NCBI RefSeq assembly: GCF_001044255.1
Contig: NZ_JYNX01000096.1
Location: 8,163 to 50,957 of the forward strand
Length of the DNA stretch: 42,795 nucleotides
Reading direction: 5' to 3'
From: Mycolicibacterium chubuense
Lineage (GTDB): Bacteria > Actinomycetota > Actinomycetes > Mycobacteriales > Mycobacteriaceae
The translations under genes were made by a program, and so were the position numbers. The first letter of the stretch is position 1, and each line of letters begins with the position of its first letter. Of the stretch, positions 1-42,795 are shown piece after piece. The notes beneath the pieces were generated by a model. It was not told the DNA's origin. It saw only the letters and a list, made by a program, of their open reading frames with translations, and ran no database searches.

Positions 1-68
1 GCGGTCGCGGTGCCCTCGGTGCTGCTGTACCGGATCCTGACGTGCTGGCTGCCGGTGTTCATCGGCTG
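1..68 (+). pseudogene. Possible C-terminal fragment of a flippase-like (YbhN/PF03706 type) membrane protein joined to embC
   Basis: Read in frame 1, the first 60 or so bases encode PSVLLYRILTCWLPVFIG. This resembles the last membrane segment of the lysylphosphatidylglycerol-synthase-TM/flippase-like family, which typically has a VLLYRL..(F/Y)WLP...G pattern. That frame runs out at a stop near 168, and from about base 69 the clear homology is to EmbC in frame 3. In other EmbC proteins the IALGILLTWC segment follows an NNGLRPEP motif; here the residues before it are GVHRL. The homology is short and from memory. The join could be a real rearrangement or a sequencing or assembly chimera at a contig end. 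Confidence 0.35.
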
Positions 69-2138
69 CCGATCATCGCGCTGGGCATCCTGCTCACCTG
101 GTGCTCGGTGGAACGGGGCGTGGCCACCAGCCGGCTGCTACCCGTCGCGGTGGCCGTCATCATCGGGGCGTTGACGTTGTTCTCCGGACCCACCGGCATC
201 GCCGCGGTCGGCGCGCTGCTGGTCGCCATCGGACCGCTGAAAACCATTGTCGCCGCGCATGTCTCGCGGTTCGGATACTGGGCGCTGCTGGCCCCCATCG
301 CCGCCGCGGGCACGGTCACGATCTTCCTGATCTTCCGCGACCAGACGTTGGCCGCCGAACTGCAGGCCAGCAGCTTCAAGTCGGCCGTCGGCCCGAGCCT
401 GGCCTGGTTCGACGAGCACATCCGCTACTCGCGGCTGTTCACCACCAGCCCCGACGGTTCGGTGGCACGCCGGTTCGCGGTCCTGACGCTGCTGCTCGCG
501 CTCGCCGTGTCGGTGGCGATGTCGTTGCGCAAGGGCCGCATTCCCGGCACCGCCCTCGGTCCGAGCCGCCGCATCGTCGGCATCACGATCATCTCGTTCC
601 TGGCGATGATGTTCACCCCGACCAAGTGGACGCACCACTTCGGGGTGTTCGCCGGGCTGGCCGGATCCCTCGGCGCACTGGCCGCCGTCGCGGTCTCCGC
701 CGCCGCGATGCGCTCACGCCGCAACCGCACCGTGTTCGCCGCGGCCGTGCTGTTCATCGCCGCGCTGTCGTTCGCGACCGTCAACGGCTGGTGGTACGTC
801 TCGAACTTCGGTGTGCCGTGGTCGAATTCGTTCCCCGAGTGGCACTTCGGCTTCACCACGATCCTGCTCGGCTTCTCCGTGCTCGCCCTGCTGGTCGCCG
901 CGTGGCTGCACTTCTCCGGCCGCGACGGCGCCCCGGAGGACGAGCCGCGGCGGTGGCGGGGCATCGGGCGGGCGCCCCTGGCGATCGCGACGTGGGCGCT
1001 GGTGGTCTTCGAGGTCGGGTCACTGACCCTGGCGATGACGGGCCAGTACCCGGCGTGGACCGTCGGCCGCTCCAACCTCGAAGCCCTGACCGGGAAGACG
1101 TGCGGCATGGCCGAGGACGTCATGGTCGAACAGGACCCCAACGCCGGCATCCTGACCCCCGTGGGTGTGCCCGTCCGCGACTCACTGGGCGCGGCGCGGT
1201 CAGAGGGCTTCAGCGCCAACGGTATTCCGTCGGACGTCTCCGCCGACCCGGTGATGGAACAACCCGGCTCGGACAACTTCGCCGACAGCGACAGCGGCGT
1301 GGTTTCCGGCAGCGAGGCGGGCACCGAGGGCGGCACGATCGCTGCGGCCGGCATCAACGGCTCCCGCGCGCGGCTGCCCTACGGGCTCGACCCCGCCCGC
1401 GTCCCCGTGCTCGGCAGCTGGCGCAGCGGCATCCAGCAGCCGGCGTTCCTGCGGTCGGCCTGGTACCAGCTGCCCCCGGGCTGGAGCGAGGGCGACCGCT
1501 CCGACTCGCTGCTGGTGGTGTCCGCGGCGGGCCGGTTCGACCCGAGCGACGTCGCGGTGCAGTGGGCCACCACCGGTGACGACCCGGCCGGCAGCATCGG
1601 CTTCGCCGACGTCGGCGCTTCCCCGGCGTGGCGGAACCTGCGCGCGCCGCTCAGCGCGATCCCCGCCGACGCCACCCGGGTGCGCTTGGTCGCGACCGAT
1701 GACGACCTGAGCCCGACGCACTGGATCGCGCTGACCCCGCCCCGCATCCCCCAGCTGCGCACCCTGCAGGACGTCGTGGGGTCCTCGGATCCGGTGCTGC
1801 TGGACTGGCTGGTCGGGCTGGCGTTCCCGTGCCAGCGCCCGTTCGGGCACCGCAACGGCGTCGTCGAGGTGCCCAAGTGGCGGATCATGCCCGACCGCTT
1901 CGGCGCCGAGGCCAACTCGCCGGTGATGGACTACCTGGGCGGCGGACCGCTCGGCATCACCGAGCTCCTGCTGCGCGCCACGACGGTGCCGACCTACCTG
2001 AAGTACGACTGGTTCCGCGACTGGGGCGCGCTGCAGCAGCTCACGCCGTACTACCCGGGCGCCCAACCCGCCCGGCTCGAGCTCGGTTCGGCAACGCGCA
2101 GCGGTCTGTGGAGCCCGGCGCCGCTGCGGCTGAGCTAG
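3..2138 (+). CDS. embC: Arabinosyltransferase EmbC, 5'-truncated (C-terminal half only)
   Basis: EmbC is a GT-C arabinosyltransferase that extends the arabinan of lipoarabinomannan, using decaprenyl-phosphoarabinose on the outer face of the plasma membrane. Recognisable EmbC homology starts at about base 69 (IALGILLTWCSVERG) and runs to the TAG at 2136. It covers the later membrane helices, including FTPTKWTHHFGVFAGLAGS and [13 protein letters not shown], and the periplasmic carbohydrate-binding C-terminal domain (GLDPARVPVLGSWR, PPRIPQL, YDWFRDWG). The N-terminal half, which carries the catalytic DD loop, is absent from the window. The sequence just upstream of base 69 is not EmbC-like, so this copy may be a true 5' deletion. 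The frame is open to the window edge, so the true start cannot be placed. A 5-kb insertion follows the stop codon. Confidence 0.85.
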   Translation, partial: GRGALGAAVPDPDVLAAGVHRLPIIALGILLTWCSVERGVATSRLLPVAVAVIIGALTLFSGPTGIAAVGALLVAIGPLKTIVAAHVSRFGYWALLAPIAAAGTVTIFLIFRDQTLAAELQASSFKSAVGPSLAWFDEHIRYSRLFTTSPDGSVARRFAVLTLLLALAVSVAMSLRKGRIPGTALGPSRRIVGITIISFLAMMFTPTKWTHHFGVFAGLAGSLGALAAVAVSAAAMRSRRNRTVFAAAVLFIAALSFATVNGWWYVSNFGVPWSNSFPEWHFGFTTILLGFSVLALLVAAWLHFSGRDGAPEDEPRRWRGIGRAPLAIATWALVVFEVGSLTLAMTGQYPAWTVGRSNLEALTGKTCGMAEDVMVEQDPNAGILTPVGVPVRDSLGAARSEGFSANGIPSDVSADPVMEQPGSDNFADSDSGVVSGSEAGTEGGTIAAAGINGSRARLPYGLDPARVPVLGSWRSGIQQPAFLRSAWYQLPPGWSEGDRSDSLLVVSAAGRFDPSDVAVQWATTGDDPAGSIGFADVGASPAWRNLRAPLSAIPADATRVRLVATDDDLSPTHWIALTPPRIPQLRTLQDVVGSSDPVLLDWLVGLAFPCQRPFGHRNGVVEVPKWRIMPDRFGAEANSPVMDYLGGGPLGITELLLRATTVPTYLKYDWFRDWGALQQLTPYYPGAQPARLELGSATRSGLWSPAPLRLS

Positions 2139-2145
2139 ACCCGTT

Positions 2146-2169
2146 TACCATCGAGCCTCTTGCCTGCCC
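2146..2169 (+). repeat. Left 24-nt direct repeat flanking the insertion (altered copy of the embA start region)
   Basis: This 24-mer begins TACCATCGAGCCTC and ends CTGCCC. It matches 7192-7215 at 22 of 24 positions, and similarity stops abruptly on both sides of both copies. It lies 7 nt after the embC stop. One of the two mismatches turns the embA GTG start codon into TTG. It could be an attL/attR-like core, a long target-site duplication, or a duplication made by recombination. Confidence 0.75.
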
Positions 2170-2264
2170 AAGCGCAACAATTTCCCTTCACGGGACCCGT
2201 CAAAGGGCAAAGCCGCGTCATGAGCGTTAGCCGACTTGGCACACTGCGCCAGAAGTATCTTTAG
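2160..2264 (+). CDS. Possible 34-residue leaderless ORF (remnant of duplicated embA start)
   Basis: The left repeat copies the embA -10-like box TACCAT and the start position, but the codon is TTG instead of GTG. Reading from 2160 gives a 34-codon frame with no embA similarity beyond the repeat, ending at the TAG at 2262. It could be translated as a short leader upstream of the large gene, or be a fortuitous by-product of the insertion. I favour the latter. Confidence 0.15.
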   Translation: MPAQAQQFPFTGPVKGQSRVMSVSRLGTLRQKYL

Positions 2265-2267
2265 ACT
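2262..2267 (+). promoter_or_regulatory. Candidate -10 box (TAGACT) for a leaderless transcript of the large inserted gene
   Basis: TAGACT fits the mycobacterial TANNNT -10 consensus and ends 7 nt before the ATG at 2275, the spacing expected when transcription starts on the start codon. There is no Shine-Dalgarno sequence before that ATG, which agrees with a leaderless start. TTGGCA at 2236 is a possible but over-spaced (20 nt) -35. Confidence 0.4.
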
Positions 2268-2274
2268 TATTCGA

Positions 2275-5200
2275 ATGAGCCAAGATGGGGGACAGACGGC
2301 CACACAGGACGCGTCGGACACGCCAACAGCCGATGCAATGGAACTGATTCGATCTCACTTCGCCGGCGCAACGGTCGAACTTATCCGACCTCTGTCTGGT
2401 GGCAAGTCGGGCGCCCAAGTTCTGTTGATAGATCTCACAGACGCCACGCAAAGACGTGACGGGCAATATGTGGCCAAGGTTCAAGCCGCGAGGACCGCGC
2501 ACGGCAACCCCAACGAACGGTTCCGCACGCTGGGGGCCTACACGCTCGGGCATACGCCTGAAATACCGCTTATTGAGGTGAAAGATGGCGTCTCCGTAGA
2601 GCTATATGATCTCGCTGGCTTCAGCACTAAAACCACGCGTACCTTCCGAGAAGTACGTAATCAGAACGACAAACAGCATATTTTGTCCGAACTGGTGCTG
2701 GGGCTCATAAGCGACCAATTTGATGTTGAATCTCGACGGGCATCCTATGATATCTCGCCTATTGACATCCTTCAGGAGTGGTTAGGTGAGAAGTTTTGGA
2801 CCACTGAGCGTTACAAGAAACTATCCAGCGGCACTTCAATAGGTTTCGCGGACGAAGCGAAAGTCTTTCTATTTGCCGCAGAGCTGCTGCCAAACCCCAT
2901 TTCTATCATTTCCGAGCTGGCGAAGCAGGATCACGCGCGCGTGGGTGTCATTGCCGGGTTGAACCACGGCGATCTTCACACAGCGAATATACTTGTTCAA
3001 GGTAGCACTCTCTCCACGCAAGTGCACCATTGGATCATCGACGCTAACTGGGCGGATGAATCTCCGCTTCTATACGACTATTCTTACCTCGAAGTGTCAC
3101 TGATCCTCGACTCGCTATCATCTTCGACTCATCTCGAAATTCTGTCGGTTTTGAGATCGATCAACAAACAGAATGGGAACGAACATCAATTCGATCTCGG
3201 GCATACGGACCTTATTAGCAACATCTGCACAATTAGAGATATTGTTTGTGGTTACCTTGAGGAACACCAGCAACGGCGTGCCGACGTCTGGCAGCAGCAA
3301 CTCCTGCTGTCGCGAATAGCCGCTGGCTTGAATTGGGCGTCGAAGCCTATGGACGCGAACCAAAGGTCCGTGGGTTTCCTGTACGCCTGTTGGGCTCTGC
3401 GCGACTGGCTCACTCGGTACTTGCCCGACTACTGGCAGTCCGCGGCCACGATAGCCGACAAGGGGTCGACCGCGGTTCGTGTAAAAGAAGCCGACGTATC
3501 GGTTGAGGACGGTGAGGCGAAGCTACGTCACTATTGGGAACTACTTCAGTCGATTCCCACAGACACCGATTTGATCATCGTCACGGGCAGAGTTCGTCAC
3601 CTGAGCTCGCGCATCGAAACGCTGGCCACAATGAGGATCGCAGCAGTAGTAGATCTTGACCCGGACAGCGACACGGAGGGACTGCTCGGCGCGCTCGGCG
3701 ACTACCTCCGAGTGAGTCGCCGTCTCAATGTGTTCGGCTCGAACGAGAACTTCGTGAGTACCAGGCGTTCGACAAACTGGTTAATGGCCAACGGCTGGAG
3801 CACGCGATCCGAGGCGACAGCCGATGAAGTAACCCAGTGGCGTCGCGGCGGGTACCTGGCTCGCGTTCGTCGCGTGATAGACAGTACGGTCGCCGCGAGC
3901 ACATCGAGATCTGTGTATGTGCTGTCAATAAGAGACGAAACGACACGGGATATGGCGCTCAGAGTTTTAGAGTACATCGACGAAACATACTCGGGCATTG
4001 TCGAGCAGATTGACCTTTCCGCGACAATCGCGTCGCCATTCTCCGTACACCGCTTTGTCGATGCGCGCGAGAATGCAATACTCTCCGACGTTTCGAATTC
4101 AGCTGTTCGTATACCAGGTAGTAACGGGCGGGTTGAGGTCGATGTCGTCACGCTTCACCGGTATGAAGCGGACCTCGAGCTGCTTCACGATCAAATCCTG
4201 ACGCGCCCAAGTTCCGCATCTTCCGCAGGGTTGGTCGATGAGTTCTGGCGCGGACGCCCACCGACGTGGGACGAGATAGCCGCCGGCATCGATATCCGCC
4301 GCCAAGAAGAAGCGACTTTCATCGACACATGCCGCAAAGCTATTAATGAGGGCCGATCAACGATTCTGCGTTTGGACCACTCCCCCGGTGCAGGCGCGAC
4401 CACGCTGGTAAGACGAGTTGCTTGGGAACTCATGACAGAGATGCCTGTGGCTCTGGTAAGTAAGTTCGGGGACACAACTGGCGAGCTGATTGCCGAGATT
4501 TCTACTCTAGCAGACTTACCGGTGCTGGTATTCGCTGAGAGCGCCGTGGTCTCCGAGTCTGACCGAGACGCACTATTCGAGTCAATTACAGGCAACCACG
4601 GGAAAGCGACCATAGTCTGGATCAACCGGACCACGTCGCCCTCGAATCGGGCTATGCAACTCATAGATCCGATGACTCGGACGGAAAGTGCAAGCTTCAT
4701 TCACGCATTCTCTGAGTTGAGTCAACACGCGGATTCCCGTGCCGACCTCCAGTCGCTGTTGACTAACTATGATTCCCAGCCCAAGCAGTTTCATTCGCCC
4801 TTCTATTACGGCTTAACGGCGTTCGAGCGCGACTTCAACGGAATTGAAGATTTTGTTACCAATCATCTGCATAACCTAGGCCCTCTTCAGATAAAGATCG
4901 CGCAGTATCTCGCACTTGTCACTCGCTTTAGCCAGGTAGGACTATACCCAGAGATAGTTCGGAGATGGCTTGGCAGGCCAGAGCGTCCACCGCACGAGAT
5001 AACTGACGAGTATTTGGTCGAGCTGCTCGGAGCCGACTTAAGACATTTAGTCGTGTCGGATGGCTTTGCTTATCGGTTGCTTCATCCCATTATTGCCGAC
5101 GGTGTACTAAGTTACTATCATGACAAATACGGGCAACTAAGCTTGGCTCAAATCTCCGTGCGTCTAATTGAGCAAGTGCATGATGTTCTGGGTGAAAGCA

Positions 5201-7014
5201 GTGAGCCCGCTCGGTCACTTCTTCGAAGCATCTTTATTACTCGATCCGGGGAGTTCCGCCGTGATGGCTTTTCCGAACTGGTTGGGAAATTCTCGCCAGA
5301 AGAAGGGCAGTTAGTATTCGAAAAACTTACCGATAAGTTCCCAAACGAACCTCATTTCTGGAACCATCGGGGCAGGTTCCACATTTACAAGGTGCGTGGA
5401 GATTACGAGACTGCGGAGTCATATCTAGAACGGGCAGTAGATACCGCGTCTGCCAACTCGAAGGGGACACACCTTCACACCTTGGGGATGGTTCGCAGGC
5501 TATGGGTCGAGCGGCAGATCGCCACAATCGCTTCTGGAGATGAAGGTCTTAAAGGCGTTGCACTGATCGAAGTTCTCAGGCCGACGTACGACTCCGCGAT
5601 GACGGCCTTCCAAGAATCGCGAACATTAGGTTCCGGCTCAAATTATTCTTGGGTAACGCCAATCCAGCTAACAAATACCGTCGTTGAGTTTTTGATAAAG
5701 CAGTCTGGCGCAAGCAATCTTCACGAACTACTGGAAACGACAGGTGAGGTAAGTGACTGGGTCGCCGACCAGATGCATCAAGCGGAGAGTTTGCTTGACG
5801 TCGTGCGGGTGGACTCCCTGGAGCGCACCCATGACCGCGACTATTACGTCGAACTCAGCGGGAAGATTGACGCGCTATATGGGGACGTTGATACGCTGAT
5901 TGAGCAGTGGCAAAGCATTCGGGATTCCGGAGCCGGAAACTCTGCGACGCTCGGCTGCTCAATGGCTCGGGCCGTATTCTCGTCGTCGGGCCGTTCATGG
6001 GCTCACGTCGATGAAGCGCGCGCGCGTCAACTCGCCGAGATGCTACAACCTGCTGTCGATTCGGGAACGGCATCCGACGCTGACCTCAGAACATGGATCC
6101 AGGCATACCGACGTTTGCCGGAATACTCCAGTTCTGCGGCTTTGGAGCGGGTTACGTATTACGCGTCAGAACGGAATTCTGTCGATGGCGCTTATTATGC
6201 CTACGTATTGTCGTTCCAGCTTTGGGCGAACGGTGGGCTAGTCGATCAAAATCGCGTGAGGCATTATCTTGACCTCTGCAAGCGTTCAACTCGAGACCGT
6301 CGGCAAGATTGGAGCTACGAGTGGATCTCCGTAAGCGGCAAGGCAGAGATCGTGCACTTCAGCGAGTTGGGTCGGTGGACACGCGACCGACGGCAAGTCT
6401 GGTCGCAGTCGGAGAAGCTTGGTCGAGTCCGCGGCGTTATCGAAGACGTTGACGACTATCGGAGTGGCTACACGCGCGTCGGCAAGGGCACCTTGACTGC
6501 CTTCTTTGCCCCTCAAGGTGAGGTATTGGCTTCTCGGGACATCAACGAACGTGCCGACTTTTATCTGGGCTTTAGTTACAGCGGCCTACGCGGGTGGTCG
6601 GTCAAACTGATTACCGACAAGAACGATCAGTCAGACAGCGATCGCTCGGCCGAAAACCTTGAGTACTCGCGTGTTCAGAGTTCAGCAGTTGCTGCACCTG
6701 CTAGTCCGAAGAGCATTGACAATGCGCCGACTACAGAAATCTCGGAATCGGCGCCTGTGGACACCTCGTCTCTTTCGGAATTGGACCGAAAAATAAGGGC
6801 TTTCTTGGCTCAAGTATGCCACGAACACCCAGGGGGTATCTTCGCTGGCGAGCTAAGCACCTTGGGAAATCTTCTTATTCAACAGTTTGGCGTTGCGGAA
6901 TACCGGCAGTTTAAGTCCAAGTCGAAAACCTTGCATGCGGGAATACGACGACTGGGTTTCGAACTGCTGGCATCTGACGTCGGCTACTCGATAAAGCCTA
7001 TCGATTCTTACTGA
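2275..7014 (+). CDS. Giant SAMD9-like STAND NTPase with N-terminal APH/kinase-like domain (putative anti-phage protein)
   Basis: About 1,579 residues from ATG 2275; an in-frame TTG at 2236 would add 13 non-conserved residues. Visible parts: (1) residues ~20-300, an aminoglycoside-phosphotransferase/kinase-like domain with the loop HGDLHTAN (H231, D233, N238) and a second acidic site in IIDANWAD (D256). (2) Residues ~430-650, an alpha/beta region of unclear type, possibly a degenerate SIR2-like domain. (3) FWRGRPPTW (657-665) followed by Walker A GAGATT (705-710), a pairing reminiscent of SAMD9 STAND proteins, with the hydrophobic strand PVLVFAE as a possible Walker B. (4) Helical/TPR-like repeats, clearest at ~1013-1075. 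(5) FYLGFS (1429-1434, counting F as 1429) in an OB-like domain. (6) Residues ~1500-1579, winged-helix/LOTUS-like. No signal peptide or membrane segment was seen, so it is probably cytoplasmic. Composition differs from its neighbours, suggesting transfer. An immune role is inferred from family resemblance only. Confidence 0.7.
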   Translation: MSQDGGQTATQDASDTPTADAMELIRSHFAGATVELIRPLSGGKSGAQVLLIDLTDATQRRDGQYVAKVQAARTAHGNPNERFRTLGAYTLGHTPEIPLIEVKDGVSVELYDLAGFSTKTTRTFREVRNQNDKQHILSELVLGLISDQFDVESRRASYDISPIDILQEWLGEKFWTTERYKKLSSGTSIGFADEAKVFLFAAELLPNPISIISELAKQDHARVGVIAGLNHGDLHTANILVQGSTLSTQVHHWIIDANWADESPLLYDYSYLEVSLILDSLSSSTHLEILSVLRSINKQNGNEHQFDLGHTDLISNICTIRDIVCGYLEEHQQRRADVWQQQLLLSRIAAGLNWASKPMDANQRSVGFLYACWALRDWLTRYLPDYWQSAATIADKGSTAVRVKEADVSVEDGEAKLRHYWELLQSIPTDTDLIIVTGRVRHLSSRIETLATMRIAAVVDLDPDSDTEGLLGALGDYLRVSRRLNVFGSNENFVSTRRSTNWLMANGWSTRSEATADEVTQWRRGGYLARVRRVIDSTVAASTSRSVYVLSIRDETTRDMALRVLEYIDETYSGIVEQIDLSATIASPFSVHRFVDARENAILSDVSNSAVRIPGSNGRVEVDVVTLHRYEADLELLHDQILTRPSSASSAGLVDEFWRGRPPTWDEIAAGIDIRRQEEATFIDTCRKAINEGRSTILRLDHSPGAGATTLVRRVAWELMTEMPVALVSKFGDTTGELIAEISTLADLPVLVFAESAVVSESDRDALFESITGNHGKATIVWINRTTSPSNRAMQLIDPMTRTESASFIHAFSELSQHADSRADLQSLLTNYDSQPKQFHSPFYYGLTAFERDFNGIEDFVTNHLHNLGPLQIKIAQYLALVTRFSQVGLYPEIVRRWLGRPERPPHEITDEYLVELLGADLRHLVVSDGFAYRLLHPIIADGVLSYYHDKYGQLSLAQISVRLIEQVHDVLGESSEPARSLLRSIFITRSGEFRRDGFSELVGKFSPEEGQLVFEKLTDKFPNEPHFWNHRGRFHIYKVRGDYETAESYLERAVDTASANSKGTHLHTLGMVRRLWVERQIATIASGDEGLKGVALIEVLRPTYDSAMTAFQESRTLGSGSNYSWVTPIQLTNTVVEFLIKQSGASNLHELLETTGEVSDWVADQMHQAESLLDVVRVDSLERTHDRDYYVELSGKIDALYGDVDTLIEQWQSIRDSGAGNSATLGCSMARAVFSSSGRSWAHVDEARARQLAEMLQPAVDSGTASDADLRTWIQAYRRLPEYSSSAALERVTYYASERNSVDGAYYAYVLSFQLWANGGLVDQNRVRHYLDLCKRSTRDRRQDWSYEWISVSGKAEIVHFSELGRWTRDRRQVWSQSEKLGRVRGVIEDVDDYRSGYTRVGKGTLTAFFAPQGEVLASRDINERADFYLGFSYSGLRGWSVKLITDKNDQSDSDRSAENLEYSRVQSSAVAAPASPKSIDNAPTTEISESAPVDTSSLSELDRKIRAFLAQVCHEHPGGIFAGELSTLGNLLIQQFGVAEYRQFKSKSKTLHAGIRRLGFELLASDVGYSIKPIDSY

Positions 7015-7191
7015 CCGCTCAGCTGCCAACCGGGGAGCCCTTCTCCAGCGATTCGGATCGACGGCGCAACCCGTCGACATCGCCAAGCCGCAGCGGCACG
7101 CGCCATGGGCCATACTCGCCGTGGCAGCTTTCCTCCTTCGTGACTTAAGTACCTTGCGGCACGCCATATGTCTGGCCAAAGATTCGTCGCC
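7015..7191 (+). other. Non-coding 3' end of the insertion, upstream of embA
   Basis: These 177 bases separate the stop of the large gene from the right repeat. I see no convincing gene or clear terminator hairpin here. The first 120 or so bases are GC-rich, unlike the gene before them, so they may have a different origin, either native intergenic DNA or part of the element. Any -35 element for embA must now come from this stretch. Confidence 0.5.
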
Positions 7192-7197
7192 TACCAT
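7192..7197 (+). promoter_or_regulatory. Candidate -10 box (TACCAT) for leaderless embA
   Basis: TACCAT fits TANNNT and lies 8 nt before the GTG start of embA at 7206. No Shine-Dalgarno sequence precedes that start. The box is part of the right direct repeat and is duplicated at 2146-2151, so the insertion kept a copy of this element directly before embA. Confidence 0.45.
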
Positions 7198-7215
7198 CGA
7201 GCCTCGTGTCTGCCC
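7192..7215 (+). repeat. Right 24-nt direct repeat flanking the insertion (spans the embA start codon)
   Basis: This copy matches 2146-2169 at 22 of 24 positions and contains the embA GTG (7206-7208) plus the next two codons. It is presumably the native sequence, since it is joined in frame to intact embA. Collapsing the two copies would restore an embC-embA gap of about 21 nt. Confidence 0.75.
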
Positions 7216-10200
7216 GCAGTTCCCGTCTCGTCGCGATCGCCGCGGGCACTCTGGGGATCCTGGGAATCATCCTGTGCGCACTCGCGCCGCTGCTCCCCGT
7301 CCGGCAGACCACCGCCACCATCCTGTGGCCGCAGGGGGCCGGCGCCGACGGGAACGTCAGCAGCATCACCGCGCCGCTGGTGTCGGGCGCCCCGAAGTCA
7401 CTCGACGTCACGATCCCCTGCACCGCGGTGGCGAGCCTGCCCGCCGACGGCGGGCTGGTGTTCTCGACGATCCCGCCGGGCGGCATCGACGCCGGGCGCA
7501 ACGGACTGTTCGTGCGCGCCAACGCCGACGTCGTCTACGTCGCGTTCCGTGACACCGTCGCCGCGGTCGCGCCCCGCCCCGCGGTGAACACCGGCGCCTG
7601 CAGCGCACTGCGGCTGTGGGCCAACGTCGGCGCGGTCGGCGCGGACTTCGTCGGGATCCCCGGCGCCGCCGGCACCCTCAGCCTCGACAAGCGGCCCCAG
7701 GTGGCCGGGGTGTTCACCGATCTGCGGGTGCCGATGGACGCGGGAGCCGCCCCGGCGGCGACATCGGACACACGCCTGAACGCGCGCATCGACGTCGACA
7801 CCCGCTTCATCACGACACCGACCGCGCTGAAGACCCTCGTGATGGTGCTCGGCGTGCTGTGCGTGATCGGGTCGATCGTGGCGCTGGCGCTGCTGGACCG
7901 GGTGTCGGGGCGGCGGCCGCCCCGCACGCGCGGCCGGGTCGGATGGGCGACCTGGGTCGCCGACGCCGGCGTGATCGGTGGCCTGCTGGTGTGGCACATC
8001 GTCGGCGCGCAGTCCTCCGACGACGGCTACAACCTGACGATCGCGCGGGTGTCCGGCGAGGCCGGCTACAGCGTCAACTACTTCCGCTACTTCGGCGCCT
8101 CCGAGGCGCCGTTCGACTGGTACCAGAGCGTGCTCGCCCACCTCGCCTCGATCAGCACCGCCGGGGTCTGGATGCGGCTGCCCGCCACCGCCGCGGGCAT
8201 CGCGACATGGTTGATCCTGTCCCGGTGCGTGCTGCCGCGGCTGGGCCGGCGGGTGGCCGCCAACAAGGTCGCCGTGTGGACCGCCGGCGTGGTGTTCCTG
8301 GCCGCGTGGCTGCCGTTCAACAACGGGTTGCGTCCCGAACCGCTGATCGCGTTCGCGGTGGTCGCGGTGTGGATGCTGGTCGAGTCGACGCTGGGGACGC
8401 GGCGGCTCTGGCCCACCGCCGTCGCGATCGTGATCGCGATGTTCTCGGTCACGCTGGCACCGCAGGGCCTCGTCGCACTGGCGCCGCTGCTGGTCGGCGC
8501 CCGCGGGATCACGCGCATCGTCTCCGCCCGCCGCCGCGTCGACGGACGGGCGGCCTCGCTGCTACCGCTGGTGGCCGCGCTGTCGTTGGTGTCGGTCATC
8601 GTGTTCCGCGACCAGACGCTGGCCACCGTCGCCGAATCGGTGCGCATCAAGTACGTCGTCGGGCCGACCATCCCCTGGTACCAGGAGTTCCTGCGGTACT
8701 ACTTCCTGACCGTCGAGGACAGCGTGGACGGCTCGCTGACCCGCCGCTTCGCGGTGCTGGTCCTGCTGCTGTGCCTGTTCGGCCTGATCATGGTGCTGCT
8801 GCGACGCGGCCGCGTGCCCGGCGCCATCAGCGGCCCGGTGTGGCGGCTGGCCGGCACCACCGCGATCGGCCTGCTGCTGCTGACGCTGACCCCCACGAAA
8901 TGGGCGGTGCAGTTCGGCGCCTTCGCGGGGCTCGCGGGGGCGCTGGGCGGGGTCACCGCGTTCGCGTTCGCCCGGGTGGGTCTGCACAGCCGACGCAACC
9001 TGGCGCTGTACGTGACCGCGCTGCTGTTCGTGCTGGCCTGGGCGACCTCGGGCATCAACGGCTGGTTCTACGTCGGCAACTACGGGGTGCCGTGGTTCGA
9101 CAAGCAGCCGGTGATCGCCCACTTCCCGGTGACGACGATCTTCCTGGTGCTGGCCATCGCGTGCGGCCTGCTGGCCGGCTGGCTGCACTTCCGGATGGAC
9201 TACGCCGGCCACACCGAGGTCGCCGACACCAGCCGCAACCGCGCGATCGCCTCCACCCCGCTGCTCGTCGTCGCGACGATCATGGTGGTGCTCGAGTTGG
9301 GCTCGCTGCTCAAGGCGACCGTCGGCCGCTACCCCGTCTACACCACCGGGGCCGCCAACATCTCGGCGCTGCGCTCCGGCCTCTCCGACGAGAGCTGCGC
9401 GATGGCCGACGACGTCCTCGTCGAAGCCGACACCAACGCCGGCATGCTGGAACCGGTTCCCGGTCAGCGTTGGGGACGGTACGGCCCGCTCGGCGGCGAG
9501 AACCCGGTCGGGTTCACCCCCAACGGCATCAGCGACACCCTCGAGCCGGCCGAACCGGTCGCCGCGAACCCGGGCACCGTGAACTCCGACGGCCCGGTCG
9601 ACAAGCCGAACATCGGCGTCGGCTTCGCGGCGGGCACCGGCGGCGGCTACGGCCCGGAGGGCGTCAACGGGTCGCGAGTGTTCCTGCCGTTCGGGCTGGA
9701 TCCCAAGCGCACGCCGGTGATGGGTAGCTACGACGAGAACCAGCAGGCCGCCAAGGCCACCTCGGCCTGGTATCAGCTGCCGCCGCGCACCCCGGACCGG
9801 CCCCTGGTGACCGTCGCCGCCGCCGGCGCCATCTGGTACTACGAGGAAGACGGCTCGTTCAACTACGGCCAGTCACTCAAGCTGCAGTGGGGCGTGCACC
9901 GGCCCGACGGGTCCTACCAGGCCCTGGGCGAGGTCTATCCGATCGACATCTTCCAGCAGAAGGCGTGGCGCAACCTGCGCTTCCCGCTGACCACGGCGCC
10001 GCCGGAGGCCAACGTCGCGCGCATCGTCGCCGACGACCCGAACCTGTCCGAGGACCAGTGGTTCGGCTTCACCCCGCCGCGGGTGCCGGTGCTGCAGACC
10101 GTCGAGCAGTTCCTCGGCCCCGACACCCCGGTACTGATGGACATCGCCACCGCCGCCAACTTCCCGTGCCAGCGGCCGTTCGCCGAACACTTGGGTATCG

Positions 10201-10487
10201 CCGAACTGCCGCAGTACCGGATCATCCCGAACTTCAAGCAGATGGTCGCGTCGTCGAACCAGTGGCAGTCGGCCCAGGACGGCGGACCGTTCCTGTTCAT
10301 CCAGGCGCTGCTGCGCACCGCGACGATCCCGACGTACCTGAACGGCGACTGGTACCGCGACTGGGGATCGCTGGAGCGCTACATCCGCGTGGTGCCGCGT
10401 GACCAGGCGCCCGACGCCGTCGTCGAGGAAGGATCGACCCGCGTGTTCGGCTGGAACCGGGGCGGACCCATCAGGGCCCTCCCGTGA
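7206..10487 (+). CDS. embA: Arabinosyltransferase EmbA
   Basis: A 1,093-residue GT-C arabinosyltransferase that works with EmbB to build the terminal hexa-arabinofuranoside of arabinogalactan from decaprenyl-phosphoarabinose. The N-terminus has a membrane helix followed by [16 protein letters not shown], the usual emb start. The acidic loop SSDDGYN places D272 and D273 at the donor-binding site. Multiple membrane segments follow, then the C-terminal carbohydrate-binding domain ([38 protein letters not shown]). Length is normal for the family. The GTG start at 7206 lies inside the right direct repeat, has no Shine-Dalgarno sequence and sits 8 nt after a TACCAT box. It overlaps embB by 4 nt (GTGA). 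It was told from EmbC and EmbB by sequence signature and gene order. Confidence 0.95.
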
Positions 10488-13400
10488 ACGACGTGAAGGT
10501 GGCGCGCTGGGTCGCGACGATCGCCGGTCTGCTCGGCTTCGTGCTGGCGGTGGCCACCCCGCTGCTGCCCGTCACGCAGACCACGGCGACGCTGAACTGG
10601 CCCCAGCAGGGCCGGTTCGAGAACGTCACCGCGCCGCTGATCTCCCAAGCCCCCGTCACGCTGAATGCCTCGATCCCGTGCGCGGTGATCCGCGGCATGC
10701 CCGCCAAGGGTGGCCTGCTGCTGGGCACCGCACCCGCCCAGGGCCGTGACGCCGCGCTGAACGCGATGCTGGTCAACGTCACCTCCTCGCGCGTCGACGT
10801 GATCGTGCGCAACGTCGTGGTGGCCTCGGTGAACCGCGACCGCGTCGCCGGGCCCGGCTGCCAGCGCCTGGACATCACGTCCTCGCACGACGGCACCTTC
10901 GCCGACTTCGTCGGCCTCCGGCAGGCCGATGGCTCCCCGCAGCGCACCGGGTACGCCGACCCGAACCTGCGGCCCGCGATCGTCGGGGTGTTCACCGACC
11001 TGGTCGGGCCCGCACCCCCCGGGCTGACGTTCTCGGCGACCATCGACACCCGCTTCACCAGCCATCCCAGCGCGCTCAAGCTCGCCGCGATGCTGCTGGC
11101 GATCGTGTCGACGGTGATCGCGCTGCTCGCGCTGTGGCGGCTGGACCGCCTCGACGGGCATCGCATGCACCGGCTGATCCCCCAGCGGTGGCGCACCGTC
11201 AGCGCCGTCGACGGCGTCGTGGTCGGCGGCTTCGCCCTCTGGTACGTGATCGGCGCCAACAGCAGCGACGACGGCTACATCCTGGCGATGGCCCGGGTGG
11301 CCGACCACGCCGGCTACATGTCGAACTACTTCCGCTGGTTCGGCAGCCCCGAGGATCCGTTCGGCTGGTACTACAACGTGCTGGCGCTGATGACCCATGT
11401 CAGCGACGCCAGCATCTGGATCCGGCTGCCCGACCTGATCTGCGCGCTGCTGTGCTGGCTGCTGCTGTCCCGCGAGGTGCTGCCGCGCCTGGGCCCCGCC
11501 GTGTCGGGCAGCCGGGCGGCGATGTGGGCGGCCGGCTTCGTGCTGCTGGCCGCATGGATGCCGTTCAACAACGGGCTGCGCCCCGAGGGCCAGATCGCCA
11601 CCGGCGCGCTGGTGACCTACGTGCTGATCGAGCGGGCCATCACCTCCGGCCGGCTCACCCCGGCCGCGTTGGCCATCACCACCGCGGCGTTCACCCTCGG
11701 TATCCAGCCGACCGGCCTGATCGCGGTGGCCGCGCTGGTCGCCGGCGGCCGGCCGATCCTGCGCATCCTGATGCGGCGCCGCGCGCTGGTCGGCACCTGG
11801 CCGCTGGTGGCGCCGCTGCTGGCGGCCGGCACCGTGGTACTGACCGTCGTGTTCGCCGATCAGACACTGGCAACGGTGTTGGAAGCCACCAGGATTCGCA
11901 CCGCGATCGGGCCCAGCCAGGAGTGGTACACCGAGAACCTGCGGTACTACTACCTGATCCTGCCGACCACCGACGCCGCGATCTCGCGGCGGGTGGCGTT
12001 CCTGTTCACTGCGATGTGCCTGTTCCCGTCGCTGTTCATGATGTTGCGCCGCAAGCGCGTTCCCGGCGTGGCCCGCGGGCCGGCCTGGCGGCTGATGGGC
12101 GTGATCTTCGCGACGATCTTCTTCCTGATGTTCACCCCCACCAAGTGGATCCACCACTTCGGGTTGTTCGCCGCGGTGGGCGGCGCGATGGCGGCGCTGG
12201 CGACGGTCATGGTGTCGCCGGTGGTGCTGCGTTCGGCGCGCAACCGGATGACGTTCCTGGCGCTGGTGTTCTTCGTGCTGGCGCTGTGCTTCGCGTCCAC
12301 CAACGGTTGGTGGTACGTCTCCAATTTCGGTGCGCCGTTCAACAATTCGGTGCCGCAGCTGGGCGGGGTGAGCGTCAGCACGGTGTTCTTCGTGCTGTTC
12401 GTACTGACCGCGCTGTGGGCGTTCTGGCTGCACGTGCGGCCGGGTCGCGAACCGAGGCTGGTGCGGCTGCTGACCACGGCGCCGATCCCGATCGCCGCGG
12501 GCTTCATGGTGTTCGTGTTCATCGCGTCCATGGCGATCGGCGTGGTGCGCCAGTACCCGACCTACTCCAACGGGTGGGCCAACGTGCGGGCCTTCGCCGG
12601 GGGCTGCGGCCTCGCCGACGACGTTCTGGTGGAACCTGATTCGAACGCCGGGTTCCTGCAGCCGATGCCCGGCGACTACGGCCCGCTGGGTCCGCTGGGC
12701 GGCGCGACGCCGACGGGCTTCTCCCCCAACGGGGTTCCGGAGAAGATCATCGCCGAGGCGATCCGGATCACCAATCCGCAGCCGGGCACCGACTACGACT
12801 GGAACCGGCCCGTCAAGCTGTCCCGGCCCGGGGTGAACGGGTCGACGGTGCCCCTGCCTTACGGCCTGGACCCCGCGAAGATCCCGGTCGCCGGTTCGTA
12901 TTCGACTGCGGCGCAACAGGAGAGCAAGCTCGCCTCGGCATGGTACGCGCTGCCCGCCCCCGACGACGCGCACCCGCTGGTGGTCATCACCGCGGCCGGG
13001 ACCATCGCCGGCAGCAGCGTCGCCGAGGGCCTCTCGTCGGGTCAGACGGTGGAACTGGAGTACGCCACCCGCGGTCCCGACGGTAAGCCCGTACCGGCCG
13101 GCCGGGTCCAGCCCTACGACATCGGCCCCACGCCGTCGTGGCGCAACCTGCGCTACCCGCGCGAACAGATCCCCGCCGACGCGATCGCGGTCCGGGTGAT
13201 CGCGGAGGACCTGTCGCTGGGCCAGGGCGACTGGGTCGCGGTCACCCCGCCCCGGGTGCCCGAGGTGCGCTCGGTGCAGGAGTACGTCGGCTCCAGCCAG
13301 CCGGTGCTGATGGACTGGGCGGTCGGCCTGGCGTTCCCGTGCCAGCAGCCGATGCTGCACGCCAACGGCGTCACCGACATCCCGAGGTTCCGCATCTCCC

Positions 13401-13651
13401 CGGACTACTACGCCAAGCTGCAGAGCACCGACACCTGGCAGGACGGCAAGAACGGTGGCCTGCTGGGCATCACCGATCTGCTGCTGCGCGCCTCGGTGAT
13501 GTCGACCTACCTGTCTCACGACTGGGGGCAGGACTGGGGATCGCTGCGCCGCTTCGACACCATCGTCGACGCGCAACCCGCGCAGATCGATCTCGGGGAG
13601 ACCACCCACTCGGGTCTGTGGACACCCGGGCCGATGCGCATCGAGCCGTGA
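10484..13651 (+). CDS. embB: Arabinosyltransferase EmbB (ethambutol target)
   Basis: A 1,055-residue GT-C arabinosyltransferase that pairs with EmbA for arabinan branching and is the main ethambutol target. The motif [10 protein letters not shown] places the catalytic acidic pair at D262/D263 and the equivalent of M. tuberculosis Met306 at M269. The residues equivalent to I303 and L304 are I266 and L267, and [11 protein letters not shown] carries the E327/D328 equivalents at 290/291. All match the ethambutol-sensitive pattern, so no resistance substitution is seen at these sites. The C-terminal carbohydrate-binding domain is present ([30 protein letters not shown]). The GTG start overlaps the embA stop, indicating translational coupling. 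Its TGA overlaps the start of the next gene. Confidence 0.96.
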
Positions 13652-14526
13652 CCGGCACGACCGCGCTCGGCCGGGCCTCGCTCACGCGGGTGGTCGAGCT
13701 GCGGGTGCAGATGACGACGTCGCTGTTCGGTCAGACCCCCGCGCCGGCCTGGGCCGACCACGCCGACCTGCTGGAGCCGCTGTTCTGGGACCGCGCCGCC
13801 GACCAGTGGAAGATCGTCATGCAGACCTGGGTGGTGCGAGTGGACGGGCTGACCGTGCTCGTGGACACCGGCGTCGGCAACGATCGACACCGGCCGCACT
13901 TCGCACCGCTGCACCAGCTGCAGACCGGCTACCTCGACGCGCTGGCCGACGCGGGCGTGACTCCCGAGGCGGTGGACGTGGTGATCAACACCCACCTGCA
14001 CACCGACCACGTCGGGTGGAACACTCGGCTGGTTGATGGGGAGTGGGCGCCGACGTTCCCCAACGCCCGCTACCTGATGCCCGAGCAGGACTACCGGCAC
14101 TTCGCCCCCGACGGCGACAGCACCAACGAGGGCATGCGGATCGTGTTCTCCGACAGCGTCTTACCGGTGGCCGACCAAACCGAGCTCTACTCCGGAGACC
14201 ACCAACTGAGCGAGTCGCTGTGGCTGCGGCCCGCCGCAGGCCACACGCCGGGCTCCTCGGTGGTCTGGCTGGACGCCGGCGCGCCCGCGGTCTTCGTCGG
14301 CGACCTGACCCACTGCCCGATCCAGCTGGTGCGCCCCGACGATCCGTGCGCGTTCGACGAGGATCCCGCCGCGGCGGCACGCACCCGGCACCGCGTGCTG
14401 ACCGAGGCCGCGCGCAGGCGCGCCGCCGTCATCCCCGCGCACTACCCGGGCCGCGGCGGTGCGCGGATCACCGCCGATGACGACGTGTTCGCCGTCGACG
14501 ACTGGCTCGACCTGCCCGCGATCTAG
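13648..14526 (+). CDS. MBL-fold metallo-hydrolase
   Basis: A 292-residue metallo-beta-lactamase-fold protein with the full metal-binding set: HLHTDH (H116, H118, D120, H121), GHT (H199), D219 in VGDLTH and H265 in PAHYPG. This is the general arrangement of lactonases and other esterase-like MBL enzymes; the substrate is unknown. The GTG start at 13648 overlaps the embB stop (GTGA), so it is probably translated from the emb transcript. An in-frame extension upstream lies entirely within embB and was not used. The gene ends tail-to-tail with the kinase gene, their stop codons overlapping at 14523-14526. A gene of this kind also follows embB in related mycobacteria as far as I recall. Confidence 0.88.
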   Translation: MTGTTALGRASLTRVVELRVQMTTSLFGQTPAPAWADHADLLEPLFWDRAADQWKIVMQTWVVRVDGLTVLVDTGVGNDRHRPHFAPLHQLQTGYLDALADAGVTPEAVDVVINTHLHTDHVGWNTRLVDGEWAPTFPNARYLMPEQDYRHFAPDGDSTNEGMRIVFSDSVLPVADQTELYSGDHQLSESLWLRPAAGHTPGSSVVWLDAGAPAVFVGDLTHCPIQLVRPDDPCAFDEDPAAAARTRHRVLTEAARRRAAVIPAHYPGRGGARITADDDVFAVDDWLDLPAI

Positions 14527-15836
14527 CCGTCGTTGGCGGTCGGATCGGCGTTCTCGCGGACGATGTCGCCGCGGCAGTCGTCCTGCGATCGGCTGGTCTG
14601 CTGCACGCACACCTGCACCGGGATGTCGCCGGTGCCGGTGGGTTTGGGGATGTCCGCCGAATAGAGCGACCACAGCGACTGATCCGAGCCGCTCACCCGT
14701 GCGCAGTACGCCTGCGATCCGGACTCGGTCACCCCGGCCGCACCCAGCATCGCGCAGTCCGCCCCGACCACGACGACCGGCACCGCGACCTTGTCGGGGC
14801 CGCGCGCAGGCTCGTCGTGCAGCACCACGAACAGTGCGGCCGCGACCGCCAGCAGCGAGAGCAGCAGCGCGAGTACGGCGAACATCCGGCCACGTGACCG
14901 CGGCGCGCGCCGGCCCGGGCGGGCGTGCCGCGGCCGGCCGGCCGCCTGCGCCGGCATCGTCGCCTCCGGGTCGGTGGTGCGCGGAAGCGCCACCGGGCCG
15001 GTGCGATTCGCCAGCGCGCGGGCGAAGTCGATACAGCGCTCGAACCGGTCCGCCGGCGACTTGGCCAGCGCCTTCTCCAGCGCCCCGCCGAGGCCGGACA
15101 GATCGGGCCGGGCCTCCGCGATCGACGGCGGCCGCGCCGACAGGTGCGAGCTGATCACGATCGCCGGATTGGAGTGCTGGAACGGCGGGGACCCGGTCAG
15201 CAGCTGATAGGCGGTGGCCGCCAGCGCGTACTGATCGGCCCGGCCGTCGATGTGCTTGTCGGCGGTGAGCTGCTCGGGCGCCGAGTACGCGACCGTGCCG
15301 ACCGTCATGTCGGTGCCGGTGAGACTACTGACTTCCCCGACCCGGCGGGCGATCCCGAAGTCGGCGAGCATGATCCGCTCGTCGGCGGTCTCCGGGTCGG
15401 CGATCAGGATGTTGGCGGGCTTGACGTCGCGGTGCAGCAGGCCGCGGGCGTGGGCGTAGTCGAGAGCCTCACCGACCGCGGTGACGATGCGGACCACCAG
15501 ATCGGGCGGCATGCCGCCGGGATACCGCTCGGCGAGCAGTTTCGCGGCGTCGGTGCCCTCGACGTGATCCATGGAGATCCACAGCCGGCCGTCGAACTCG
15601 CCGCGGTCGTGCACCGCGACGATGTGCGGATGCCACAGCGTGGCCGCCATGTCGGCTTCGCGGCTGAACCGCTCCCGGTACTCGCTGTCGGCACACACCG
15701 TCGGCGAGAGCACCTTCAGGGCGTCGTACCGGGGCAGCCGCGGATGCTGCCCGAGGTACACCTCACCCATACCGCCGGCGCCCAGCAACCGCACGATCGT
15801 GTAGCCCGCGAGCACGTCCCCCTCGGTCAGCGGCAT
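14523..15836 (-). CDS. Transmembrane Ser/Thr protein kinase (PknF/PknJ-like)
   Basis: A 437-residue Hanks-type kinase. Residues 1 to about 275 hold the kinase domain: glycine loop GAGGMGEV, Lys41 in YDALKVL, catalytic HRDVKPAN (D137), ADFGIA and the APE motif in YSAPEQL. The activation loop (SSLTGTDMTVGT) has several Thr residues suited to autophosphorylation. A basic juxtamembrane linker leads to one membrane helix (about 318-339). About 98 extracytoplasmic residues follow with four cysteines, possibly two disulfides, and no PASTA repeats. It therefore resembles the PknF/I/J group rather than PknB. The ATG at 15836 has no Shine-Dalgarno sequence, and TAGGAT (15843-15848) stands 6 nt upstream, so the transcript may be leaderless. 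Its substrates cannot be inferred from sequence; the location beside cell-wall genes is only suggestive. Confidence 0.9.
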   Translation of the reverse strand: MPLTEGDVLAGYTIVRLLGAGGMGEVYLGQHPRLPRYDALKVLSPTVCADSEYRERFSREADMAATLWHPHIVAVHDRGEFDGRLWISMDHVEGTDAAKLLAERYPGGMPPDLVVRIVTAVGEALDYAHARGLLHRDVKPANILIADPETADERIMLADFGIARRVGEVSSLTGTDMTVGTVAYSAPEQLTADKHIDGRADQYALAATAYQLLTGSPPFQHSNPAIVISSHLSARPPSIAEARPDLSGLGGALEKALAKSPADRFERCIDFARALANRTGPVALPRTTDPEATMPAQAAGRPRHARPGRRAPRSRGRMFAVLALLLSLLAVAAALFVVLHDEPARGPDKVAVPVVVVGADCAMLGAAGVTESGSQAYCARVSGSDQSLWSLYSADIPKPTGTGDIPVQVCVQQTSRSQDDCRGDIVRENADPTANDG

Positions 15837-15861
15837 GCGCGGATCCTATCGGTGCCTGTCG

Positions 15862-16293
15862 TCATGGGCGCGCGTAGACGACCCGGCTGCCGAACGCGAT
15901 GTCCTGCAGCGACCTTCGGCGCGCATCCAGCGCCACCCAGGCCAGCCCCAACGGGAACACGACGCACGCCGCGGCGCGCAACAGCGCCACCACCGGCGCC
16001 AGCCGCCGCCCCCGGCGGCCCACCACCCGCAACCCCATCACGACCGCGCCGGCGGTGCAGCCCGACACCGCCCAGCAGCCGGCCAGGTAGAGCACCGCTG
16101 CACCGAACGCCACGGTCCCCGAGAACACCAGGTTCAGCGCCGGGAAACGGAACGCGCCCGGGTGCAGCGCGAGCCGGGTCAGGATCAGCCCGAGGTACAG
16201 CATCGCCAGCAGGACACCGACGACCACCAGGTCGATCACGGCCGCCACGCCCCGGCTGACCACTCCGGCGGCCCGCTCATCGTGGTCGGTCAC
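15862..16293 (-). CDS. RDD-family membrane protein
   Basis: About 143 residues from GTG 16293. The protein has the RDD layout: an early SRGVAAVIDLVVV segment carrying the Arg and Asp, two or three membrane helices, a GLRVV segment and a C-terminal LQDIAFGSRVVY. The role of RDD proteins is mostly unknown; some have been linked to ion transport. A longer start at 16374 would add a charged, non-family N-terminus that lies inside the upstream gene, so the 16293 start is preferred. It overlaps the upstream gene by 17 nt, suggesting an operon with the hypothetical protein. Confidence 0.75.
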   Translation of the reverse strand: MTDHDERAAGVVSRGVAAVIDLVVVGVLLAMLYLGLILTRLALHPGAFRFPALNLVFSGTVAFGAAVLYLAGCWAVSGCTAGAVVMGLRVVGRRGRRLAPVVALLRAAACVVFPLGLAWVALDARRRSLQDIAFGSRVVYARP

Positions 16294-16705
16294 GGAACCC
16301 CTGCCTGCGGCCCAGCACCCGGTCGACGAAACCGGACACCGCGTCGTCGGCACGCTCACCCTGCGTGCGGACATCGGTCATCACGTCGGCGGTCACGGTG
16401 CTCGTCGACTCGCGGATGATGGCCGGCAGGTTCACGCCGTCGATCACCTGCTCGGCCAGCCCCACCAGGTCGATGCGGGCGATCACCGCGTCGATCGCCT
16501 CCTTGGACACCCGGTCGCGCACGATCGCGGTCAGGTCGAGTTCGTCGATCACCGCCGTCACCAGCAGCGAGAGCACCGCCTGCGCCTCGCGCCTGCCGCG
16601 GGAGAACAAGCCGCCGACCAGGGGCAGTGTCTCGCACACCCGGTAGGCGTCCACCAGGGCGGAGTGCGCGGGAGCCGGCGTCGGTGCCGGGTCGGACGAC
16701 GTCAC
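16277..16705 (-). CDS. Conserved hypothetical protein linked to RDD gene
   Basis: A 142-residue soluble protein with no recognised catalytic motif. It contains repeated short segments of the form (I/L)DL..(I/L)..(R/Q)(V/I), such as IDELDLTAIVRDRV, ARIDLVGLAEQVIDG and VNLPAIIRES. A C-terminal part (DAVSGFVDRVLGRR) is typical of an actinobacterial family found next to RDD proteins. The function is unknown. GTG start; only about 9 nt separate it from the preceding DUF4331 gene on the same strand, and it overlaps the RDD gene downstream. Confidence 0.65.
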   Translation of the reverse strand: MTSSDPAPTPAPAHSALVDAYRVCETLPLVGGLFSRGRREAQAVLSLLVTAVIDELDLTAIVRDRVSKEAIDAVIARIDLVGLAEQVIDGVNLPAIIRESTSTVTADVMTDVRTQGERADDAVSGFVDRVLGRRQGFRDRPR

Positions 16706-16714
16706 GGCATGGCT

Positions 16715-17638
16715 CTAGTGCGGGGCGCAGAGGTAGGGGAAATCGGGAAGGAAGTCCTGGCGCGGTGCGACGTCGGTGAGCGGGGTGCGTCCGTTGGTGA
16801 GGAATCGCGCCCGGTAGTCGGCGACGTCGTCGGTCAGCGTGCGCCCGTTCGGGTACGCCGCAGGCTTACGCGGGTTGTAGGTCAGCACGTCCGGCAAGGT
16901 GCCCTCGGCGGTGATCGCGTCGATCGCCTCGGCGCGGGTGTAGCCGCCGGTCTCGACCATCAACTCGATCAGGTGCCCCATCCAGCGGCCCTGATCGCGG
17001 TTGGGCTCACCGGCGTTGAACTCGGCGAGCTGCTCGTCGTCGGGGAAGAACCCGCTGACCCACGGATGCCCGGCCCGGTCGGCGTGTACCCACGTCCCGT
17101 CGCGCACCACGCTCGCGCGGCCCCAGATCCGCACATCGGGGGCGGCGCCGAGGTAGTCGGTGGGCAGTTCGATCGCCATCGCGATCACGTTGGCGTTGGC
17201 GAACGATGCGTCGGCGCGCGCCCCGGCGAAGAACGAGAACGACCCCGACCGCGACCGCCACAGGTGCGGTTCGTCGTCGAACGACACGTCGAGCCCGCCG
17301 AAGATCTCCGACCCGGCGGCGGCGTCGACCCGGGCCTCGGCCTGCAGGCCGAGGCGGACGTCGACCTTCTGGCGAGGCGCCGTACGGTCGCCGAAAGGTT
17401 CCGTGAAGACGAAGTTGAACGCGATGTCGTTGCGCAGATCGCCGTCGTTGTCGATCGCGATCCGGTACACCGCGTCGGGGTGCATCGCGTCCGCCTTCGG
17501 GTTGGCGGTGAGGATCAGCGCGGTGCGCCCGGGGTCCTTCGGGGACGGGAACACGTACAGATCGCACAGGTCCAGGCGCGGATCGCCCAGCGGCGCGCCA
17601 CGACGCAGCCCGGTGAAGTCAGTCGACACGCTGTCCAT
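16715..17638 (-). CDS. DUF4331-family protein
   Basis: A 307-residue protein with typical DUF4331 features: an N-terminal DLCDLYVFPSP block, DAVYRIAIDNDGDLRNDIAF, and FGDRTAPRQ. No signal peptide is obvious, and the biochemical role of the family is unknown. ATG 17638 was chosen because the family homology begins within a few residues of it; the open frame further upstream lies within accD4 and is a shadow. It is 17 nt downstream of accD4 on the same strand, so it may be read from the mycolate operon. Its presence between accD4 and the kinase cluster is not part of the arrangement I know from M. tuberculosis. Confidence 0.8.
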   Translation of the reverse strand: MDSVSTDFTGLRRGAPLGDPRLDLCDLYVFPSPKDPGRTALILTANPKADAMHPDAVYRIAIDNDGDLRNDIAFNFVFTEPFGDRTAPRQKVDVRLGLQAEARVDAAAGSEIFGGLDVSFDDEPHLWRSRSGSFSFFAGARADASFANANVIAMAIELPTDYLGAAPDVRIWGRASVVRDGTWVHADRAGHPWVSGFFPDDEQLAEFNAGEPNRDQGRWMGHLIELMVETGGYTRAEAIDAITAEGTLPDVLTYNPRKPAAYPNGRTLTDDVADYRARFLTNGRTPLTDVAPRQDFLPDFPYLCAPH

Positions 17639-17655
17639 CCAACCGCACCGGCGAT

Positions 17656-19230
17656 CTAGATGGGCGTCAGGCCATGCTTGCGCTGGACCCGGTTGATCTG
17701 CTTGTCCCTCAGCAGACGCATGCAGTTGCGCAGCAACAGCCGGGTCTGGTGCGGCTCGATGACGCCGTCGATGAAGCCGCGTTCGGCCGCGATCCACGGC
17801 GTGGCCAGGCTCGTGTTGTAGCCCTCGATGAAATCGGCCCTGATCTTCTGCACCTCGGGCGCCGTCGGATCCGGGAACCGCTTCACGAGCAGCTGGGCCG
17901 CACCCTCGGCGCCGATCACGGCGATGCGGGCGGTCGGCCACGCGAAGTTGAAGTCCGATGTCAGCTGCTTGGAGCCCATCACCGCGTAGGCCCCGCCGTA
18001 GGACTTGCGGATCGTGATCGTCACCTTCGGGATGTCCGCCTCGACGACGGCGTTGAGGAAGCGGCCACCGCGCTTGATGATGCCGCCCTTCTCCTGCTCC
18101 ACGCCCGGCATGAAGCCGGGAGTGTCGACGACGAACACCAGCGGGGTGTTGAACGAGTCGCAGAACCGGACGAAGCGGGCCGCCTTGTCGGAGGCCTCGT
18201 TGTCGATCGCGCCCGACATGTACATCGGCTGGTTGGCGATGACACCGACGGGCCGGCCGTCGACGCGGGCGAACGCGGTGATGATCGCCGGGCCGGACTG
18301 CTCGCCGACCTGGAACACGTCGCCGTCGTCGAAGATCCGCAGCAGGATCTCCATCATGTCGTAGGCCTGGTTGTCCGCGTCCGGCACGATCGCGTCGAGC
18401 TCCAGATCGTGCGGGGTCACCTCCGGCTCGAGACCCGGGTTGACGATGGGCGGGTCGTCGAAGGTGTTGCCGGGCAGGAAGCTCAGGTAGTCGCGCACGT
18501 ACTGGAACGCGGCGGCCTCGGACTCCACCACCTGGTGGATGTTGCCGTAGCGGGCCTGAGCGTCGGCGCCGCCGAGTTCGTCGAGCGTGACGTCCTCGCC
18601 GGTGACGTCCTTGATGACGTCGGGGCCGGTGACGAACATGTAGCCCTGGTCGCGCACCGCGACGACGAGGTCGGTCTGGATCGGCGAGTACACCGCACCG
18701 CCGGCGCACTTGCCGAAAATCAGCGAGATCTCGGGCACCAGACCGCGCAGCAGTTCGTGCCGGCGGCCCAGCTCGGCGTACCAGGCCAGCGACGTCGCGG
18801 TGTCCTGGATGCGGGCGCCCGCGGAGTCGTTGATGCCGATGATCGGGCAGCCGACCATCGCCACCCACTCCATCAGCCGGGCGACCTTGCGGCCGAACAT
18901 CTCGCCGACCGAGCCCTGGAACACCGTCTGGTCGTGGCTGAACACGCCGACCGGCCGGCCGTTGATGGTGCCGTGCCCGGTGACCACGCCGTCGCCGTAG
19001 AGCGCGTCGGGATCGCCCGGCGTCTTGGCCAGCGCACCGATCTCCAGGAAGCTGCCGGGGTCGAGCAGCGCGTGGATCCGGGCTCGCGCGGACGGGATGC
19101 CCTTCTTCTCGCGCTTGGCGACGGCCTTCTCGCCGCCGGGCTCCTTGGCGAGCTCCAGCTTCTCCCGGAGTTCGGCCAACAGTTCGGCGCTCGTCTTCGG
19201 GTGGTGGGTGGGAGAAATCTCAGTCGTCAC
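17656..19230 (-). CDS. accD4: Long-chain acyl-CoA carboxylase carboxyltransferase subunit AccD4
   Basis: A 524-residue carboxyltransferase that, with AccA3, AccD5 and AccE5, makes the carboxylated C24-C26 acyl-CoA extender used by Pks13 in mycolic acid condensation. Both crotonase-fold halves are visible: N-terminal [19 protein letters not shown] and [10 protein letters not shown], and C-terminal [38 protein letters not shown] and [13 protein letters not shown]. The GTG at 19230 overlaps the pks13 stop (GTGA), so the two are translationally coupled. A GGAGAG lies just upstream. The frame stays open well past the start, but that stretch is a shadow of pks13 and contains the 27-bp tandem repeat. 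Confidence 0.95.
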
Positions 19231-22200
19231 TTGCTCTCGCTCTCCGCTACGGCTGCATTGCTCACTGCGTTCGCTTCCGCTGCATTGCTCACTGCGTTCG
19301 CTTCCGCTGCATTGCTCACTGCGTTCGCTTCCGCTGCATTGCTCACTGCGTTCGCTTCGATGACGTGGATCGCCTCGCTCAGGTGCGCTCCGACCTTCGC
19401 AATGTACGGCTCGTCGATGACCTGGATGTGTTCGCCCCCGACCGGCACGATCTCCAGATCCTCCACGAATTCGCCCCAGCCGCCGTCGGGCTGACGGACG
19501 GCGTAGCGCGGTTCGAAGAAGATCGCGTCGTCGTGGTAGCGGTCGGCCATGTACAGCGTGACGTGGCCGTCGTAGGGCTGGATCTCCGCGGTCTCGAGCA
19601 GCCGGTTGTCCAGGTACGAGGTGCGCTGGTGCTCGATGATGCCGCCCGGGATCTCCACGCCGGCCTGTTGCACGGCGTCGAGCACGTAGCGGACCTGACC
19701 CTCGTCGTCGAGCGCCTCGAGTTCCTCGTAGGGGATCTCGGGGATCTCGACGTTGAAGGTGCGCTGCGCGAACAACGCGTAGCGATCCCACCGGGCCCGC
19801 GTCTCCTCCTTGGTCTGCGGGATCTCCTCGCCGGGACGCACCATGTCGATGAGTCCGACGAACCGCACGTCGGCGCCTTCGCGCTTCAGCCCGATCGCGC
19901 AGGCGTAGGCCAGCGCCCCGCCCAGCGACCAGCCGACCAGGATGTAGGGGCCGTCGCCCTGGATCTCCCGCAGCTTCGGCAGATACTCGGCGGCGCGCTC
20001 CTCGACCGAGCCCTCGACCCGCTCGAACCCGTACATCGGGGTGTCGGGCGGCAGTCGCTTGAGCAGCGGCTCGTAGACGACGGTGGACCCGCCGGCCGGG
20101 TGGAAGACGAACACCGGGATCCGTGTGGACCCTTCGGGGCGGGCCCGGATGGTCCGCACGAAACCGTCCACCTTGCCACCCTCGAGGTACTGGCGGACGG
20201 TGGTGGACAACTCCTCGATCGTCTTGGCCGCGCGGACGTCATCGACGGTGATCGTGCCCTCGTCGGCGCGTTCGGTGAGCCGCTCGGCGATCTTGGCCGC
20301 GGTGGCGTCGTCGAGCTTGGGCAGCTCGGTGAAGATGCCGCCCGGCGACTTACCGGTGACGATCGCCCACGTCGCGAACGTGACGCGCTCGGCGGCGTCA
20401 CGGGGCGGCACGTCGGCGCCGAGCGCCTCGGTGACCGCCTCCTGGGTCAGCACCTTCGCGGCCAGGCTCGCGGCACTAGGCTTGTCGGGCCCCGCGGGGT
20501 TGGTCGGCGGCGGGGGGATGCCGGGTCCCGAGGGGTCGGTCGGCGGAGCGGGGACCGCGACATCGGACTGCGGAGGCGGGACCGTCAGATCCTTCTGGGC
20601 CTCCACGGAGTCGGTGGCAATCTTCTCGACGGCGTCGGCGGCGATCGGGTGGCCCGCCTCGGCGAGCTTGGCTTCGAGCTCGGCGACGGTGCTGGCGCCG
20701 CCCATCAGCTCGGCCTGCGCGGCCGCGATCTCCTCGGGGGTCTGGCCCTTCTGCGACTCGGCGAGCTGGTCGACCTCGTCGCGGTGCTCGATCGCGTAGG
20801 CGATGAGCTTCTCGACGGCGTAGAGGTTCGCGTCGCGCACCGCGGTCAGCTGGATCGGCGGGAGGTCGAAGTCGTATTCGACGCGGTTCTTGATGCGCAC
20901 CGCCATCAGCGAGTCGAGACCGAGCTCGATCAGCGGCACCTCCCACGGCAGGTCCTCGGGCTCGTAGCCCATGGCCGCGCCGACGATCGCGCCGAGCCGA
21001 TCGCCGATGGTCTCGCCGGACTCCGGCGACCACTTGGCGAAGCCGGCCGCGAGACCGGCGCCGGCGGTGAGGTTGTCGTGCAGGATCGCCGCGTCGTCCT
21101 CGGGCTCGGGTTCGGACGTTGCCACCGCGGCGATCTCGGCGACGGTGCCCGCGCCGACGGCGGTCGGAAGCGCGGTCTGCGCGCCGCCGCGACTGACGAT
21201 CGCGTCGTAGACGAGCGTGAACGATTCATCGATACGGGCGTGCACCTGCACCGCCGCACCGCCGGGATGACGGGTCAGCGTGGTCACCAGCTTCGACCCC
21301 TCGCCGGGCACGGCGCGCTGCTCCGAGGCGACCAGCTTGGCATCCGGAAGCACCGCTACCGCAGCAGATTTCACCAGCGCCGCCAGATCGGTCTCCCCGC
21401 GCGGGCTGTACTCCCACACGTGCCGGCCGTCTGGGGTGGCCACGTGGCTGCCGGGCATGACCCCCGAGCTGTCGCCGGTGAAGTGCGCGTCGAGCCAGTG
21501 CGGTTTGCGCTTGAAACGGGTCGGCGGGATGGCCGCGAAGTCCAGCGCCCCACCCAGGCCCCGCGACTTCCGGGGGAACAGCGTGCGGAAGTCGAGATCG
21601 TGGCCGTGCACGAACAGATGCGCCATGGCCGTGGTCATCGAGTCGACCTCGTCCTGCTTGCGGGCGAGCGTCGGAATCAGTTGCGCGTCATGCAGACCCG
21701 CATCGGCGGTGGTCAGCCCGACCTGCATCAGGGCGACCGGGTTCGGCGCCAACTCGAGGAAAGTGGTGTGGCCGTTGTCGACGGCGTTACGGATGCCGTG
21801 CGTGAAGTAGACGCTGTGCCGCAGCCCCTTCTTCCAGTAATCCACGTCGTGGATGGGCTCCGCGCCGGCCCGGACCAGGCTGCCCTCGTGCACGGTCGAG
21901 TAGTACGCGACCTGCACCGGATGCGCTTCGATGCCTTGCAGTTCCGCGGCGAGCTCACCGAGCAGCGGATCCATCTGCGAGGTGTGGCTGGCGCCCTTGG
22001 TCTGGAACTTGCGGGCGAACTTGCCCTCCGACTCCGCGCGGGCGATGATCGCGTCCACCTGGTCGGGCGGGCCGCCGATGACGGTCTGCGTCGGGGCCGC
22101 GTAGACGCACACCTCGAGGTCCTTGAAATCCGAGAACACGGTCTCGATCTCCGCGGCGGAGTACTCCACCAGGGCCATCAGTCGGATGTACTCGCCGAAC

Positions 22201-24752
22201 AGCATCGCCTCGCCCTCACCCATCAGGTGGCTGCGCGAGCAGATGGTGCGGGTGGCGTCCTCCAGCGACAGACCGCCGGCGAAGTAGGCCGCGGCGGCTT
22301 CGCCGAGTGACTGTCCGATCAGCGCACCGGGTTTCGCGCCGTGCGCCTTGAGCAGCTCACCGAGGGCGACCTGGATCGCGAAGATGACCAGCTGCACCTT
22401 CTCGATCGGGAGCTCGGTGGTCTCGTCGGTGTAGTCGATCGCGTCGTCGAGGATGAGCTCGAGGATGGAGTGCCCGCGCTCGTCCTGGATGAGGCTGTCC
22501 ACCTTGTTGATCCACTCGGCGAAGATCTCGTCGCGCAGGTAGAGGCTCTTGGCCATCTTGCGGTGCTGCGCGCCGAAACCGGCGAGCACCCACACCGGCC
22601 CGTTGGTGACGGGCCCGTCGGCGCTGAGCACGATCGGGTTGGGCTTGCCCTCGGCCAGCGCCCGCAGGCCCTTGATCGCCTCGTCGTGGTCGTGGGCCAG
22701 CACCACCGCGCGGGAGCGGCCGTGGTTGCGCCGCGACAGCGAGCGGCCGATCGACTCCAGCGACGAGGCGCGCCCCTCGGGGCTGTCGATCCAGTCCGCG
22801 AGTTCGGCGGCGGCCGCCTTCTTGCGTGAGGTGAGGAATCCCGAAACAGCAAGCGGCACAACTGGAACGGTCGGGTTCTCCGCCTCGGCGGCCGCCAGCT
22901 CCTCGCGGGCCACCTCCAGCAGGCGCAGCGCCTCGTCGGTCAGGCCGGGCAGCTCGTAGTCGTCGCCGGCGGCGGCGGGCACGTCGAGCGCGTCGTCGTC
23001 ACCGTCATCGTCACCATCGAGAAATTCGCCGTACTCGTCCATCCGCACGCCGCCGACGTAGACGGCCTTGGCGTCGTCGTTGGCGGGTGTCACCACCGCG
23101 ACGTCGGGTTCGGGGGCCGGCTCGACCAGATCGCTGGCCAGCACCTCGCGCACCACCAGGTGGGCGTTGGCGCCGCCGAAGCCGAACCCGGACACGCCGG
23201 CGATGGCGCGGCCACTGTAGCGCGGCCAATCGGTCACCGTGTCGGCGACCTTGAGATGTTCCTTGTCGAAGTCGATGTAGGGGTTCGGGCCGGTGTAGTT
23301 GATCGACGGCGGGATCTTGTCGTTGCGCAGCGCCAGCGCGACCTTCGCCAGGCTCGCCGCACCGGCGGCCGACTCGAGGTGTCCCACATTGGATTTCACC
23401 GCGCCCAGCAGCGCGGGCTTGTCGGCGGCGCGACCGCGGCCGATGACGCGGCCCAGCGCGTCGGCCTCGATCGGATCGCCGAGGATGGTGCCGGTGCCGT
23501 GCGCTTCGACGTAGTCGACGGCGCGCGGGTCGATGCCGGCGTCCTTGTACGCCTTGCGCAGCACCGCTTCCTGAGCGTCCGGGTTCGGCGCGAGCATGCC
23601 GTTGGAGCGGCCGTCGTGGTTGACCGCACCGCCGGCGATCACGGCCAGGATGTCGTCGCCGTCGCGGCGCGCGTCGGCGAGCCGCTTGAGCACCACCATG
23701 CCGCCGCCCTCGGAGCGCGCGTAGCCGTCGGCGTCCTGGGAGAACGACTTGATCCGGCCGTCGGGCGCCAGCACGCCGCCGACCTCGTCGAAGCCCAACG
23801 TGACCAGCGGGGTGATCAACGCGTTGACGCCACCGGCGATCACCACGTCGGCATCCCCGGCGCGCAGCGCCTTCATGCCCTCGTGCACGGCGACCAGCGC
23901 CGACGAGCACGCGGTGTCGATGGCCATCGACGGGCCGCGGAAGTCGTAGAAGTAGGAGACCCGGTTGGCGATGACCGCGCTCGAGTTACCGGTGATCGCA
24001 TACGGGTGCGCGACGGTGGGGTCGGCCACCGACATGAACATGTAGTCGTTGACCGAGCTGCCGATGAACACGCCGACGTTCTCACCTCGCAGGCTCGACG
24101 CCGGAATCCGGGCGTGCTCCAACGCTTCCCACGTCAGCTCCAGCGCCATGCGCTGCTGCGGGTCGATGTTGTCGGCTTCCATCTTCGACAGCGCGAAGAA
24201 CTCGGCATCGAAGCCCTTGATGTCGGTGAGGTATCCGCCGCGGGTGCGGGCCTTGGCGACCCGCTCGGCGATGCGCGGCTCGGACAGGAACTCCGACCAC
24301 CGGCCCTCGGGCAGGTCGGTGATCGCGTCACGGCCGTCGAGCAGCGCCGACCACATCTCGTCGGGGGTGTTCATGTCGCCGGGGAACCGGGTGCCGACGC
24401 CGACGATCGCGATGTTCAGCCGGCCCTCGTCGCCGTCGCGCGACCAGTCCTCGCTGTCGATGTCCGACAGATCATCTTCGGGCTCGCCCTCGATGATCAC
24501 CGTGGCCAGGGACTCGATCGTCGGGTGCCGGAACGCGATCGTCGCGGTCAGCGTCACACCGGTCAGGTCCTCGATGTCGCTGGCCATCGCGACCGCGTCG
24601 CGGGAGGACAGCCCCAGCTCCACCATCGGCGTGGACTCGCTGATGGAGTCGGGTGACTGGCCGGTCGCGTTGCCGATCCAGTTGCGCAGCCACTCCCGCA
24701 TCTCGTTGACGGTCATGTCCTGACCGCCCGGATTGTCTTGCGACTCAGCCAT
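19227..24752 (-). CDS. pks13: Polyketide synthase Pks13 (mycolic acid condensase)
   Basis: A 1,841-residue cytoplasmic type I PKS that condenses the FadD32-supplied meromycolate with the AccD4-dependent carboxylated acyl chain. Domains in order: ACP1 (phosphopantetheine Ser50 in [10 protein letters not shown]); ketosynthase (Cys282 in DTACSSA, with EAHGTGT and VGHLES); acyltransferase (Ser815 in GQSLGEA); ACP2 (Ser1281 in GLDSLMAVR); thioesterase (Ser1609 in GWSLGGAL). The TE serine lies about 60 residues further from ACP2 than in M. tuberculosis, owing to a Pro-rich linker at about 1390-1425. The C-terminus (about 1799-1834) consists of four EANAVSNAA-type nonapeptides from a 27-bp tandem repeat. 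ATG 24752 matches the usual start; an upstream alternative adds five residues. Confidence 0.97.
19252..19359 (-). repeat. 27-bp tandem repeat, four copies, in the 3' end of pks13
   Basis: Four head-to-tail 27-bp units start at 19252, 19279, 19306 and 19333; they are identical apart from the last base of the final unit. On the coding strand each adds nine residues (EANAVSNAA) to the Pks13 C-terminus without changing frame. The array ends 21 nt before the accD4 start codon. The near-perfect identity suggests recent expansion by slippage, so the copy number is probably variable. Confidence 0.95.
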
Positions 24753-24775
24753 GTTCCATACCCTCACGATCGACA

Positions 24776-24795
24776 GGCGGCCCGCACGGGCCGCC
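24776..24795 (-). other. Hairpin in the fadD32-pks13 gap
   Basis: A perfect 9-bp GC inverted repeat (GGCGGCCCG / CGGGCCGCC, 2-nt centre) lies in the 66-nt gap between fadD32 and pks13. It has no T tract. It could modulate readthrough or stabilise the mRNA, so that pks13 and fadD32 differ in expression. Confidence 0.35.
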
Positions 24796-24818
24796 GTTGC
24801 CGTTGCTGTAGTTGAGCG

Positions 24819-26708
24819 TCAGTCCGTCTCGTCCGGGAAGGCGTTGGCCACCTTGCCGCTGCGCAGGCTGCCGTCGAGATACGCCGACCGGCAGGCCCGG
24901 CGGCCGATCTTGCCGCTCGACGTCCGCGGGATGGCCCCGGCGGGCGTGAGCAGCACGTCGCGCACGGTCACGCCGTGCCGCACCGCGATCGCGGCGCGGA
25001 TGTCGTCGGCGATCGGTCCCATCTCGAGCTTGTGCGCGCCGGGCGCCCGCTCGCCGACGATCACCAGCTGCTCGGACGTGTCGTTGGGGTCACGCTTGAG
25101 CCCGGAGTGGGCGTCGGCGAACACCTCGTCGGGCAGCTGGTTGGCCGGCACGGAGAACGCCGCGACGAACCCGGTGCGCAGCGCCTTGGTGGCCTCCTGC
25201 GCGGAGTACTCCAGGTCCTGCGGGTAGTGGTTGCGGCCGTCGATGATCACCAGGTCCTTGGTGCGGCCGGTGATGAACAGCTCACCGTCGTGGTAGGCGC
25301 CGAGGTCGCCCGTCCGGACCCAGGTCGCGTCGTCGGCGGCGCCTTCGGCGTGCGACGGTTCGGTGCGCGACTTGAGGATGTTGTGGAAAGTGGCGGCGGT
25401 TTCGTCGGGCTTGCCCCAGTAGCCGGTGCCCATGTTCTGGCCGCTGATCCATACTTCACCGATCTGACCGTCGGGCAGCTCGGTGGCACTGTCGGCGTCG
25501 ACGATGACCGCCCACTCCGCGACACCGATCTTGCCGGCGCCGGCCTGCGCGACCGCCTTGGGCGAATCCGCCGGCACTTCGACGAAGCGGTGGCTGTTGA
25601 GCTCGTCGCGGTCGACGTGGATGATCCGCGGCTCGGCGTTCATCGGGGTGGTCGACACGAACAGCGTGGCCTCGGCTAGGCCGTAGGACGGCTTGATCGC
25701 CTGCGGCTTGAACCCGAACGGGCTGAACGCCTCGTTGAACCGGTTCACCGTGGCCGCCGAGATCGGCTCGCTGCCGTTGAGGATGCACTTGATGTTGGAC
25801 AGATCGATCGCCGGCTCATCTTCTTTGGGGACGCCGCGTGCCGCCGCATGGTCGAACGCGAAGTTCGGCGCCACCGAGATGGTGCCGCCGGTGTCGCCCT
25901 CTTTGCGCGCCATCTCGCGGATCCACCGGCCGGGGCGGCGGACGAACGCGGCGGGCGTCATGAACGTGATGTAGTGCCCGAGCATCGGGGACAGCAGCAC
26001 CGTGATGAGACCCATGTCGTGGAAGAACGGCAGCCACGAGACGCCGCGGTCGCCCTCCTGGCCGTCGAGCGCCTCGATCACCTGCACGACGTTGGTGGCG
26101 AGGTTGAGGTGGGTGATCTGCACGCCGGTCGGGATGCGGGTCGAACCCGATGTGTACTGCAGGTAGGCGATCGTGTCGTGTGTGACCTCGACCGGTTCCC
26201 ATGTCGCGCCGACCTCGTCGGGCACGGCGTCGACGGCGATCACGCGCGGGCGCTGATTGGCCGGGCGGGTGCGGAAGAATTTACGGACGCCCTCAGCGGC
26301 CGCCGTCGTGGTCAGGATCGCCGTCGGGTGGCAGTCGTCGAGCACGGCGTGCAGGCGCCCCACATGGCCGGGCTCGTTCGGATCGAACAGGGGTACCGCG
26401 ATGCGGCCGGCGTACAGGGTTCCGAAGAAGGCGACGAGATAGTCGAGGTTCTGCGGGCACAGGATAGCGACCCGGTCACCGGGCTGGGTCACCTGCTGCA
26501 GCCGGGCACCGACGGCCTTGTTGCGCGCGCCGAAGTCGGCCCAGTGCAGGTCGCGGTTGACGCCGTCGCGCTCGGTCGAGAAGTCGACGAACCGGTAGGC
26601 GAGCTTGTCTCCACGAACCTTCGCCCATCGTTCGACGTGCTTGACCAGGTTCCCGTTGTCGGGGAACTTGATCAGTCCGTCCTTGATGAACGGGTTATGG
26701 AAGGCCAT
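24819..26708 (-). CDS. fadD32: Long-chain fatty-acyl-AMP ligase FadD32
   Basis: A 629-residue FAAL that adenylates meromycolic acid and loads it onto the N-terminal ACP of Pks13. The family motifs are present: the ATP-binding loop [35 protein letters not shown], the WVRTGDLG hinge region and the C-terminal lysine motif [11 protein letters not shown] 26708 is chosen because it has a GGAG 5 nt upstream and begins with MAFHNPF, as in homologues; an alternative start 15 nt earlier overlaps that ribosome site. It is the first gene of the fadD32-pks13-accD4 series. Confidence 0.96.
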
Positions 26709-26856
26709 CTCAACTCCAATCACATGGGATAGATCCCAAGCCCCGAAGATCGTACCGGGGCAACGGCTCCCCGCCCTTCAGCCGCGTCAAACGCTCTTAG
26801 ATTTCCCTTAATGTTAGGGGACGGCCACACGCGGGCCAAATCCCCTCGGTCACGTG
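26709..26856 (-). promoter_or_regulatory. Upstream region of fadD32
   Basis: These 148 bases separate culp6 from fadD32. Read on the minus strand they contain a TTGACG and, further on, a TACGAT that could serve as a -10 box, but the two are about 29 nt apart and so do not form one standard promoter. An AT-richer patch near 26800-26820 stands out from its surroundings. I infer, without direct proof, that a promoter for the mycolate operon lies here. Confidence 0.3.
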
Positions 26857-27867
26857 TCAGCCATGTTTCGGACGCGGAGCGTTATCGATCAGGCCCTGCG
26901 CCCAGTTCAGCGTCCACGCGGTGGCCGGTTGGCCGTCGATGTTCCAGAACTGCGGCGTGGCGTACAACGCGTGCACCGGCTGGCCCGCGCCACCGCTGAG
27001 CACCTCGATCGTCCTGGGCAGCTGGGTGATGTTGAACGCCGACGTCGGCGCCGCGCAGATCAGGTCACCGCGCGCGCAGATCTCGTTGGTGCGGTCGTTG
27101 AGCGCCCCGAAACCACCTGGCCGCGGGCCTGTCATCGTCAGACCCAGCGCCGAGAGCGTCGGCACCTCGTGCAGCGTGATCTCCGCGCCCTGACCGTCCG
27201 GGTTGGGGCCGATGTCCTGCCCGACGCCGTCCTGCCTGCGGCCGTCGGCCACCAGCGTCACCCCGAGCACCAGGTCCTGGTCGACGGGTCCGCGCCCGTT
27301 GCCGATGTCGCTGGCGATGTCACCGGCGATCACCGCACCCTGGGAGAACCCGATCAGCACGTAGCTGGTCAGCGGGCAGCGGTTGTTCATGTCCGTCATC
27401 GCCTGCACCGCGGCCCGGGTGCCCTCCGCGCGGCTGTCGTTGTACGACATCTGAGTGTCCGCCGAGAGCGGATTGTGGAACTGCGCGGTGTAGGGAACCG
27501 TGAACACCTCGACGCGGTCGGTGCCGAACTGAGCCCGGATCGGGTTGGTGACGTTGAGCAGCAGCGCCGCCGGGAACTGCGCCGGGTTGAACGGATCCAG
27601 CACCGGCGAGGACTCCCAGGTGCCCGGGATCGAGATCAGCTGCACGTCCGGGCAGCTGGCGTCCTGGAACTCCGGGCGCGGCTTACTCGGCGATGACGGC
27701 GCGCCGGTCGGCGGCACGGCCGAGGGCGGAACCGCCGTCGGCGGGCTCTCGGGCCGGCGCAGCACGACGATGACGACCGCCACGATCAGGACGACGACGA
27801 GGCCCACCGCCCCGGCGGCGAACAGCGCCAGCAGGCGGTGGCGTTTCCGCCGATTGGTCTTGGCCAT
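26857..27867 (-). CDS. culp6: Culp6, cutinase-like membrane-anchored (phospho)lipase/thioesterase (Rv3802c homologue)
   Basis: A 336-residue cutinase-family hydrolase with a basic N-terminus and one membrane helix (about 11-36), then a Pro-rich linker that places the catalytic domain outside the membrane. The triad is intact: Ser175 in GFSQG, Asp268 in ARGDLIC and His299 in PVHALY. The positions are the same as those reported for the M. tuberculosis protein. That enzyme shows phospholipase A and thioesterase activity and is linked to control of mycolate synthesis. The gene sits between fadD32 and the antigen 85 genes, as in other mycobacteria, and starts at ATG 27867. Confidence 0.92.
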
Positions 27868-27882
27868 GGATTCTGGAGGCTC

Positions 27883-28362
27883 CTAGCAGAGTCGGTCTGT
27901 CGCGATGCGAATGTAGTCGGCGGTCTCGTCGTGGAGTTCACTCGCCGACGGCTTGCCCGCGTGGGCGTCGGAGCCCGGATCGCTGGCGTCGTTGCGCACC
28001 AGCGGCGCGACGAACTCCCAGACCGCCTGATCGGGCTGCTTGGCCGCGCGCGCCTGGCAGACGTAAGAGCCGATGCTCAGCGCCGACAGATCGCTGGTGG
28101 GCCGCACGCCTTCCGAGCGGAGTGCGTCGAGATAGGCACGCTGGCGCGGCGTCACCATCAGCGCGTTGGACTGCCCGCCCGGCGCAGGGGGCCCGGGCGG
28201 CTGCGCCCCGCCCTGTCCGTGCGTCGGCGCCGGCTCGACCTCGGAGTTCATCCCCGAGATCACGTCGTCGCCGGCCGAGCATCCGGTCAGCCACGCCGAC
28301 GAGGCGACGAGCAGGCACACTCCTGCTGCTCCCGCTCGCGCGGACCGTGACCCGTGTTGCAC
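27883..28362 (-). CDS. DUF732-family lipoprotein
   Basis: About 159 residues with a lipoprotein signal: basic n-region, hydrophobic core and lipobox LTGC, so it should be lipid-anchored on the outer face of the plasma membrane. A Pro/Gly-rich spacer leads to a DUF732-like domain (YLDALRSEGV, ALSIGSYVCQA, then a C-terminal ADYIRIATDRLC), whose two cysteines probably form a disulfide. The function is unknown. The start is uncertain: GTG 28362 or TTG 28371, both overlapping a GGAGGA, and neither with ideal spacing. It lies 15 nt upstream of culp6 on the same strand. Confidence 0.8.
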   Translation of the reverse strand: MQHGSRSARAGAAGVCLLVASSAWLTGCSAGDDVISGMNSEVEPAPTHGQGGAQPPGPPAPGGQSNALMVTPRQRAYLDALRSEGVRPTSDLSALSIGSYVCQARAAKQPDQAVWEFVAPLVRNDASDPGSDAHAGKPSASELHDETADYIRIATDRLC

Positions 28363-28402
28363 GTCCTCCAAGGTACCGGGGGCACCAGCGGGTGCCCGGG
28401 AC

Positions 28403-29287
28403 CTACCGGATGGTCGTGACCAGCTCGCCGGACATCGCGGCCAACTGTCCGCTCCACGTGCCCCAGTCGTGATTGCCCGAGGTCGGGAAGTCGAAGTGGC
28501 CGTTGCCTCCGCCGATCGAGCGGTAGTGCTGGTAGAACGTGCGGTTGCTGCCCTGGGCCTGGTCGCAGTAGCCGATCATCGCCGGCACGTCGGTGCAGGT
28601 CGTGGTCGACGGGCTGAAGACCCACAGCCGGGTGTTGTTGTCCACCAGCAACTGTGCGTGCACGTCCGGGTCGTGCCACTTCCAGCGGCCCAGCTGTGGC
28701 AGACCCCACATGTTCCGGGTGTCCACGCCGCCGAACTGTGCGAGCCCGGCGGTGATCGCGCCGTTCATGTAGGTGTTGGACGGGGTCAGGAAGCCCGACA
28801 GCGAGCCGGCGAACCGGTAGCGGTCGGGATGGAAGGTCGCCATCGTCAACGCGCCGGTGCCGCCCATCGAAGCGCCGACGATGCCGTGCCCACCGGGGGC
28901 CAGCCCCTTGTTGGCGGCCAGCCAGTTCGGCAGCTCGTCAGCCAGGAAGGTCTCCCACTGCTTGGAGCCGTCCTGCTCCCAGTTGGTGTACATGCTCCAC
29001 GCGCCGCCGGCCGGGGCGACCACCGAGATGCCCTTGCCGGCCAGGGTGTTCATCGCATTGCCGGCCGTCACCCAGTTGCTGACGTCGGGCGCGCCGTTGA
29101 ACGCGTCGAGGAGTACCACCGCGTGCGGGCCGCCGCCCTGGAACGCGACCGGGATCGCGCGACCCATCGCCGCCGAGGGCACCATCAGCATCTCGACGCC
29201 CTGCGCGTGACCGGTGCCTGCCCCTCCGGCGAAGACTGCCGCCACAGCCAGCACCGTCGCCATGATTGTCCGGATCAGCGCACGCAT
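28403..29287 (-). CDS. fbpD: MPT51/FbpD-like antigen 85 family protein, with nucleophile Ser and His present
   Basis: A 294-residue secreted protein of the antigen 85 fold. The signal peptide probably ends at TGHA-Q, giving a mature protein of about 265 residues. Synteny and sequence (WGLPQLGRWKWHDP, NGHFDFP) identify it with MPT51. In M. tuberculosis MPT51 the mycolyltransferase nucleophile is missing; here the elbow reads GASMGG (Ser140) and the His position reads GNHDW (His273). By spacing, the Glu position appears to be Cys241, and a second cysteine lies ten residues earlier. It may therefore be partly active, or have another role such as mycolate or fibronectin binding. ATG start with GGAGAGG upstream. 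Confidence 0.88.
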   Translation of the reverse strand: MRALIRTIMATVLAVAAVFAGGAGTGHAQGVEMLMVPSAAMGRAIPVAFQGGGPHAVVLLDAFNGAPDVSNWVTAGNAMNTLAGKGISVVAPAGGAWSMYTNWEQDGSKQWETFLADELPNWLAANKGLAPGGHGIVGASMGGTGALTMATFHPDRYRFAGSLSGFLTPSNTYMNGAITAGLAQFGGVDTRNMWGLPQLGRWKWHDPDVHAQLLVDNNTRLWVFSPSTTTCTDVPAMIGYCDQAQGSNRTFYQHYRSIGGGNGHFDFPTSGNHDWGTWSGQLAAMSGELVTTIR

Positions 29288-29320
29288 CGACCCCCACCTC
29301 TCCTATCGCCCGACCGCAAC

Positions 29321-29333
29321 GTAGTGAACCACA
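29321..29333 (-). promoter_or_regulatory. Shared upstream motif TGTGGTTSACTAC (fbpD copy)
   Basis: On the minus strand this reads TGTGGTTCACTAC, 34 nt upstream of the MPT51-like start. The same 13-mer with one change lies upstream of antigen 85A (30531-30543). It may be a promoter element or a regulator site common to both genes; the regulator is not known to me. Confidence 0.4.
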
Positions 29334-29361
29334 TCACCCCGACGCGGCGGGGCGCAAGCGA

Positions 29362-29397
29362 CTGACGGCGGTGACCCGTGGGGGTCACCGCCGTCAG
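29362..29397 (-). terminator. Strong hairpin terminator after antigen 85A gene
   Basis: A perfect 15-bp inverted repeat (CTGACGGCGGTGACC and its complement) with a 6-nt loop lies 24 nt after the antigen 85A stop, before the MPT51-like gene. It lacks a long T tract, as is usual for mycobacterial intrinsic terminators. It suggests that the two antigen 85 family genes are transcribed separately. Confidence 0.7.
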
Positions 29398-29420
29398 AAT
29401 CGGTCTCGCTGGGCTCAGGC

Positions 29421-30590
<1,170 letters not shown>

Positions 30591-30678
30591 TCACATGCCT
30601 TATCCGACGGACGTGTCCACTACGTTACGTAAGCAGAAAACCCTCCGACTGGCCAAATCCGGCACAGATTCCGATCAC

Positions 30679-32685
30679 TCACGGCCCGGTCGGGGGCAGC
30701 CCGGTGTACGGCGGATCGACCGGTTCGGGGACCGGAAGACCGCACCGCGCAAGCTCATACAGCGGCACCCTGTCGATGCGGTACCGGGTGTACTCCGCGG
30801 CGTGCATCACATTGGACAGAAAGCGCCGGAAACCCATCGGCGCGCGGATCGCGTCGAGCACCTTGTCGGTCTCGGGACACTTCAGCGCGGCCTCGGCCTG
30901 CCGGATCCAGTCCTCGTCCAGATACTGCGGAATCCACGGCGGTTCCTTGAGGAACGGGCCCTCGGCCACCGCCCAGTCGGGGAACAGGTTCTTGTCGTGG
31001 CCGATGCGGCCGTCGGTGAGCCGCGCGGTGTGGGCGGCCAGCGGGTTCGCCAGCCCGATCTGGTCGATCACCCGCACGTCGAGCCCGACGTTCATGCCGA
31101 GCATGCCGAGGTTGGTGAAGAACACCGTGTGCGGGCCGACGTACCCGCCGACGGCCGCCGCGCGCACGTCCGGCGGCGGAGGCAGCGCCGGCACCACGTC
31201 CCACCGGTCGTAGTCGCCCGACGGCAACAGCAACGCCCCGTCGGGGGTGTTCTCGATCGCGGTGAGCACCGCCCGCATCCGCGGATAGTCCAGATAGTCG
31301 GCCGCGGTCAACGGGTGCGCGTGACCGGTCGCCTGGGAGTAGAACCGGCGCTCGTCGACGATGCCGCTGTAGGTGACGCGGGTGGCGTCGGCGCCCATCC
31401 CCGGCGAATTGGCCGCCCACAGCGCCCATCCCGCCACGGCCAGCCACAGCACCGCGGTGGCCCCGGCGTAGAGGTATCCGGCGCCGCGCGCCATCCGGGA
31501 CCGGTCCGGCAGCAGCAGCGGGATCACCGCCACCGGGGCCAGCAGGCAGAACAGCGGGGTCAGCAACACCCGGCCGTGCATGAAATCGCCGCCCTGCCGG
31601 ATCCAGTACACCGCCTGCAGCAGACCGGAGATCAGCATGAACGCCACGACCGCGGGCGGGCTCTGCACCGTGCGGGCGATCCAGCCGGACTCCTTGCGGG
31701 CGCCCCGGTCGCCCCAGGAGGGCCGTCCGCGCAGTAACAGCACCATCAGGCCGAGCCCGATGAGCAGGACCGCGGGCGCCCACAGCAGGTACGGCTGATT
31801 GAAGTTGGCGAGATAGACCAGGCCCTGGTCCCACTTGGCGCCGGAGGCGTCCTTGGCCAGTGCGGTGCCCGGCACCAGCAGCCCGTAGTAACCCATCCGG
31901 AAGATCTGGTAGGCCACCGGGATCAGGCCGCCCACGACGACGAGCGCCAGCCGCCGTCGCCACGTGGGCGCCGCGACGAGCATCATCACCAGCGCGAGGC
32001 CGCCGATCAGCGCGAGCTCGGGGCGCACCAGCACCGACATTCCGGCGACCACCGCCAGCGTCGCGTCGAATCCGCGTGAGGTGCGTTCGCCGTCGGGGCG
32101 GCGCAGGCCCTGCGACCAGCACACCATCATCCACCACAGCAGGCCCAGATAGGCCAGCACCAAACCATTTTCGAGGCCGGAGGTGGCGAAGTCGCGCGCC
32201 GGCGGGATCGCGATGTAGACCAGTGCGCCTGCGGGCAGGAACACCGCGCGCCGCCCGGTCAGGCCGGGGGCGTACAGCCGGGCGGTGCCGAACATCACCA
32301 GCACCACACCGAGCACGCTGAGCGTCAGCGCGAGCACCAGCGCGACGTACTCGAGCCGGGCGGAGCCCGCCACGAATCCGCCGAGGGTGACCAGATAGGA
32401 CCACACCGTCGAGGTGTTCGCCTCCACCCGCTCGCCGGCGTTGAACACCGGGCCGTTACCCGCCAACAGGTTTCGCACCGTGCGGAGCACGATCAGGCCG
32501 TCGTCGGCGATCCAGCGGCGCTGCCAGGCGCCCCAGCCGAACAGCGCGGCCACCGTCACCACGCTCACCCACAGGCTGACCCGCACCCACACGTGGTACG
32601 GGAAGGCGGGCCACCGGTTCAGCCGGGTGGCCGCCGCCTCCGTGAACGGGCGGCTCAGCCGATCAGCTGAGGAAGATTGCGGCAC
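30679..32685 (-). CDS. aftB: Terminal beta-(1->2)-arabinofuranosyltransferase AftB
   Basis: A 668-residue polytopic GT-C enzyme that adds the terminal beta-1,2-arabinofuranose residues to arabinan, using decaprenyl-phosphoarabinose. The first periplasmic loop has WIADDGLIVLRTVRNLLAGN, with the acidic pair expected at the catalytic site, followed by GERVEANTSTVWSYL. About ten membrane helices precede a C-terminal soluble domain (from about residue 440). The GTG start at 32685 overlaps ubiA by 23 nt; an internal GTG at 32586 (VRVSLW) would match the shorter form annotated in some species. It belongs to the glf-glfT2-PAP2-ubiA-aftB run. Confidence 0.93.
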   Translation of the reverse strand: MPQSSSADRLSRPFTEAAATRLNRWPAFPYHVWVRVSLWVSVVTVAALFGWGAWQRRWIADDGLIVLRTVRNLLAGNGPVFNAGERVEANTSTVWSYLVTLGGFVAGSARLEYVALVLALTLSVLGVVLVMFGTARLYAPGLTGRRAVFLPAGALVYIAIPPARDFATSGLENGLVLAYLGLLWWMMVCWSQGLRRPDGERTSRGFDATLAVVAGMSVLVRPELALIGGLALVMMLVAAPTWRRRLALVVVGGLIPVAYQIFRMGYYGLLVPGTALAKDASGAKWDQGLVYLANFNQPYLLWAPAVLLIGLGLMVLLLRGRPSWGDRGARKESGWIARTVQSPPAVVAFMLISGLLQAVYWIRQGGDFMHGRVLLTPLFCLLAPVAVIPLLLPDRSRMARGAGYLYAGATAVLWLAVAGWALWAANSPGMGADATRVTYSGIVDERRFYSQATGHAHPLTAADYLDYPRMRAVLTAIENTPDGALLLPSGDYDRWDVVPALPPPPDVRAAAVGGYVGPHTVFFTNLGMLGMNVGLDVRVIDQIGLANPLAAHTARLTDGRIGHDKNLFPDWAVAEGPFLKEPPWIPQYLDEDWIRQAEAALKCPETDKVLDAIRAPMGFRRFLSNVMHAAEYTRYRIDRVPLYELARCGLPVPEPVDPPYTGLPPTGP

Positions 32686-33601
32686 CGACGGTTCCGATCC
32701 ACGCCACCGCGAGCAGTTGCAGCACCCGGTCCTTCAACGCGATCTCCTCGGGCTCGCCGGCCAGGCCGCCGTCGACGTCGACCGCGTAGCGCAGTATCGC
32801 GATCACGAACGGCACCATCGACACCACGAACCAGGAGGTGTCGCCCATCGCATCGCGTTCGAAGGCCCACAGCCCGTAGCAGAGCACCAGCGCGGTCGCC
32901 GAGAGCGTCCACACGAAGCGCAGGTACGAGCTGGTGTAGCTCTCCAGGGATTTGCGGATCTTCGCGCCGGTCCGTTCGGCCAGTTGCAGTTCGGCGTAGC
33001 GCTTGCCGGCCGCCATGAACAGCGAGCCGAACGCCATCATCAACAGGAACCATTGCGACAGCGGCACATTGGCCGCGACGCCACCGGCGATCGCCCGGAT
33101 CAGGAAGCCCGACGACACGATGCAGATGTCGATGACGGCCTGGTGCTTCAGGCCGAAGCAGTAGGCCAGCTGGATGCCGATGTAGACCGCCATCACCAGC
33201 GCCAGGTTCGGGGTGACCATCCACGAGATCGCCAGGGACGCAACGCCGAGCACCACGGCCAGCGTGTAGGCCAGCCACTCGGGCACCACCCCGGCGGCGA
33301 TCGGCCGGAAGCGCTTGGTGGGATGTGCCCGGTCGGCCTCCACGTCGCGGGCGTCGTTGACCAGGTACACCGACGACGCCGCGAGGCTGAACACGACGAA
33401 CGCGATCGACACCCGGATGAGGACGTCGCGGTAGTCGTAGGCGTAGCGGTCGTCGCCGAGGGCGGCCAGCGGCGCCGCGAACACCAGGACGTTCTTGACC
33501 CACTGACGCGGGCGCAGCGCCTTGACGAGGCCGGCGGGAAGGCTCTTGGGAGGCCCGGCCGACGACGAGCCCGTCTGCTGACCCACCTGGGATGCGCTCA
33601 T
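32663..33601 (-). CDS. ubiA: Decaprenyl-phosphate phosphoribosyltransferase UbiA (DPPR synthase)
   Basis: A 312-residue membrane prenyltransferase of the UbiA superfamily that joins phosphoribosyl pyrophosphate to decaprenyl phosphate, the committed step to decaprenyl-phosphoarabinose. The first Asp-rich motif is clear: NDARDVEAD (N82 to D90), followed by HPTKRFRPIAAG. The start of the protein has RPRQWVKNVLVFAAPL, typical of this family. Eight or nine membrane helices are visible. It overlaps the PAP2 phosphatase gene by 4 nt (ATGA) and aftB by 23 nt, so the genes are coupled. It is also a site of ethambutol-resistance mutations in M. tuberculosis. Confidence 0.95.
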   Translation of the reverse strand: MSASQVGQQTGSSSAGPPKSLPAGLVKALRPRQWVKNVLVFAAPLAALGDDRYAYDYRDVLIRVSIAFVVFSLAASSVYLVNDARDVEADRAHPTKRFRPIAAGVVPEWLAYTLAVVLGVASLAISWMVTPNLALVMAVYIGIQLAYCFGLKHQAVIDICIVSSGFLIRAIAGGVAANVPLSQWFLLMMAFGSLFMAAGKRYAELQLAERTGAKIRKSLESYTSSYLRFVWTLSATALVLCYGLWAFERDAMGDTSWFVVSMVPFVIAILRYAVDVDGGLAGEPEEIALKDRVLQLLAVAWIGTVGAAIFLS

Positions 33602-34125
33602 CGTGTCGCTCCTTCGACCCCGTCGGCCACCCTGCCGACCACGTTGGCAACGATCGCCCCGACGGCCACCCCGGTGAGCACGTCGCTCGGGTAGTGCACA
33701 CCGAGCACCATGCGCGACAACGCCATCGGGGGCACCAGCAGCGCCGGCAGCGGCAGCCCGGTGGGCCGGGCCAGCAACACGGCCGCCGCGGTGGTGGACG
33801 TCGCGTGCGCCGACGGGAAGCTCAGCCGGCTCGGGGTGCCGACGTTGACCGCGATGGCCGGATGGTGCGGGCGTTCGCGGCGCACCACCCGTTTGATGAT
33901 CACCGCGGCGGCGTGGGCGGCGAACGCTCCCACCCCGGCGGTCAGGTACTCGCGGCGCCGGGCCGGCGCCAGCCAGGCTCCGAGCGCGGCGACGGTGAGC
34001 CAGCCCAGACTGTGCTCGCCGAAGTGCGACAGCGCGCGGGCCAGCGGCAGCACGCCGGGCCGGTCGGCCACCGCCGACTGCACGGCCACCAGCACGGCGT
34101 CCTCGCCGTGTGGCGTGTCAGGCAT
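33598..34125 (-). CDS. PAP2-family phosphatase (Rv3807c-like, decaprenylphosphoryl-5-phosphoribose phosphatase candidate)
   Basis: A 175-residue integral membrane acid phosphatase with the three PAP2 motifs: KRVVRRERP, PSAHAT and SRMVLGVHYPSDV, including the catalytic histidines. In this operon the homologue is proposed to remove the 5-phosphate from the UbiA product, giving decaprenyl-phosphoribose. That role is from literature on the homologue and is not provable from sequence. It overlaps both neighbours, glfT2 (8 nt) and ubiA (4 nt). Confidence 0.88.
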   Translation of the reverse strand: MPDTPHGEDAVLVAVQSAVADRPGVLPLARALSHFGEHSLGWLTVAALGAWLAPARRREYLTAGVGAFAAHAAAVIIKRVVRRERPHHPAIAVNVGTPSRLSFPSAHATSTTAAAVLLARPTGLPLPALLVPPMALSRMVLGVHYPSDVLTGVAVGAIVANVVGRVADGVEGATR

Positions 34126-36049
34126 GGGAGCTCTCGAGCAGGACGGTCTCCCACTTCTGCGTGCTGGTCAGCATCGGCAGCGCGGCGCGGTACGCCTTGC
34201 GCATCCGGTTGAACTTGCGGGCCAGCAGCGCCTGGCGCTTCAGCGACTCGCGCAGCAACGCGAACATCTTCTCGCGGTCACGCTGGCGGTAGACCACGCC
34301 ACGGCCGTCGGCGGTGGTCACCGTGACACCGTCGACGTTGCACAGCGAGAACCAGCGGGCGTCCTGGGTCGCGACGTTGACCTGCGGGCGGCGGTGGTGC
34401 TCGGGATCGTGCGCCTTGAGCTGATGCACGACGCCGCGGCCCAGGCGCAGCGAGATGGACACCGGGTTGGTGGGGATCTCCACCTTCTTGCGCCAGCGCT
34501 TGTCCGACGGCGTCGGCAGCGTCGTCGCGCTCGGCAGCACGACCGCGTCGGGGTACTGCGCGCGCATCGCGCGCACGTCGGGCAGCGACGACTCCAGGAT
34601 CGAGAACAGGTTCTCGGGCCCGGCGAGGAAGTCGTCCATCGCCTTGTTCTGGATCGCAACCGTCGAATACTCAAGGCAGAGAAGGTGTTTCAGGGTGGCC
34701 TTGAGGTGGCTGCGGAGCAGCCCCTTGACATTGCCGTCCCAGTGCAGCGCCGCCACGATCAGCCGGTTGCGCAGGTGGAAGTACGCCTGCCAGTCGATCG
34801 CGTCGTCCTTGTCGCTCCACGCCATGTGCCAGATCGCCGCGCCCGGCAACGTCACCGTGGGATAGCCGTGCTCGCCGGCGCGCAGACCGTAGTCGGCGTC
34901 GTCCCACTTGATGAACAGGGGCAGCGGCTGACCGAGCTCCTCGGCCACCTGCCGCGGGATCATGCACATCCACCAGCCGTTGTAGTCGACGTCGATGCGG
35001 CGGTGCAGCAGCCGGCTGCGGTACTCGTCCTCGTCGTTGAGCGGGTACTTGGCGAAGTTGTGGTCGTACTCGGTGTTGACCGCCCCGGTCCACATGAAGT
35101 TCTCGGAGTCGACCATCTCGCCCATCACGTGCAGGTGGCTGGGCTCCTGCAGGTTGAGCATCTGGCCGCCGACGAGCGTGGGCACCTTGGCGAAGCGGTT
35201 CATCGCCAGGGCCCGCAGGATCGAGTCCGGCTCGATGCGGATGTCGTCGTCCATGAACAGGATCTGTTCGCAGTCGGTGTTCTTCAGCGCCTCGTACATC
35301 ACCCGGCTGTAGCCGCCGGAGCCGCCGAGGTTCGGCTGGTCGTGCACCGAGAGCCGGTTGCCCAGCGCCGCGGCGGCGGCCGCGAAGCCCGGATGGTCCT
35401 TGGCCTTCTGGGTGCCCTGGTCGGAGACGATCACCGCGCTGATCACCTCGTCGACCAACGGGTCGAAGGTCAGGGCGGCCAGCGCGTTGACGCAGTCCGA
35501 GGGCCGGTTGAACGTCGGGATCCCCACGGCCACGTTCGCGCGCCCCGGGGCGGGGATCGGCGCGTACCAGCCGGCGTGGTGCAGCGTCGAACGGGCGTCG
35601 GTGGTGATGTCGAACCAGATCCAGCCGCCGTCTTCGAACGGGGTCAGGTCGACCTCGAACTCCAGCACGGCCGGCTCGTCGCCGGAGCCGGCGATGGGCG
35701 CGCCGCCGACGGTGATCCGGGCGCCGGTGGCCTTGGAGCGGTAGACGTCGACGCGGGCGCTGCCGGTCAGCTCCACCCGCAGCACCACGGACTCCAGGAT
35801 CGACCAGCGTCGCCAGTAGCTGGCCGGGAACGCGTTGAAGTAGGTCGCGAACGACACCTCGGACTCCGCGCCGATCTCCAGCGTGGTGCGGGTGGGGGCG
35901 TGCGCGCGCCGGGCGTTGGTGTCGTTCTCGGAGATGTAGAGCTGGCGGACGTCGAGCGGCTCGCCGGGGCGGGGCAGGATGACGCGGGACAGGGGGCTCA
36001 CGGCCTGTGACTGCCCGGCCTCGAGCGCGCCGGACGGGATGTCACTCAT
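34118..36049 (-). CDS. glfT2: Galactofuranosyltransferase GlfT2
   Basis: A 643-residue processive GT2 enzyme that alternates beta-(1,5) and beta-(1,6) linkages to polymerise galactan on the cytoplasmic face from UDP-Galf. An N-terminal beta-sandwich (about 1-165) precedes the GT-A domain: IPTFNRPSDCV, the metal/UDP-binding triad in FMDDDIRIE (from about D267), KWDDADYGLR and WHMAWSDKDD with the catalytic Asp and metal-binding His. The C-terminal helical region is complete. ATG 36049 (MSDIPSG) is chosen as in homologues; an upstream in-frame start would lie inside glf. It follows the glf stop by 1 nt. Confidence 0.95.
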   Translation of the reverse strand: MSDIPSGALEAGQSQAVSPLSRVILPRPGEPLDVRQLYISENDTNARRAHAPTRTTLEIGAESEVSFATYFNAFPASYWRRWSILESVVLRVELTGSARVDVYRSKATGARITVGGAPIAGSGDEPAVLEFEVDLTPFEDGGWIWFDITTDARSTLHHAGWYAPIPAPGRANVAVGIPTFNRPSDCVNALAALTFDPLVDEVISAVIVSDQGTQKAKDHPGFAAAAAALGNRLSVHDQPNLGGSGGYSRVMYEALKNTDCEQILFMDDDIRIEPDSILRALAMNRFAKVPTLVGGQMLNLQEPSHLHVMGEMVDSENFMWTGAVNTEYDHNFAKYPLNDEDEYRSRLLHRRIDVDYNGWWMCMIPRQVAEELGQPLPLFIKWDDADYGLRAGEHGYPTVTLPGAAIWHMAWSDKDDAIDWQAYFHLRNRLIVAALHWDGNVKGLLRSHLKATLKHLLCLEYSTVAIQNKAMDDFLAGPENLFSILESSLPDVRAMRAQYPDAVVLPSATTLPTPSDKRWRKKVEIPTNPVSISLRLGRGVVHQLKAHDPEHHRRPQVNVATQDARWFSLCNVDGVTVTTADGRGVVYRQRDREKMFALLRESLKRQALLARKFNRMRKAYRAALPMLTSTQKWETVLLESSHA

Positions 36050-36050
36050 A

Positions 36051-37337
<1,287 letters not shown>

Positions 37338-37453
37338 TTAGCTCACGATTCCATATCGTCACTCTAGTCTCACCAGTCACATCAGTACCATCAAACGCGT
37401 ACGACGTGTATCCGCGCTCTACCGCCTGTAGTCCATGTATTGAGGAGACTTCC

Positions 37454-38419
37454 GTGCCGAACCGACGTCGCCGCCGGCTCTCGACAGCCCTGAGCACAGT
37501 CGCCGCTCTGGCCGTCGCGGGTCCCGTTGCAGTTGTCGCCGCCTCCCAGCTGACCGGCCCGTCCCAGGAGCCGCAGCACCGCGAGTTCCGGCAGGCCGCC
37601 ACCATCACCGACCTTCCCGGCGAACTGATCAACGCCCTCTCGCAGGGTCTTTCGCAGTTCGGGATCAATCTGCCGCCGTTGCCGACCGGCCTGCTGACCG
37701 GGACCGGGGCGTCGTCGCCGACCACCCTGTCCCCCGGCCTGGGTGCCACCGGCCTGGGCGGCACCGGTCTGGGCGGCACCGGTCTGGGCACGCCGTCGCT
37801 GACCGACCCCGGCCTGGCCAACCCCGCGCTGACCAGCCCGGTCGGCGCGACCCCGTCGCTCACCGACCCGGCGCTGACGGCCCCCGGCCTGACCACACCA
37901 AGCCTGACCACGCCCGGGCTGACCACACCAAGCCTCACCACGCCCGGGCTGACCACACCCAGCCTGACGACACCCGGCTTGACGACACCGAGCCTCACCA
38001 CGCCGGGCCTCAGCACGCCGGCCGCGCTGACCGACCCGGTCCTCGGTGCCGCGCCGATCTCGACGGCCGGCCTGCCGGCCGCCGGTGAGGTGCCGATCTC
38101 GGCGCCGGTCGGCCTGGATCCCGCGCTGGGCGCCTACCCGATCCTCGGCGACCCGTCGCTCGCCGCCACCCAGCCGGTGGCGTCCAGCAGCGGCGGCCTG
38201 CTCGGCGATCTGACCAGTGCGGCCAACTCGCTGGGCGCAGGCGAGGCCATCGACCTGCTCAAGGGCGTGCTGATGCCCGCGATCATGTCGGCGGTCAAGC
38301 CGCCTGCCGCGGCAGCCGCCGCCGCACCTGCCGCGGCGGCCGACGCCGCGGGCGCTGCTGCGGCTCCGGTGCAGGCCGGCCTCGGCGCCGCCGAAGCGGC
38401 GGTGGAATCCGGCGCCTGA
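37454..38419 (+). CDS. erp: Exported repetitive protein Erp (PirG)
   Basis: A 321-residue secreted surface protein needed for normal envelope and virulence in pathogenic species; its mechanism is unknown. It has a basic, Arg-rich start, a signal sequence (TVAALAVAGPVAVVAAS) and a conserved N-terminal domain (ITDLPGELINALSQGL). A central repeat region of P(G/S)LTT pentapeptides follows, then a C-terminal domain (LGDLTSAANSLGAG) and an Ala-rich tail. GTG 37454 is supported by GAGGAGA 8 nt upstream. It is divergent from glf. A hairpin follows the stop codon. Confidence 0.93.
   Translation: MPNRRRRRLSTALSTVAALAVAGPVAVVAASQLTGPSQEPQHREFRQAATITDLPGELINALSQGLSQFGINLPPLPTGLLTGTGASSPTTLSPGLGATGLGGTGLGGTGLGTPSLTDPGLANPALTSPVGATPSLTDPALTAPGLTTPSLTTPGLTTPSLTTPGLTTPSLTTPGLTTPSLTTPGLSTPAALTDPVLGAAPISTAGLPAAGEVPISAPVGLDPALGAYPILGDPSLAATQPVASSSGGLLGDLTSAANSLGAGEAIDLLKGVLMPAIMSAVKPPAAAAAAAPAAAADAAGAAAAPVQAGLGAAEAAVESGA
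37883..38002 (+). repeat. 30-bp tandem repeat in erp, four copies
   Basis: Four imperfect 30-bp units each encode PGLTTPSLTT. They differ mainly at third-codon positions. Less regular PSLTDP/PALT repeats flank them. Copy number and repeat sequence of Erp are known to vary between mycobacterial species. Confidence 0.9.
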
Positions 38420-38470
38420 CGCCATCCACCAACAACGACGTTCCACCCGCTCCCCCGGTCCACCCACGAC

Positions 38471-38508
38471 GACGGCACCGCAGACGCCCAGCGCTGTGCG
38501 GTGCCGTC
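38471..38508 (+). terminator. Hairpin terminator after erp
   Basis: A perfect 12-bp inverted repeat (GACGGCACCGCA / TGCGGTGCCGTC, extendable to 13) with a 14-nt loop lies about 50 nt after the erp stop, without a T tract. It probably ends the erp transcript before the amidase gene, which has its own candidate promoter. Confidence 0.65.
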
Positions 38509-38557
38509 GGCGCGCGTTCCGCGCGTGTCGGAACACCAGTAACACCTGACGCATACG

Positions 38558-38563
38558 TAACAT
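38558..38563 (+). promoter_or_regulatory. Candidate -10 box (TAACAT) for the amidase gene
   Basis: TAACAT fits TANNNT and ends 6 nt before GTG 38570. No Shine-Dalgarno sequence is present, so the start may be leaderless. Confidence 0.3.
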
Positions 38564-38569
38564 CGATCC

Positions 38570-40195
38570 GTGCTGTGTCGTCGCCGGAGGTCGACGCTGA
38601 TCGCCGCGCTCGCGGGGACGGTGTTGCTGATGGCGCTGCTCGTGCGCGGCATCGCCGTCGCGCCGGACCCCGATCCGTCGCCCGCCATCGCCGCGCCCCA
38701 GGTCGTCTCGCAACCGCTCGCCGCGCTCGGCGGCGGTGAGACCATCCGGGAGATCCACCAGGACACCCCGTTCTCGATAGTCGCGCTGACCTCCGGTGAT
38801 CTGACCGGTACCACCGCGCGGGTGCGGGCGAAGAAGCCCGACGGCTCCTGGGGTCCGTGGTACGACGCCGAGACGCTCGAGGGCGTCGGCCCCACCGGCC
38901 ACAGCGCCCCGCGCGGCACCGAGCCGCTCTTCGTCGGACGCACCACCACCGTGCAGATCGCGGTCACCCGGCCTCACGACGCCCCGACCACCGGGCCCGC
39001 CACCCCGGCGCCCGGGACACGCCCCGCGCTGGGCTACAAGCCCGCCACCGTCGAACAGCCCTTCGGCGAGAACATCAACGCCGTGCTGATCAGTCCGCCG
39101 GAGACGCCGGCCGACCTCGCTCCGCTACCCAACGCGGCCACCCCGCCGGGCCAGCCACCGCACATCATCAATCGTGCAGAGTGGGGCGCCGACGAATCGA
39201 TGCGCTGCGGAGAACCGCGCTACGACACCAGGATTCAGGCCGCCGTCGTGCACCACTCCGCGGGCAGCAACGACTACACGCCGCAGGATTCGGCGGGGAT
39301 CGTCCGGTCGATCTACGAGTACCACACCCGCACGCTCGGCTGGTGCGACATCGCGTACAACGCCCTGGTGGACAAGTACGGCCAGGTGTTCGAGGGCCGG
39401 GCCGGCGGGATGACCCGGCCCGTCGAGGGCTCCCACACCGGCGGGTTCAACCACAACACGTGGGGCGTGGCGATGCTCGGCAACTTCACCGACGTCCCCC
39501 CGACCCCGATCCAACTGCGCACCACCGCAAGACTTCTCGGCTGGGTACTGGGTCAGGCCGGCGTCGACCCCCGCGGCACGGTGGTGCTGCCGTCCGAAGG
39601 CGGCTCGTTCACGAAGTTCCCGTTCGGCTCGTCGCCCACTCTGCCGACGATCTTCACCCACCGCGACGTCGGCAACACCGAGTGCCCCGGCAACGCGGCC
39701 TACGCGGTGATGGACCAGATCCGCGACATCGCCGCGCGATTCAACGATCCGCCCGGGCCCGAGCAGCTCGCCGAACAGTTGCGCGGCGGTGCGATCTTCG
39801 CCAAGTGGGACTCGCTGGGCGGGATGAGAAGCTATCTCGGCAAGCCCACCTCGCCCGAGGCATCGGGCGAGGGCTCGGCGCGGTACGTCACGTTCGAACG
39901 CGGTGCGGTGTACTGGTCTCCGGAGAGCGGCGCCGAACCCGTCACCGGTGAGCTGTACAAGGCTTGGGGCGCATTGGGATTCGAGCGCGGTGCGCTCGGT
40001 CTGCCGACCAGCTCCGAGATCGCCGAGCCGCTGTGGATCGTGCAGAACTTCCAGCACGGCACGCTCAACTTCGACCGCGAGAAGGGCACGGTCACCCGGG
40101 TGGTCGACGGTGTCCCCGTGGAACTGCCGCACCAGACCGACGGCCCGGCACCGGTTCAGCTCGAACGCTTCACCCCGCCGATCAATCCGGCCTGA
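38570..40195 (+). CDS. PGRP-family N-acetylmuramoyl-L-alanine amidase with LGFP repeats (Rv3811-like)
   Basis: A 541-residue exported protein. The N-terminal hydrophobic segment (about 9-27) is a signal or anchor. A long N-terminal domain leads to a PGRP/amidase-2 domain starting at INRAEWGADESMRCG. Zn ligands are visible at VVHHSAG and in THRDVGNTECPG (His and Cys), and the substrate region GWCDIAYNALVD is intact, so cleavage of the muramoyl-alanine bond is plausible. The C-terminus has LGFP-type repeats (KWDSLGGMRSYLGKPTS, YKAWGALGFERGALGLPTS), which bind the mycobacterial or corynebacterial wall. The gene lies between erp and the HAD gene, as Rv3811 does. It ends 1 nt before the convergent HAD stop. 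Confidence 0.9.
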   Translation: MLCRRRRSTLIAALAGTVLLMALLVRGIAVAPDPDPSPAIAAPQVVSQPLAALGGGETIREIHQDTPFSIVALTSGDLTGTTARVRAKKPDGSWGPWYDAETLEGVGPTGHSAPRGTEPLFVGRTTTVQIAVTRPHDAPTTGPATPAPGTRPALGYKPATVEQPFGENINAVLISPPETPADLAPLPNAATPPGQPPHIINRAEWGADESMRCGEPRYDTRIQAAVVHHSAGSNDYTPQDSAGIVRSIYEYHTRTLGWCDIAYNALVDKYGQVFEGRAGGMTRPVEGSHTGGFNHNTWGVAMLGNFTDVPPTPIQLRTTARLLGWVLGQAGVDPRGTVVLPSEGGSFTKFPFGSSPTLPTIFTHRDVGNTECPGNAAYAVMDQIRDIAARFNDPPGPEQLAEQLRGGAIFAKWDSLGGMRSYLGKPTSPEASGEGSARYVTFERGAVYWSPESGAEPVTGELYKAWGALGFERGALGLPTSSEIAEPLWIVQNFQHGTLNFDREKGTVTRVVDGVPVELPHQTDGPAPVQLERFTPPINPA

Positions 40196-40196
40196 G

Positions 40197-41009
40197 TCAG
40201 CCCCACCACCGCTCGAGGACGCGGGCCACGCCGTCCTCGGCATTGGTCGCCGTCACCTCGTCGGCCGCGGCCACCGCCTCGGGATGAGCGTTACCCATCG
40301 CCACGCCCAGTCCCGCCCAGGCGAGCATCGGCACGTCGTTGGGCATGTCCCCGAACGTCACCACCTGGGCCACGTCGATGTCCAGCGGCCGGATCAGCTC
40401 CTCGATGCCGGTGGCCTTGCTCACGCCGAGCGGCACGATCTCGATCAGCCCGTTGTTCGTCGAATAGGTGATGTCCCCGGAGAGGCCGACGTGCGCGGCC
40501 AGGGCCGCGGCCATGTCGGCGCTGCGCGCACCGGCCTTGCGGATCAGCAGCTTGACCGCGGGCGCGCTGAGCAGGTCCTCGACCGACACCTCGGTGTTGT
40601 CCGGATTCAGCCAGGCGTGCTCGTAGCCCGGGGAACTGACGAACTGCGGGGTGGCGGCGTCGTGCGCGCTGGCGCCCACCCGCTCCACCGCGAGACCGGC
40701 CCCCGGGATCACCCGGCCGGCGATCTCGGCGAGCTCCCCGAGGGCGTCGGTCGACAGCGTGCGGGCGCTGACGATGCGGTCGACCGCGGGGTCGTAGATG
40801 ACGGCGCCGTTGGCGCACACCGCCATCGGGGCGAAGCCGAGCTGGTCGACGACCGGGGTCACCCAGCGTGGCGGCCGGCCGGTGGCGAGGACGAACCGGG
40901 CGCCGGAGTCGACGACGGCGTGCACCGCCGCGCGGGTGCGCGGGCTGACGGTCTCGTCGTCGTCGAGCAGCGTTCCGTCGACGTCGGTCGCGACGAGTTC
41001 CGGTGTCAT
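40197..41009 (-). CDS. HAD-superfamily hydrolase, Cof type (Rv3813c-like)
   Basis: A 270-residue cytoplasmic phosphatase of the Cof/HAD-IIB group: motif I DVDGTLLDDD, motif II in LATGRPP, the Lys in SAPAVKLLIRKAG or the later SKATGIEEL, and motif IV VTFGDMPNDVPML. The substrate is unknown, probably a sugar phosphate or nucleotide. ATG 41009 overlaps the acyltransferase stop by 4 nt (ATGA). An open frame of more than 2.5 kb continues upstream but is a high-GC shadow of the two acyltransferases. Confidence 0.9.
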   Translation of the reverse strand: MTPELVATDVDGTLLDDDETVSPRTRAAVHAVVDSGARFVLATGRPPRWVTPVVDQLGFAPMAVCANGAVIYDPAVDRIVSARTLSTDALGELAEIAGRVIPGAGLAVERVGASAHDAATPQFVSSPGYEHAWLNPDNTEVSVEDLLSAPAVKLLIRKAGARSADMAAALAAHVGLSGDITYSTNNGLIEIVPLGVSKATGIEELIRPLDIDVAQVVTFGDMPNDVPMLAWAGLGVAMGNAHPEAVAAADEVTATNAEDGVARVLERWWG

Positions 41010-41749
41010 GACTCGCCCCGTCTGCGCGCCCGCTCGGCGAGCTCGGCCTCGTCGAGCAGCCGGGCCTGCGCCGGTGTCGGCGCGGTACCGCCCAGCCGCC
41101 GCGGCAGCCAGGGCGCTCCCGGGGGTTGCGGATAACCCTGCTGGGTCTCGTACAGCACGCCGGTCATCGCCTCCCGCATCGCGTGGCTCAACTCGTCGAC
41201 GGTGCCGCGCGGCGGGATCGGCGCTCCGACCGCGACGGTGACCGGAATCTTTTTGCGGCCCAACGCCTTCGGCTGGTCCTTGGTCCAGATCCGCTGAGCG
41301 CCCCAGACGATCAGCGGGACGATGGGCACGTCGGCCTCCAGCGCCATCCGCGCCGCACCCGTCTTGAACTCCTTGAGCTCGAAGCTGCGGCTGATGGTGG
41401 CCTCCGGGTAGACACCGACGATCTCGCCGTCGCGCAGCGCCTCGACGGCGCGGGCGTACGCGCCGGCACCGGCTCTGCGGTCCACCGGGATCGTCTTGGT
41501 GTGCTTGATCAGGTAGGCGACGGTCCTCACCTCGTTCATCTCGGCCTTGATCATGAAACGCATGCGCCGCTTCCGGTGCATCGCGGCCAGCGCCGCCGGC
41601 AACCAGTCGACATAGCCGGTGTGGTTGATCGCGATGACAGCGCCTCCGGAGGTGGGCAGGTGCTCGAGCCCGTGAAAGGTGATCGTCGTTCCGGTGGCCC
41701 GTACCGCCAGCATCGCCACGATCTCGAGCGAGCGGAAGACCGGTTCCAC
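41006..41749 (-). CDS. PlsC-type 1-acyl-glycerol-phosphate acyltransferase (Rv3814c-Rv3816c-like), copy 2
   Basis: A 247-residue acyltransferase with the family blocks NHTGYVD (catalytic NHx4D), VGVYPEATISR (phosphate-binding) and VPIVPLIVWG. It probably acylates lysophosphatidate or a related lipid at the inner membrane face. It resembles its neighbour at 41753-42523 over its whole length, including the unusual AQRIWTK segment and a C-terminal RRLGG..PT block, so the pair arose by duplication. M. tuberculosis has three such genes here; this window has two. ATG start, 3 nt after the upstream gene. Confidence 0.9.
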   Translation of the reverse strand: MEPVFRSLEIVAMLAVRATGTTITFHGLEHLPTSGGAVIAINHTGYVDWLPAALAAMHRKRRMRFMIKAEMNEVRTVAYLIKHTKTIPVDRRAGAGAYARAVEALRDGEIVGVYPEATISRSFELKEFKTGAARMALEADVPIVPLIVWGAQRIWTKDQPKALGRKKIPVTVAVGAPIPPRGTVDELSHAMREAMTGVLYETQQGYPQPPGAPWLPRRLGGTAPTPAQARLLDEAELAERARRRGES

Positions 41750-41752
41750 GGC

Positions 41753-42523
41753 TTACCCCGGCGCCTCGGTGGACGGTCCGGCGCGGCGGGCGGCCTTGGC
41801 GGCCGCCTCCTCGGCATCCATCCGGTTCGCCTCGGCCAGCGTCGGCGCGCCACCGCCGAGACGATGCGGCACCCAGAACTCCCCCGGCGGATACGGCCCG
41901 TAGGCGTCCTGCACCTCGGCGAGCAGATGCTGCATGCGCGAATGCAGCAGCGCGGTCAGCTCCGCGGCGGGCAGCGTGGGCTCGATCGGCGCACCGACGG
42001 CGACGGAGATCGGCACCTTGGGCCGCTTCATGTTCTTCGGGTGACCCTTGGTCCAGATCCGCTGGGCGCCCCACACGATGTGCGGCACGATCGGCACGTC
42101 GGCGGCGATCGCCATCCGGGCCGCGCCCGACTTGAAGTCCTTGATCTCGAAGCTGCGGCTGATCGTGGCCTCCGGATAGACGCCGACGAACTCGCCCTCT
42201 TTCAGCATCCGGACCGCCTCGGCGAACGACGCGGCCCCGTTGTCGCGGTCCACCTCGATGTGCCGCAGGCTGCGCATGATCGGGCCGGTGACCTTGTGGT
42301 CGAAGACCTCTCTCTTGGCCATGAACCGGACCTTGCGGCCCAGGTGCTGTTGGTAGGCGGGCAGCCCGGCGAAGGTGAAGTCGAAGTAGCTGGTGTGGTT
42401 GATCGCGATGACCGCGCCGCCGGTGCGCGGCAGGTTCTCGACGCCGGTGACGGTGAACCTCAGGCCCTGCGCGCGCCAGACCAGGCGGGCGAGCTGGATG
42501 ACTGTGCCGTATACCGGTTCCAC
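41753..42523 (-). CDS. PlsC-type 1-acyl-glycerol-phosphate acyltransferase (Rv3814c-Rv3816c-like), copy 1
   Basis: A 256-residue paralogue of the next gene with NHTSYFD, VGVYPEATISR and VPIVPHIVWG. GTG 42523 (VEPVYG) is chosen because it lines up with MEPVFR in the paralogue, and because TACGCT (42531-42536) lies 7 nt upstream in a leaderless spacing. A start at 42556 would add 11 residues and overlap that box. The C-terminal tail is Ala/Arg-rich. It is divergent from the APH-like gene. Confidence 0.88.
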   Translation of the reverse strand: MEPVYGTVIQLARLVWRAQGLRFTVTGVENLPRTGGAVIAINHTSYFDFTFAGLPAYQQHLGRKVRFMAKREVFDHKVTGPIMRSLRHIEVDRDNGAASFAEAVRMLKEGEFVGVYPEATISRSFEIKDFKSGAARMAIAADVPIVPHIVWGAQRIWTKGHPKNMKRPKVPISVAVGAPIEPTLPAAELTALLHSRMQHLLAEVQDAYGPYPPGEFWVPHRLGGGAPTLAEANRMDAEEAAAKAARRAGPSTEAPG

Positions 42524-42530
42524 AGCCGCA

Positions 42531-42536
42531 AGCGTA
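42531..42536 (-). promoter_or_regulatory. Candidate -10 box (TACGCT) for the acyltransferase operon
   Basis: On the minus strand TACGCT fits TANNNT and stands 7 nt before GTG 42523, with no Shine-Dalgarno sequence. It lies in the 37-nt gap between two divergent starts. Confidence 0.35.
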
Positions 42537-42560
42537 GTGCGTGAGGGGGTGGCCACTGCC

Positions 42561-42795
42561 GTGAGTACGCCGAGCCGACCGGTTCACGTGCCGAGGGTGG
42601 TCGCCGAGATCGCCGGAGACCGGCAGGTCAGCGCGGTCTGGGTCAACGAGCTCGGCGGAGTGACGTTCCGCGTCGGCGGGGTCGACTCGGTGGAGTACGT
42701 CAAGACCTACCCCGACGCGGTGGCGCACCTGCTCGACGACGAGGTGGTGCGGCTGCGGTGGGCGCGCCCGCACGCCACCGTGCCGGAGGTGCTCG
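42561..42795 (+). CDS. Aminoglycoside phosphotransferase-like protein (Rv3817-like), N-terminal part
   Basis: Seventy-eight codons of a gene that runs out of the window. The start of an APH fold is visible: SAVWVNELGGVTFRVG (nucleotide-binding beta hairpin) and VEYVKTYP, with the lysine of the second strand, then VRLRWARPHATVPEVL. The catalytic loop lies beyond the edge. Gene order (HAD hydrolase, acyltransferases, then this) matches Rv3817. The GTG at 42561 follows the divergent acyltransferase start closely. The true substrate of these chromosomal APH-like proteins is unknown. Confidence 0.75.
   Translation, partial: MSTPSRPVHVPRVVAEIAGDRQVSAVWVNELGGVTFRVGGVDSVEYVKTYPDAVAHLLDDEVVRLRWARPHATVPEVL

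What the first reader, a model, noticed from the sequence alone, without database searches (positions are those of the whole stretch)
2275..7014. A giant SAMD9-like STAND protein inserted inside the embCAB operon
The sequence shows a 1,579-residue protein with the pair FWRGRPPTW and GAGATT (residues 657 and 705), a TPR-like stretch with NHRGRFHIYKVRGDYETA, and FYLGFS near the C-terminus. Human SAMD9-type proteins and their bacterial relatives carry comparable signatures (GxPPTW before a GxGGTTL Walker A, then TPRs and an OB-like end). I know of no such gene described between embC and embA. Lower GC and rare-codon use point to acquisition. By family analogy it could be a phage sensor and effector; that is inference.
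Basis: partly seen in the sequence, partly recalled or inferred. Interest (0 to 1): 0.88.

Follow-up and report, generated by a model that had tools for sequence, protein, structure and literature searches.

The report
SAMD9-like STAND protein with kinase front
A mycobacterium carries, wedged between two cell-wall genes, a foreign-looking giant gene that is a bacterial cousin of the human antiviral protein SAMD9 but has a small-molecule-kinase-like domain at its front end; it is probably a virus-defence gene, and that has not been tested here.

Summary
It is a bacterial SAMD9-family STAND protein. A profile of 8 family members hits human SAMD9 at E 3e-23 over the SIR2-like, P-loop and TPR regions; the core model's best PDB match is SAMD9. 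In one relative from the same bacterial family the same core carries a nucleoside-phosphorylase domain there instead, which suggests a swappable effector.

The gene looks acquired: GC3 is 0.59 against 0.93-0.95 in the emb genes, and 0 of 296 other sampled congeners have it. A 24-nt direct repeat flanks it and copies the embA promoter/start, so embA probably keeps its promoter.

Bacterial SAMD9 proteins with an N-terminal kinase were described in 2017 (PMC5445408), so this is a new member of a known kind. Anti-phage function is inferred, not shown. The added points are the kinase class, the kinase/phosphorylase swap, the promoter-duplicating insertion, and a partner gene beside several Streptomyces relatives.

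The parts
2275..7014 (+). ORF of 1,579 aa: bacterial SAMD9-family STAND protein
   Evidence: translation; Pfam TCAD9 8.8e-16 and nSTAND_NTPase5 3.9e-10, both over the curated cut-off; SAMD9 3.3e-23 with the family profile
2275..3474 (+). N-terminal APH/choline-kinase-fold (TCAD9) domain, about residues 1-400; Lys68, H-G-D-L-H-x-x-N (231-238) and I-D (255-256) kept
3511..4194 (+). variant SIR2-like region, about residues 413-640, with neither the GAGxS nor the TTNxD NAD motif
   Evidence: (SAMD9 alignment starts at profile position 437); motif definitions from PMC12931631
4222..5109 (+). STAND-type P-loop NTPase and following helical part, about residues 650-945; Walker A HSPGAGATT at residues 702-710 (4378-4404), canonical Lys replaced by Ala
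5137..6309 (+). TPR/helical-repeat array, about residues 955-1345; presumed sensor
6412..6609 (+). C-terminal OB-like region with FYLGFS (residues 1429-1434), shared with the SAMD9 C-terminus
   Evidence: second SAMD9 stretch, score 0.2 bits, not significant alone; this part of the model has low confidence
6778..7011 (+). C-terminal helical-plus-hairpin (winged-helix-like) domain, about residues 1502-1579, after a disordered linker; in 7 of 8 aligned members, missing in L009
   Evidence: pLDDT 62-86 in that stretch; no PDB sequence relative
2146..2169 (+). left direct repeat: copy of the embA -10 box and start, just after the embC stop, GTG changed to TTG
   Evidence: 22 of 24 identical to the right copy
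7192..7215 (+). right direct repeat: embA -10 box TACCAT and GTG start, presumed native and intact
   Evidence: TACCAT function from PMC2885622
3..2138 (+). embC (partial, host gene)
7206..10487 (+). embA (host gene)

Best explanation
A horizontally acquired, single-gene bacterial member of the SAMD9 family of STAND-like proteins. Shown by sequence or model: an APH/TCAD9-type kinase fold, a variant SIR2-like domain, a lysine-less P-loop STAND NTPase, a TPR array and a SAMD9-like C-terminus. Inferred mechanism: the TPR array senses an invader (most likely a phage product); nucleotide-dependent oligomerisation through the P-loop core brings the N-terminal domains together; the phosphotransferase is switched on and phosphorylates a cellular metabolite, nucleotide or protein, stopping growth so that the infection is aborted. 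In this genome the gene sits between embC and embA, flanked by two copies of the embA promoter/start, so that embA probably keeps its own promoter and the left copy may help to express the newcomer.
Against: No direct evidence of phage defence: PADLOC has no model for it, and 10 neighbour ORFs of relatives gave one weak CorA-like hit (1.9e-5) and nothing else. No relative in phage records and only a kinase-only match in plasmids. The kinase substrate is unknown and the domain could be regulatory. The Walker A lacks Lys, so hydrolysis is uncertain. The core model is of low global confidence (pTM 0.43), with TM-scores to SAMD9 of 0.26-0.28. The phosphorylase swap rests on one genome. The left repeat aligns with empty relatives only modestly: above the best of 100 shuffles and at the repeat in 4 of 9.
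Confidence: 0.6

Rival explanations
1. A signalling or regulatory STAND protein (of development, stress or cell-wall synthesis) rather than a defence protein; the kinase sends a signal, as Mekhedov et al. suggested in general for bacterial members.
For: PMC5445408 says kinase plus TPR imply signal transduction and that bacterial functions are hard to predict. No defence-island context was found. embC-embA gaps vary among relatives (18 to 1,286 nt in 13 loci of 12 genomes), so the site tolerates extra genes.
Against: Very patchy spread: 1 of 297 in the genus, the one being this genome; 3 of 251 in the family and 4 of 394 in the class, own genome included, two of the four only over the kinase part. 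Foreign composition. The N-terminal domain swap is typical of conflict systems (general knowledge).
Confidence: 0.25
2. The N-terminal kinase is a small-molecule (antibiotic-type) phosphotransferase and the protein is a regulated resistance enzyme.
For: The fold is that of APH, choline and 5-methylthioribose kinases.
Against: Pfam assigns TCAD9, not APH, in 8 of 8 members (APH matched weakly, 0.0071, in 1 of 8). Such enzymes are not known fused to 1,100-residue STAND cores (general knowledge), and the core is kept without the kinase in L098.
Confidence: 0.04
3. A decaying or non-functional passenger: the Walker A lysine position is Ala in this copy alone and the P-loop may be dead.
For: Ala in place of the family's Gly at that position, 1 of 15.
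Against: A 4.7-kb frame is intact and the kinase, NTPase, TPR and C-terminal motifs are otherwise kept; the family lacks the Lys anyway.
Confidence: 0.1

Closest known systems
Human SAMD9/SAMD9L and the SAMD9 family (PMC5445408)
   Same: Variant SIR2-like domain, P-loop with G (here A) for the Walker lysine and an upstream His, TPR array, FYLGFS C-terminus; profile E 3.3e-23, best fold match.
   Different: No SAM domain and no AlbA_2-type anticodon-nuclease domain recognised by Pfam; a TCAD9/APH-type kinase stands in the N-terminal place, and a winged-helix-like domain follows the OB-like region.
Kinase-bearing bacterial SAMD9-family proteins of Mekhedov et al. 2017
   Same: Bacterial (actinomycete) members without AlbA_2 and with an N-terminal kinase (passage read).
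   Different: They wrote Ser/Thr protein kinase; here Pfam gives TCAD9 and the fold search gives APH-type small-molecule kinases. I could not compare with their actual sequences.
Avs5 (AVAST type 5, SIR2-STAND)
TCAD9 / APH-like kinase effectors of NTP-dependent ternary conflict systems (Kaur et al. 2020, PMC7159879)
   Same: Same Pfam domain (TCAD9, 8.8e-16); the paper reports active APH-superfamily kinases in such systems that might act on small molecules (passages).
   Different: There in separate vWA-MoxR-VMAP-type systems (TCAD9 named so in PMC10910872); here fused to a SAMD9-type core in one protein.

Membership tests
SAMD9 family | variant SIR2-like domain before the P-loop | tested here: met
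   SAMD9 alignment covers profile 437-1126 in 4 of the 6 SAMD9 sequences hit, 653-1126 in the other two; model aligns from residue 11 of 405-1579
SAMD9 family | P-loop with GG[TS] in place of GK[TS], conserved upstream His | tested here: met
   His in 15 of 15; Gly in 14 of 15; the window protein has Ala at that position, so it is a deviant form of the signature
SAMD9 family | TPR array after the NTPase | tested here: met
SAMD9 family | C-terminal OB-fold domain | tested here: inconclusive
   FYLGFS shared, but the SAMD9 stretch scores 0.2 bits and the model is poor there
SAMD9 family | N-terminal AlbA_2 domain (core architecture; lost in some members by the authors' own account) | tested here: not met
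   Pfam finds TCAD9, no AlbA_2; the paper describes bacterial members with a kinase instead, so this does not exclude membership
SAMD9 family | anticodon-nuclease activity (human SAMD9) | not testable with these tools
   that activity lies in the AlbA-type domain of human SAMD9 (PMC13245274 passages), which is not found here
Avs5 (SIR2-STAND) | SIR2 NAD motifs GAGxS and TTNxD | tested here: not met
   0 of 15 for each (one GAGLA in L096)
Avs5 (SIR2-STAND) | Walker A with Lys | tested here: not met
   HSPGAGATT
APH/TCAD9 kinase fold | Pfam TCAD9 over the gathering score | tested here: met
   58.5 bits against 40; 8 of 8 members of A1; of 4 further kinase-bearing members scanned, 2 of 4
APH/TCAD9 kinase fold | catalytic H-x-D-(4)-N, metal-binding Asp and ATP-binding Lys | tested here: met
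   HxD..N and [IV]D in 14 of 14, Lys in 11 of 14 and Arg in 3
APH/TCAD9 kinase fold | phosphotransferase activity | not testable with these tools
   none
known anti-phage system | match to a PADLOC model or shown protection | tested here: not met
   0 PADLOC families at E<=1; protection not testable

The most novel reading that the evidence does not exclude
A bacterial SAMD9 armed with a small-molecule-type phosphotransferase: an invader-sensing STAND protein whose N-terminal arm is exchanged between an APH-fold kinase and a nucleoside phosphorylase, so that phosphorylation of a metabolite, nucleotide or protein (rather than tRNA cleavage or NAD loss) would be a new way of aborting phage infection; in this lineage it moved as a lone gene that entered embCAB with a duplication of the embA promoter.
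Probability: 0.35. Interest if true: 0.78.

Novelty: new member of a known kind. Interest (0 to 1): 0.52.

Why it matters
SAMD9 is a human antiviral and disease protein whose bacterial relatives have been predicted since 2017; I found no functional test of a bacterial member in the papers searched. These proteins keep the part that senses and switches and change the part that acts, so they offer a tractable system in which to ask what the SAMD9-type, lysine-less P-loop does and what its TPR array senses. If the kinase is the effector, it would add a phosphotransferase to the nucleases and NADases known from STAND defence proteins. The insertion also shows how a gene can enter an essential cell-wall locus while leaving the downstream promoter in place.

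Tried and rejected
Considered and dropped: a chance ORF (intact in 8 of 8 relatives); an eukaryotic-type protein kinase at the N-terminus (Pfam scan of 8 members lists TCAD9, APH, Kdo and EcKL, no Pkinase at E<=1); a NADase SIR2 effector (motifs missing); an att-like repeat used elsewhere (only two copies in the genome); an RNA element (Rfam none); a tRNA target (none in the window).

Led nowhere: the C-terminal domain profile against PDB (two chance-level hits); the kinase profile against PDB sequences (best 0.043, a poor match to MARF1); nSTAND_NTPase5 across the order, where 298 of 298 genomes and 14 of 14 controls match at E<=0.001, so that only the cut-off count (44 of 298, controls 0 of 14) means anything and it is far wider than this family; neighbour genes of relatives, which share nothing but the Streptomyces/Actinomadura partner; the sigma-70 scan upstream (0 promoters). 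A resemblance of the C-terminal domain to OST-HTH/LOTUS domains is recalled and untested. In the VIA list for the kinase model the top rows are tied within 1-2 Z, so no nearest kinase can be named.

Rows dropped before counting: L008 (near-copy of L004), L010 (= L002), L012 (= L006); L039 is the same genome as L016; L079/L084 (G1426) is L005 or nearly so (99.8% over 471 aa); L085 and L083 were not extended. In one search, 7 of 20 loci gave no embC in the held flank (one of them this genome, one cut by a contig end) and are not in the gap count.

Full report
What is there. Window 2275-7014 (+) is one open frame of 1,579 residues. It lies between embC (3-2138, partial) and embA (7206-10487), with embB, a metallo-beta-lactamase-fold gene, a Ser/Thr kinase gene, a polyketide synthase gene of Pks13 type, an AMP-ligase gene and mycolyl-esterase-type genes beyond. 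The motifs are at the stated residues.

Domain anatomy. Pfam gives TCAD9 (E 8.8e-16, 58.5 bits against a cut-off of 40) and nSTAND_NTPase5 (3.9e-10, 40.1 against 34). Eight relatives came from genome contigs: Gordonia soli, Actinomadura nitritigenes, five Streptomyces and one Janthinobacterium. Seven were aligned with the window protein (25-38% identity). A profile of that alignment hits the human SAMD9 chains of the PDB at 3.3e-23 to 7e-21, from the SIR2-like region to the TPRs; the only other hits to E 10 are TPR designs. With the single sequence the SAMD9 hit was only 0.08-0.27, so the claim rests on the profile.

Motifs. The kinase motif H-x-D-L-x-x-x-N and the metal Asp are kept in 14 of 14 kinase-bearing members; the ATP Lys is Lys in 11 and Arg in 3. 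The P-loop reads H-x-P-G-x-G-G-[TS]-T in 14 of 15, with the His in all 15; the window protein alone has A for the last G before the T. This is the SAMD9-family signature, glycine for the Walker lysine with an upstream His (PMC5445408), one step further changed. The sirtuin motif TTNxD is in 0 of 15 and GAGxS in 0 of 15 (L096 has GAGLA), so I take the SIR2-like part to be non-catalytic; these motif definitions come from PMC12931631 (passages).

A swapped front end. L098, from a genome of the same bacterial family (G335), has the core (25% identity over residues 403-1446 of the window protein) but its residues 55-281 are PNP_UDP_1 (8.3e-19) and no TCAD9 is found. Its nSTAND5 score is below the cut-off (22.2 against 34), but the P-loop reads HAPGAGGST. 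One genome is thin evidence, but it is what a modular effector would look like.

Spread. In the genus 1 of 297 genomes has the gene, this one; in the family 3 of 251 with this one, the others being G429, identical to Gordonia soli L002 over the 7.2 kb compared, and G335; in the class 4 of 394 with this one, of which two match only over the kinase. In Streptomyces 9 of 323 have the kinase domain with frames of 1,607-2,078 aa. One plasmid record matches over the kinase part (22% of the query) and no phage record does at E 0.01. The gene has lower GC than its locus in 7 of 7 relatives measured; in Janthinobacterium it is 0.42 against 0.57, with a phage-type integrase ORF some 600 bases on.

How it sits in embCAB. 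A 24-nt repeat, 22 of 24 identical, lies at 2146-2169 and 7192-7215 and nowhere else in the 5.9-Mb genome with up to 3 mismatches. The right copy is the embA leader and GTG start: in the relatives' loci examined a TACCATCGA-like box precedes embA, and the right flank aligns with them above the best of 100 shuffles in 8 of 9. The left copy follows the embC stop at 7 nt, where two empty relatives (L016, L018) have 10 nt, and has TTG for GTG. It aligns at the repeat above the best of 100 shuffles in 4 of 9 (L016, L018, L020, L021); L024 exceeds its shuffles elsewhere, and the other four do not. In M. tuberculosis TACCAT was shown to be the embA -10 box: changing it abolished promoter activity (PMC2885622, passages). 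So the insertion duplicated the embA promoter; the right copy should still serve embA, and the left could serve the newcomer. Both are inference. The gap between embC and embA is 18 to 1,286 nt in 13 loci of 12 genomes, so the site takes extra DNA in other mycobacteria too; no integrase or transposase lies between the repeats (one search shows no other long frame on that strand), and the way of entry is unknown.

A partner in Streptomyces. Beside the gene in 5 of 5 Streptomyces loci (L006's found by tblastn) lies an ORF of about 230-260 aa, divergent, 54-63% identical where compared, with one hydrophobic stretch near residue 58 (mean hydropathy 1.95) and a helix-rich look; a weaker relative (37% over 180 aa) lies 1.7 kb off in Actinomadura L003. 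It is not found in the held flanks of L002 and L009, nor in the window; the window's own genome has nothing better than E 0.17. Relatives of this ORF are common in Streptomyces (125 of 323 genomes), most not beside such a gene, but the three strongest outside the query's own group (G1426, G1303, G1258) are adjacent; G1426 is L005 or nearly so. Of 9 genomes with the kinase-core gene, 4 have it adjacent (G795, G1426, G1303 divergent, G1258 in the same direction). The mycobacterial copy works, if it does, without it.

Known or new. Mekhedov et al. 2017 (I read parts 1 and 2 of 4) described the SAMD9 family in bacteria, actinomycetes above all, with AlbA_2 missing and a Ser/Thr kinase at the N-terminus in many, and predicted signalling. 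The architecture is therefore known. A later review says the functions of bacterial homologues are harder to predict (PMC13245274, passages). The searches SAMD9+STAND+bacteria+TPR (6 papers), SAMD9+anti-phage+bacterial (3), SAMD9+phage (19) and SAMD9+kinase+Streptomyces (3) listed no test of a bacterial member; those are listings, and the library lacks most subscription papers and all preprints. Kaur et al. 2020 (passages) report active APH-superfamily kinases among effectors of conflict systems, perhaps for small molecules, which fits TCAD9 here.

Mechanism, step by step. Shown: domain order, kept kinase motifs, lysine-less P-loop, foreign composition, flanking repeat. Inferred from family knowledge: TPR sensing, nucleotide-gated assembly, kinase as effector, abortive infection. 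I put identity as a SAMD9-family protein near certain, acquisition at about 0.9, defence at about 0.6 and kinase-as-effector at about 0.55; the substrate is open.

Noticed in passing
   Followed up: partly
L004:7161-7928, L005:7196-7969, L007:4354-5052 (all - strand): A conserved divergent ORF of about 230-260 aa with one hydrophobic stretch beside the SAMD9-like gene in Streptomyces; relatives in 125 of 323 Streptomyces genomes.
   Followed up: partly
L095, L096 (unnamed Streptomyces genomes): Relatives of 2,022 and 2,075 aa with several hundred residues beyond the shared core; the extra C-terminal part has no Pfam match at E<=0.05.
   Followed up: no
L023, L029, L032, between embC and embA: Other congeners hold 717, 1,286 and 959 nt between embC and embA, enough for other genes; not identified.
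   Followed up: no
window 2236-2252: A short terminator-like stem-loop just upstream of the ORF start, near chance level (1 found, 0.4 expected in shuffles).
   Followed up: no
window 2146-2163: The left copy of the embA start has TTG for GTG and could open a short leaderless frame before the inserted gene.
   Followed up: no
L009 13032-13814 (- strand): Phage-type integrase ORF beside the low-GC Janthinobacterium relative.
   Followed up: no
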